The position numbers and the translations under genes were made by a program. Source: Lepraria neglecta (taxonomy: Eukaryota; Ascomycota; Lecanoromycetes; Lecanorales; Stereocaulaceae). Taken from it: a DNA stretch of 64,000 bases. Location of the stretch: NCBI GenBank assembly GCA_033220425.1, contig CM065646.1, positions 5,401,501 to 5,465,500 on the forward strand, written 5' to 3'. The notes under the pieces were generated by a model, which worked only from the letters and a program-made list of their open reading frames with translations, did no database searches and had not been told where the DNA came from. Each line of letters opens with the position of its first letter. Within the stretch, counting starts at the first letter, position 1. This document shows, piece by piece, positions 1 through 64,000 of this stretch.

Positions 1-3000
1 GAGCTATCTAAGGGCAAACAACCTGGGGATGACGCTTGGAGACTGATGGCCGACCGACATCTCGCCCTCTTTGTTCGTCTGGTCAGCTTGGTATTAAAGG
101 ATCATGACTGGGTCAGAGATCGGCCAGAGTTGACGAGCCGTCTAACAACCCTTGAAAGCAAACTGCTGGCACACGATCAAGACTTATCCGCGCCAACGCA
201 AAATGGAGGGGGAGGTACTACTATCGAAGTTGTGATTCCACTGAGCTACGAAGTCAAAGACATGCCGCTTGTACAAGTCGTCGCGCGGATCTTCGGTCTC
301 AGGAACACCCAAGTCCAATCCGACATCAATAAGTACAAGGCCGTATGGACTGAGAAAGCGGCGCTACAGGATTTGAAGACATACCAGACGCTTTTAAACT
401 TGAACTCGAAGCAGACTCTACGCAACGACGATTTCAGCCTTGATGAGGCCTACGAACAGTGGAAGCAGGGAGAAGTGCATGACCTTTCGCAAATGATACT
501 AGCTATTTTGCAAGCCAACCCCGAATTGGCTAAGGGTACAAGTGGAATTCTGCCTCAATTCGGCCAGCAGGCCAACGGCTCCGCGGCCGAGCATCAACAT
601 CCTGAGACTGCCCGAAGACAGTCAGAGAACTCCGGAGTGTCTTCCTATGTACTAGACCAGCCCGTCGACATGAGCTCCATCGGTTCCAACAGCCAAGGCT
701 CGGATTCGGCTGTCGAGGATGATGGAACATTCACCTACATCCCGCCAGATGCAAGAGCCTTCTATCGGTTCATCGTGGCCCAAGCACTCACGTACGACAT
801 GAATGACAAGGACTTCCAGCCTCCGTCATCCCACGTTTCGAGCGAGGCGCCACCTGTCAAGCTCCTGTCGAAGCAATCTACCGAGCTGCTCAACGAGATT
901 TGTCTCCGTTGGCGGTTACCCCACGTCTCTCGAATTATTCTTTTCCTTGACGTTATTCGCGACAAATTTGTTGATCAGGAGATTACGCTTGATACCCTAG
1001 ATGATGCTTTCAATTTCATTAAGGAACCACTGCCGGAAACCCGGAAGAATTCGAATTCCATGACCTCTCTGTTACATGACCGCTCCAAATGGCTTTTAGC
1101 AGATAGTGTCCTCAATCAGCAAATCCTTTCGGGGTTGCACGTGGCTTTACTACGCGATTTGTATGATGTTTTGCAGCATTGCTACGAGCAGAAACCACCA
1201 AGCGTCGGCCCTATTGTCCTCGTCCTCGAGAATCACATCTACGATGACCCTGGCTTTTCAAAAACACAGGAAGATATCAGTGCTTATAGAACACAGCTCC
1301 ACTCAGGGCTGCAAGAGAAGGCACATGAAATGTACAAAGCCTTTTTGGAGGAGAAGGTTCCGAGTGACAACACTGTTTGGGAATTCTTCCATGTGATAGA
1401 GCTAGGCAAAGCTGTTGTTGCCCTAGCCCAGAAGATACAGAAGCGGTATCGAAGGAACCCCGAAGTCATGGGTGTGAATCCACTGACTGCCTTGGTGGAG
1501 ACAATACTACCACTCTACGCCGAGGATGCTCGCGAAATCGTGAGAAGCATACTGGAGCTGGCCAACGAGAGGAATGAAGAAGTACCTGTGGAAGACGGCT
1601 TTCAACTCTATGGGGAACTGGTAGAGATCAGACGAATACACAGCGAATGCCTCCCGAACGTTGCCTTCGCGTTTCACATTGAAGAGCTGCTTGCAGACTT
1701 TGTTTGGCGTTGGATACGTATGACCGAGGCCTCAATCATTGACTGGGTGGACCAAGCGATCAAACAAGACAACTTCCGCGTACGAAGCGAGGACAATGAA
1801 ATACCTACCGAAGACCAGCGACATAGCGTGTCCGTGATCGACATCTTCAGTTCCTTCAATCAGACAATAGATCGAATTGTTCAGCTTAACTGGGACGATG
1901 ATCTGCAATATGCTAAGTTCATGACCGCACTTGCCAAGGTGGTCGGTGCCGGTATTGCCAGGTATTGCGAAGTGGCTGAGCAGAAGTTCAGCAAGGAGAT
2001 GGACCGGATGACCCCAGAGCAAGAAGCCGCTACAAATCAGAGTAGGCAGGAGAAGTGGTTATCTATGGCAAAAGATGCCTGGAACAACAAGGAGAAGATT
2101 GAGCCATTCCACTTCTTTCCGGAGGTGCGTGATGTGTCCTTGGAGCCCTGTCCTTTTAGTGCTAATGTTGTATACAGTCCTTTGTCAAGCTCAACAACAT
2201 CGACTTTGCTTCAGGACAGCTTGATAAATTAGAGCATGAAGTCAACGTAGACGCTTGTGCAGCTGTGATCCAGAGCCATCAACCGCCGATCACCCAACGG
2301 CCAAAGAAGGTCAACAACTACGTGTTCACGATAAAGATTGTTGAGGCAGAGGATCTCAAGGCATGTGATGTTGGTGGTTACAGCGATCCCTATGTTGTGC
2401 TAGGCGATGAGTACCAGAAACGCTTAGCCAAGACAAGGATTATATACCGCAATCTCAACCCGCGGTGGGACGAGACCGTTGACATTACTACACAAGGCCC
2501 CTTGAACATTATCGCTACCGTGTGGGATTGGGATGCTATGGGCGATCATGACTGTGTAGGTCGAGCCTCACTCAAATTGGACCCTTCTCACTTCGGCGAT
2601 TTCTTGCCTCGAGAATACTGGTTGGACCTTGATAGCCAAGGCCGGATCTTGCTCCGAGTAAGCATGGAAGGCGAGCGCGACGACATTCAATTCTATTTTG
2701 GCAAAGCATTTCGAACGCTCAAAAGGACAGAGAGAGACATGACAAGAAAAATCACGGACAAGGTAGGACTTCAACATTCATGCCGGAACAGTCTCGTTAA
2801 TGCAAGCATAGCTCTCGGCATACATCAACCACTCCCTCTCACGCCGTGCTCTGCGCAGCTTGCTTTCGAAGGGCATATCGATGTCTTCCATTTCGAAGAT
2901 TACAATGTCTTCCGCATCCAACTACTTCAATCGAAACAAACCACAGCAGATGACTACTCAGCCACCTAGCGATGCTGAAGTCACAAATGCCCTTAAGCCA

Positions 3001-3738
3001 CTCTTCACATACTTTGACGACAATTTTGCTATCATGAACCAGACCTTGACAAGCGCTTCAATGATATCTGTCATGACACGCCTCTGGAAAGAAGTCCTTG
3101 TGACGATAGAAGCCTTATTGGTGCCACCTCTCTCTGACAAACCGTCCCAACAACGACAACTAAACCAACAGGAGCTCGATGTTGTTTTCAAGTGGCTCCA
3201 ATTGCTTTTCGATTTCTTTCACGCTGTTGACGAAGAAACAGGCGAAGCCAATGGTGTCCCACTCAATGTTCTCAAATCTCCCAAATACTTCGACATCACC
3301 AATCTGAATTTCTTTTACTTTGAAACAACTGAGTCCTTGATTCGCACATCGGAACGCATGGCCTCGGCCACCGCTGCCCGCCAACAACAACATCGAAATC
3401 GCCTATCCCTCCCTGCCTCCATGTCATCCCATGCCTTTGGTGGCGCAGCTGGCCTAGTGGCCCTAACCTCCACGCGAAGATCGAAGAGCATAATGCTCTC
3501 ACGGAATCTGGGCACGATGAGGAAGGCGAAGGAGGAGAAGTGGAAGGAGGCGCAGGCGGACCCTAACGACGATATGATACTGCGGATACTGAGGATGAGA
3601 CCGGAGGCAGAGAAGTATCTGAAGGATAGGAGTAGGCAGAAGGAGAGATTGGCAGCTGCAGCAGCGGCGGAGATGATAGTCAAGCAGAGTCTACTGGCTG
3701 GTGGCGGTAGGATGATGGGCAATTTGCCCAGGCGTTGA
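1..3738 (+). CDS. C2/MUN (Munc13-like, Git1-type) protein, 5' partial
   Basis: The frame is open from base 1 with no stop before the methionine at 46, so the gene starts outside the window. Three exons are read: 1-2124, 2178-2762 and 2812-3738, with introns 2125-2177 (GTGCGT..CAG) and 2763-2811 (GTAGGA..TAG). They give about 1211 residues here. The first 700 residues are a helical MUN/DUF810-like region. A C2 domain follows at about 757-845, with the acidic loop residues SDPY and WDWDxxGDHD expected of a Ca2+/phospholipid-binding C2. Next comes the second Munc-homology helical part, and then a basic, alanine-rich tail. Fungal proteins of this type include S. pombe Git1, which is needed for glucose activation of adenylate cyclase. 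A role in cAMP or vesicle-priming signalling is inferred from family only. The gene is convergent with the complex I gene. Confidence 0.88.
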
Positions 3739-4047
3739 GGTTTATGATTCCACTTTCTCGGTTGCTCATTGATGATACTTGGATTAGCGACATTCGCACT
3801 GGCGGTATGACGGCGTTCTCGACATGATTGTGATGTTGGGGTGTTGGGTTCTAGGGTCTGGATGGCGGCATAGTGATATCCAATGTTAACAGATCAGCAT
3901 AGCATAGGCGCAAGCTTCGTATTCTTGGTAAACAATTCATAGATAGACTGTCCATGAACTCTAGTCAATTCAGAAAGGTGCCAGAATGACACGGTATATG
4001 TACAAAACGCCTTTTCCTTTCGCAATTGATAATAGCTCTCCACGCGC
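3739..4047. other. Convergent intergenic spacer
   Basis: This 309-base spacer lies between two convergent genes. It should hold both 3' untranslated regions. I see no ORF, repeat or RNA gene in it. Confidence 0.6.
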
Positions 4048-4576
4048 TTAGTCAATGCCATCCTCCATCCGTGCCTATACTCAATTAGCTCTCAAATCCC
4101 TTCTCGTCGCATCAAATGCCTCAACTCACCAACAAAGCCCCCTCTCCACCCAATTCCTTATCCAAGCCCCCCTCAAACCCTCTCTTCACAGCCGGCATAT
4201 CCGGATAATAAACCTTCACAACCCCCACCAGCCCCAGAAACGTCGCCACAAAAACCCCAAAACAAAGAGCTCCAAAACCAGGCTTGAAATGAGTGTACTC
4301 TTCAGGACTGAACATTCCCAGTATATCATTGTCTTCGTGCACTGGTTCACCGTAATTTCGTCGTTCTTGTTTATCCCACCAGTCGGCATAGGGGTCGCGG
4401 AACTGGCGCGGGATACGGGGTGGGTTTATGTAGCCGCCGTTCATGTTGGGGTCTTCGATGTCTTCTTGGGAGAGGTAGCGGCGTTGGGAGCGAGAGTTGA
4501 GAGGGACGGTGGTGCGTAGGAGGTTGTGGGTTAGAGAGCCTCCAGGGCGTGCTGTTATGAGCCGCCGGGAGAGCAT
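4048..4576 (-). CDS. NDUFB8: NADH:ubiquinone oxidoreductase ASHI/NDUFB8-type subunit
   Basis: This is an accessory subunit of mitochondrial complex I, placed in the membrane arm. Exon 1 is 4130-4576 and exon 2 is 4048-4074. The intron 4075-4129 (GTGAGT..TATAG, with CTAAT) replaces an apparent early stop with the C-terminus ARMEDGID, giving 157 residues. The N-terminus MLSRRLITARP is a basic mitochondrial presequence. The family signature DPYxDWWDKQERRNYGEP lies at about residues 58-75, followed by HEDNDILGMFSPEEY. One membrane helix follows (FGALCFGVFVATFLGLVGVV), then the YYPDMPAVKR and GGLDKELGG tail. The start was chosen because the upstream in-frame GTG is itself a 5' splice site. The gene is divergent from SWR1. 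Confidence 0.87.
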
Positions 4577-4983
4577 CTGGGGCTTCTTAGTATCAAGAGT
4601 TGATTGACCAGCTGGCGAGACACTCACATTGAATGTACAGCACTTTCGTACTCCCTCAATGGCGGAGCAAGTGACGAGTCTGGGCTTGAAGTCGGCTCAT
4701 AGGGCAAACACTAACTCCACTAGCGCCTTAGCGTGACAGGAAGTGCTGATGCGGAAATTATCCGACCACGAGTCACTCGAATTTTGAACAACAACCAGCA
4801 TCACCGCCCCATCTTCAATCGCGTCTACAGAACGCATAACACATGTGGTCCCTGCCAAATTTCTTCAGTGAAATGGTCATACGTCAAGCTTTCATTTGAT
4901 GTTACAATTTGGGAATTTGAGCGTGATTTGGTCAATGTAAAGGGGGGTCCCTCAGTAGGGGATTGATCATCTCTACGCCTGAA
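4577..4983. promoter_or_regulatory. Divergent promoter between complex I subunit and SWR1, with a 5'UTR intron and uORF
   Basis: This 407-base interval must carry the start regions of both genes. On the minus strand a 51-nt intron can be read in the 5' leader (4577-4627: GTGAGT, branch ATACTAAG, CCCCAG), ending directly before the ATG. Upstream of it is a 14-codon ORF starting ATGAGCCGAC and ending TGA, so translation of the complex I subunit may be modulated by a uORF. No clear TATA box stands out. The intron is inferred from splice consensus only. Confidence 0.5.
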
Positions 4984-7900
4984 ATGCAAAACGGGTCGCT
5001 GGAGAACGGCGTCGATGCAAACCACGTCAACAATCAACAACACGACGAAGCTGAACAACCACCACTATCAAATGAACCTGAAGCTCAAAATACAGTTGAT
5101 GTGAATGAACAAGCCTTTCTCGAAAATGCAGAGCCCCAATACGAAGAAGACAATGGCAATGATACACCTCCAAACAAAAAGCGGAAACTTACAGATCCCC
5201 CCAAAGGAAAGGCGTCATCAGGACCAAGGCCAATCTCACCGCCATGGAAAAAGATCACCGTTGAAGGACCTGCATCGTTCGTGGAAGAAGGCAGAAGGAA
5301 ATCCTCCCGTACGAATTACGTGCCTGTCGAGTTGCAAGCACAGAAGGATAAACGTCAGACGCGTGCTGCTGTCCTCCAGAGCCCTCCCGCAGTTAAGAGC
5401 AAATATGGTGGCGCATATAAATCATCACCGTTGACAGCTTCGACTTCAACACAAACTCTAAGCCATGTCAAGCGGCCACCGTCGGCTGGCAAGCCTGCCT
5501 CTAACACTGCTAGCAGATCGCCGTCTAAACCCAGTCAGCTGCCTACTTCTCAACCTCAAATTCCTGTTGAGACTCCTGCGCCACCGAAACGATCACATAA
5601 GAAGAAGATACGACCGATCTCACCTCAGCCATCCGAACCACCTCAAGCTCCAAATCCTCATCAAACTCGCCGAGCAGGCCGCACCTCAGATGTCACGGCT
5701 GTTCAAATCAACGGTCATGGACCAACTACAAACGCATGGCATGAGAATGGGGATGGACTACAAAGGGACGCGGTGGAAGCAACGGTCAACCAGGCTACAC
5801 CACCACGGCCCCAGCGATTCAGTCTCAAGCTCCGCATGCCTATGGTCAATATACAGCATCCCGCGCATGTACTGCCGGAGCGGAAATACGAGTCTTTTCA
5901 GGAGTGGTTCGAGAAAGAAGGGAGATTGGGACTTGAGGTCGAAGATCGAGATCCGCACTTGACAGAGAGAGAAGTTATTCGAGAAGCCCATCTCAGGACG
6001 CGAATCTCCGAAGCTGCGAAGCCTGGCGGCCTACTTAGCAAAGAGAGATGTCAGTTTTACAGACCTGAGCAATATGAAACCCCACCTCGGCAGTACACAC
6101 ACCAAGACCGCCTTGTGACGCATGCTATGTACTTCAAGAAGTTGATGGAACAAGAGCATGCTAAGCACAAGAGAAATGCGAAAGAATACGCGGAAAAGGC
6201 CGCTGCGGTAGTAAAACGTAGGGAAGAGGCATCTTACCGCGAGTGGAAGCAAGCACAGCCTAAGACGGAGGAAGATATTGCCCAAGAACAATACGAGGCT
6301 GCTAAGGAAGTCTGGGAACAGATACGGGAGGACATCAAGCAGAAATGGCAAATGGTAACTAAACTGGTGGAGGCTGCCCGGCTGCAGAGATGGCAAGACG
6401 AGCAAGACCGTCTTGGAAAAGAAGCTTTGAACGAAGCAATAGAGAAGTCCAAAGGTCTGCTTGATAAGAGGAGACGCGGCGGGTCGACCATGGGCAGCGA
6501 CGAGGAGTCTGACGATGAAGATGAGGCTAGCGGAAACGACGAGTCTGGTTCAGGCTCTGACGCAGAAAGCGAAGACGAAGACAATATGTCTTCGAGTCAA
6601 TCCGAGAGTGAAGACGAAGATCAAGTTCTGGCGAACGAGGATGAAGGCCTTACTCAGGAGGAGCTTCGCCTCAAATATGCAGCCATTCCCAGCGTCGACA
6701 AGGATGAGATTCTTGAGCCAGAGCACCTGGACGAAGGCTCTATGGACGTGGACGGTGGTGGAGGTAGTCCTGCTCCTGATCAGACTAGCCCAAAATCTCC
6801 GGCGAGCGCTATAGCCCCTGGTTCGCAATTATCGCTTGCTCTCGACGACCAATGTGTCCCCGCGGTACCCTTGGAAGAAGTGGATGACGCTTTGATGGAT
6901 GACAGCGATGCGAGCACCACCATGGACTCTGAGATTGATGACAGTGATGAAGCATCATCGGAAGAGGTTGACGACGATGAAGAAAGTGAAGACGATGAAG
7001 AAAGTGAAGACGAGGAAGAGTCCACAGGCTTGCTGGGATTCTTTGGGAATAAGGCCAAGCAGGAATTCCGAGTCAAAGACGAAGAGGGTGACGAACAGAC
7101 CAAGGGCACGGGTGAAGCTCATGATGAGAATCTTGAACGCGAGACCGAGGAGGTCTCCCTCATTCCAGATCCTACACAAGGTCCAACGCCCACTGCCACA
7201 CCTGCAGCCACAAGCGAGGAGCCTCATCCGAAAATCCCTGAAGGATTGACGCTCCACACTACTAGGGATGAATCAAATTCAGCTGACCTTCATCCTCGGA
7301 AAAGGGATACGGCAAACGAACTGACGCTTGAGAAGTTACAGGAGCGTCAAACTTCTCCCCTCATGAACCTCAAATCGCTGATGCAAGATGCTTCGTTGCC
7401 TAATACGCCAGTCTCGACCAACCCAATGAAAACGCCTATCCCTTCTCTTCTTCGAGGTACCCTTCGTGAATATCAACACTTTGGCCTTGATTGGCTCGCT
7501 GGACTTTACGCAGCCGGTACCAATGGGATACTGGCAGACGAGATGGGCCTTGGGAAGACAATACAGACCATTGCGTTACTTGCTCATCTTGCGGTTGAGC
7601 ACGAGATATGGGGTCCGCATTTGATTGTCGTGCCTACAAGTGTTATGCTCAATTGGGAGATTGAGTTCAAGAAGTTTCTTCCTGGTTTCAAGGTCCTGAC
7701 ATACTATGGTACTCAAGAGGAGCGGAAAAAGAAACGGGCAGGCTGGTTGGACAACGACAAATGGAACGTTTGGATCACTTCTTACACACTTATTACCAAC
7801 GATCAACAAGTCTTCAAGAGAAAGGCATGGCATTACATGATCCTCGACGAAGCACACAACATCAAGAACTTCCAATCATTACGCTGGCAGACCCTCCTGA

Positions 7901-10104
7901 CGTTCAACACCCGAGCTAGGCTGCTCCTCACCGGGACTCCTTTGCAGAACAATCTGACTGAGTTGTGGTCATTGTTGTTCTTCCTGATGCCATCGGACAG
8001 TACTGGGAAGGGCATTGGAGGATTTGCAGACCTGCAGGAATTCACAGACTGGTTCAAAAAACCTGTGGAGCAGATACTCGAGCATGGAAGGGATGTCATG
8101 GATGATGACGCCAAAAAGATTGTGGCCAAGCTCCATGAGGTATTGAGGCCTTACCTTCTCCGGCGGCTCAAAGCGGATGTCGAGAAGCAGATGCCTGGAA
8201 AATACGAGCATGTCGTCTATTGCAGACTGTCTAAGCGTCAGCGGTATCTTTACGATGGTTTCATGTCTCGTGCACAGACGAGAGAGACCCTGGCCTCTGG
8301 AAACTCGTTCTCCATCATGAATGCCCTGATGCAACTTCGAAAAGTGTGCAATCACCCAGACCTCTTCGAGACCCGTCAAATTGTAACTTCATTCGCCATG
8401 CCAAAATCAGCTGTTGCAGACTTCGAGATCAAGGAGCTCCTTGTCCGGCGAAGGTTACTTCAGGATGACCCCATCAAGACCGTTGACCTAAACATGATAA
8501 ACCTACTTCCCGGTGCGAATGAGCAATTCTCGGCTCTGGATACGAATCAGAGACAGAGGCTTGGAGCTCTCGGTGCCATAAGGCAACTCACAAGCCAACA
8601 GTGGAGTCGTGTCAAGCCCGATCTACCATTTGATGGCTCCTCAATCGAAAGCACGCTCGTCTGTTACGAGAACACTGCCCGGCGCTCTAGATTTGAGGAT
8701 CTTCGCCATACGGCCTACAAGACTAGTCTTCGCAGCCAACGCCGGCCCCTATATAGTCACAACCTAATGGAGCAACTCAGATTTGGTATCAAATCTCTAC
8801 CACACCAGCCGAAGCCGGAACGAAGAGCCCAACTTTCGGAGTGGTATTCGCGCCTGTCACCCGCTTTAAATGAGATGGTCTTGACCTTACCTGAGCGCTC
8901 AAAGGCTCTTGAAATCACGGTCTCGAAGTTCGCGTGTGTGACGCCTTCTGTGGTCGCTACCGACATGGCACCTTTGACTCTCTGTAAAAAGGGCATCGAG
9001 ACTGTCCAAACTGCTAAGGAGTTGTGTCCGCCTGGAGACCCTTTCCATGAAGCTCAAATGCGTCTCTCAATTGCCTTCCCTGACAAGCGACTATTGCAAT
9101 ATGACTGTGGCAAGCTCCAGCGGCTTGACACTTTGCTTCGGACTCTCCAAGCTGGTGGCCATCGTGCTCTCATCTTTACTCAGATGACGAGGGTCCTCGA
9201 CATTCTGGAGCAATTTCTCAACATCCATGGTCATCGTTATCTCCGACTTGATGGAGCTACCAAGATCGAACAACGCCAAATCCTGACGGATAGGTTCAAT
9301 AACGACAACCGCATCTTGGCTTTCATTTTGTCATCAAGGTCAGGTGGTATTGGTATCAATCTTACAGGAGCTGACACTGTCATCTTCTACGACCTGGATT
9401 GGAACCCTGCCATGGACAAGCAATGTCAAGATCGGTGCCATCGAATCGGTCAGACAAGGGATGTCCACATCTATCGATTTGTCAGCGAGTACACCATCGA
9501 GGCTAACATCCTAAGGAAAGCTAATCAAAAGCGAATGCTTGACGACGTGGTGATCCAGGAGGGAGAATTCAACACGGATTACTTCAATAATGGGAGTGTC
9601 AAAGATATCATTGGCGATGAATCCTTTGATGAAGCCGACGCGGAAGCTAATGCAGCTATGGATCGCGTCCTCAGTCGTGGTGCTGGCAGAGTATTCGAGG
9701 CTGTCGAAGATCAAGAGGATATTGCTGCTGCCAAGATCGCAGAAAAAGAACTGGCTCAGAATCAAGACGCCGCAGACTTTGACGAGAAGGGTGCCACTGC
9801 TACCGGAGCTGCCGCGCCGAAGACTACTGGACCGCCGACGTCGGGTGAAATGATGCCTCCACCAAGACGTTCCCAAGGCGATGTCGAGATGACTATGACT
9901 ATGGAAGCTGTTGAATCCGGGCTTGTTGCGCCTGGTGCTATGCTCTCAGAAGAGGTTGAAGAGATCGAGGAATTGCCCTCGTGCGATGACTATATGATGA
10001 GGCTCTTGGAATGGGAACTTAAGGATATACCTGTACAACCACCGATTGATAAGAACAAGAAGAAAGCGAAGAAGGGGAAGGAGCATGGGCTAAGGAAACG
10101 ATGA
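4984..10104 (+). CDS. swr1: SWR1-type Snf2 helicase (H2A.Z-depositing remodeller ATPase)
   Basis: This is the catalytic ATPase of the SWR1 complex, which exchanges H2A for H2A.Z in nucleosomes. It is a single exon of 1706 residues. The ATG at 4984 is the first methionine; an upstream TTG is not needed. The basic, proline-rich N-terminus is followed by an HSA helix region (about 300-480, ending near EQIREDIKQKWQMVTKLVE). A very acidic Asp/Glu/Ser stretch follows at about 503-682 and suits histone binding. The N-terminal ATPase lobe has DEMGLGKT at 852-859, DEAH at 955-958 and TGTPLQNN. A long insert (about 1140-1370) typical of the INO80/SWR1 split ATPases separates it from the C-terminal lobe (about 1377-1528), which has GGIGINLTGADTV and DRCHRIGQ. 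The C-terminus is lysine-rich. Length and order match fungal Swr1. Confidence 0.95.
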   Translation: MQNGSLENGVDANHVNNQQHDEAEQPPLSNEPEAQNTVDVNEQAFLENAEPQYEEDNGNDTPPNKKRKLTDPPKGKASSGPRPISPPWKKITVEGPASFVEEGRRKSSRTNYVPVELQAQKDKRQTRAAVLQSPPAVKSKYGGAYKSSPLTASTSTQTLSHVKRPPSAGKPASNTASRSPSKPSQLPTSQPQIPVETPAPPKRSHKKKIRPISPQPSEPPQAPNPHQTRRAGRTSDVTAVQINGHGPTTNAWHENGDGLQRDAVEATVNQATPPRPQRFSLKLRMPMVNIQHPAHVLPERKYESFQEWFEKEGRLGLEVEDRDPHLTEREVIREAHLRTRISEAAKPGGLLSKERCQFYRPEQYETPPRQYTHQDRLVTHAMYFKKLMEQEHAKHKRNAKEYAEKAAAVVKRREEASYREWKQAQPKTEEDIAQEQYEAAKEVWEQIREDIKQKWQMVTKLVEAARLQRWQDEQDRLGKEALNEAIEKSKGLLDKRRRGGSTMGSDEESDDEDEASGNDESGSGSDAESEDEDNMSSSQSESEDEDQVLANEDEGLTQEELRLKYAAIPSVDKDEILEPEHLDEGSMDVDGGGGSPAPDQTSPKSPASAIAPGSQLSLALDDQCVPAVPLEEVDDALMDDSDASTTMDSEIDDSDEASSEEVDDDEESEDDEESEDEEESTGLLGFFGNKAKQEFRVKDEEGDEQTKGTGEAHDENLERETEEVSLIPDPTQGPTPTATPAATSEEPHPKIPEGLTLHTTRDESNSADLHPRKRDTANELTLEKLQERQTSPLMNLKSLMQDASLPNTPVSTNPMKTPIPSLLRGTLREYQHFGLDWLAGLYAAGTNGILADEMGLGKTIQTIALLAHLAVEHEIWGPHLIVVPTSVMLNWEIEFKKFLPGFKVLTYYGTQEERKKKRAGWLDNDKWNVWITSYTLITNDQQVFKRKAWHYMILDEAHNIKNFQSLRWQTLLTFNTRARLLLTGTPLQNNLTELWSLLFFLMPSDSTGKGIGGFADLQEFTDWFKKPVEQILEHGRDVMDDDAKKIVAKLHEVLRPYLLRRLKADVEKQMPGKYEHVVYCRLSKRQRYLYDGFMSRAQTRETLASGNSFSIMNALMQLRKVCNHPDLFETRQIVTSFAMPKSAVADFEIKELLVRRRLLQDDPIKTVDLNMINLLPGANEQFSALDTNQRQRLGALGAIRQLTSQQWSRVKPDLPFDGSSIESTLVCYENTARRSRFEDLRHTAYKTSLRSQRRPLYSHNLMEQLRFGIKSLPHQPKPERRAQLSEWYSRLSPALNEMVLTLPERSKALEITVSKFACVTPSVVATDMAPLTLCKKGIETVQTAKELCPPGDPFHEAQMRLSIAFPDKRLLQYDCGKLQRLDTLLRTLQAGGHRALIFTQMTRVLDILEQFLNIHGHRYLRLDGATKIEQRQILTDRFNNDNRILAFILSSRSGGIGINLTGADTVIFYDLDWNPAMDKQCQDRCHRIGQTRDVHIYRFVSEYTIEANILRKANQKRMLDDVVIQEGEFNTDYFNNGSVKDIIGDESFDEADAEANAAMDRVLSRGAGRVFEAVEDQEDIAAAKIAEKELAQNQDAADFDEKGATATGAAAPKTTGPPTSGEMMPPPRRSQGDVEMTMTMEAVESGLVAPGAMLSEEVEEIEELPSCDDYMMRLLEWELKDIPVQPPIDKNKKKAKKGKEHGLRKR

Positions 10105-10115
10105 GCCCGCTGGAT

Positions 10116-10215
10116 GCCGTATCAAAGGATACGGCCTTGTATATCAAAAAGGTGGTCAGGGGTCCTTCAATGTACATACTAGGGACTCGGACAACATTTT
10201 TGTGCGCTGGCATGC
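10116..10215. repeat. Hairpin and imperfect palindrome just after SWR1
   Basis: Twelve bases after the SWR1 stop is a perfect 8-bp stem, GCCGTATC and GATACGGC, with a 4-base loop (10116-10135). It is followed by an imperfect inverted repeat of about 62 bp, centred near 10173 on GTACAT. Its arms read roughly CAAAAAGGTGGTC and GACAACATTTTTG. It could fold in the SWR1 3' UTR or be a worn mobile-element end. No coding function is proposed. Confidence 0.5.
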
Positions 10216-10224
10216 ACTATAGGG

Positions 10225-10290
10225 ACGGTTATGTTTATGTGCGATGCATAGCGGCATTGGCTAGAGCGCAATCAAACATGTATTTTTAAC
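10225..10290 (+). repeat. Direct repeat, copy 1 (upstream of first membrane pseudogene)
   Basis: The stretch with GTTTATGTGCGATGCATAG and AAACATGTATTTTTA recurs in diverged form at 12471-12535. Each copy lies ahead of a related broken membrane-protein gene. This suggests that the two genes arose by tandem duplication of a block of about 2.2 kb. Confidence 0.55.
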
Positions 10291-10969
10291 ATACTCATGA
10301 CCTTGTGCATTACTAAATAATGCCTCATGCACGACATCATGCAGCTACTTGAACAAGGCTAGCTTGGCCGCGCTAATTTCAGCCTCGGCTTGTCTTTCCT
10401 TCCTACATTGCGCAACACGCTCTACGCAAGATTCGGGGTCTAGATCTCACGCTCAGGTTCCAGTCGTTCAAGTCGGGAGAATTACACTCTCAGTCACTCG
10501 TTCTACGGCACCTTCAATTCGACCAGCCAAGGCTGAACCTGTAAGCTCGACAAGTGCTCACAGCATCATTGACTGTCCTTTAGCCAGCGGAAATTGAAAG
10601 GACTATTCGCTGCCCATTCCTCGAATAACGTCGAGTTCAAAAGCAGAGCATGCATGACCAACGGTCTGTGACCCAGCCAGCTAAGTACGCTCACACTTAC
10701 CTCTAACCAGAGTAGTTGCTTACATGATGGCATGTTAGTCCGCTATTGAACAGACCCCTTCCCTCACGGGTGAAAGAATTGCCCGCAGCCCGTTAAGAAC
10801 TCAGCTGCCCTTCACTACAGCACAACTCCTCAACGTGCAAAATCCTTCGATCTACAACTTTTTTTGCGAAAGTGTTGTATCGAACGCTTTCATTGAAGAT
10901 ATAGGAACACTATTTCGAGATTTGGGAAAGGGTGTGGGCTATTGTATCATCCGCGAGCCCTAGGAGGCT
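10291..10969. other. Spacer without a supported gene
   Basis: Only short out-of-context ORFs are present. I see no RNA gene and no convincing exon. It probably holds the former promoter of the pseudogene that starts at 10970. Confidence 0.5.
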
Positions 10970-12029
10970 ATGGTGGCACTCAAAGTTGCCTTCCTAGTCC
11001 TATCCATCCTGTTTGCGGGCGTCTTCCAGCCTGTTGGGGGGAGTACGGATTACGCTAATGGTACGGGTATCGAGAATGCTACAGGCTAATCTAATGCTAC
11101 GGCATACTCGAATGCCGCGGGATGCACCAATGCCACAGAGCCTTGCCAGCTCGTTGGGAATACCGATCTCTACGGAATTAGTGTCCGCATCTCTTTATAC
11201 TTGCAATGGGCGTCCATTACAACTGCATACCTTATAGCGTCTTCTCAGTCGACGCCAGCTTTCATTGCGGCATCCATCATCAGCCTTTCTACATGGATCA
11301 GTCTGGTCTCCAATTCCTCAGGAAATAGCTCGCATTCAATGGACTTTCTCGTTGTGCCGATTGAAACGTGTGTTGTGTTTCTGGGGATAATCCACGTCCC
11401 TCAATACTCCCTGAGCTATTTCAACGAACCTCGCTTCATGCTGTTGGTCATGATGGCAAGCTTCGTGACGTTCGGCTTTTTTTTCTTTTCAAATTGGGGA
11501 TCATATTCAGAGCAATCGGGACCAGAGCTTCCGCAGGTGTTTCCCAGACAGAACGATTGGATACGATAGATTAGATCTTTTTTATGTTGTGTGTTTGGCG
11601 TTGGTCTTCTTGTGTCTGCTACTTTGGGGTCTTCGTCAGATACTCTGTAACTTGAAGAGAAGCGAGCACGAAAGAGCCCAGCGCGCCTGGGAGATCGATG
11701 AAAGTTTAGGTCTAAAGGACAGGTTTTCATCGACAATGTTGCCCTTCGCTCCAGCACTTTTGGCGATTTGGGTGGTTGAGGCGTTAATTCAGAACAATCA
11801 GATCGACTTAAGCGCCGCACCTCTGACCAGCACTGGACAGTTTATACCTTTCCTAACTGGTGTCTTCAACCTCTGCGTCGTCTTATGGTGCGGCTTTCGG
11901 AGTGGCTGGCGGGACTGGCCCTTAGTACTTCTTGCAAGAGATTTGAGGAATGAGTCCGGACGGATAATCAGGATTGTGCGTGGCGTCCTTCGATTCGGCA
12001 ACCGAAACAATCGATCAAGGCACAATTGA
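10970..12029 (+). pseudogene. Broken secreted-entry multi-pass membrane protein, copy 1
   Basis: The frame starting at ATG 10970 gives a signal-like segment (MVALKVAFLVLSILFAG). An Asn-rich stretch with several N-x-T/S glycosylation sites follows. The next segment is DLYGISVRISLYLQWAS, and then hydrophobic helices run to 11569. An in-frame TAA at 11087-11089 breaks it, and the continuing hydrophobic part (LALVFLCLLLWGLRQ to STGQFIPFLTGVFNLCVVLW) is in another frame from about 11571 to 12029. So there is one nonsense and one frameshift. The same motifs recur in the gene remnant at 12903-13781. The family is one I associate with fungal accessory genes, and I know no function for it. A missed short intron instead of the frameshift was considered, but the only candidate (38 nt) does not restore the frame. 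Confidence 0.6.
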
Positions 12030-12470
12030 CTAGATAGGGCGTGTGTGGGGGACGGAACTGGTATACCTGTGGATATGTGGGTCGCGTACACTGCAATCTG
12101 CACTTTGACATCAGGCAAAGATTGCAAGAATCGTGCCGCATTCGTCTCGAGGAGAATTTGCATGTATATACAGATGAATTATGATCTCAGCTGCAAATAA
12201 AGCCGAGAGAGCTGAGAATACCTATCTACATGGAAATATTGAACGCGTTTCTATCGTTTCTTTGATTGTGAGGTATGCACACGCGGTCTCGCCCCTGACG
12301 CTTGTGAGAAGAAGCTTCTACCAACGTTTCAGTCTTTACGAGTCTGCATAGTTCAAAATGTCAAAATTCAAGGATTCTGCCGGTCAGCCTGCGCGATCAC
12401 TACTGGAGACTTGGAAGAGTTTCGGAAGGGTAAGCAGATTGGCCTTCCATAACTTACAGCATCCTGGGAA

Positions 12471-12535
12471 GTCTGTGTTTATGTACGATGCATAGCAGTA
12501 TTGGTTGAAACTTTTTATAGCAAGGACATGTATCT
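12471..12535 (+). repeat. Direct repeat, copy 2
   Basis: This is the diverged partner of 10225-10290: GTTTATGTACGATGCATAG, then ACATGTATCTTTA. It precedes the second membrane pseudogene. Confidence 0.55.
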
Positions 12536-12902
12536 TTATTTATCAGTGACCTTGATTTACAGAATATTGATCAAACGATGCAACTAATTCAGAAGGGTTA
12601 GCTTCATGTACGATTACGCCATGAGTGTGAGTCTCGATTTCATTTATAGCCCGAGCCTAGCTGAAGCAGTATGAGGATGACAACGCACGATCAGCATCGG
12701 ATACATCGTTGGGATACCTCGCGAGGGCCAAGGACTTGGTCGTTCTCAAAAGAAGGTCACTAATCACGCGCACTCACCTTGCTTTATGTAACTGGAGAAG
12801 ATGTCCATGAGCTGGTAAATCCACAAAACTGATATGCCATTGTCTCCACCCCTAGGTATCTGATGAAGCTCACAATGTGCCCCACAGGTTCTCTTCCCAA
12901 GA

Positions 12903-13781
12903 TCCCCACCCACGATAAAAGCCTCACTTACCTTCCTCCCCCTCAGCACCCTCATAGGCTTCGCCTTCTTAGCGGCCGCCAATTCCCTATTCTCATCTAT
13001 TCCACAATCCTGCCATGAAACCCTCTCTACTATCCCCTTCAACCCCGGCATCCGCTTCGTCCTCTACCTCTACTAGGCATCCATCCTAACTTTATCGCTC
13101 ATACCGCCCTCCTCCGCAGAATTCCCCTGGATTGTGGCAAATGGAATAACCGCTATATTCCTGCTACGCCTGAGAAAAGCTATCTTAGAGCATAGATTGA
13201 CATTAGGGGTAGCCGAATTGCGGGAAGCCAACCTTGAGACTGGGGTGCTGTTTCTAAGGTTGGCTCCATACTTTGCGTTGTTCTATGCGAAGAGTAGGGG
13301 TGATATTATACTGGCGGTGGTGCTTTCCTTGGGGCCAGCTTTTCTGCTTCGTAGGGAAGAAGGAGCGTGGAAGGGGGTCCAAATGCAGGATTCGGAACGA
13401 GATCGTGTTAGGGAATTGGGACCTGTTTCCTTAAACCCGAATATCTATAGACTTGTCGTGTGCTTGGGTGCTGTGGCTTTCTTTTCTGCCGTGCTGGCTT
13501 TTGCTACTATTTCGGTGACATCTCTTTATGGATGCTGGGTGTATGTTTAAAGGGATGGGAAAGCGAAGTATAAGCCAGGTTCAGTGCTAAGGGAGAGGAT
13601 GTTGGTGCTGGAGAGATGTGGGGTAGTGGTGTGCCCGTTTCTTACTGGAGGGCTTGTTATTGCGTTGAATGAGTATGCGGTCGTGAAAGGTGGTATTGTA
13701 GTGAGAGCTGTGACTTCGACGAGTATGGGACAGGTGATTCTGTTCTTGAATGGTGTGGTTGTTCTTTGTGGTGTTTTGTGA
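12903..13781 (+). pseudogene. Broken multi-pass membrane protein, copy 2
   Basis: One reading frame runs through the whole stretch and is hydrophobic and protein-like. It is cut by two in-frame stops, TAG at 13074-13076 and TAA at 13548-13550. The segment NPGIRFVLYL before the first stop matches GISVRISLYLQ of the neighbouring pseudogene, and SMGQVILFLNGVVVL near the end matches STGQFIPFLTGVF there. Both stops replace an expected Gln codon or fit one (CAG to TAG, CAA to TAA), that is, C-to-T changes in a CpA context. No start codon or signal peptide could be placed. The product was presumably a paralogue of the 10970 gene. Confidence 0.6.
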
Positions 13782-14017
13782 TGGCGGTTGAGACATATGT
13801 GATGGGCTGGATGGTAGTAGTAGGCATGTCAATGGATTGGAAAGACTGAATATTAACGTATATGATGAGTTGCCTCATGGAGGCTCATAAGTGCCTGATA
13901 TTTCTGCTATTGTATCTTTTCAGGTATACTTGCTTCTCGCCTGACTCTGGACGTGAAATTTTTGGTACAACATCTCTATAGAAATCGATATAGATAGGCT
14001 TGTACTAGAAGATTCCC
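13782..14017. other. Short spacer
   Basis: Nothing recognisable lies between the plus-strand pseudogene and the minus-strand DUF6594 module. Confidence 0.5.
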
Positions 14018-14368
14018 TCAACTTGGATTCGCCACCATCACATTCGAAGAATTGCCCAAGAATAGGGCGAGTACTGCCGAATAGGCTGCAGTGGCTGTAA
14101 ACACCACCTCCCGTCTGCGTTCTCTCTTGGAGAGGACTGAGCAGGATACAGAAAAAAGGAGAGTAGACAGGAAAACTGTAAGTATCTGCAAGTCGTTTTT
14201 CGTCGCTACCTCTGCAAGAGAGGTTGGCTGAAGCTTAATCAGCACAGAGATCGGTATGACGAGGAGAAAAGATGCCAGAATCGGTAGTAAGATACTGATG
14301 AACACTTCGACAGGGTGGCTGGATGTAAGCTGGAGATGTTTCAAGTCATACCAGACCCCGTCAAGCAT
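14018..14368 (-). pseudogene. Orphan C-terminal membrane module of a DUF6594 protein
   Basis: The stretch encodes about 116 residues that align along their whole length with the last exon of the adjacent DUF6594 gene. They include IPISVLIKLQPTS, LQILTVFLSTLLFSVSCSV, VVFTATAAYSAVLALFLGN and SSNVM. The soluble N-terminal exons are missing. Its first ATG (14368) overlaps the restored stop of the upstream copy (ATGCTTGA). It looks like a tandem duplication of the final exon. It could be a relic, a separate small membrane protein, or an alternative last exon of the neighbouring gene. Confidence 0.6.
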
Positions 14369-15869
14369 TATTCGACACCGCCATCACGCTCGACGTGTTC
14401 CCCAAAAAAGACAACCAGTACCGCGGTGTAAGCAGCGGTGGCGGTGAACACTTCTTGTTTCCTGGCCATGGTGAATATCGAACAGCAAGCTGAAAATGTC
14501 ATCGTGAATAGAAACACAACAAGGATTTGGTAGCGACCTTGAGTCTTGACTTGAGATAAAGAATCTGGCTGAAGTTCCCATAATATTAGGACCGGAAAGA
14601 GTAGTAAAGCGGTAGCAAGGAAGGTCAGAATGGCCCGCAGGAGCGCGTCGAATCGGTCGGGGGAGACGAGGTTCAAGTGTGGTAATGAGCCCGTCTTGAT
14701 TCTTTGCTCTGGTGTGCGGAAGAGTGCCTTGATTGTGTCAGCTTGTCTCGAGACTCTGGTAAGACGACCAGCTTTGTTGATCGACGGTCACGGTCACGAT
14801 CACGGCAGCAAAATGATCTGTTGCATACAATCCAAGAAGAAAGCCGGACGAGAATGGTATAGATGGAAGTCAAAAATAAACCATACTAGATGCTAAAATA
14901 CTCTGCTTACCAATAGTGTTCTCCGTGAGATTTTATTGAGCATGTCCTCGAGAAAGACGTTGAACCAATTGTGTTCGACATCGTGGGCCAAAGCCGCGAG
15001 GTCGTCACCGTGACAGATCCATTCGCCTTCCATAGCGACCAAATTCTGAGAGGCCATTTGATATAGGCTGTTCTGATTTCTCTTCGATGGACTTTTCATG
15101 GCCTGAACCTTTTGTAGACGGAACATCCATTCATCTAGGGAGCATTAGTAAATGGTTCCATGCGTGAATCAGTACGAGCTTACCGTATTCTTTGAGCTTC
15201 CCATTGAGAATTGTTAGGAGTGCCTGCCGTTTTGAGGTAGGAAAAGAAGCATCTCTGCGACGCGAACGTAGTTTCTTGTAATCCCCTTTCTCCAATTCCC
15301 ATCTGTCGAGTCTTTCAAGGTCTTCTTCAAGCTTCTTGAGCTCATCTTGGAGATGCAATAATAAGCGGTTGTGCAGCCATCCGAACTTTCTGTATATCAG
15401 GAAATTAGGATCACAATCCTCAAAGGCGGCGAGTCTCCCATAGCCTTCGCTATATCCATCCACTTGGTAAAGCCGTCGAATTAGCCTACAGCATTAACCA
15501 TGCGATTTTCTAGACTCACACGATCGGATGATGGAAGGTACTCGATAATCGAAGGTAATATCCGATTTATGCCTCGAGAGTCCGAGCGTTTTCTTCAGAC
15601 GACCGAGCAGGGTTTCTTCATTGGCTTCATGAAGCAATATGAGCTCAATGTGGATGTCAGAGTGGAACTCATGGTAACGCACGCTGGCTACTGGCTGCTT
15701 CTTTATCAATGAGGTATATAGAAGACTCAGAAGATGTCGTTGGAAATGGCTGCGCAGTCGTTGGCGGCGCGTAGTCTAGCGTGGTTTGGCGCGTCTCCGT
15801 TTGCCCAGCCGAGCTTTCTCCAACGTCCGCCTTTTCTTCATCTACTCTTCCATGTCGTTTCATAGTCAT
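14368..15869 (-). CDS. DUF6594 membrane protein, copy 1 (tail frameshifted)
   Basis: Minus-strand exons are 15683-15869, 15520-15624, 15184-15462, 14911-15134 and 14368-14727, with intron phases 1,1,1,0 and a total of 384 residues. The N-terminus is disordered. The conserved soluble part has GYGRLAAF, FLIYRKFGWLHNRLLLHLQDE and a helical LEEDLERLDRWE segment. The exon 3 part carries KSPSKRNQNSLY and DLAALAHDVEHNWFN. The end has three hydrophobic helices, as in all copies. The reading frame differs from its paralogues only at the end: a run of six T (14404-14409 on the plus strand) shifts VVFLGNTSSVM to VVFFGEHVERDGGVE. That may be a real mutation or a homopolymer sequencing error. The family function is unknown, and membrane anchoring by the C-terminus is inferred. 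It lies 1.3 kb downstream of a small YRLKD-family gene. Confidence 0.72.
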
Positions 15870-17209
15870 GATCCGCAAGGAGTGTTAAGCAAGGGAGCCT
15901 AATCCGCAACCAATAAGCGGTCATCTGACGCAAGAGAATCTAACAATAAGGTATGAAGCTCAGCTGTAGGATCCTGTGTTAGACACGGAGTAAAGGGGGG
16001 ACGAAGGAAGCAAAGGTGAGCAGGCGGCATTGTTGACACAACCTTTGCCACAGTAATGAGGCTGAGATGCTGGCACAGATGTCTCAGACCAATTCACCTT
16101 GGCATCCTTTAACTGGACCATGCTCCCGTCGATGCATGAATTTACAACACTTCCGCACGTCATGGTACCAGTCGCCCACCTCCTTCAGATCACAGCCCTA
16201 GTCGTATTCGCTTATTTCTTGGGTCAATATTCAGGTCCAGCCAGACAAATAACGTGGGGTAGTTGCAATGCTTCTCAACGGTCCCACGCGATCGATACGG
16301 TTCATGCACGACATCTATGCAACCTGCATCCTTCGTTTCAGATTCAAGCGCAGAGATCTGCCAACATTTTTTTGATTTGGTATCTGCGCTGTTGTGAAAA
16401 GGAAGACGATCTGTTGTTACCCATGGTGTGGCCAGCTACTAGGCCAACTTATATGTGAAGCTGACGACGTACTTTTCGCTTGCCGGAGCCAATAGGTCTA
16501 ATGGGTGGCCCTCCTCTTCGGTATTCTCCATCAATTGAAGACTGTGACGGGAACTCGACTATGCTAAGGAACTTAATTCTACGCCTGTAACGAGATCGTC
16601 GACCATACCACGAGATCCCGCACTTCCAGGGGCTGATTTCCATTGATATTAACTGAGATCTCAACATTTTATGGTTTCATCTACTGGTCTACACGTGCCT
16701 GTGCGAACGATGTACACCGAGGTTCAATGGTACTGATGTTTACCCATTACCTGAGATTGGATCGTCTGCGGCGCTCTGGGTCACAGCAGGATTGTCCAAA
16801 TCTGGCTCATTTGCTACCTCCCAGCTCCTTGGCTAATGAGATCTACACTGCAGAGTCGACAAGAATAGCGACAGCAACATGGAAATTCTATTGATTTTGG
16901 TCGTTTAGCGGCTGGGGTATAGCATATGCCTATTCAAGACCCAATTTTGCCTACGGAGGGCTCTGCAGAAGACAGCTTCGATTTAAAGAACCACTCCTGT
17001 CTGCGCGATACGATCCCGTCGTCTATCTGTGTGAAAGACACATAAAAGGCATGGCTGAAGAGGGAAATACACGTCTATATGGTAACCATTCGACAACACT
17101 AAAACGGAGGAAGGTATCTTGGTGTCGGTGCCCAAATGTCCAAGGTCGGGTTGCTTCACTAACCTCCAGCCTAGCAGGCGCGTTGAGTCATATTGCCTGT
17201 GACACGGAT
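15870..17209. other. Spacer of 1.3 kb between module genes
   Basis: Short ORFs occur on both strands, but none has a protein-like composition or a paralogue. I see no exon or RNA gene that I can support. It should contain the promoter of DUF6594 copy 1 and the 3' end of the small gene at 17210. Confidence 0.45.
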
Positions 17210-17565
17210 TCATCCCTGCCCTGGAAACACTCCAAGATCTTTCTCATCAATCCAATCGGTCACGTACACTTCATTCGGATCTTCACCGCCAGTCCCACTA
17301 TCCTTAGGTGGATGGTCCTTGAGTCTGTATTGGTCTCTTCGAGGGACAGTGTTCGTCTTCCTTCTGCAACAGACCCAAAGCCTCCTATAGGTAGGCTCAC
17401 TATTGGAGTCCAGTTCAAGGAGGCTGTAAACCTGGGTTCCTGGCTCGAAAGCGAATGCGAACTGCCAAAAGATATTTGTCAGAAGGTTTCTCAGAAGGCG
17501 GATTGAGAGCACTATACCTGTTTAAAAGGGTCTTGCACCCCTCCAGCTCCTGAACATTGTCGCAT
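17210..17565 (-). CDS. Small YRLKD-family protein, member 1
   Basis: Exon 1 (17518-17565) and exon 2 (17210-17461) are joined in phase 0 across a 56-nt intron (GTATAG..TTGGCAG), giving 99 residues. Exon 1 is MRQCSGAGGVQDPFKQ. The domain in exon 2 has GTQVYSLLELDSNS, LWVCCRRK, DQYRLKD and, after a longer loop, WIDEKDLG. The same order is found in the members at 27644 and 36513. The alternation of short strands with conserved aromatic residues suggests a small beta-barrel (SH3- or chromo-like) fold, which is inference. The gene sits upstream of and in line with a DUF6594 gene. An earlier start exon is possible. Confidence 0.62.
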
Positions 17566-18199
17566 TCCAGGTAGAACTTGGCACCCAGAAGACGATCGAT
17601 TGCCCCCACCCCCGAAGCTAGGAGGGAGAATCTATGTTCCTTGGTGCTCAGCGTTGGTATAGAAGACTGAGAACGTGAGAGGCATTTACCTCTTTGGGAC
17701 CGTTGTTGTAAGGCGTCTGATAATGACTCTGAGTATCATGCATCATTCAAAATGCAGCCCGATCAAAGTGGGATGGTATCGTGAAAGGTAGGTTCGTGAG
17801 GCATCAAATTGAATTCCAGGATTCATTTATTGTGTGTGCCTGACAGAGGGCGGTCAATTTAATCCAAAAGAGTCCCAGATGGCTCTAATGAATTACACGC
17901 CATCATGGGAAAAGACCGCAATCATAAAGCTCAAAATTGTAATCATGTGAACTGACGAGAAACCACAATAAAGCTCAATAACAAATCTGCGCTTTCGGAA
18001 TGATCGACATTCTCGGAGATTCTTCTACAATAGGAGATTGCTCGCAGCTCTTCTGTATGCTGCTACGCCACCACGTCTATCACACTTAATTTTAAGTCCT
18101 TTCAATAAATCCGGGAGCATCCACACCTTACAAGAGCATTGCATGATAGATGTATTGCATCGCGGCGTCATTTCGAGCGGCGGGAGCCGTCCAGGATTC
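17566..18199. other. Spacer without a supported gene
   Basis: No exon or repeat could be supported here. It should hold the promoter of the small gene ending at 17210. Confidence 0.4.
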
Positions 18200-19190
18200 C
18201 AATGTCACATGCAGTTCGTCTCAGGACAGAGGCCTTGCAGGAGTCCGTCAGCACGGCATACGCACACAATGTGGCAAGTCGAGCCCAAGTAGCGCCGTTG
18301 GGCTAAGACTTCAGATCCCTTCGCTAAGCCCCTGAAACGTGGTAACGTAGCTTGGTCATGGCTTGGTTGATTCCTGGGAATAAATTCTCGCCTTTTTTGT
18401 ACCAATAATCGGTCGCAAAGCGCTGTCCAAGTATCAGATCTGCTCGACTGATTGTTAGAAGAGGCCAACATACCCACAGGGCACTCAAATTCGCCCCTGA
18501 ATACTGAAGACGCACTTGCGGGCCTACATCACCTTTATGGATGAACTCACTTTGGTTTTGACCAGATGTTTTACTGTTTCAGCAGTGCTTTGTAGATCGC
18601 TCATAGGGAACAGAAGCTGATGCCGAGGTACGCAACACGGCCTGGGCCATAACAGAACTGCAGACGGGCGTCGGATATTCTCCCGTTTCTGCAGTCTACA
18701 GATGCCCTCGCTGTATTCCAATCGATATTCAACAGTAATTTAACCGAGCAAAGGATCTCGAAGATGTGGCACACGTTCTGCACGTCGAACACCGGGACTA
18801 TTGACATTGGCCATCGATGCTACTCGAAAATGGAGATCAGATATGAGAAGGTAACATGTCTCTACCTTCTTGCACTCAACTCCACTTGGTAATGCCGCTA
18901 AATGCACGCTGCTGAATGAGCTTTAGGTACGGTGCAGCAAATCTACGGCGAAGGATCATGCAGCTCAGCACTGCAACCACGATGTCGATCCAGCCGAGGA
19001 CTCTCTCGATTACTTATCAATCAATACGCCATCTCCTCGGTTCGCGTTGGAACCAACTGACAGTGGCCGGATATTGTATCTTACTAAGGCAGGCAATCTT
19101 TGAGAAGACTCAGCGAGTACGTGAATGCGATTCGCTGTTAAAGATCTGCGAAACTCTCTCTTCGCTGCTTCGCGGGGATCAAACATACAG

Positions 19191-19235
19191 CTGCAGGGGT
19201 TGCAAGGCTGGCGCTAGGGGATCGAAACTTCAGAT
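19191..19235 (+). repeat. Dispersed short repeat, copy 1
   Basis: The core reads CTGCAGGGGTTGCAAGGCTG then GCGC..GGGATCGAAACTTC. About 30 bases later ATTACCGCACCAATTCGTGAAAA follows. Related copies lie at 20571, 22357 and 28264, all in the same orientation. Confidence 0.65.
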
Positions 19236-20570
19236 CCACGTGATAGTTGTCACCGTATTACCGCACCAATTCGTGAAAAGTTAGGTTCACATTACATTCG
19301 AAGGCACACACCTTTTGGTTCGAGGCGTTGTGAGTTCACGCAATCTGCTGAAGCGGTGAGAGGATCGGGGATGACATTTGTCACTGGCAAGCAGATGCAC
19401 GCCGGGGTGATACGCAATATCTCCCACTCTGCATGTAGCGGCACTTAATTGAAGCAAAATTGCTCGATCTCGTGAGAGGGGTATGTTTCTCCGACAAAAC
19501 CGCCGAGCATGGAGTTGACCACGGATTGACTTACTTCGATCAACAATGGAGTATCATTGGATATGACCATCTTCGGTCTTGACCTTCCACTCCATCGCAT
19601 CAGCTCCAGTCCATTCTGTCCTGGCCTACTCATTGCTCTCCCTGGGATACTCCGTGGACCAAGTGACATCAGATATCACGGGCACTGTAATGTATCATGC
19701 TGCCCGACGTGCTGAGTCATGTTCCGACCTCGGCCTATAGCCGTTTCACTTGGCGATCAGTGTGCATGTCAATCTTCGCCATCTCGAGATGCTCGTTAAG
19801 ATTGGCCTAGTAAGCTGCAGCTAGCAAAGGGCAGTAGTGGCAGCATCAAACCTAGTTTGCCGGACGAAGTACCTTCAGGAATGCCATGAGGATACAAAGG
19901 GCGCTTCGTCAAACGTGGAGCAACGAATGGACTCTGAGGCTCGCAAGGCATTGCCCTTCAAGGTCACTATTGCGTAGTGATCTAGATGGATCTCTATAAA
20001 AAGTATACGTCTTATCCTTCTCCGCACCACATCAGTGCATTAGACTGTTTCTTGCTCAGCTCGATGGTGTGCTCCAGATGTACGCACCTCAAGGTCGCAC
20101 CAAGGCCTGCCTGGCAGGTTACACATCCGGCCATGTACCGCTCTCGGCATCGAGCCAATCGGAAACGACCTGTGCGAGGGAAACGATAATACGCACCCCT
20201 TGCAAGTGATCGATTGACTTTTGCCCGGTTAAGCGCCGTTACCGTTTACGCAAGCATCGAGGCTAAGTCTACGGATCATTGCTCAATTCGCACACGCTTG
20301 AGCGTCCCCCCACGCCATGCGCTCAGCCAAACGGAGATAAATGCACGCCTTCCGATCCTCTTCTAAATGCAATTCCAGCTCTTCACACAGTCCACGGCAA
20401 TTCTCCTAACTGGTAGCTCCATCCACATCCACCGGCTCTACCATGAGCAAGTGTTTGCTTACCTCGACATGTCTCTCAAGAGGAACGACCAACCTCCTAA
20501 GCCCAACCCCTCAATTCGATTCCAAAATCTGCGAATCTCCTTTGATCCTTCAAGGGGATAAGACTCAGAG

Positions 20571-20613
20571 CTGCAGGGGTCGCAAGGCTAGCGCCAAGGG
20601 ATCGAAGAGACAT
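20571..20613 (+). repeat. Dispersed short repeat, copy 2
   Basis: The core reads CTGCAGGGGTCGCAAGGCTA then GCGCCAAGGGATCGAAGA. The similarity to copy 1 extends upstream (ATCTGCGAA..CTC). This copy lies at the right edge of the left duplication block. Confidence 0.65.
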
Positions 20614-20620
20614 GTGATTA

Positions 20621-21229
20621 AGATGAAGATGATTCATGTAGTAGGACTCAACATTGTGGGATGAGGCAGATCCTACGCCAGAGAAGGTAGAGAGGAACTG
20701 GGGATGGAAAGAAGAAAGACTGAGCAAGCCGTGGTAATAATCCCTACTTTGCAAGAACAAACCAGGCTGAGATGCTGGCACGATTTCTACCCCCAGATCC
20801 TACGGCACTCGTCAGCAATTCACAATACGTCACAATTCATACATCTCTTCGAGCTCCATGATCTGAATCATCCACCTCTTTCAGCGAAGAGGCCGACAAG
20901 AGACTTGACTCTTCTGATCGTAATTTAAGCCCTGTCAAAGGCAATGACCTGTCACTGCTACAATCGTGTCCCAGTCGATAGGTACCTTAGAGCTACGAAT
21001 ATTAAGCACGAAATCTATGGAGGGGGGAATGCAGGTTTTGGGTACAAGCGCACATTGCTTTTACAGACATTCAAAGAAATTCTCTTTGCTTCCCCCAGTT
21101 CTTGCACTTTTGAATTCGTCTGTGTGCTTTCATGGTATTCGCACCCTACTGCCGTTGTGGGCCTTTGTCCTTCGGCGTCATTTCCCGCGAAGAGTTTTCT
21201 TCAGCCTCAGCGGTACCGTCAAACCGAAC
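20621..21229. other. Spacer between duplication blocks
   Basis: No gene is supported. Several short ORFs overlap on the plus strand but have no protein-like composition. Confidence 0.4.
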
Positions 21230-23660
21230 AAGGGTCTTGGAAGCCAATCGATCTTAGTTCGTCACAAATTCAAATGATCCTACAGGCGTTCGTCAGCACA
21301 GGGTCCCTTACGTAATGCGGCAAGTGGAGCCCATGTAGCACAATCAGGCTACAAGGTCGACTTTTTCGTCCGGTGACTTGAGATTGATTGCCTAGTGGGA
21401 TTCGGCTGAATTACTCAAAGTCTGTGCTCTCAAATTTGTTTGGCCGTTTGCACCATTTGTCGCCAAGCGTGGGCAAGCATCAAATCCGTTTAGCCGCTTG
21501 GTCTGTTGACGTGTTGCGGTATTCATTTCTTGGAAACTACCCTGTTGAACAGCTGGGGGATGAGCCACTTGCCGTCTGCGATGTCGTATCCCAGGGGAAC
21601 GGGGCGCTAGATACCTTGTCACGAAGTGAGTGAGAATTTTAGAGCAAGATAAGGGACAACTGCAGGGGGCTGAATATGCCTAGAAGCGAATGTCAAAGAG
21701 AAAAAGAATGCTGCGTATGTAGAAGGATTGTAAGTTACCACACCTGGGAAAACCTTGGTGGAACCACACCAACGGTATGCAGGATCACAGCACTCATCAC
21801 TGTAGCAGCGCCACTTTAACACACACAGGCTGTTTAGATGAAGCGGGAGTTTGTGCTAAGGCACGCAAGACGTTTATTCTATACCAATTATGCAGACGGG
21901 TTGAACGTCCGCTGCTCCCGTACTGCACCCCTGCCTTCTCCATAATCCAATCGATCTTTAACGGCACTCTAGCCGAGCGTAGGATCTCCAGTATCTGACA
22001 AATAATCTGCAAGTCAAAGACCAAGACCAGCGAAGTAACTTGACCTTGTTTCAAGTACCGAAGATCGAACGTGACAATGTTACTATCTTATATCACCTTC
22101 CATTCTGTGAGATCTCCATGCTAGGCAGCCTTTCAAAATTTTTGCAGCCACTGCGCAGTAGATATATTCCGAAGTGGAATTGTAGCTGATAGGTAGACGG
22201 TGGTCCCGTTGGTTCGTCCTGTTGTTGACTCATGCTAAAGCAGGGCTTACAATTCCTGAGAATTTTCCGCCGGACATAGTGTATTTTCCGAGGACAAGGT
22301 CTGCCGTCAACAATTGGCCAGTTCCGTCTTTGATCATGCGGAAAGATCACAGTTTGAGCTGCAGGGACATTAAAGCTGGCGCCAAAACATCGAAATCTCA
22401 TGTCCTCCAGGTTTTGCTACATTACCGCACCAATCCGTGAAAACTTTCACCCGCTCTGATATTCCAAGGCACGTACATTCCAAAATTGTGGTCTCATGCC
22501 GTCTGTGATAGCATTAGTTGTAGCGGTGAGAGCCTTCTGAAACTGGGCGAGTCACAATCAGTCAGATCAAGGCAGACTCTGGGCCAATGCCTCCCGCACG
22601 GCACACCGTGACAATACACTGAAGCAGGGTGACTCGAAAATGCAAAGAAACTTGTGTTCCTCGGATGAATTTGCCGAAGACAGGATTTTCTGCATGAACT
22701 TCCCTTCAATACCAATCGAGGCAGCGGTTTTTGCCTGAGACGCTTATATTCACCATATTTACTCTAGTCTCGGCCTCCATATCAGCTGTGATGAACTCAG
22801 TCATGGCGTCCACTCATTGCGCTGAACCAGATGCTGTGTAGAAGAATGAGCATCACTAGCTCTCTGGTGATTGGTGCTGTACCATATGTTCGAGTCATGT
22901 CAGGGTGCCAGGCCATACCAATGCTGTTTCACTTGGGGACTGACATGCGTAACTTTATCTGCATCTCGAGATCTACTTGAGAGTGGTGTCAGTTGAGGTA
23001 GCAAAAGGTGCTTTAACATAAATGGAGTGATAAGTAAATTCCGTGGATCGTCGAATATCGGACCACTGGTCGCGAAACATGTGGACGTCTGCAAAACATC
23101 CGGTCAACGTCCTTTGCACCACCGCCATGCATCAGGCTGTTTCTCCCTTGGTGGTGTGCTGCGGCTGTAAGCAATTCCTGGCCGCATGAGGGCCTCCAGG
23201 TTACTTCAACGGGCCTCGACTGCTCTCAGCATCGAGCCAATCAGAACCATGAACTGCAAGAGATGATCCTGCGGATGCCTTGCGAAGGATTCATTGTCTG
23301 TCGACTCGTCAACGGTGATACGCAAGCATCATGACCCTATCGGTGGTAACTTACTCAAGTTAACCCCAAGTTACGTACGCTTGAGAACCCCCACGCCATC
23401 CCATGGAAGAGAATGATGAAAAGAAGGCGTCGATCCAAGTCCTTCCGAAGGACAATCTCAAGTCCTCCCGAAATGCAACTTCAAGTCCTTCTCCTATAAT
23501 CCACAGTAACTCGCCTAGCCTGTACCTTCATCCACAGGCTCTACCATGCCTCAACGGCCCTTTGCCTACCTTCATCAAATTCTCCCATAGATGAGAGTCT
23601 TCTTGAAGAAAACTCTCAATGCCAGCAACTTCCTAGCAACCTCCTGACACCGTCACCACC
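21230..23660. repeat. Right block of the diverged segmental duplication
   Basis: This is the partner of 18200-20620. The minus-strand segment 21797-22054 (VFDLQIICQILEILRSAR, then KIDWIMEKAG) matches VFDVQNVCHIFEILCSVK and NIDWNTARA at 18601-18807. So the ancestral unit probably contained a gene that has decayed in both blocks. Confidence 0.62.
22357..22400 (+). repeat. Dispersed short repeat, copy 3
   Basis: The core reads GCTGCAGGGACATTAAAGCT then GGCGCCAAAACATCGAAATC. It is followed by ATTACCGCACCAATCCGTGAAAA as in copy 1 and, further on, GTAGCGGTGAGAGC. Confidence 0.62.
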
Positions 23661-23894
23661 ATGTGTATCCAGATCATCGAGCGTTACGCCGTCTGTCGCT
23701 GCCTCTACTACAAACACGAAATCGATCCCTGCCCCTCCTACGGTCGCCGGGGCCACGAAGTGATGATCAGGGAGCTCCTTGTTGGCTACGCCTGTCCGAT
23801 ACATTCAAGCAACGGCTCCCAACCCTCACAGTCCTACAAATACCCTGACTCCGGTTATGCAAGTGGTAGTAGGCGCAGTACGACGCAATTCTGA
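23661..23894 (+). CDS. Small Cys-rich fungal protein (MCIQIIERYxVCRC type)
   Basis: This 77-residue ORF has a good ATG context (CACCATG). It begins MCIQIIERYAVCRCLYYKHE and continues IDPCPSYGRRGHEV and LLVGYACPIHSS. The rest is a serine-rich tail ending GYASGSRRSTTQF. Conserved Cys and His residues (C2, C12, C14, C25, H33, C46, H49) could bind a metal. I recognise the pattern from small hypothetical proteins of Pezizomycotina; no function is known to me. There is no signal peptide. It lies at the right end of the duplicated block, and no partner copy was found in the left block. Confidence 0.65.
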   Translation: MCIQIIERYAVCRCLYYKHEIDPCPSYGRRGHEVMIRELLVGYACPIHSSNGSQPSQSYKYPDSGYASGSRRSTTQF

Positions 23895-25560
23895 GGGAGG
23901 TTTCTTGTCGATGAAGGAAGGCATGACGAAAGATCAAAGTGGAATCTCCCGAGTAAAATTCGATAATCGTGTAAATCCCAAATTTGAGCGTTGCCTTCCT
24001 AATGTATTCGCGCTTCCAAGTCTTAAATCCAGTATTTCGAGCTCTTATCTTCTATGCATATAGTTTCATGACCTGAATCAATGGCGTTGATTTGCCAAAT
24101 ATGGTCCAAAGACTGGGGAACAGAGGTGAGTGTCCTTGACCATTGAGGCGGTGTCTGGCTTTCTCTTACTCGGTGATGGTAGTGAATCTGAGTGGTCACT
24201 TAATCCACAGCGTTATTCAAGCCGAGGAACTTCTTTGAAACATTTTTCAGCTGTGATCGTGTGCCATTTCAGAGACAATGAGATGCCATCATGCTCGTAT
24301 GTACGTAAGGTGCGGTTTCCAAGTACGCTTTGCCATTTTAATGATGTAACAACACATAATTTGGGCGTAGTTGGAATGCTCCTCGGATAAGATTGACGAT
24401 CTGACGACAAATATAGCTTAAAGCAACATCACTCAAGGCCTCCAAATAGGAAAAGCCCACAATGGTTTGAACCACTAGGATGTCATCTTGAAATTGAACT
24501 GGGCGGTTAAGATTTCGAAAGGAAAATTCTGTCCTCGTAGGTTCTTTTCGGGTCCTCTCCGTACTAAATCGTCCTTCCGATTAAACACTTGTGTCTTTGT
24601 CCTATTCAAAAGATATTCGCAATATGACCATTCCTCGCTCGAGGCTTGTGAAGAAATTCTCTCTATGGCCCTTTCAATTACACTCATCCTGGTTGTTTAT
24701 TGTATTCTCGCGTCAACAAACTCACTAAAATACTTTTGAAAACTTCCACAAAGATTAGCCCTCAACCCAACCGTCCATCGCACGCCATGCAAAAGGACCC
24801 CGCAATGCCAACGATTCTCTCATGCCTTTGTTCTTAGAGCATGGCGTCTTTGAACTCGCCGTAGCATGATCAGTCACACCTGGAATGATTCTATACTGAG
24901 CATATACCAAGCGCTCTGGTATTGCTTTGCGCTCTCTCGACTTGAAACAACATCCAGACTAGTCATGTTCAGCCTCATATACAAAACAAATTCTCGAAAT
25001 AGCGTAATGTTGTTTCAAAAGGCTGAGCGATGGAGATAATGACTTCTCTCCTACTCTTGATAGATTTTGAAAGGTTTGTTAGTTTCGATATTGACTGGAA
25101 GCTTTGTAATTGAGATTGAAACTAGGGTGTGATCGGATCGTCTTTGCTATGTGGTACTTTGTACTCCTTAAAAAGTAACGTCCATGGGATTCTGCGACCG
25201 GTAGCGAACATGAAGTGTGATGAACCAAATCACATCAAGGACGCTTCCGAAGTCGTCCGGAATGTCTCAGATGCCGTGTCTCAGCCTTTTCTCCACATTG
25301 TGTGCCACTTTCCCTGCGCCTTCGTCGCAATCCCCTCATTTTTATGCCCTTGGTCTTTCCACCTCCCTCTGGTATGACCTAGCCCTTTCATATCCTGTGG
25401 CCCAATTGCGATAACCAGAACCCTATACCCTGTTGCCTATTCAACTGTTTCATCCATTCATCAAATCGCTGATAAACACTTAGTAAGACACTGAAGGAAG
25501 GCAGGATCGAGAGAACACGAGAAGCCAATTTTCTGGAAACGAAGATGCTCAATAGACTTG
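23895..25560. other. Gene-poor spacer of 1.7 kb
   Basis: No convincing exon, paralogue trace or RNA gene was found. The base composition is AT-richer than in the conserved blocks. Confidence 0.45.
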
Positions 25561-27084
25561 TCAATGTTGGTTCGAGATGATGATGACGTTCGAGGTGTTC
25601 CCTAGGAATACTACAAGCACCGCGCAGTAGGCAGCCGTGGCCGCGAACACCTCCTGTCTTCTCGCTTTGGTGAAGATAGAGCAGGAAAATGAGAACGCAA
25701 GGGTGAACAGGAATATGGTCAGGATTTGAAGCTTATTCCGCCAGCTCACTTGAGACGCCTCATTTGGTTGAAGGTCAACCAGAACAATCACAGGTGCAAG
25801 TAGAAGGACGACGGCGACGATCGTGATGATAATACGCAGGAATGTATCGATGCGATTGGGAGATATTAGCCTCGTGCCAGGCTGAGATCCCGTTTTGAGT
25901 TTCTGCCTTGGGGTGCGAAAAACACCCTGCGATGCGTCAGCTTGCCATCCTCAGTACATGCGATTAGGTCGGTCAAGATCTCACAAGAGACATGCTCAAG
26001 AGATAGTAAGACTATGGCCGGTCTTGGTACCTCGCGCGACATCATACCAGACGAGATGGTCTGGTGAGTCGAGATACACGAGAATAGAATGGGCGTAAGA
26101 CTTCAAGAGAAGCGCTTACCAATATCAGTCCCTTTGAGCATTTATTGAGCATGTCCTCAATAAAGCCATTGAACCACCCGTGTTCTGCCCCGAGCCCCAG
26201 GGCGGCTAAGTCCTCTTTCTGACGGATCCATTTTGCTTCTGATGACACCATGCTCTGGGTTTCTTCGATCATGTTGTAAACACTATTCTGGTTGCGTCTT
26301 GTTGGCTTTTTGATTGCTTGTATTTGGTGTAGGTGCAAGAACACCCTGTCTAGCGATCGGTTAGCATTGCACTGACCCTTGCAGTCGCTTTGTGCTTGAT
26401 GCTTACCATATTCGTCGAGCTTGGCCTTGATCTCGTCAAATAGCTCAGCCCTTGGCCCTATTTTATCTGAACGACGAGACAATAACTTCGGAGGTTGACC
26501 GGACTCGGCTTCCCACTTGTCAAGGTCCTCAAGCTGTTCCTCCAGCAATTGCATCTCATCCTGAAGGTGCAACAAGACGCGGTTATGTAGCCAGCCAAAC
26601 TTGCGATATATTCGGAAGTTGGGATCGCAGTCTATGAAAGCAGCAATTTTTCCATATCCGTTAGGGTACTGGTCAACTATTTGTAGATTAGCAGCAGCAG
26701 TTGTGCCGTCATTGTTTGTACTTGCGTGATTTGATGATCTCGGGTACTTGGTATTCTAGTGTGAGGCTCGTCGAGGAGGACGAAGAATCTGATAGTCCAA
26801 GCACGGCTTTGAGACGGTTGACAACAGTCTTCTTGTGACCTTTATCATTTAGGCGTAAGCCTTCATTCACTGTTTGGGAGCGCTCTGAGCTAGTTACTTT
26901 TTACACTGATGCCCTCTTCGATGAAGGAAAGGGAATTCGCTGCCTCGCCGGACATTCGCTGCGAAGGTGCGTTGAGAGTCGTTGACGGCGGTTGATGGAG
27001 CGCAGGATTGGGCGGGTTTTGGCGCGGATCGGAGTCCGCCGGCGAGCTTTCAACCTCCATCTGTCCTTGTTGCGTCGTGGCCAT
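25561..27084 (-). CDS. DUF6594 membrane protein, copy 2
   Basis: Exons are 26898-27084, 26726-26839, 26407-26676, 26120-26349 and 25561-25926. They give 388 residues with no disabling change. Intron phases (1,1,1,0) match the other copies, and exon 1 (187 nt) has the same length as in copy 1. Intron 2 (26677-26725) uses GCAAGT rather than GT at its 5' end; only this choice keeps the frame, and it gives SLDQYPNGYG where copy 1 has SLDGYSEGYG. The N-terminus is Pro/Ser-rich and disordered. The core has GYGKIAAF, FRIYRKFGWLHNRVLLHLQDE, KKPTRRNQNSVYN and DLAALGLGAEHGWFN. The three C-terminal helices are IIITIVAVVLLLAPVIVLV, LQILTIFLFTLAFSFSCSIF and EVFAATAAYCAVLVVFLGN. Function is unknown. Confidence 0.82.
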
Positions 27085-27643
27085 CTCCAGTGCGCAAAAA
27101 ATGGCAGACAGTTTGAGCTGAGAGAGTACTCATGACCGCCGTCCTAAGATGGGGGCTCGAAAAATATGGTATGGAACATTCGTGAGGCTGACGAGTTTTC
27201 ACCGTCCGCGCAGAGCTCAAGAAGGGGGAGTGAAATGCAAGGGTGAGCTAGCAGTCCATTCTTTGCCGTAAATGGTTTTAGCTGACCGAGAATCTGACCT
27301 ATTGCCGCAGATGATGTGTGTTGGCCACTTAGAAATCCAGCTGCAGATAATCCACGCACACCACTTGCACACAAGTGCCTAGACGCCGGCTTTTGCCTTG
27401 ATTCTGTTTTGTGATCCCTTTCTGCCCCATGCTTTCCTACGTCGAATAATAAAATGACATGCATTTTAGGCAGGACATTAGTCATTCTGCGCTGCTAAAA
27501 TCTGCATTGGCCGGTCAAAGCGTCATGTACTATGCATGTAAACGAGAAGCTACTGAGGACAGCTTCTCGCGTTCATTTCGCGAAAGCATCCGGTAAATGG
27601 ACTGGCTAAGGCTGCATCTCAAATGTAACTGCTAGACTACCAT

Positions 27644-28093
27644 TCAAATGAACTCTAGTTTGCTCTCTTCAATCCAATCTCCCTTGTCTCCATTAGGACT
27701 TTTCTTCAACCGATAGTAGACCATGTTGTTTTCCTTCTTTATACAGCAAATCCAGTATGGCTGATCTTTGATAACTCTGCCATTGGAATCCAACTCGTTC
27801 CGTCGATACACCTGGTTGCCTTTGCCAAATCTGGTAACGACCTGTTACGCCAAGTTTCTTAGCCGCTATCTTGATGATGGAGTGAAGAAGCTACCTTTCT
27901 TTTGGGCCGCTGGTTCTTTTTTGCCCCTTGTTGTGACGATGCGGTTCTTATGCGTGGATCCTCTAAAAAGGCTATTGTATTCTGAGTTCTTTAGTATTGT
28001 GTCCGGCCGTCAATCAAGAGGGAGTAGACTCAAGGCCAACAAGAAACTCACCGCGTCTTGACTACAATCATATAGCATTCGAGGTCTAGACAT
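27644..28093 (-). CDS. Small YRLKD-family protein, member 2
   Basis: Exons are 28052-28093, 27895-27981 and 27644-27841, all joined in phase 0 by introns of 70 and 53 nt (GTGAGT..CTCAG, GTAGCT..AACAG). They give 108 residues. Exon 1 starts MSRPRMLYDCSQDA and exon 2 is basic (KKNQRPKRK), a possible nuclear signal. The domain exon has GNQVYRRNELDSNG, YWICCIKKE, YYRLKK and GDWIEESKLEF. It ends 560 bases upstream of DUF6594 copy 2 on the same strand. Function is unknown; the domain may be a small beta-barrel interaction module. The first exon is the least certain part. Confidence 0.62.
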
Positions 28094-31000
28094 CGTGTCA
28101 ACTGTTGACCACACCCGTGGCCGCAATTTTTGTGTTTGGATAGGGATTGCGAGCCTTGAGCAGAAACCAGGAGCCTTATATACATTATGATGTTTCGCTA
28201 TCAGTGCCATGCTAGGCTATGTTAATTTTGACGCTCGCCATGTACCCAAGTATCGTACTACCTAGCTGCACGAGCCGCAAGCCTGCCGCCAAAATATCGA
28301 AACTTGACACACCTCCCTTCTATTTGTTGCCACGTCACCACATCTGTTGCAAAATGCTTTACAATTGTTCATGTCCATTTGAAGGCATCCATACCCAGCT
28401 CTATGCGTTCGCAACATCATGCAGTACGCCGTAGCATTTTATGGAGCGGTGAGAACATTACAGCTCCTCAGTGGTTACCATCGCATGGATTCGAGCGAAT
28501 TGGTGCCTAAAGTCTTCAGCCCGTTTCATAGTACTAGCATGCTGCACCACAGGAGGTTCGTCATGCGAATGCCACCCTTAACCAAGTCTTAAGAACGAAT
28601 GATTTCCTGACTCATTCATGCACATCTGCTAGCAAACGTTCAGCCTTGTCCAGCCTGGCAAGAACTTCTCTTTCTATTCATACCAGCCGAGTAGCCCAGC
28701 ATCAGGGATATGCAGAGATCATAGCGTTACTCTGGTATCAATAGCAAATTTCCGCAAATCATCCTCTATGTCAATCAATGCTCGTCCGGTCATGCCGAGA
28801 AGAGCGTCCTCAATTGAACCCTGCGTCTATTGGGATCATCAGCATCGTAATGCATCATGTGACGCTACGCTGATCCACAAGCGCCTGGGTGTAAGGCTGC
28901 ATTCTATTTTACGTTCGGCTTGAGGCACGTTCTAGTTTAGTCCTCGGGGGCTCCTGGATATTACGAGCCAATAACGAGTTCTCTCTGTGGAGAGTATTTG
29001 GAAGCGGTACCGAGAGAGCTAGGGGACGACTGGTAGGCTTTTTGTCGTCTTATCTCATGGGTTGGAACCACAGGATTGGATCAATCTCAGGGCCTCGCTT
29101 CACATCGCCAGAGGGGGTTTAGTCTCCTCCTCATGGAGCTCGGGGACTGCAATCTGTGTCTCACAATTGTGTTTCACTGCAAGATGGACGACACGTAGCC
29201 TTCTTAGAATGATCATGCTCAAAGTTCTGCCCCTTTATATCCTTGGGCAAGGCGGTGGCACGAAGAGAGTCCGCGTGTTACATTCGGCGACTGCTCTAAC
29301 AAGCTAGCGACTAGAGCGGATGAAAAGAGGAGCTGAATCTGTTTTACTGTGCTCGCGAAGACATTGAGAAGGTTAGCACCATAAGACATTTAGAGGGCAG
29401 GTCGTTGATGTTTACCAGGAACGCACTGTGGAGGAATCAACGCCACCAGACATCAGACAATTCACCTTGCCACCTATCATGTTTCAACAAGGTCTTTTCG
29501 TACAGGGCTCCAAGGTGTTGGGCTTCTCACACATCAAACAGAGGCTGCCCAGCCACCATTCCCAACAATCCTTCGAGCGGCCCCTGGAATTGTGCCCCAG
29601 TCCTCATACTCCACGAACTTCACGAATAGAAAACCCTCTTCATCGATGGAAGCCAGGTCTCGGATTCAGCGTCGCAGAGTTCACACTCACCCTAATGGAC
29701 CACCTCGGCTCGGTGGTAGACCAGGGTTGCTAGACCGAAGAGCTCGAGATAGAAGCTGCTGCGCGGCTTCACACACATTGCCAGCAGCTGTTGATGAAGA
29801 CCTCGCCGCGATGGCTGTAAGAGGCTGAGGGTTGGCGATAGTGAATTGTTCACAGGGACCCAAAGTGAGCATGGAACAAGTCAGATAGTACTTGAAGGAG
29901 GATTTAGAGTCATTTCCGTCACCATCGATGCCATTGAGGTCCCAGGGCTTTCAGTGAGGAGACACATCGGTCGCATGATCCACCAAGCCATTGAGCGAAC
30001 TTAGAACACAGATACTCAAATGCGCATCGTGAAAGAAAAGGATTTTGACAGTCTTCGGATATGGATCGTACTGTCATGGGCCCAGAGACAGGACATGGCA
30101 GTTTTTGTTATATCACGCCAGTCTGTCATTGGAGTAGCATGATATACGTATTGCCCTCTTGATATTTAAGCCACTGAGGCATAGACCGTGTATCCCAATG
30201 TATCAATCAAGAAGTCCCATATGCTCTTAAGTTCTTAGGAGACTGGAGAGACTGGGGAAAGAGACGATCGAGCAGTTGGCTCAGTGACGATAGGAGGAGC
30301 CATTTTGGCTTGGATGTTGAAAGCACAGTAGCACCCGACAATATGCTGAAGGTCGAAAGGAAGAGGATAACGGCGGCAGGTGGGGTACGAACGTTCCATG
30401 TTGGTGGGCAGTGTCGAGCGGTCTCTCCAGGATTGGCATTTTAGCTGAGGCAGTGACATCCAAATCATTGGAAGGAAAGCGCGAGATAGAGAACCTTCGG
30501 TGCTCGAGAGCCTCAGGAGCTGAAGGTCTCCAAGTACGGTCTCAAGTCTCTTTTGTGCGCTTTCTCTGCTCTTCCAAAAGGGTATACAACATCCGTATTA
30601 CATTCGCAGCACAAGACCGTGCCATTGCTCAAGGTCCCGACATACTGTATGTTCTTCAGCCTTCGATAGAGTAACAGGAGCAGGCTTTCAAGTGGATTGA
30701 TTGAGGGCGATCATCGAGGAGGCCCTGTTGCCAACAACAGTCTCGTGCATGCAATACTCTGTGTTAAACCAAACCAGCGTCAGTGCATAACCGGGGAGTC
30801 CACAAGGCCTCGACAGGCATAAAATGGGCCTGGAGTCGCTGGTACAGATGAAGTGTCTGCCAGGGCCTTCTTATCAGAAAACAGCAAGCACTCTTTCGTG
30901 GCAAGCATTGACCATACACACACGAGTGTCCCGAGGACAGGACGATCATGATTGAGAAAGAATTGGCCTGCGATGCTTGCTCTGGAGTCAACTCAATGGC

Positions 31001-34000
31001 ATTGTGCTCGGGTCGTGAGCCCCAATGGAGCACCAGAGTGGCAATGCAACATAGCTGGGATCTTCGGAGCTTGACACCGAGTCGCCCTCGATCAGGGGGT
31101 CGCGCGCAACGCCATTAAAGTTCTCACGGTCCAGCGCTAGTGTCGACACCACGAAAACTCTGAGAGAACTACAAAGGGAGCAGCACGCCATGCGCAATGC
31201 CAGTGAGAGTCTGCGTCGAGATCACGATGGGGTGCTTTCCGATAGGAATTGTTACCGGCAGACAATCGGCGAAATCAAGTTTTCCCCAGATTCTGCTGAA
31301 TTGCAACGAGCGCTAAAGCTGGCGTGGGGGGCCCGCTGCACAACATAGCTCTAGATCCAATCAGAGTGTAGCATGTTCCTTCGGTTATGCATAGAGGCCT
31401 GACAGGGTAATGATCGCCGTGATTATTGATTATTGCTTGACAAGAAATGCAACATCGAGATCCCAAGTTAGCCACTATTCCGGACGCCTTGTCATTATCT
31501 CAGCAATCACTTGGCAAATCACTGCTCCTTTTCCGGGAGCTTCCAGTCCACCGGAATTGTCCAGCGTTGATTTTGACATTCAATGTCACAGCGCTTCGCT
31601 CCTCAAACCAACACTTGAAGCTGCGAAACGGTACTGCAGCTCGTCCTTTGCTGCTTATACTTTCTCGATCTATGTTGCTGTGTGTATGAAAAGGGCGCAG
31701 GGTTTGGAATCAATACATGATTATCAGATAAGAAACAAGCACTGACTATGAGATCAGTACACAAGGAGGGCTGACAGTCCGTCTTGATATGTGATGTGTG
31801 GAAGAAAAAATAGATCTCGGAAAAACAAGTCCTTTGTAGATGCTCTATGCATTTACAAAACAAGAGGCAGAAAGAGGAATTTACAGAGCAGGCAGGACTT
31901 TAGGTATTCTGCCCATCTTGCTGGTGAATAGGATGCACCGGTCCGAGTGCGATCCGAAGATAGGCCATAAACAGTATAACAGAGATTATGCGATCTGATG
32001 ACGCGTCAAACGTTCGTGAGAGCTATTCTAACAGACGGCTTGTGTATTGAAAGCTAAACCATCAGTAACGTTCCCAATTTCCGAGTAGTGCGCTTCTATC
32101 TGTGCTGTGGACGATGCCATTCGCAGCCCGGTCATTTCAAGATATGGGGATCAATGTTGACTCAATCGAAAGTTATAGCAGTCAGACTATACTGCATCCG
32201 CCGCTGCAGCTACAACAAAAAAGCGAAGGAGAAGGCGGAATAAGTTTGGAATAGTGGCGATGGGATCCAAGTCTGAGAAAGGCTGATCCGGGAGAATACA
32301 TGGCCTTGGAAATGTAGAAATCATGAAGGCCAGAATATGGATTCCTCGAAACGTAACACATTGCTCAGGCTGTACTCCGTACTTACTCCCCTTCCTAGTG
32401 GGCGCGTATTACAGCGCCGGGAGCCTTCCTGCCATGTAAACGCCCTCCTGCTGAGCTTTCTCTCAGTTCAATGTCTTGTACGCTATTCGAGGCCTTGAAA
32501 CCACCAAAGCACGTCTCTCCAATATCAAAAGATCGGTCCTTCATCAACATCCTTGGGTTTTCCATTTGATGGTAATCTCGATCTCCTCCGTCGTACCAGC
32601 GAAGTCATCTTTGGGCATCCACGCCATATGCCCCCTACCTATGATTTCATTGTGGTGTTTGGTGGCAGCGTCTTTTTCAAGAACATCTGGATGTCGGGTG
32701 GTCGCCCCCAATTGTGGGGTCATTGCTAATTGTGACGAGGAGGGTGGTGTTTGATCTGATCTGCGGATCTTTGCGAGGGGCTGCTGTTCAATGACAGGCG
32801 CGCGTAGACTTCGGGCCACACATTTTTGCTGCAGAATGCACCATCTGCATTGTTCCAGTAATCGTAGCACGCGTAAGGGCAAAAGACACTTCACTGCCTT
32901 CGTTCCGTCCTCTTGGATATCCTTGAGTACCCTGGTTTTCTCTGCGTCGATTGATCTTCAGAAATTGCTGAGGCAATCGACCCCGCGCAACTTTTAGCCC
33001 CCCAATCGTAGGACTTCCCCTGGTAGAGCAATTGCAGATGGTTGCGCTCCACAAGAACGCAAATTATCAACAACGATGTGTTTGCGTGATTGCAGCTCCT
33101 GTCCTCTTGCGACTCGACATGGAGACAATTGAAGGTGAAGTTGAACATCGATCGCGACTGGCAATGAGGCTGAGATTTAAGGTTTAGCGTGGCACTTATC
33201 TGATTGGTCAATGAAGACTAGACGATGACAGCTGTTCGATGAGCTAAGCCGTTAGGCCGTTGTGGCGTATAGCTTGGAGAAAAATGCTCTACCTCGTTAT
33301 TGCAATTTTGTAATTGACTGGCCGTCAAAAGGGCATGCCAGTCGTCCGCGGCGTGTTGGATCCCTGGGCAGTAATATATATTACAGCAATCCTTGCCAAA
33401 TGGCTTGATCGCGTTCTTCGTAGAAGTGAAGGTGACGGCAAGCTCCTAAAATATTCCGAAGCTCGATAGATGAGTAACTTTGTTGACAGGAGCCCTAGGA
33501 TTTACGGTCCAAGTCTTCCCACGTACTACAGATCCTGCCGCGGCTCGCCGTTTACACCAATGGCATCCTCTGGACATGCTCCCTCGATTCAAATCCTCGT
33601 TGCACACCCTGGTTCCAGGGGAATCCACAAAGACGAGGAATTCCTAGGCCCATGATCCTTGGTAAACATATACAATGGAGTTCAAGAGAAAGCATACTGC
33701 CGAGAAGAAACTTGAGAATTCCTCTTGGAGCTGCTGGCTCTTCAGAGTCGCCGGCTGCAGAAACGCTTACGTCGGAATATCAAGAGCAATGTTGAAGCCC
33801 CTGCCTCGAGTCTATCCTGAGGACTCAATGGACTTGCTACGCAATTAAAAGTGGTCAAGATATGTTAGAGAAGTTGGCGGCTCACCATCTGACTTCTACG
33901 CAGAAGGATTCATTGCACGAATGCGACCGCTTGACCAATGAACCCCTGATGGCGTGGTAGATCTTATAATGAGGCCGCATCGGTGACAATGCAGAAGAGA

Positions 34001-34377
34001 AGACATTGTGCTCCATTTGACGCCCATACGAGTGACCACAGTCAGCGACCATGTTGCACTATGCCTGGCCCAGTGTCTTTCCAAAACTTCCGGCACTGCC
34101 TTTCATTGCATACTGTGCAACAGCACATCAGGCAGGCTGCTTGGGTCTAATTCCAGCGCCTCCCGCGACTGGAGTATAATTTGACATGCTCTATTCGTAT
34201 GGAACCCTGCATTCTATTGCCCGCACCGTCGCAGCGTGCTTCCTTCCTCCCAGCTTCGAAGAATTGTGCTCCAAATATACTCGGTTGCTCCGACACGCGT
34301 TGAAACGTGCTTACTTCCGCACTTGGGTATACTTGCAAATCCTGCACAAAGATCTCAAGTGAATACTTCCATCACTA
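28094..34377. other. Gene desert of 6.3 kb
   Basis: No intact gene is supported. A short repeat copy lies at 28264-28305. Two stretches have some protein-like composition but broken frames: 29428-29828 (+) and 32544-33110 (-). The latter has a stretch GRGHMAWMPKDDF then EEIEITIKWK near its end. I could not assign either. The rest is featureless to my reading. Confidence 0.4.
28264..28305 (+). repeat. Dispersed short repeat, copy 4
   Basis: It reads AGCTGCACGAGCCGCAAGCC then TGCCGCCAAAATATCGAAAC. It is diverged but keeps the order of the core in copies 1-3, and GGAGCGGTGAGAAC follows about 150 bases later. Confidence 0.5.
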
Positions 34378-35820
34378 CTACTGGTGTGCCATTACATTGG
34401 ATGTGTTTCCTAGAAACACTACAAGCACAGCACAATATGCTGCAGTAGCAGTGAAGACCTCTTGTCTTCGGGCTTTGGTGAATATGGAGCAACTAGCTGA
34501 GAAAAGCATCGTGGACACAAAAACAGTCAGAATTTGATAGTTGCTCTTGCGATGGAACTCTGCTTGGGACGCGGGCTGAAGCCTAAAAAGCGCGAATACT
34601 GGGAAAAGAAGTAGCATAGCAGCAACGACAGTAACGATCATGCGAGCGACAATATCGAGACGATCGGCCGAGATTAGCTGAATGTCTTCGTTACCGCTCT
34701 TGCGGTTCTGTTCTGACGTTCGAAAGATGCGCTGGTCAGACTTGTCAGAATAGGAGCATGACTCAGACCATGCGAACATCAGGCGCATAGGGAATGAGAT
34801 GAGGCTAGAGTCTGGATTCAAATCCTTTACATTGCCAAGAATGACGAAAAGTTCAAAAAGGCATGAGGGAATGAACCTACGAGTGTCAGGGCTTTTGAGA
34901 TTTTACTCAACACGTCTTCGAGAAATGTGTTCAGCCAACTGTATTCGACAGCGTAGCCGAGTGCTGCCAAATCTGGCCCGTGTTTGACCCATGCGGATTC
35001 ACCCTCCACGAGGCTATGGGTATTGCTGATCAGGTTGTACAGATTGTTCTGAGACCTGTTGGTTGGCCGCTTCAGTCCGTAGATTTTCTGCTTCCGCAGC
35101 AATGCCTTGTCTGACAGTACGTCAACAGTTGAGAAAGCATTCTAGGATGTTCCGACATACAATACTGCTTGAGCTTAAGGTTAGCCAAATTCAACAGCTC
35201 TCTGCGTTTCGAATCCTCGAAGGTGCTATCTCTCCGGCGCGAGACCATCCTTCTGAAATCGCCAAATTCTCCAGCCTCCCATTCATCGAAGCCCTCTAAT
35301 TCTTCTTGTATGCAAGCGATCTCGTCCTGTAGTTGTAGTAATACGTAGTTGTAAAGCCATGAAAACTTCCTGTAGAATAAAAAATCCCCATCGAGGTCTT
35401 GGATCGCGGCGATCTTACCGTATCCTGGGGCAAATTCGTCCACTGTAGTATAGAATTAATAAAGCCCCTACAATTGAGAGAGTGCCGACTCACATGAGCG
35501 GGTAATTTGTTCGATTTGCTCAGAACTTGAGAGATGAAGCAATTTTCTCATGAGAGTGCGCAAACTTCTTTGCCGTTTTGCTGAGAATGTTAGTCCAGTC
35601 CAGATATGCCCCATCTGCGCGTACCATCACTTCCATTTTCGGCATCTGATTCCGAATTGATGCTCTTCGATGAGTCTGAATCACAATCTGTTGTGGGTGA
35701 CCCGGGTGCTGACTGCTGAAGCTCTTTCTCGACAGTTTCGTCGGAGATGTCAGCATTATTGGTGATGTCAGACGAGGGCAAGTCGTGATCTCCGTCGAAA
35801 TCCGCGCGTATATCTTGCAT
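34378..35820 (-). CDS. DUF6594 membrane protein, copy 3
   Basis: Exons are 35625-35820, 35494-35580, 35161-35442, 34881-35110 and 34378-34731, giving 382 residues with all frames intact. Exon 1 (196 nt) and exon 4 (230 nt) have exactly the lengths of copy 4. Intron 1 is only 44 nt (GTACGC..CTAACATTCTCAG). The acidic, Ser/Asp-rich N-terminus is followed by SLDEFAPGYGKIAAI, FYRKFSWLYNYVLLQLQDE, KRPTNRSQNNLYN and DLAALGYAVEYSWLN. The helices include MIVTVVAAMLLLFPVFAL, YQILTVFVSTMLFSASCSIF and EVFTATAAYCAVLVVFLGN. The small YRLKD gene ends 0.7 kb upstream. Function is unknown. Confidence 0.83.
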
Positions 35821-36512
35821 CACGTGTCAAAAAGCTTTTCTAGCTCCCGCAATCGGTATATAATGTGCTCAAAGATGGATTGAGAGCAGCAACGGGCCCT
35901 TTAAAACCAACTTTTTGCGAAAGGCTGAAAAGTGGGGGCTCCTCCTGTTTACCCGGGCGAGCTTCAACCCCACTAAATTCTTCACCGCCCACTAATTTTA
36001 TTCCTTATGGCAATACACTACTTCCCAAGGACCCCCCAGAGGGCTGTAAAGCATAGAAATGAGGCGACTACACGCCGGAAAGCGAAGTTCTACCACGCTG
36101 TTGATATACATGCTCGCCCGAGTAAACCCCGAAGGTCCAATGACTTATGTCACCCCCTGTTGATGCAACCAAAAAGCGGTGTCTGAAACATGACAAGGCT
36201 GAGCGACATTTTCGATCGACGCGTAAGAGATTGGGCGTCCGATATCAAAAATAGTTCAAATGACCAAGTGTCCTTATCTTATGGGGTCGGACCATTCGAT
36301 CTTATTGGTTGGCCTAACAATGCAACCCCTCCTCCCCACACCATCAGAACAACATGTTCTTGCACACTGTAATTAATTGCATGCAGCTCGATAATTCAAA
36401 TCAGCGCACGTGGTCAGATGTTATCGCCGTTGATGTATGGCTCGCATCAGGTGCCATAGGCGATCGCATCTTAGGATAGGGAAAGGCCGTCAAATGACAA
36501 TCTTCCACTTGC

Positions 36513-37364
36513 TCAGTACTTCTGGTTGAAACTCGTCATCTTCACCAATTTTCCTTCGCTATACCAACCAAGTCTTTTTCCATCTTTATCTTTCAATCTG
36601 TATTCCCATCTCTTTTTTTGGATGTTCCACTTTGTGCAACAGATGCGAAGTGGTCTTCTAGTTTGCCTGCCCTGCGAGTCTAGCTCAGTCTTGTCGTAGA
36701 CTTCCTCATCGCTATCATACTGGCGCGGTGGCTGTTCAAGCAAAGTCAGAACTTAGTCCAAGAAGGCACATACTGATCTGGGAAGTATTTACCTGCTGGT
36801 CTGGGTGCTTATTGACTGTCGTTGCTGAATAGATGCCCGGGCAAGGGGAGTGCGTAGTGGATTGGTCTCCTATATCCTGATCATTTCAATACAAGGACCG
36901 GTAAGATAGTGTCTGCTGCTGCACCTGCTGATCTCCAGAGCAATTGGAACTACCCATATATTGATCTCTCGTGCTCTGCTATTGTCAGCAAAATGACAGG
37001 GATGCCGAGGCTTAGCACTTACCTCGTATCCTCCACCATATGTGGAGCCATAGGTAGACTGGCCTCCCGCACCCTGACTAGGTCAGTCATGGCATCAGGA
37101 ATACACAAGGTTGGGAATGCACATATTGTTGTGGCGGATAGGTTGGATAGGTTGAAGTTTGGTATCCCGTGCTCTGATCTCGTCAGTAGAGACTCTAAAG
37201 GACCTTAGGGCATAATCATACGTCAGGATCTCCGGTGTAAGTCGTATTGCCTGTAGATCGACTTCCTGAGCCCTGGTCCAGTCAGCAATGGAATAAACAT
37301 GTTTTAGCTTCGCATTGACCCTTTGATCGCGTTGAGAGTATGAACCTCGGGGGTCTCGATCCAT
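36513..37364 (-). CDS. Small YRLKD-family protein, member 3, with mini-exon array
   Basis: Seven exons are read: 37320-37364, 37222-37272, 37123-37173, 37023-37073, 36925-36975, 36793-36876 and 36513-36731. All junctions are phase 0, and the product has 183 residues. Exons 2-5 are each exactly 51 nt, and introns 1-5 are 47, 48, 49, 47 and 48 nt. The mini-exons encode 17-residue Gly/Ser/Thr/Tyr/Gln-rich peptides such as GAGGQSTYGSTYGGGYE. The last exon has the family domain: EEVYDKTELDSQGR, RICCTKW, WEYRLKDKDGK and GWYSEGKLVK. The low-complexity part resembles prion-like or phase-separating segments. Intron 1 starts with a weak GTCAAT site. Skipping any mini-exon would keep the frame. It lies 0.7 kb upstream of DUF6594 copy 3. 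Confidence 0.62.
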
Positions 37365-40300
37365 GTCGCCGATCCAAACACGCAGTATATTTCCGAATAA
37401 TATGTAGGTAAGCGAAGTGCAACCTCAAGGATGGTACTACATTCATGTACAAAGGACCAAGTTGAAAAATCTTCGGAATCATAGGCTTGAGGGTTCTTAT
37501 GTCGCCGTCCATAGGGTAGCTGCACCCCACATGCATATGAGCCCAATCGCTTTCGCCACGTCATGGTGTCGGTGTAAAAGGCTGTGGGATATCTAGAGGA
37601 GCGTTTAAGGCAAACCTGATTTCGAGGCGTCAAAGATGGACTGCCGGAGAAGTCCATGTGTTATGCTGCGGTCAGCTTTTCTGCAGGGTTAGTGTCTACC
37701 GAAGGCCGATGCAACCCTGTCGATGCCTGATCGCAACCCTTGGCAAGTCGCATGGCTGCAGACATGCAGTCCAGTTTCCTGCCAGTCATATGTGGAATGA
37801 TTTGCTTTCTATGCAATGTTTCACACGGCTGTGAAATTTTGCAGAGGCTCAAGTTGCGGTGAGTCCGTCTATCGAGAGCTCGTTTATAGAGATAGAGGCA
37901 TTCCCAGAATCTCGGGTCTGCTTAGTATCTGCCCCTCAACAAACGAACAACGCGACCCACCATAATTATTTCACGGACGCCTTCAGAAAATCGGTAGCAT
38001 GTCTTTGGTAAAGTTAGTAAGAGCGCCTTTGGCCCTATTTTCATGATTGAACACGTGCCTTTTAGCTTCAGTACACGTCTGCCGGAGAATACTTTCAGCC
38101 TCGAGCGGCCCACGAATATCAAAGCGAACTTTCAAGGAATAATTCACTAATACTCATAAAGCCTCATACCTTCTAGAAACTGTTTTAAGTAATGTTCCAA
38201 CAAGATCCGATCAATGTGCTTCCAATCGTGAGGACACCTGCAATGGCCATCTGTCAGGCTGTCCTGCCAACGGCTGTGAGCGCCTGAGCTCCAGGAGCTC
38301 TGAGCCTTACGGCTGGACTTACAGGATCTATGATCCCGGTTGTCGAATGGCCGGGGAAACGGGTAGCTCGCTGACAGATGATCCGCAGCAGCCTGAGCAA
38401 AAGAGCACCGCCTGAAGGATCTGCACCCTTCTGCATGCGTTTCGCCCTGTAAAGATGCTTATCGAGTGGCTTTGATGCTGCCTGCTCGTCAATGAACTTT
38501 GTCTGGTGTTTCAGTGACTCTCCTACGTTAATCAGCGCCGCCGACACGGGAAACTAGGGAGATGCTGATGTACGGTGAATTTCCAAGAGGAGCTGGTACG
38601 GGTTAGCGCAACTCTCGTGCTCGTTACAATATTATTGAGAGGTGCTAAGGCATATGATGAAGCGCCTCATGGTCACATATCCAATCCGTAGGAGCAATGC
38701 TAATGATCTTAGTCGATGGTCTATTGCAGCCGGGATCTCGCATAACGGATATCAAAGCTCCGTCATACCCATGCTGGCTACTTGGGGTCTTTGTGAATGG
38801 CCCTAAGCTGTAAGAGAATCTCCCGTACCCGGATCTTAGGCGTATGTATGTCAGCCTGATGAGAACCGACCACTGTGGCACTCCCGGCTTCATTTTGGCC
38901 TTGCCACAAGGAAAACGTTGTCTGAAGAGACCCTTAATCTTCTTGTCGACCCAGAGTTTGTGGGGAGTTTCCGCTTCGTTTGTGTTAACTAAGCAGTCTG
39001 ATCCCTCTAGTATTTCACGCGTGTTCAATGTCTTCGACGGGAAGGCGCTTCAGCGGGCGTCCAGCAACCCCGTCAAAGTACCTCTCAGAGCCGTGTTTCT
39101 CAGTCGTAAGAGTCCCAAGTCCGTTCAAAGCAGACAGACAACCGTCCGAAGTCCGGTCTTTGTTTTGTCATACTCTTGTCTTGTTAGCTGAGAACCTAAA
39201 GTCTGGTTAGAAAGAGATTGCCTTCAACCTAGCGGGATGGTGAACAGCATGATGGGCTATGTGTCTCTTCGGTAAAGTTGACGTGAATGACGTTTTTATC
39301 TCGGTCATCAACTTCTTCGCTATCATGGACGCTGGGCACAGATTTGAGAGGTTTGAAGCGCCGAGGAAAGAATTCTTTTGGGTTCGTTCTCTGTCTTTTC
39401 CTTGCTCCAATACCTAGATACCTGAAGAACTCTCTTCTGCCAGAATATCACCAGATGACTAGCACTCAGGCCTCCAAAACTCATCAAATCAGGCTAGATG
39501 AATTGAAAATGCAATAATCCTGGGATTTATCAGAGTGGGATCCAGTGACAAAAGAGGTTAGTGTAAAATCGCTAGCCTCGATTTGCAATTTCCACCATTT
39601 TCACAGGCTCAAAACTTTTCTTTCAGTTTCAGGAATTTAGATGAGATATCCTCCCATAACTGAGCGCGCTGCCAGCATGTCCTATAGCATCGTATGAGTT
39701 TCACAATGGTCAGTGTCACGGAAAGACACGTTCCTCCAAGGAGCGGCCGAGGGGTCATGCGAGCTTAACAGACTTATAAAAAATGATTTGGTAAGCATTT
39801 AGTCCTTAATGGGTCAAACTGTCTTAGAGAAGTTTCAATTGAGATCCAATCAGAGTGTGATTTCCTTCTCGGTTACCCCAACTCTGAAAATCGATCGCCA
39901 TAATTGACCAGAAAGTCAATGGAGGGCGCCGCTTGTAATCATGTCTAATTTTCTTTTATACCAGTCTCACCCCTACAGGACACTGGTTTTCAACACTCAG
40001 CTCCAACTTGACATTAGAAGCAACTTTCATTTTTTGATGTCCACTGCACTTCACTGCTCGAGCCAAAGACTATGCTCTAAAGAGTGACGATTTCAAATGA
40101 TATCCACCGCTTTCATTCTGGACCGGCTTCTGCTGAGACGTGGGTGAAAATGTGCATGATGCTTGAATCAGCCCACACGTATCATAAGGACTCGATAATT
40201 CGAGAGTCCACTCGCTATAATCTCCCAGACTTTCAAGAGCATGTTTAGTTGTATGCGCCCGAAGCTCACATGAAGACATCCAGGTTGACTGTTGACTTTC

Positions 40301-41249
40301 CCGATTGAAACATCTTTTCGACGCTACACCAAAGAGCGAGAAGGCTTTACATTCCAGGTCTTAGAGAACAGCTGAGTTTATCAATTCATAATTCATGGCG
40401 GCTTTATGAGAAGGCATGAGAGACGCAAATCCATTTCATTGATAAGAATGAAATACCGCACCGTTTGAAGGCACCTTTTTATCCGAGTACACATCGCACC
40501 GAATTATAAGATGAGGGGATTAGACTCGGCCATACAAAAGGGCTCCTTAGGGGGTGAGATTGCAGATATAGAAGTCGGACTGAGTAGTGACACTCTGAGC
40601 AGCTTGGAGGATGGAGCGATCCAGGGCAATTGACGGTGGCAAAAGGGGGGCTAGTCATAGAGCTGCTCGCTTTTGTGACTTCCATAACGTGTGAGGGTTC
40701 CGACTGCGTCGGCTCCTCTGCGTACACAGTATGAGGCCCCACATGGAGCTGCCCTCTTGCCAGGCAAGCCCCTTCCTACGGAGCTCTTGCTCATTCTTGT
40801 CTTTTATGTTCTTTTGCGCCTTAGGATCGACAGAATCGACGCAATAGATTTTTACACAGCTCGTCGTAGCCTTTCGCTATCGTTGTGTGCAGCGATTGGC
40901 AAGGCGGTAAGAAGTTAGGGGGATTGCTGGCAAATGCGCAATTTCTGACGACGATGTGAGGTGGGACATTGATGCCGATCCCTCCTTGTAATGGTATGAA
41001 GGTAGCAGGTATGGCGCGATACCTGGGCAAGTAATGCCAGACAGAAGGCTTCTGGCTGAATGAAATGTCCGATTCAAATCTGGAACCGAAAGCCTCCTGC
41101 GAAGCGGAGCAGACCGCACAGTTAGCACGCATAAGATCAAGGCGTTCCATACATGTCTAGCAGTTCGTTCTCTCTTTATCTTCTATTCCTCAAATTTTAC
41201 TTCGCATCAATTATTGGTGTGAGTCGTCGTACGGAGTGTAAGATGCCCA
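37365..41249. other. Gene desert of 3.9 kb
   Basis: Short ORFs are scattered on both strands without protein-like composition, splice-supported continuation or a paralogue in the window. The first few hundred bases should contain the promoter of the mini-exon gene. Confidence 0.4.
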
Positions 41250-41371
41250 CGTCACCGCCAAAGTAAAAGTCAAAGTGGGCCCCTGGAGGCGCCCCGGGGG
41301 ACCAACTTAGGGGTACCTTAGGGGCTCGCTTAGGGGAGCCCCTCGTTGACTTTTATTTTGGCGATGACCTG
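41250..41371. mobile_element. hAT-like MITE
   Basis: A 122-bp non-coding element has imperfect terminal inverted repeats. The left arm is GTCACCGCCAAAGTAAAAGT and the right arm is the reverse complement of GTCATCGCCAAAATAAAAGT. It is flanked by identical 8-bp direct repeats GATGCCCA (41242-41249 and 41372-41379), the target duplication size of hAT elements. Inside are three CTTAGGGG words at near-regular spacing and a GC-rich GGCGCCCCGGGGG patch. It has no transposase, so movement would depend on an element elsewhere. Confidence 0.75.
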
Positions 41372-41379
41372 GATGCCCA

Positions 41380-42636
41380 AACAAGTCTTGGCATCAGCAA
41401 TCACGTAGGGCTGAAATGACTAAGCTAGACGCCCTTCCGCGCCAACTTCCAATTCAGACTTTGAGGATTTCTACAACGACAGGCACTGCGGGGCCATAAC
41501 CCTACTTTGGCGACAGTCGCCGGTGAACGCCAAGCAGGTATTCATTGTGAAGTGGCCGCCGTCTGGACAAAACCGCGCTGACGCCGAAAGATCTGACTCT
41601 ACTAGTCTGAGACGCGTCTCCGAGATCGAGTATCCCTGCTTCAACGGTAAAGTCCAAAGACTGTCCTCCGAACAAGCTCAGAAGAATACTCTGCGGCAGA
41701 GCTCCAAAGCACAAACCATCCTGTGACACCCTTTCCTCTCAACATACGAGTCTGATGTTCTTAGCAAGGTCCGTTGGGCCAGCACTTCGCAGGCTGGCGG
41801 AATACGGAATACTTTGGCTTTCCTGTATGCTGGCCTCTCCCGAAAGCCTCAGCGGCGGACTGCCCACTATACGGGACGATAATGGTGCCTGAGCTTTTCC
41901 AAAAAAAAAAATAAGATAATTGATTGGGGAAGGACCAGAAACAATGGCATGCTGTGGCATCATCTGCTTCCCGAAGGCTGGAATCCTGCGCAACGTCTCT
42001 TGGTCCTCCAAGAAGAGTCACGGCTCGCAAGATGTGTATAAGAAATACAACAAGGGCCACGACGTCCTCAGGTGAATTACGGGAATACAGGTCATAGGTG
42101 CAGAGGTATGTTGGTCGTTGAGATCTGGTTCACACTTCTATGCAAAGATGTGCTTCCTAGCAATCACACCCCGCCAGGAGGGATGGTAAGGCCCATGTTA
42201 CCTACCACTGAGAAAGTTTCCTCATGTTATTTCATGTTCTGAGTATGTATGCGATTGGACGTAAATTTAATATGGAATATACATCATTGCTGCTTTACGC
42301 GGTCCTTTGTTTCCCTTCTGCTAGCTTCGAAGCTGCGCTTTGAAACGTCATAGTTGATCGTTGCTATCTCAAACTTCGTGTTTCAAGATAAAACATCTTC
42401 GATGTCCAATGGTCGATAGAGCTACCAATACACTGGTGTTGAAAGAGACGTGGTATATATATCACTCGCAGATGATGTCCCTCCCAGATTCAAATCCTAT
42501 CCCCAGCCAACCACAAGTCTGTACTCATGACGCACAAGGTCCAAGGCGCCAGCGGGTACATAAAGCACAACGCAGGCAGTTGGCTATACCAAATGAACCT
42601 TAAATATGCAGACGAGCTTCAATGCAGCAAGACTTT
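41380..42636. other. Spacer of 1.3 kb
   Basis: I see no gene. It holds the 3' flank of DUF6594 copy 4 and an A11 run at about 41908. Confidence 0.4.
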
Positions 42637-44108
42637 TCAGCTGATACCTGCTGTCGCCATTACGCTTGACGTATTCCCCAAAAACACTACGAGAACTGCG
42701 GAGTAGGCAGCTGTAGCTGCGAAGACTTCCTGTCGGCTTGCCTGAGTGAAGATGGAACAAGAGGCAGAAAAAACAAGAGTAAAAGCGAACACGGTCACAA
42801 TCTGGTAGTTACTCTTCCGCTCGAATTCAGACTTGTTGGTGGGCTGGAGTTTGAATAATACGAAGACCGGGACCAGAAGCAGGACAGCTGCTATAACGGT
42901 AATCATCCCGCGGATCAGGACATCAAAGCGTCGATTCGACACAAGTTGAATCGCTTCGTCGCCCGTTTTGAGCCTTTGCTCGCGACTACGGCATAGAGCC
43001 TGTTGCGAGTTGTCAGCATAGGCATTATGGCCCCAAGGAATCAGTTACGATCTTGAGATTCTGAACGGAAATGTCGCCACAAAGGATGCAATCTAGCAAG
43101 GTGTAGAGGGAAATGATGCCAAACATGCCTTGGAGGCTTACCTTGGTCATTGCCCTCGAGATCAGGTTCAGGAAATCCTCGAGTCTGGCGTTCAGCCAAC
43201 CATGATCGCCACCATATCCTAGTGCTGCAAGATCTGGTCCTTCATGGATCCAGTCGGATTCGTCTTGCACTAGACTCCCTGTGTTGCTGATGAGATTGTA
43301 TACGTTACGTTGAGACCGTTTAGTGGGTCTCTTCAGTGCTTGGACTTTTTGCCATCGTAGCAAAGCGTCATCTGTAACTATGTCAGCATTGGTCCATCCA
43401 GATCGAATCTTCGTTCGGCTCACCATACTTCGCAAGCTTTTCGTGGAGTTCAGCTACGATTCCTTTCCGTCTGGACCTAGGCTGATCGTAATCCAGTCGA
43501 CGTGAGTAGAGCAAGGTTTCATTTCCGTCACTCAACTCCCATCTATCAAGAGCTTCCAACTCCTCTTGTAATTCGGCAAGCTCATCTTGCAGATGCAGTA
43601 GCGCATAATTGTGGAGCCACCCATATTTACGGTAGACCAGCAGGTCAGAATCTAAGTTCTCGATCGCTGCGACTTTGCCATATCCTCGGGGGTACTCATT
43701 TACTACCATTTGCATGTCAACGACTGCCGTAGTACTAGGACGACAGTGCTCACGAGAATGGGTAATCTGCTCTACTCGACCCTTTGAAAATCCTCTTTTG
43801 TATCTCTTGGATAGGTGCAGAGCTGTTGTGATACGACGATGGAACGATCCTCTCTTCTCTGCTGGCCATATCAGACCTGCTAAAGACCTTGGAATGATTG
43901 CACGGTACGTACCATTATTGCTAGTGTCCTCTTCCAACGACGACTGCGAGTCAAATGGAATTGCTACCACTGAGCAACTACTCGATGCTCTAATCGATGC
44001 CTCTTGGTTTTGTAGAACATGAACGGCTTGACCGGAGTTTCCAGATGCTTCATTGTCTACTTGACGGGGCACACCGTCATTGCCACTTGTCGGGCATGAC
44101 CCTTTCAT
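42637..44108 (-). CDS. DUF6594 membrane protein, copy 4
   Basis: Exons are 43913-44108, 43754-43858, 43424-43702, 43142-43371 and 42637-42999, giving 390 residues with no disabling change. Intron starts are GTACGT, GTGAGC, GTGAGC and GTAAGC, with phases 1,1,1,0. The N-terminal 100 residues are disordered. The core has SLNEYPRGYGKVAAI, LVYRKYGWLHNYALLHLQDE, a LQEELEALDRWE helix, KRPTKRSQRNVYN and DLAALGYGGDHGWLN. The end has MITVIAAVLLLVPVFVL, YQIVTVFAFTLVFSASCSIF and EVFAATAAYSAVLVVFLGN. It is the only full copy for which I found no YRLKD gene upstream. Confidence 0.84.
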
Positions 44109-44653
44109 AGCGCAAGCAAGTCCAAGATTTTATACCTGCAGATCCGGGAAAGCCTGTGCAATCCACGCTATAGCGTGATTAATCTTGAGAAAGTGCGTGT
44201 TGTCAGCTTCGAAAGTCTGAATGAGGCTCATAATGGCGTGCGACTATGCAAGGAATGATTGGTACATTCCTTAGCTTTGTCACACTGCCCTTGCCCTGAT
44301 CCATGTGAATTGCCGGCCCACTACTGGACAGATTTCGGCAAAACGTAACGATTTGCACACACCCGAAGGACGGGATGACGCTCCAGTAATTTCCGCCAGT
44401 CATTATCGGACAGACATAATCGGGCATAACATCATGGGTGCTAGCTTCGCTGCCTTTTCTCATGCGAGTGGTGTAGGTGATCGAAGCCTAAGTGGTCGGG
44501 AACAGGCTGAGGGGCACATAGGGCTGATTATTTTCAGCTTGCTTTAGGAAGGTTACATAGCAAATGCGCCTTTCTGCAGCTACCACTGTCGCGCTGTTCT
44601 GATTCGGTACGTGAGTTTTCCGTTATGGATTTCCTGATTTTTGAGATCACTTA
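44109..44653. other. Spacer upstream of DUF6594 copy 4
   Basis: It probably contains the promoter of copy 4. No exon with YRLKD-family motifs was found here or further upstream. Confidence 0.4.
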
Positions 44654-44986
44654 ATGGCTTCTGGGTACATTGGTTCTACAAGATATATGGCGTCATTTCT
44701 GTTCCTGCTCGTTGTATTGATATTGCAATTTTTTCAGGTTACGCTCCGAAACCTCCGTGACATCCTTTCCGTGAGGAAATGGCGCATCCTTCAGCTTATA
44801 GTACCACCCTTCCTTGCGACCCTCTTTCTTCTTCTTCCATCTGTAGCAACAGACCCAGCGTCGTGTGCGGCGCTCTTCGCCGTTCTTTCTCTTGTCGTTT
44901 TTGTCGTAGACTTCATCTCCAGGATGGTATTTTCTCGGAGGCTAATCTCAATGGTATCAGAGATGAATTCTGTGAGGGAAGCATGA
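44654..44986 (+). CDS. Possible small membrane protein
   Basis: This 110-residue ORF starts at ATG and is strongly hydrophobic. It has three likely membrane helices (YMASFLFLLVVLILQFF, ILQLIVPPFLATLFLLLPSV, ALFAVLSLVVFVVDFISRMV) and basic linkers, which are hard to obtain by chance in non-coding DNA. I do not recognise the family. The helix pattern is loosely like the end of DUF6594 proteins, but no motif matches. It may be a remnant of a longer gene. Confidence 0.35.
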   Translation: MASGYIGSTRYMASFLFLLVVLILQFFQVTLRNLRDILSVRKWRILQLIVPPFLATLFLLLPSVATDPASCAALFAVLSLVVFVVDFISRMVFSRRLISMVSEMNSVREA

Positions 44987-47357
44987 CGGAACAAAGGCAC
45001 CCTTGTGTCCTCTTTATGTTGGGAGTCGGCGGCGGATCGGAAGCTTGGCACGTAGGCATCGATGGATCTTTGCTCGATGCTCTTGTCTCATCAGTCCCAT
45101 GCAGCACCAAAGATTCCCCAGACTTCAGATGACTACTCACCTTTGTAACATAAGGGCAGGTCTGACTTCTTCTTGAATGATTCATGTCGTTGACTTGAAT
45201 GCTTTTTGTACCACTGAAGAAAGTAACTCAAATAGTCCTAGCTCAGGCGACTCAACGTAGAGGATGTCTCGAAAGTCTGGAGCCACTCCAAGCCTTATGA
45301 ACTATGGCACGAACACTTTTATTCCTCTAACCCTCAAGGGAGTGCGACAAGGCGGTACCAAAGGACAAAGCCGCTGTGCGGTACCACACCCTCTCGGCAC
45401 AGCATAGCCCAAGAGATGCTGCCACGTCACTTCAACCTTACAAAAAAGCTGCAGAGCCGCTTCAAAATATTTCAGAAGGCAACCAAAGCTGAAAAGAAGG
45501 CATCCTTCTTCCTTGTGTATCACGTGCGACCGCGAGCAATGGCGGTCAGCACCATGCAGTAGTAATGGTCGTCCACGCGTCGGACATAGCGAGATTGGTG
45601 CCCAACCGCACCTCTGGATACCACCAATCGGTACATGAACGTGGCGGAAAGGGTACATGAGACAACGACCAAACAGATTTCGCGGTACTCGCTAAGGCTT
45701 AGCGATAGGATCGTAGCTCGCTGGAAATTAGGAGAGTACCAGCTCGATTGAGTCTAGGGGTCTTGTCAGAATGCAACAACATTATTCGAGGTGCATGACA
45801 AACTATGGAGATCGTTCGGCTTGGCTTCGATCATTGTTTCAAGGGAGCGTAAAAGCTTTACAGGAGCTGCCGGCAATATGAGCCTTTAATGGTTCGTTAG
45901 ACAAGCTGCATTATCTAGCCTCGAACGGCATTCCGAACCTGCATATACTATCATCAATCGATACTCTCAGCCTTGTGGAATGTGAGAAATCATCATGAAC
46001 ATTGCCAATCGCTGGAGGCGTTCGACCCTGAGCCTACCCCGGCTATTTTGCCGGTGCTCACCAATGAGCTTCGGTCCACTGCAAAGATCCTGCGGTCTAT
46101 CCAAGAAAGCATTTCTGTTGACACGAATACGGGCACGTTCCTGTATTGATTTTGTCTCAGAGAATCAGCAACAGTACTATATAGATCCTTGGAGCTTCTT
46201 TTGACATGAAATGGCTACTACTCCTGAATCTGGGCGGCGCATGACCCGGTTTCGTCCGATGGCTTGTGCCGCTCAGGTGCAGCGCAGGCCATCATGCACC
46301 TCAAGACGCTTGGACTTGATCCTTGATGCAGTCGTCTGGCGCTCTTCTCCTTTGATCTGCTAGTGTGAAGAACTTGAGTCCAGCCATGGAAGTTTGTACC
46401 GAGGCTGAGCGCTCTCGCAGAGGCGTCTTTCAAACAATGGCGCTTGCATCTGAATGGTTCCATATCCCGAATCGACTAATAACCATGTCAGCGAGCGGGT
46501 ACAACTTCTGCAAGACGCAGTGTTACTCGGGCGCAGGACTTCCTGCATGGTACTTAAACAGCAGCGTTTAGCCATAGATTGGTCCACATTGACCAGGAAT
46601 AAGACATCTTCGGCTCATCTCTTGTAACATCCACCGTCTCGTCTCCCATTGGAAGTGAATCTCTCCGAGGCTGGCACCTTCGGTCCATATTTGTGGCTTT
46701 CCAAGCGCTAACATGCAATACCAGTCTCCCAATCGATATTCTCCAGTGCATGCTGTAGCTAGGAGGCACGATCTTGCGCATAGCTGCATACATTAGCCAG
46801 TCTCGGGTTCATGCATGAATCATCTAGGTCAATCAGGATGTGACCCAAGACCAAGCTTACTGGAGCCTAAAACACATCTTCCAGATGTTCTATCGTCGTT
46901 CGTCAAGTTGTGGAATCGAGCATAAAGAATTATGAAATGGAAGACTCTTACCAAGCCATTACGAACCTGTCAGTCCAATAAGCGACAACAATCAGTCCTC
47001 AAAGAGATAGCACGCTCTGGTGTTTCGAATCTGCCGAATGAGAAGCCTTGGTGTTACAGGTACGAGGCCTTGTAGCCTAGTGCCACCTTCAATCGTCGGG
47101 AGAATCTTGAAGATGTGAGGGTTTTTAGCGTCAAGGGGTCTTCTGGGAACAACATGATTGCTGAACAGCTTGTTTGCTCTGCGACGAATATCACGGCGGA
47201 TCGGAAGAGTCTCCAAGGAGCGCTTGAGCAGTATGTCTCTTTACATCGAAAGCATTTTCCATTCGTATGGCATGCTAATAGTTCTGCTCTAATGGTCGCT
47301 GCACGTTAGTATCAGCAAGCATTAAAGCACTCAACCTCGTCCTCAACCTGATCCTCC
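44987..47357. other. Gene desert of 2.4 kb
   Basis: There are no supported genes or RNA genes. Short ORFs lack continuation or family features. Confidence 0.4.
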
Positions 47358-48026
47358 TCAAGAGCCAAGCTTCACGGGCACCACCAGAAAGCCACAATAC
47401 ACCCCAGTAATTTCAAAGACCCGATCAGTCATTGCGTCAGAGAATACGCCGCAAAAACCCGAGACGACGAGCGTGAACACGAAGACTGACGAGTCCTGAC
47501 ATAGATTGAGGACATTTGAGGTACAGAGTTGACTCAGGCCAAGGCCCTCACGAGGACATTGTTTTATGATACGGCTGAGAACGTCGAGTCGAGATTGGGA
47601 ATATACCCTGGATATAGCGACGGGGTGCCGCCGGTCTTGAAACGCTCACGAGTGCATCTTACACGTTGGTGGAGACTTGGTGACGGCTGGAGCACATGTT
47701 GAGATTTCATGGAACAAAGGCAAAGGGACAAAATTGAGGTCACTCAAGAAGCCAGGGAGTATGATTGGCTGAAGACGGGGTGGCAAAACTGAATCAGAAT
47801 AATGGGAGGCAACAAGAATAGTGCCTCTTACCAGCGTCAGCTCTGGAACCAGCGCTTCATTCTGTGCACAAAGCACTCAAGCATGGGTTCTGGTCCAGAT
47901 CATGAGCAAGTACCGCCAGACGAACCGTCTGACAAGTTCAGGTTGACTCAGCAGCCCAAACACTCCGGCTGACTGATTCGCCTTTGCTGAGTTCCTGGTG
48001 GCCTTTACCTTCTGCAGCCGAAGCAG
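47358..48026 (-). pseudogene. Decayed DUF6594 copy
   Basis: Several pieces in the right order match exons 4 and 5 of the intact copies, in shifting frames. They are LLRLQKVKATRNSAKANQS (compare FRLQKVQAMKSPSKRNQNS), LAVLAHDLDQNP (LAALAHDVEHNW), ELTL followed by a GTAAGA splice-like site, and RERFKTGG (REQRLKTGD). The last is VFVFTLVVSGFCGVFSD, with YCGFLVVPVKLGS further on (VFAFTLVFSASCSIF, YSAVLVVFLGN). The copy is too broken to encode the protein. It shows the family once reached further right than copy 4. Confidence 0.6.
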
Positions 48027-48862
48027 TCCATCGTGATATCCCGCCAACTTATGTTGATCTCCACGATCAATCTATTGCCTGGGCAATTAGTGCACGGTCT
48101 CGAGATATTGTTTCCCAAGGAGCAATGGCGAGTCTGTGTTGGTATAAAACGGCTTCTGTCTCAAAGCTTTCCCAAAGACATACTCGATGAAGCTCGCTAA
48201 CTCCTCAGAGCATGATCAAAGCCTTCGACCAGTATTGGGACAGTCCAGCTGTCGCGTGGTAGCCTTTGGGCATTATTTCCGGGTGATCAGATCGATCCTT
48301 CGCCCCAAATCTCACATTTTCTAGCTCGAAATCATTGCAAACGATGGCTGAGGATCTGGTACGCTTCGCTCGCACCTGGACCTTGTTTGGATCCATATGA
48401 GATGGATACGTGACGATTGTGAAATTGTGAAATTTTTCCGAGGGACTTATCCGAAACGCTAGAACTAGCGTCGTCCTAGTCCTATGAATTTAATCCTGTC
48501 CAAAATATTCATGGCCGTTTTCTATCAAGCCGGTCAAATAAAAGATTACTTGGAGCCGAATATGTCGGAACAACAAGAGACACTGACTATTCTAGTAGCA
48601 AATGCTTAGCTTAGAAAAATCCAATAATCATTGCTTTCTAAATCTTATAAACTCCAGCTCGACATACCTCTCCTGAATCAAAGACTAAGCAGAAGTGGAA
48701 AGCGATGTCAATTGCTTATGATCTGATAATATTTCGCTTCTGAATATATTTTAGTATCTTCAAGTAGTTCCGTTGAGAACATTTCTCGATCTAGCTCTTT
48801 CTATATCTGTCCTTGATGTATCTTGTCAAACACGAGCCCCATTCAAGTCCTCGAGATCCAAT
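48027..48862. other. AT-rich spacer
   Basis: This may include the lost N-terminal exons of the decayed DUF6594 copy. The stretch 48420-48770 is clearly AT-rich. No gene is supported. Confidence 0.4.
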
Positions 48863-50017
48863 TCAACAACTGCCCTTGATCTTGACATCCGTGACAGCTT
48901 TAAGCGCCTGGTCCCTCATGGTGTAATCGATCAAATTGCTCGGCCCCGGTACAATCGCTTCCGCGAATTCGAAACCGGCAGGAACGCCAGCAAACCCCCC
49001 GAACTGCGCTCGAATATCAATAGCATTCAGCAGACTCTGCCTGCTAATGTTGAGCACTCCTTCCTGCATCAGCGCCGTCTCTCCCGTCTCAGGGTCCGTC
49101 GCCGCAGCATACTCAGCCTCAGCCACCGAGCTCGAAATGTTCAACTGCGTTGCGATAGCTTCGATAGTGCAGTACTTGTGTTTTGTATCTGCAAGGTACT
49201 GGTTTGCTTCGAGCATAGGGGTCAGGAAGCGCGTGAGTAAAGCGGCTTCGGTTGAGTTGGAAACGGAGGTGGTTGCTGTGAAGGCGCTGGAGGAGAAGGG
49301 GTTCACAAAGTCGGAGGCTCGCGCGAGGGCGTTGATGCCAACTCCGGGCGGTAGAGCTAGACCTTCTGCTGTGAAAGGATAGGTGAGGATCGTGGTGCAG
49401 GCCGGGGTACCGTCAGGAGCCTTGCCGTTGAGGAGGTATTGATAACGGGACCGGGTACCACCCACGACCTAGAAGCAATTCATGTCAGATGGATATTCAA
49501 TGTAAAGTGTGATGATATAAGGCATGGCCTACCTAGAAGGTGTAGTCGGTTGCCAATTGCTATCCGTACAGACCAAGGATCTTGCGCAGGATAATACGCA
49601 TACCCACTCATAGCTTTATCGACCATGATAGTCTTACCCTTCAGGTCCTGTATGCTTGTTATGGACGGCACGCTGGCGACGACGAGATCGGGACTCGAGT
49701 CTAGTTGGCCGAGCACGGTGATTGACTTCTGAGAGTTGAAGCGGAATCGTGGCCGTAAGAATATCGTACTGGCCAGCGAGAAGAGCTGCATATCCCGCCG
49801 CAGAATTGGTAATTTGGAGGTAAGTGACATTCAAACCATTAGCAGCGAAGAAGCCCAATTGGTTGGCGATAGAGTATGTTACCGTCTGGGTAAAAGCTCC
49901 ATAATCGAAAGATGTGAGGGCAGCACTAGGGGCCTGTGGAGAGAGGACCAATGTGAATAGTGTTGAAAAGAAGATGGGAAGGAAACCCAGGATGTTCAAA
50001 GCATGCATGGTATGCAT
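48863..50017 (-). pseudogene. Broken secreted NMT1/SsuA-like substrate-binding protein
   Basis: It starts at 50017 with a signal peptide (ILGFLPIFFSTLFTLVLS). A periplasmic-binding-protein type II (NMT1/SsuA-like) N-lobe follows: TVTYSIANQLGFFAANGLNV, then AAGYAALLAGQYDILTATI. Downstream are LDSSPDLVVASVPSITSI and DLKGKTIMVD and, after an intron (49469-49532), GGTRSRYQYLLNG through to a stop at 48863. Lesions, in order, are a small deletion with frameshift near 49745, a second frameshift near 49592, an in-frame TAG near 49560, and a TAG (49533-49535) just before the intron. The last 200 codons are intact. Fungal members are secreted proteins of unknown ligand. This copy is very unlikely to make the full product. 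Confidence 0.78.
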
Positions 50018-50352
50018 GGTCTCTTACCCCTCGGTTTTTGGGTTGGATCGTATGTGAATGCAAATTATAAATCAAATCCCCTTGCCGTACATCTGCTCGA
50101 GAGTCTGATTTCTTGTTGTGACACAAAGACTGACAGAGGAAGTATCAGCTTTCCTTGGGGTTTTAATCTTTGAACTATGGAGCATTGACGAGGCGTACGG
50201 CTCTGGTGTAGTCATGCTTAGACATTCCGCGCTTGGGGAGTCCACGCTTATTGGAAGGTCAGAGCTAGGAGAGCAAGCCACCAATGCCATGATAGTATTT
50301 GTCGACTACCCAGCAGTCTCGAATTTGAAGAAAAACAAAGAAGGGAGCACAA

Positions 50353-50380
50353 CCGAATTCCGAATTCCGAATTCCGAATT
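50353..50380 (+). repeat. Heptamer tandem repeat (CCGAATT)4
   Basis: Four perfect copies of CCGAATT lie in a row, each junction forming an EcoRI-type GAATTC. The stretch between the two pseudogenes (50018-50845) holds no other feature that I can support. Confidence 0.9.
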
Positions 50381-50845
50381 ATTCCAACTAGTTACTAATG
50401 ATACCTGGGACCTGACAGACGAGACCCATGGTGATGCTGACCTTTATAGGAGGGTTTGACGAGGTTAAGCGAGTTACATAACTTGCCGCATTCCAGATAT
50501 CCCAGATCGCATGAGCTCCGGCTCGGCATGCCTTCTCTGCGCCAAATAGTAATCAGAGTACATGTGATCTTTGCAGAGAGTGGGGACAGCATATTTGGCT
50601 TAAGGGCAACGCTCAGTTTGTGGAACAGTTGACAAATGATGAGAAGTGTGAAACGCTGTCATCCCATCTAGCCAGGCTCCAGTGAACTTCCAACCTCATT
50701 TAACTGTCTCTAAGGAATTCCCTTCAAATAATTTCTCGTTCGAGCTTGTTTCCATCACACCTCAAAATTTCCCCTCCGAAATTCCTGCAATTCAGGGTAA
50801 AACCTCAGCCTTTATAACAACCATTCTCGAGGCACCCCACCAACC

Positions 50846-51900
50846 ATGAGTCCCATCCAGGGATCCTTCATACAGGCTCCCGTCAAGCCCAACCCCCCAA
50901 TTGACCTCCATGGCAAGACTATCATAGTCATAGGCGGCTACACAGGCCTGGGTTTGATTGTGCCCGGCAATTCCTGATATCGAACGCCAGCAAAGTCATT
51001 CTCGCTTGCCGAACGCCGTCCAAAGGCGAAGCGGCCCGTCAGAAGCTCGTCTTAGACCCCGCAGTCAGGCAAACTAGCCCGGACGTCCATGTCATGAAAT
51101 TGGATATGGAAAGCTACACAAGCGTGATTGAATTTGCAGACCAAGTGAAACAGGAGGCCTCGGCATTACATATCCTCTTGCTGAATGCAGGAATCGCTTT
51201 AACGTCATACGAAACGAGCGCTGCTACGGGCCACGAGAAGGTGACCCAGGTCAACTATCTCTTCAATGCTCTCCTCGCTCTGGAGCTGCTACCTCTGCTT
51301 GAGTCAACGGCAGCGAGGGAGGGTGTGCCAACAAGGTTGACCTGGGTGAGTAGCCGTTCGCATGAGACTGACAGAGACTTGCCTCAAACTCTGCTTCCTA
51401 CTGAAAGCATTCTTGGACGCATGGATGGCTGGTCAAAGTTCTCGGCCATGGCGTAGTATGCCAATTCAAAGTTGCTATTTGTCATGTTTGTCTCCGAGTT
51501 GGCCCAGTGGATCGCAGAGGACAAGGCCATTATCAATTCAGTGTGCCCGGGTATGGTCAAGACGGCCATCGCGGACAATGCCCAATCTACATAAGAGTGG
51601 CGATGAATATCCTTTATGCGATGCGAGCCCGCCCCTCAGAGCAAGGAGGTTGGATTATACTCAATGCTGCAGCTGTAGCAGAAGGCGAGACGCATGGGAG
51701 CTTTTTGAAAGACAAGGATGTCATCGCGTAAGTGTTACCCTGTTCGTCGCGTTGCCTGACCAAAACATGTAGTCATTCGCTAGGCCCACGAAGTACATCA
51801 ATACCATAGCTGGGAAGAACGCACGGCGCAAGTGCTGGGATGAGACAATGACCGAGATGAGAGGATTGGACACGAGGCTTGCTGGCAGTCTTTATTGACA
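50846..51900 (+). pseudogene. Broken short-chain dehydrogenase/reductase
   Basis: The ATG at 50846 opens MSPIQGSFIQAPVKP, then the dinucleotide-binding strand GKTIIVIGGYTGLG (GxxxGxG). A frameshift near 50960 follows. The next frame has VILACRTPSKGEAARQK, MKLDMESYTSV, LHILLLNAGIA (the NAG motif) and RLTWVSSRSHE. A TAG at 51454-51456 sits directly before the catalytic YANSK, where CAG would fit. A second frameshift near 51580 precedes IYIRVAMNILYAMRARP and GGWIILNAAAVAEGETHG. An intron starts GTAAGT at about 51729. The original was an NAD(P)-dependent oxidoreductase. At least two frameshifts and one stop make it inactive. Confidence 0.78.
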
Positions 51901-51971
51901 TAATCAAAGCCTTGATGAGACCTTGCTATGAGCTTTTCCATTAGATTATAGGGACGCGGGTCAGCTCGAAG

Positions 51972-52125
51972 TCACAGAATCATTACTGCAAGGCCAGTAA
52001 CCAAATCTCCATAATGCTTGAGTTCTGTCGCGTATTTCCGGTTTGGCTCACAGGCCGTGATAATGGCTTCTGCTTCTTCAAGAATTTCCGGGATGTCAAG
52101 GGGGCTTATTTGAGAGTCTCTTCTC
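51972..52125 (-). pseudogene. Coding-like remnant, unknown
   Basis: An open stretch on the minus strand ends at 51972 and reads LDIPEILEEAEAIITACEPN, then KYATELKHYGDLVTGLA. The composition is protein-like, but the upstream part is closed by a stop and no start is visible. It could be a last exon or a gene fragment. Confidence 0.3.
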
Positions 52126-52126
52126 T

Positions 52127-52300
52127 ATGCAGTGGTTGGTATGGGTGATGAAACATCCGCTCGATGCTGTATCTCCTTCACGCCACAACCTCACATTCCT
52201 GATTGAAGAATCAGGATTCCGTGCAGTTGGATACTTTCCCTTTGGTGATGCCGCCCAAAGAGAACAACCCAAACAGATAACCCGAAAACGCTGGGCTTAG
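52127..52300 (+). pseudogene. Coding-like remnant, unknown
   Basis: A 57-codon ORF lies right after an in-frame TGA. It contains HPLDAVSPSRHNLTFLIEES, then GFRAVGYFPFG. This resembles the C-terminal end of fungal methyltransferase-like proteins, but the evidence is thin and the catalytic part is missing. Confidence 0.3.
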
Positions 52301-52654
52301 AACTAGGAAAGAGCGGATTAAGCAGTATGGTTGAGGTTCTACATGCATGGGAAGGTGCAAGTGATCAGGCTACGAAGATCGAGAGGGGTACTTTCTCAAT
52401 CTATGAGTGTTCGATTACTTTGCTCCTGGAAACGGAAGGAGTAGCCAATTTGTTTACTTTTGCAAAGCTAACATCTTCAAGAAGGTAAGGAGCCTACAAA
52501 TTTTTCTCCCCCATTCAACTCTATCTTCACGCATTCTTTCACGCATAAACTAGAGAATATGACATTACACATAGAGTAAGCCTCCCGTCAAGCTATTTAG
52601 ACATGGATCTCTGACTTTCTCCCCTACCCTCTTAGTTTAATTAGCACTACACAA

Positions 52655-53593
52655 ATGTCGCTTCGCACACAACGCCCTTTGGTTCCGCCAAAAGACATTC
52701 TAGCTCCCCGCAAAGAAAATCGGGGGTTCCTTCATTGGATTCTAACCAATCTCAGACTCGCCGATGGTGCGAGTCTCCCCATGCCAGATGACCAGCACCA
52801 CCTGATAGATGATGGACCGTGCCTCGCCGTACGAGTACCTGCTGACGGCTCCGTATTACAAACAGTCTCGCTTCAGATAATGAAAGGGCCAAGAAAGAAG
52901 ACGCAGATGGCCCGCTGGCCTCACCTCGATCCCCCGCTTAATGACATAACTCCGGACATGCTGGAATACCATGTGTTCGAGGCGAAGTGAGAGTACTACG
53001 AGTCACTTAGAGGCACATACTTCCTGATCCACATCAAGAACCGGCGCGCGAGTTTTAAATGGAACCATCATTGGGGCAAAAAGCCATTTCTAGGCGATGG
53101 CTTCATTCTCAAAAGTAAGGAGTGGAGGAGGAGAGAGAATAACGATGGGGGGAGGATACCTTGGACACGTGGGATCGATCAAGTCAGGTATTAAGGGGTA
53201 CCGGCCGAGTTCATTGGCTCAGACTTGGGCAAGGAGATGATGGGCACCAGTCTTCGCTATGAGAATCACCGTGCTGTCCAACTAGGCCACTGGAGGACCG
53301 TTAATGAGAGGAGGTTTCAGCAACCAGGTGCCGAATGTCAACCTCTCACAGGACAGCCTCGCGGACGAGAGGCTTTCCGAGCAACATGGAACTCAATCGC
53401 GGCTGGGGAAGAACAACTGATCCAGAGTCAGGCACAGGCTAGACAAGAACTAGATGCCAAAGAAGCATGTTCCAAACCATTGGAATACGAGAGACTGGCT
53501 GCCGAAGAAAAAGAGGCTGGTCGACAGCATCCACCAAACATTGCTATGTCAACCGGCTTCACCCCAATCAACCCCAATGCTCGCAGAGAATGA
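52655..53593 (+). pseudogene. Unknown fungal gene interrupted by two in-frame stops
   Basis: A single frame runs from ATG 52655 to the stop at 53593 (312 codons). It is protein-like throughout but interrupted by TGA at 52988-52990 and TAA at 53192-53194. The parts on both sides fit one protein: RGFLHWILTNLRLADGASLP, YESLRGTYFLIHIKN, GIDQVRY (stop) GVPAEFIGSDLGKEMMG, then a charged Gln/Glu-rich helical end. Both stops can be explained by single C-to-T changes (CGA to TGA, CAA to TAA). No frameshift is seen, so loss may be recent. I do not recognise the family. Confidence 0.6.
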
Positions 53594-53777
53594 CAGAACC
53601 ACTCGCACAATCTCACAGTGGCAGGATCGAGAGTGTTATGATAGTCATAGCTTACTTCTTCAGCGTTATATCAATTCCTGTACATAACTAGCATCCCACC
53701 AGCCACCAAGCCGCTCCCCGGCCTGGGCCATCATTTTCTTGAAAAGTCTTCATACCATAACCTCTCACTATCCGTCT

Positions 53778-54391
53778 TCAAATCACTCCCAAACCACCAA
53801 TCCCTCCTTTCAAAACCTCATACCCGCCCGTCGGACTATCCATCGTAATACCCTCCTGACCCACACGCCTCAACCCCGCCTCCCCCGTCCATCCCCACCC
53901 CTCCCCGGCAGGTTTTTCCCCATCTCTCAAGAAATACCGCCATGTCTCGTTTCCCGAGTCGTAGAGTCGGCGTGCTATCCAGTATTCTTGAACACGACCC
54001 TGAACGACCTCGGGGCAGTAGTGAACGAGGTCGCCGTACTGGAACATCGCTTCTGGCCATGGGGGGAGGGGGGCTCTCAGTATATCTCCTCAATCCCCAA
54101 GACATCAAAAAGCGGTGATAAGGGAAGTGTATTCCTTACCTCTCTAGCATGTTTGCGTGGCATAGTGAACAACCAGCTGCGAGAGGCCTCTGGGCGATCT
54201 GGACGCTGTGGGCGGGAGTTGGAGTTGGTGCTTGCCCAGCTCCGTGAGGGCTTCAAGGGCGGGTCGGATCCACCAGAGTATCGAGTATTGTCTGAGTCAT
54301 CGGACGTGCGCTTGCCGAGGCTCGTGGTGGACCTGAAGGAAGAGAAACGTGGAGAGAAGAGCGCTTTGGCGCGTTCTTTGAGGTTGCCCAT
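53778..54391 (-). CDS. Hypothetical two-exon protein with YGDLVHY..WRYFLRD domain
   Basis: Exon 1 is 54140-54391 and exon 2 is 53778-54038, joined in phase 0 across a 101-nt intron (GTAAGG..pyrimidine tract..TTCCAG), giving 170 residues. The N-terminal half is Ser/Arg/Pro-rich and disordered (MGNLKERAKALFSPRFSSF). The second half has YGDLVHYCPEVVQGRVQEYW, RRLYDSGNETWRYFLRDGE and WGWTGEAGLRRV. It is likely a small beta-rich module of the same general kind as the YRLKD proteins, but without their ELDS and CC motifs. The intron end is inferred: it is the only one found that keeps the domain in frame. The gene sits in tandem with the SP-RING gene. Confidence 0.5.
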
Positions 54392-54952
54392 TGTGTTTTG
54401 TTTTGGGTTTTGAAGTGGAGGTGGGGGTTGAGGGAACGTGGTCGATACTTTGAAAGGCGGTTCGAGGGTGTTGAAGTAAGAGTGTTGGCATAGCTTCAAG
54501 TGAAAGTGTGCGTGGGGACGGGTAGTGCATTCTTATGGGGATGGGGATGAAGGAAGTCGCCGCAGGGGGCGGTCGTTGGTGGATTGCCACATTGAGGCGT
54601 GTAACGAGTGAATAATGCCGAGAGGTTCTGACCCCTCATGGGGTTGTGGTACAATCGTGTTCTCAACGTTGCCGCAGGTGGGAAGCTCAGTAGTGTCAAC
54701 AGTGTGTTAACTGCAAGAAGATATGTCATTTCCGTAACAAGCTATCTGAGAACAGACCTATTCATATCAATAGGTAGATGCTTGGATGATGCATACTCTG
54801 TATATCTATTCCTCCCAGCACCAGCCGAGCTCCCAATATCGAAAGTCAAGATGTTTGCTACCTTGGAAAGCCGAAATGCACGCTTGCAGCAGGGTATCGC
54901 CATATATCGCTGGTGCCATGTTGTATGAACAAAACATATCCTCATCATGTCA
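54392..54952. other. Spacer between tandem minus-strand genes
   Basis: It contains the promoter region of the small gene and the 3' end of the SP-RING gene. No other feature is seen. Confidence 0.5.
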
Positions 54953-57900
54953 TTAGTCGTCATCAATCTCAATCACCTCCATAGGGGCACTCGGCTTAGC
55001 CACAGACGCCCGTTTACCAGTACCGTCGCCCTGCTCTCCTGTCGCTTCTTCCTCCTCCCTAATCTCCCAGTCTCCCGACTCATGTAGGATAATTCTCTTT
55101 GCATCGAGTCGACCCTTCCTCACCAATTCCTCCCTTACGGTAACGAAAAAGCCATCAATGACAAGACTTCGTGGACGGGCGTCCGCTCCACAGATCGGAC
55201 ACCGAAACTCATCAGGTCCACAAGGCTCATTCGGGGTTTTGCTGGTGCGTGTCTGGAGGAACACATCGCGGTCAAAGCATTGATTGTGACGGCAGGTCGA
55301 TCCTCTCACAGGTACATCAAAGAGCCGGGCCGTGAATGGATCAATAAGATCGATGATCATCTGAGAATGGACAACTTGAACGTCCGGGTCCACTTGAATG
55401 GACCGATCGATGATGCGTTGCCTAGCCTCTTGCCACCCAAGTGTCGGGATGCTTTTCCTGACTTGGTCTTCGTCGGTAATCTGGATAATCTCTATGCCGA
55501 TGGCATAATGCGCGTCGATGTCCTTGTCGAAGCCAATGACAGCAGTTGAGATGTGATTATCGCCTTCTTTGATGAAACGTGTAGCGTCAATAGGCAGGTC
55601 TTTTCCGTGATGTGACTTTTTCCGAATCTCAAGAGCAGTACCATTGAGGACGACAGCAGTACTCCCTGGCCAAACGTTGTCCGCGACAACCCATTCACTT
55701 TCCGGGATCAGCTGATCCACCCTGAGCCTTTTCACCTTGAACTCATCCGCCTTGAGCTTGTCCAGCTTGATACATCGCACTCGACACATCCGGGACTCCG
55801 TGGCGAAGTTCCTTCTAGCAGACAACCCATACAAGCCTGGCTTATCTTGGGCAAGCAAATCAATGAGCTCTTTTTTAATCGTGAAGTCCCAGCCTACATG
55901 TCTATTGTTACTGGTGATAAATTCAATAGGCATGATGACATGTCCGACGAATCTGAAATGTCTGGTGATGTTGCTAGGCTTGCCTGCGAAGTCAATCGAC
56001 GAGAGGACTGGACTTCTGGCATGAGCCTGATGAAAAGCGGACGAGTCTGGGTTCGGTTGAGATGGAAGGAGGGTGGGGTCAAAACGTATGAACTGATCTA
56101 GGCGTGGGGCCGATAATCGGGGTGATCTCGAGGCCCCGTTGGGGACCGCAGGCCGCGCTGCAAAGGAGTGCGTCCGGTTTTGAGGACTCTGTGTTTGAGC
56201 TTGCAGATGTTGCTGAGGTTGCATACCGAGAACCCGTTGCTGGTGGTGATGATGAATACTGTGAGCCCTTCCGGGCGCATTAGATGGAAGAATTTGAGGT
56301 GGTCGCCGAATCGGTGCACCCATGTGACTCAAACTCCCAACCATATGAGAAAGCAAGCTCGCAGATTGTAGCGGACTGCCGAGCATCGATTGACTCATGT
56401 GTTGGCCCTGTCCTTGCATTTGGCCTGAATGGTTCTTGGGGATGAGGGGACTTCGGAAGCCTTGCAATTGAGTTGGCGATTGTGTAAAAGAGGCGCTCTG
56501 TGGAGTGGAAAGTCCATTGGTAGCCGGTGTTTGATATGGGGACATGGAACCGGCTTGCATAGAAGGAGAGCTTACTGCAACGTGCGATGCCGTCTGATTT
56601 CCTGAAGCCGACGCGGGTTGTGTCCTAGGCCCATTGGAGTTCGTGCGAGTAACTCCTTGGGCTGCTTGAATATCAACCTGCAGGGGCATAGAACGAGAAC
56701 TCTCAACAATGCGTCCAGTGAGAGTCCGGTGGTGGTGGTGGCTCTGACCGGTTTTAGAGGCTGATGAGCTAGACTGACCGTTTTGTGGAGGAGCCATTGT
56801 TGTATCCGCCACTAGTTGGACATGAGACGTGTGCGAAAACAAAATTCGTTGATACTCCTCAATGATGGATTGGTTATATGCTTGGATATCTTGGATTAGA
56901 GTGTTGACTCTAGACATCACCTCTTTGTGGTTCCTGGCAAAGACTGTTTCAGCGGCATGATAACATTGGTCCTGGGGGAGTATCCATATGTCTCTGAGGA
57001 GGGCTGTAAAGACGACCCTCTGGAACGTGAGCGACGCTATGTTAAAATGCCCGACTAGCTCATCGACTAGAGGTGGATAACGCCGTAACGTGCATTGTGA
57101 CCTCATTATCTCCCAGTTAGTCCCCAACAGCTCTAGACATCTCATCACCCTTCCTTGCGCAGCTTGAAAGGCCGGCCTTTGCGCGTAAAGTTCGAAAGGC
57201 AGAGGGAATATTGAGAACCACTCAATGGCCTCGGGTGTCAACTGCTCATTTGAAACCAGCAGAAAGCTCAGAACATTGAGTCCATTACTGTGCACGTTCG
57301 TGAGACCAAGGAGCCCTCGATACCTGTGATCCAAGCAGAAAATTTGATGTAAACGTAGATAAAAGTAGTCAGACCGCCCGCAAGCATCGCGCAGGAGCTC
57401 TAGGCGCGGTCGCTCGACATTCGAGCCTCTGTGGTCTTGTTGATTCATGTAATCCTGAAGGCGAAGCACGACCCTCTCAAAGTAGTTTCGCATTTCCGCT
57501 TGAGCACTGGGAGGAGATCCTAGGCCATTGTCGCTGGGTCTGACGGCAGGTGTAGGCTGTAGTTGATCAAGGGCCGTGCGTGAGGAGTGGTAATCGCTTT
57601 GCATTCGTTTACGAGGCTCATTTGTATTGCCTTGCACTCTTTTATGCGGTGTTGCTGTATACAATGCCTCGACATCAGTGTTTGCACGACTTGGCCGGTC
57701 CTCCAAGCTTTGTGACCGCTCTTGGTGTGAGCTGTCGCCTAAAAGTCCCAAATTCGAGGCTGTTCCCTCAGGCTGAGTCGCCGCAACGGGAGAGGGTTCG
57801 TGAGATGGTCTTTCAGCATCTTCAAGGCGCTTTTCGAGTTGCTCAAATCCACCATACTTTGCCACCAACTCCTCCAATCGGGTTGTGAAAGGAGCCCCCG

Positions 57901-58465
57901 GAGTTTGAGCATCACTTGCCTCATCCTCAAGGTCTACCACTTGCGCACTGTGTCGCCGAGTCTCTACGCTGGGACTTGGCGATGGTAAGACATTGTCGGC
58001 GTTGCTAAGAAGCTTCCTAGGAGACTCGCTTCGTGGAAATGCTGCATTGGCTAAAGCTGGTGAAGACGGAGTTGATGGATTAGCACTGGATGCAGCGTAA
58101 GTCGACGACCGGCCCGGGTAATTCTTAGTGCCTCCACGTCTTGTGCGCTGAGCAGGAAATCTGCCAGGGTCAAAGTCGGGTGGAAATGATATCGATGTCA
58201 AGTCATTGTTCCTGATTACCTTATATTGTTCGGTAGTTAAGCGCGGAGCTGGTGAAGCTCCTCGATCATGATCTGGAGATATCGAAATGGTTGATACCGT
58301 AGTCGAAGGTTTAATGATTTTTTCAGGTGACTTCCCAGTCATCCAGGATTTCTCTTTGCCTCCAAGAAAGGCTTTCGTGGTTGCATTTGACCGTTCAAAT
58401 TCTTTTGCTGACATTGGTCGAGTCTTTGTTGTAGTTTGATTGCCATGAGCTTTGGGAGAGGACAT
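54953..58465 (-). CDS. MIZ/SP-RING zinc-finger protein (PIAS-like SUMO E3 candidate)
   Basis: This is a single-exon ORF of 1170 residues. The ATG at 58465 (MSSPKAHGNQ) is preferred because the upstream GTG follows a TTGTGCAG splice-acceptor-like site, so a leader intron is possible. The first 850 residues are largely disordered and Ser/Pro/Gln-rich, with a conserved helical block near 340-550. A folded region at about 880-1045 precedes the SP-RING. In the SP-RING, CRHNQC starts at residue 1058 and CPIC lies at 1089-1092, followed by ARPRSLVIDGFF. The C-terminus is acidic (VIEIDDD), like a SUMO-interacting motif. SP-RING proteins are SUMO ligases that act in the nucleus; its targets are unknown. 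It is divergent from the Boi gene. Confidence 0.85.
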   Translation of the reverse strand: MSSPKAHGNQTTTKTRPMSAKEFERSNATTKAFLGGKEKSWMTGKSPEKIIKPSTTVSTISISPDHDRGASPAPRLTTEQYKVIRNNDLTSISFPPDFDPGRFPAQRTRRGGTKNYPGRSSTYAASSANPSTPSSPALANAAFPRSESPRKLLSNADNVLPSPSPSVETRRHSAQVVDLEDEASDAQTPGAPFTTRLEELVAKYGGFEQLEKRLEDAERPSHEPSPVAATQPEGTASNLGLLGDSSHQERSQSLEDRPSRANTDVEALYTATPHKRVQGNTNEPRKRMQSDYHSSRTALDQLQPTPAVRPSDNGLGSPPSAQAEMRNYFERVVLRLQDYMNQQDHRGSNVERPRLELLRDACGRSDYFYLRLHQIFCLDHRYRGLLGLTNVHSNGLNVLSFLLVSNEQLTPEAIEWFSIFPLPFELYAQRPAFQAAQGRVMRCLELLGTNWEIMRSQCTLRRYPPLVDELVGHFNIASLTFQRVVFTALLRDIWILPQDQCYHAAETVFARNHKEVMSRVNTLIQDIQAYNQSIIEEYQRILFSHTSHVQLVADTTMAPPQNGQSSSSASKTGQSHHHHRTLTGRIVESSRSMPLQVDIQAAQGVTRTNSNGPRTQPASASGNQTASHVAVSSPSMQAGSMSPYQTPATNGLSTPQSASFTQSPTQLQGFRSPLIPKNHSGQMQGQGQHMSQSMLGSPLQSASLLSHMVGSLSHMGAPIRRPPQILPSNAPGRAHSIHHHHQQRVLGMQPQQHLQAQTQSPQNRTHSFAARPAVPNGASRSPRLSAPRLDQFIRFDPTLLPSQPNPDSSAFHQAHARSPVLSSIDFAGKPSNITRHFRFVGHVIMPIEFITSNNRHVGWDFTIKKELIDLLAQDKPGLYGLSARRNFATESRMCRVRCIKLDKLKADEFKVKRLRVDQLIPESEWVVADNVWPGSTAVVLNGTALEIRKKSHHGKDLPIDATRFIKEGDNHISTAVIGFDKDIDAHYAIGIEIIQITDEDQVRKSIPTLGWQEARQRIIDRSIQVDPDVQVVHSQMIIDLIDPFTARLFDVPVRGSTCRHNQCFDRDVFLQTRTSKTPNEPCGPDEFRCPICGADARPRSLVIDGFFVTVREELVRKGRLDAKRIILHESGDWEIREEEEATGEQGDGTGKRASVAKPSAPMEVIEIDDD

Positions 58466-59451
58466 TATGTGATATCTTTGGGACGCCTGCACAATCCCAC
58501 GAAATTAGAAGTCTGCTTTTTGCAGCTCAAAGAGCAATCACATCTCCCTTATATATTAGAGGCATGAGTGAATGCATATGCAGGGTGACAATCTATCTAT
58601 GAATGAGGTGCTTACCGGAATTTCATCAGTGAAGCGTTGTTGCAGGCTTCACGACAGGGCCTAGGATAGATGCCGTCATCTTTGATGAGATGATCAATGA
58701 TCTCCACATGTACCTGTAATAAGGAATCTAAAATTGAAGTATAGATGTTTGTCTTTTGCGCTTCTCCCTGACAAAGCTGGAGTATCGGGGCACGAACAAT
58801 GAAGCCCAAGGAGCGCTAGATGGTAGTGAGAGCGCAATGAAGAAGACTTGATCACGACCAACTTTTGTGAATAGCCCAATGTACAGACAGATGCATATGC
58901 TAATAGCTTGCCTATTGTCTACACTGCTGAGAATGCTAGTACGTGTCTTGGTTCAATGCTATCACGAAAACTGCGATCCCTGCACGCGCTTTACCTTTTC
59001 TGGATCTAGCTTAATCTAAAAGCCGGCGTCATTTAGCTCCTCGGCCACGCGAAAAGGGTTGAGATGTTGTTGGAGTTGGCAAAGCCCACCATCGAACTGG
59101 CCGACAGACTCCTCTGACGATCCAGCTCGCCCACGATGAAGGCATAGGTTTCCATTTGTCCCAGAAGCAGCGCCACGCGTTGTACTACTGTTGCCGACCA
59201 GACCTGAGGGCGCCCAGGATTTGCCGAGGAGGACATCGATTGGCTAGGCTCGTCATCGATACTTGTCGCAGGATTTGGCATGTACCGAACGAGTGACAGC
59301 CTTGGGAAAGAATCCCCCGTTATCGCGACGCATCGAATGGCGGTTGAGACCTGGCAAAACCTCTAGTCGAGTGCGCCAGCGCCGACTTGAAGACCGCCTG
59401 TGATGAGTTGGCCCGTTCGACAATCTTGCGACCTTGGGAAGGATATATGCC
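58466..59451. promoter_or_regulatory. Divergent promoter region, SP-RING and Boi genes
   Basis: This 986-base interval lies between divergent starts. A minus-strand ORF at 59033-59281 has a somewhat protein-like stretch (VVQRVALLLGQMETYAFIVG) and could be a leader-region ORF or a small gene. I did not accept it as a gene. No clear core promoter motif was identified. Confidence 0.4.
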
Positions 59452-62400
59452 ATGGCTTTCAGACATTTGGGAGGGTCTCCGAAGAAGGCTGCACCTGGGG
59501 AAATGCTGCTTGTTGTTCGTGAGTATCCGTAATTCTCTCAGCTTCCCCACAAAAGGGCCCCACCCCTCATCTACCTAAGACGAGGAGTCCCCTTGGTCCT
59601 ACGGTCCGATGCGCTGTTTGCAATCCTCAATGGAGCTGCGAGCGAACCTCAACCATCGTTACTAACATAATCCTCTATAGACGATTTCGAAGCTCGAAGC
59701 CCTGATGAGTTGAACCTGTTCAAAGGCGACAGGATAGAGCTGATCGAGCGCGATGACGACTTCGGAGATGGCTGGTACCTTGGAAAACACCTACAAAATG
59801 GCAAGACAGGGCTTTTCCCCGAAGGTAAGGGTTTTACTTTATATATCACGGAGCCATTTATTGACATTTCTGCTCGGAAGTCTATACCACTACCACCCCT
59901 CGAGCCATCAATATCTCTGCAACTACAATGGCCACGGCTACGAATTTAACATCAGGCTCTCCTAAAAACCTGCCTACAATAGATGGTGCAGAGAGCGAAG
60001 TACAAAAGCTCGGAGGGACACCTCTGCATTTGAAAGGTTCAGCAGAGCGCATAAAATCCGATGGCGATACCCCACCCCCACTCAATACAATTCCACCATC
60101 GCAGAAGACCAGCTCAGTACCGAACGCGTCGATCGTAGCCCCAGTATTGGCGGCAGGAGCACCGCCAAAAAGAAGCATAAACATGATCCAACAAGGGCAA
60201 GACGAAGACAGCCCGGTGATGAATGAGACCTTAAGCGTGATCGATGAGCACATAACTGATATGAAGACGCCTCGTTCGAACGGACGAGCAGTAGCGGAAC
60301 GCAGGATGACGAATGATTCTGGTAGCGAGTACAGCACTCACATCGATCAGCGACTGTCGTACATAGCTGGACACGAGACAGATGAAGAAGAGCGCAATCC
60401 TCTTACAGAGAGAGAGGTACTGACCTGGACGCCAAGGCAGGTCGCAGAGAATTTGGAAGACATAGGAGTGGAGCGGAGGCATTGCGAGATTTTCAGAGAG
60501 CAGGAGATATCGGGGGAAGTGCTGCTCGCTATGGACCAGTCATCAATATTCATGAAGGAGTTCGATCTCGGCCTAGTCGGACGAAGACTGCGTACCTGGC
60601 ACAAGATAAAAGCCTTACAAGAGGAGGTTCGTGGGCCTGGCACTTCTGAAAACAGAATGACGAACGTGTTCGACGGTGATGGTTCATCGGAAGAGTTTGA
60701 CCCAGGTCAGAATGGAAAGGGAGCCGCCAATGGCTCAATGCTATCAACATCACTTTTTGATCAGCCACCTACTGGCCGCATACATCCACGGCAAGACGTC
60801 CCTAGTCCCCAAGCCTCGCCTTCGAATCTGCAACTTCAATCCCAACGGCACGATTCAAGTTCAACGCCAGCGTCCTTCACGTTCATGTCTGGACTCGACA
60901 GCCCAAGCAGACCTTCGGCTGCCTCAATTCGAGAATTCAATCACTCTCGCCGCCACTCCGCCATTGATTTCGCCCCGACTTTCAACCGAGACACACCACC
61001 ACCACCACCACCACCACCAGACCAGAATGCACCTTCAACCCCCCACAGAACCTCAACAACCTCACCACATAAAAAGAACCCTTCCCTCGACCGTAATTGG
61101 ACAATGGGAGGTCCAGTACCTTCAGCCAACGGCCGCCCACTCTCTGCTACTGGCACAAGTCTTTTGCCTCGGAACGATCGCAACACTTTCGATCCGCACT
61201 CAGAAGAATCAAATCACCGTACTGCATTCCGAGATCTTGATCGTGGCTACTCCTCGGGCGGTGAGATGGAGAACAAGAGGGCACGCAACGTATTGAGAAA
61301 GCGCGATGTGGTTAGCGCTAATCATTCACGGCAAAGTTCCTACCATGCAGAGACCAAACGAATGAGCCATGTAGGAGCAAGACGTCACTCTCGTTTTGGA
61401 AGTGTCGACTCAATCAAGGATACCGTAGCAGCTATGGCTTCTCCTGCCGCTAAAATGTACCATGGGATGGGCCACTTCCGCAACTCCTCTGCCAACGAGG
61501 CACTCGCAGCAACTCCACCTTCAACTGATCTCACCTCGCCGACTGTTACTAAACTTGAATACGATAAGAAGCCCAGCATGAAAATTGTCACATCCCATAC
61601 CAACAGATCCGGGAACAGCTCACCTAAGTCAGCGGTCGCACCTTCAAAATCATTTTCGAAACCTCGCATGGGGCTCAGAGCTATATCAGATGCGGTTACC
61701 GGAAACGAAAAGACTGTCGCTTCAAAACCTGTCCCGGTCTCTTCACCTATCGCGGAATCTGCAAGGCAATCTTCGCCCCGAACAGGGTCAACGTCGCCCT
61801 CTGGAGCATCTCAAAGTGTTGAGCGAGAGAGCACAGATAATTCATCCAAAGGCACTAGTATCGCACAGACTGGACTCACGCCTACAAGCGGGACGCGCCG
61901 AAAACCGAAGAAGGAGACAAGCGCCTACATTCGGGGCCTCGAGCATAAGTCCCCCCAAGAGCAAATGGAGGGATGCGATTACAGCGGATGGATGAAGAAG
62001 AAATCTTCTAGCATGATGACGACTTGGAAATCTCGCCTATTCGTGCTTCGCGGCCGCCGACTTTCATACTACTACACTGATACAGACACTCAAGAAAAGG
62101 GTCTCATTGACATCTCTGCTCATCGTGTTCTTCCTGCCGACCGTGATTTCATCACTGGCTTCCACGCCACCGTCACTGGTGCGAAGTCATCTCCAGTCTC
62201 TCCTGCAATTGCCCATACGCCAACCCTGGCTGCCAAAGACGCGGCAGCTCAACCAGAATCCACGCTCCAGAAACCCGCATCACCCTCCATGTTCATATTC
62301 AAGCTGGTCCCTCCTCGTAATGGCCTCGCCCGCGCCGTTAACTTCACCAAGCCAACAATCCACTACTTTGCTGTTGAGAATGTGACCCAGGGTCGACTCT

Positions 62401-62738
62401 GGATGGCTGCCTTAATGAAAGCAACGATCGATCGTGATGAGACAAAGCCGATTACTACAACCTACCAACAGAAAACTATTAGCCTGGCCAAAGCCAAAGC
62501 AATGAGGCATCGGCCTCCTGCGCTGATGAACCTGGAGGAGAATTCTGAGAACGTGGAAGAGGCAGCAAAGAGTGATGAGACGGGTCTGAATATCCAGGGG
62601 CTCGATTTCGATAAGAAAGGTGGAGAATTGGACCGTAAGATAGAGAATATGGAGCACAGGAGGACGGCTAGCGTGGAAGACATGCAATCGACGGCGCTGA
62701 GGGCGGAGAAGACTGACACGGAGGGGAAGGAGGAGTAA
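59452..62738 (+). CDS. boi2: Boi-type SH3-SAM-PH polarity scaffold
   Basis: Exons are 59452-59518, 59681-59824 and 59881-62738, with introns of 162 nt (GTGAGT..TACTAACATAATCCTCTATAG) and 56 nt (GTAAGG..GGAAG). They give 1022 residues. An SH3 domain lies at about 18-72 (LLVVHDFEARSPDELNLFKG, DGWYLGKHLQNGKTGLFPE). A SAM domain lies at about 246-320 (LTWTPRQVAENLEDIGV). A polyproline run (nine Pro) lies near 439, and a PH domain at about 767-924 (YSGWMKKKSS, WKSRLFVLRGRRLSYYY). Yeast Boi1/Boi2 with this order bind Bem1, phosphoinositides and the exocyst at growth sites. A role in hyphal tip growth is inferred. The ATG is the first after an in-frame stop, and without the two small 5' exons the SH3 domain would be lost. 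Confidence 0.9.
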
Positions 62739-63746
62739 CTACGGGCGTTGCATATATCTTCCTTTACGATGCAATAATTGGACGACTTGGATTTTGGATA
62801 GCGGAAAGAGAGCAAGGCGTTTGATGGATGCGAACTTCCAAACTACGGAGAGTGGAGTGGCCTAGGATAATACTTGTGTACAAGATCTACCGTTGATATT
62901 TAAATTCTAATTTACAGCCCATGGGCAGATTTTGGATATCCACCCCTCGTTCATACCATGACTTCAAATATAGCACAGGCAGATATCTTGCGATCATCTC
63001 GTTCCTGATCCCGTGATCAACTTCCGCTGCACGACATCGAGTGGAGGACACTAATCTACGGATGATGCCGGAGGTCTACGAACCAGGCCTAGAAGCCTTC
63101 AATCGGCATCTCCATCTTTGATTCCTTGATAAATGGCATGAACATCATAGCAAGCAATCCAATTTCCGATATTCATGGTGTACTTTCCAAAGAGCACCTC
63201 GGCAGCCAGCAAGGAGCTCTCTCAGCTGACTCTTTCGAGCCTTTTATAGCACAGCCGCTATTATTGCCCTGGGAGCGCAGATCCATGCTTACGAGATTTC
63301 ATTGGTGAACCACTGAATGAAGAGACGGAGCCCGTATCTGTACCTGATAGTCCGGTGGGCCGGCCGAGTGGAAAGCGATCTGAATTTGCAAATGTATTCA
63401 CTCTTGTACTAAGCGTAAAGATGAACGAAAAGCAACTATGATTGAAGCAAGGAAGAGACCTATATACTGTAGACAGTCCAGGAGACCCAGAGCCTGACCG
63501 TCGGGTCAAAAAGAAGCGAGGGATATCTCCGCTGTTCACAGAAACAGAAGCGAAAGGGCTGAGCAAACGGAGAGTTCATGCAATCAATAGACTTTTCATA
63601 CCCCGCGAGCGACCTCATCATAGTACTTTCAAGATACCTACGTTCAGGCACTCGATTATGTGGCAATAAAAGTAGCGCTGAGGTTCTAGCGATATATACC
63701 GTGAAACTAGCGATTTGGCGCAGTCTACGGCACTAGCCCCACTTAC
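62739..63746. other. Spacer of 1.0 kb
   Basis: This is the 3' flank of the Boi gene. I see no convincing gene, RNA or repeat. Confidence 0.5.
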
Positions 63747-63920
63747 CTAAGTTTTCTTCCACTCAACTTTCCGTTCTCCACCACCAAACTGCCCAAAAGC
63801 ATTCCTTTCAGCTGCGAATCCTTTTCCGATCCCTTCGTGTCCCTTGTTGTCGCGGGTGTTCTTGATTTACGCAGCTCTTTGACTTGCAGCATCAGCTTGT
63901 TCTCTAGTCAGCGTGTCCAT
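63747..63920 (-). pseudogene. Small conserved-looking ORF with an in-frame TAA
   Basis: One frame from ATG 63920 reads MDTLTREQADAASQRAA, then TAA, then IKNTRDNKGHEGIGKGFAAE and FGQFGGGERKVEWKKT before a TAG. The second half looks like a genuine conserved C-terminus. The stop could be a nonsense mutation (CAA to TAA fits), or the upstream exon may differ and join after the stop. The window ends 80 bases upstream, so the 5' part cannot be judged. Confidence 0.4.
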
Positions 63921-64000
63921 CGGGTGAGTTGGCTCTTCCGTTCTCTGCACGTCACCACCTCAATCCTCAATCGAAGCCTGCAATTTACTCCCCCTTGGGT

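Follow-up and report, generated by a model that had tools for sequence, protein, structure and literature searches.

A five-unit tandem exon duplication, real and old as judged from its sequence, lies in a small fungal gene predicted on the minus strand at 37364-36513 of the window, by which we mean the whole analysed stretch of 64,000 nucleotides (C1:5401501-5465500; the genome comprises 42.0 Mb in 11 contigs). Reading of the sequence gave a model of seven exons (45, 51, 51, 51, 51, 84 and 219 nt) and six introns (47, 48, 49, 47, 48 and 61 nt), in which all junctions are in phase 0. The predicted product is open over 183 codons through all seven exons. Exon 1 (37320..37364, minus strand as for all following exons and introns, 45 nt, MDRDPRGSYSQRDQR) contains the start codon; it is polar and on inspection showed no obvious signal peptide. 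It is followed by four mini-exons of 51 nt each, namely exon 2 (unit 1, 37222..37272, GSGSRSTGNTTYTGDPD), exon 3 (unit 2, 37123..37173, STGYQTSTYPTYPPQQY), exon 4 (unit 3, 37023..37073, GAGGQSTYGSTYGGGYE) and exon 5 (unit 4, 36925..36975, STRDQYMGSSNCSGDQQ). Exon 6 (unit 5, 36793..36876, 84 nt) is a copy of the mini-exon with about 33 extra nt close to its 3' end, and the terminal exon 7 (36513..36731, 219 nt including the stop) holds a conserved basic region that is common to the paralogs described below. A preliminary description of this DNA had given acceptor-to-acceptor distances of 99, 100, 98 and 99 nt, four exons of 51 nt with five introns of 47-49 nt, and phase 0 at every junction. All of these values were recovered, the exons and introns concerned being exons 2-5 and introns 1-5, and the uniform phase was found to extend to the junctions of the added sixth intron. 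This intron and exon 7 (36731-36513) lie beyond the coordinates of that description, which end at the 84-nt exon.

The relatedness of the mini-exon peptides, likewise claimed before, was evident when exons 2-5 were compared in register. Identity was found at 149 of 306 pairwise positions, so that the mini-exons are about 49% identical, against a mean of 83 (SD 8) after codon shuffling, and none of 20,000 shuffles reached the observed value. Upon rotation of the codons within these exons, the observed match was reached by only one of 4,913 arrangements, the true register. Exon 6 could be placed in the same series by a gap scan in which about 33 nt were left out: it matched the four mini-exons at 101 of 204 positions (shuffled mean 62.8, SD 8.4; 0 of 2,000 shuffles), and in an anchored test of its first 21 nt against the mini-exons the observed match was again reached by 0 of 2,000 shuffles. 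Free local alignment to the mini-exons, a weaker test than the in-register comparison, was significant for exon 5 only (P 0.005) and not for exons 2, 3, 4 and 6 (P 0.13-0.42). The case for homology therefore rests on the anchored, in-register tests, and the similarity of the mini-exons is position-specific but diverged. Differences among them at the three codon positions numbered 58, 40 and 59, which gives no clear sign of purifying selection. Exon 1 was also considered as a further copy of the unit and found no support (P 0.94 in local alignment; 0.14-0.93 in anchored tests).

The level of identity, about 49%, indicates that the units are old. Tandem Repeats Finder did not report the mini-exon array; this silence and the divergence of the copies rule out a recent minisatellite-like array, and make a recent change in cassette number from strain to strain by slippage unlikely. 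A genome search with the joined N-terminal part returned the focal locus only, plus one match at E 1.75, and a genome DNA search with the whole focal gene returned only the gene itself.

A chance pattern of splice sites was ruled out by two chain scans and their simulations. A scan of 124 kb on both strands for at least three equal-length phase-0 exons of 30-102 nt detected the focal array alone, and the same scan detected none on 40 simulated 124-kb strands. In the real sequence three of the four mini-exons were chained, because introns 1, 3 and 5 have poor-looking donors and intron 5 lacks a CTRAC branch site. With looser settings, applied to about 233 kb in which some loci overlap, the focal array was the sole phase-0 chain of at least four short exons; here five focal exons were chained, exon 5 being taken as 54 nt via an alternative acceptor. 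The longest chain on 60 simulated strands had three exons and occurred in 2 of the 60.

The introns of the array are uniform in length and branch spacing. The sequence CTGAC terminates 8 nt ahead of the exon in intron 1 (37273..37319, 47 nt, donor GTCAAT), intron 2 (37174..37221, 48 nt), intron 3 (37074..37122, 49 nt, donor GTGCAT) and intron 4 (36976..37022, 47 nt, donor GTAAGT), and intron 5 (36877..36924, 48 nt, donor GTGCAG) has a degenerate branch sequence, TTGAA, at the same 8 nt. In intron 6 (36732..36792, 61 nt), whose position corresponds to intron 2 in the paralogs, the distance of CTGAC from the exon is 13 nt. A spacing of 8 nt was present in 9 of 80 relaxed intron candidates from the background. 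As introns 1-5 share it, the duplicated block probably comprised an intron together with an exon. The donors of introns 1, 3 and 5 look poor in an unscored comparison with the fungal consensus. As a separate observation, a tandem acceptor, TAGCAG (36976-36981, minus strand), precedes mini-exon 5 and could add or omit one glutamine.

Similarity among introns 1-5 was compared with a background of only 15 introns, picked for strict donors, which raises the background of the 5' ends. The last 18 positions before AG were more alike than this background (93 versus 49, SD 6), the middle part was borderline (75 versus 70, P 0.04), and the first 14 positions after GT showed no such likeness, their 46 matches of 140 falling short of the background mean (58). 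We read this pattern as one that old common descent with conservation of the branch region would leave.

Further evidence comes from paralogs within the window. With the terminal exon as query, three more genes were found on the same strand at approximately 17.4, 27.7 and 44.8 kb (E 2.7e-4, 1.9e-3 and 3.1e-4, respectively), here called p17, p27 and p44. They were confirmed with other family members as queries, one of which missed p44. Their exon boundaries were picked by eye and yielded three-exon models that are in phase 0 throughout: p17 (17210..17746, minus strand) with exons of 57 and 114 nt before the terminal exon, p27 (27644..28093, minus strand) with 42 and 87 nt, and p44 (44693..45185, minus strand) with 45 and 81 nt. 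Each of the three models has a single middle exon, and the single-unit state is thus present within the genome. Given the common plan of exon 1, intron, middle exon, intron and terminal exon, what sets the focal gene apart is four additional middle units. Phase 0 at all junctions of the model is probably ancestral, since all three paralog models have it throughout.

Nine columns of the terminal exon are invariant among the four family members, and the terminal regions of the paralogs share 31-37% identity with that of the focal gene. At the acceptor junction of exon 2 the paralogs differed in their likeness to the array. In the case of p44, only one of 688 background acceptors matched the array junctions equally well or better (P 0.0015, with seven junctions tested); the junction of p27 was only suggestive (P 0.04) and that of p17 showed no similarity (P 0.95). 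When exons 1 and 2 of the paralogs were assessed as unit copies from exon sequence alone, none of 24 anchored tests was significant after correction; the best uncorrected values were P 0.0025 for exon 1 of p27 and P 0.0155 for exon 2 of p44. Pfam gave no hit for the focal terminal exon, nor, at E values up to 10, any for the terminal exons of the four family members or the joined product of 183 aa. Among PDB sequences no profile match was found, and the single-sequence search yielded only E values of 1.2 and 3.9.

The explanation that we favour, and which as a whole we consider fairly probable, is that an ancestral block of intron 1 plus exon 2 was amplified to five, and that the resulting exons form a constitutively spliced spacer before a basic domain, with a DUF6594 protein as possible partner. 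The ancestral gene would have consisted of exon 1, exon 2 and a terminal exon, separated by two phase-0 introns (introns 1 and 2). Tandem amplification of the block, about 99 bp long, would then have given five units in the focal gene, amplification rather than loss being the presumed direction of change; the last unit would be the 84-nt exon 6, whose additional 33 nt or so were either kept or gained. Each added copy would contribute 17 residues to the N-terminal G/S/T/Y-rich segment and leave the C-terminal region untouched. Because the block is symmetric, with phase 0 at both ends, extra copies come without cost to the frame, and its duplication accounts for the uniform phase with no need of a role in splicing. 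The introns are short, for which reason we expect the exons of the model, if transcribed and spliced as predicted, to be included constitutively by intron definition. The outcome would be a spacer of low complexity, about 110 residues long and presumably disordered, ahead of a terminal exon that may represent a small basic domain, and this small protein may act together with the putative membrane protein of the DUF6594 gene encoded just downstream. Tandem duplication of an exon-intron unit had already been proposed in the preliminary description. The exons in one register, the 8-nt branch spacing and the single-unit paralogs agree with it, whereas the 5' ends of the introns, being unlike, do not.

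A different role for the array, proposed in the preliminary description and by which cells would include varying numbers of the 51-nt exons and thereby tune the length of the low-complexity segment, appears unlikely. All cassettes are symmetric, as stated in the preliminary description, so that the frame survives any skip, and the weak-looking donors of introns 1, 3 and 5 would be in line with such variation. A paper on Aspergillus reportedly deals with exon skipping and exon loss. Passages of two further papers describe nank genes of Tuber melanosporum that diversify via alternatively spliced, codon-sized microexons (PMC3689799, PMC4986451, citing Iotti et al. 2012). The phase, however, is common to the three-exon paralogs and needs no splicing function, and in Fusarium graminearum exon skipping is given for 4 of 231 alternatively spliced genes, most events being intron retention, in the relevant part of one report (PMC3577648). 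Intron 5, if retained, would introduce an in-frame stop (TGA); this, together with donors that look poor in introns 1, 3 and 5, makes intron retention, judged from the predicted sites, a source of variants that is at least as likely as cassette skipping.

Somewhat less likely again is a decaying gene, in which the array is real by descent, yet mis-splicing results from weak donors and from the lack of a branch site in intron 5, with retention of intron 5 stopping translation before the terminal region. The features of intron 5, which has no CTRAC, a GTGCAG donor and a stop upon read-through, would suit such decay; against it, all seven exons are still open over the 183 codons and the terminal exon keeps its nine columns invariant with the three paralogs. 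Splitting of an uninterrupted exon of 51-nt coding repeats by later intron gain at equivalent places is improbable: although the introns are little alike except at their 3' ends, the paralogs already have a phase-0 intron on each side of exon 2, the five introns fall into one length class with one branch spacing, and the block duplication that we prefer is a simpler account than five separate intron insertions that all hit the same phase and register.

The mini-exon segment consists to 79% of G, S, T, Y, Q and N. Only 9 of the 68 mini-exon residues (13%) are Q or N. The preliminary description had spoken of a prion-like tail, and neither part of this term is supported. The low-complexity part is N-terminal, the actual tail being the conserved exon, and the segment is rich in G, S, T and Y, not in Q and N; it does not contain the Q/N-rich stretch of a yeast-type prion domain.

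A gene with DUF6594 (PF20237) lies downstream of each of the four window genes, on the same strand and 0.6-1.7 kb away. Its pieces were found at 34381..35455 for the focal gene (about 1.1 kb downstream; E 2.3e-22 and 2.6e-14), at 42640..44129 for p44 (about 0.6 kb), at 25564..26755 for p27 (about 0.9 kb) and at 14021..15493 for p17 (about 1.7 kb), all on the minus strand, the last region containing two C-terminal copies. Between 14021 and 45185 of the minus strand a two-gene module, a small low-complexity gene followed by a DUF6594 gene, is hence seen four times at a spacing of 8-10 kb. In the gaps of 5-8 kb between modules few long ORFs are open, as counted from unspliced ORFs. With one C-terminal DUF6594 piece taken from each of the four modules and the extra copy m17b excluded, the pieces are 55-61% identical to one another; m17b is 45-51% identical to them. 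Set against the 31-37% of the small-protein terminal regions, the value of 55-61% suggests that, for the compared pieces only, the small partner may evolve faster than DUF6594.

Outside the window, the query that missed p44 gave a weak match at C5:178 kb (E 0.064). Used as a query in turn, this sequence found itself, C1:3.336 Mb (E 1.1e-12), C6:1.483 Mb (E 4.1e-11) and p27 in the window (E 0.0098). We call the C5, C1 and C6 copies three relics of the family; each sits between DUF6594 matches. A weaker solitary copy (L006, C5:1024518-1024680, minus strand) has the halves of the conserved region in different frames and, among the 78 matches listed, no DUF6594 match nearby. Seven of the eight family members found, the four in the window and the three relics, thus adjoin DUF6594, the copy at C5:1.02 Mb being the exception. 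It is likely that the four window modules form one lineage and the three relics another. The elements that contain the relics (C5:176933-179793, C1:3334626-3337458 and C6:1482057-1485060; L025, L026, L034-L036) are alike, with DUF6594 matches inverted around the relic of the small gene and many TAG and TAA codons inside these matches; they look like RIP-mutated duplicates. In the reverse direction, 30 DUF6594 loci were scanned together with their flanks of 1.5 kb, and the family was detected at E <0.01 in four (L025, L026, L043 and L057, the first and last being one place), a count that is too low because such flanks are too short for several of the known partners in the window. The name DUF6594 was not found in the open-licence literature searched.

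We give little credence to a more far-reaching proposal, in which the small protein would constitute, with the membrane protein of the DUF6594 gene, a tandemly repeated, fast-evolving module, possibly a self/nonself or conflict system, and the array would set the length and, perhaps through splicing, also the set of isoforms of an adhesive low-complexity segment; this would be a fungal exon-array diversity generator outside NLR genes. A spore-killer lead (SKC1) was dropped, no sequence link having been made. The window also encodes an SNF2-type helicase, an SP-RING protein and a SAM/PH protein, a gene content that, like the short CTRAC-containing introns, is in keeping with a filamentous ascomycete.

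Duplicated-exon arrays are familiar in animals. Fibrillar collagen genes contain tandemly duplicated short exons of a fixed 54 nt in phase 0, which lengthen a repetitive segment of the protein as those of the focal gene would; the latter differs by its 51 nt, its five units, its short fungal introns and the lack of a Gly-X-Y repeat. Xlr2 of Trichoderma virens also has a small exon in a filamentous fungus, but that is one isolated switch exon of a transcription factor and not a duplicated array. In the micro-exon genes of Schistosoma mansoni, as described in part of one article (PMC10526429), short exons of 3-81 bp form much of a variable, secreted protein and introns reach 5 kb, whereas exon length is uniform in the focal array, its introns are about 48 nt and its first exon lacks the look of a signal peptide. 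The nank (NACHT-ankyrin) genes are likewise an ascomycete family with many tiny exons; in the passages cited above these are codon-sized, alternatively spliced and located in NLR-type receptors, in contrast to 51-nt exons in five units of a predicted 183-residue protein, whose joined sequence had no NACHT or ankyrin domain in Pfam up to E 10. No fungal array of the present shape was recognised among the matches listed from the open-licence literature (titles and starts of abstracts).

The window paralogs offer a view, within one genome, of an array before and after its presumed growth from one symmetric exon, and they tie an uncharacterised family of small proteins to DUF6594. Should isoforms exist, splice control of low-complexity length would become testable in a fungus amenable to culture and manipulation. 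Upstream of the window, self-comparison revealed a minisatellite-like repeat whose period is about 39 bp (approximately positions 12-351 of locus L008, C1:5371512-5371851).
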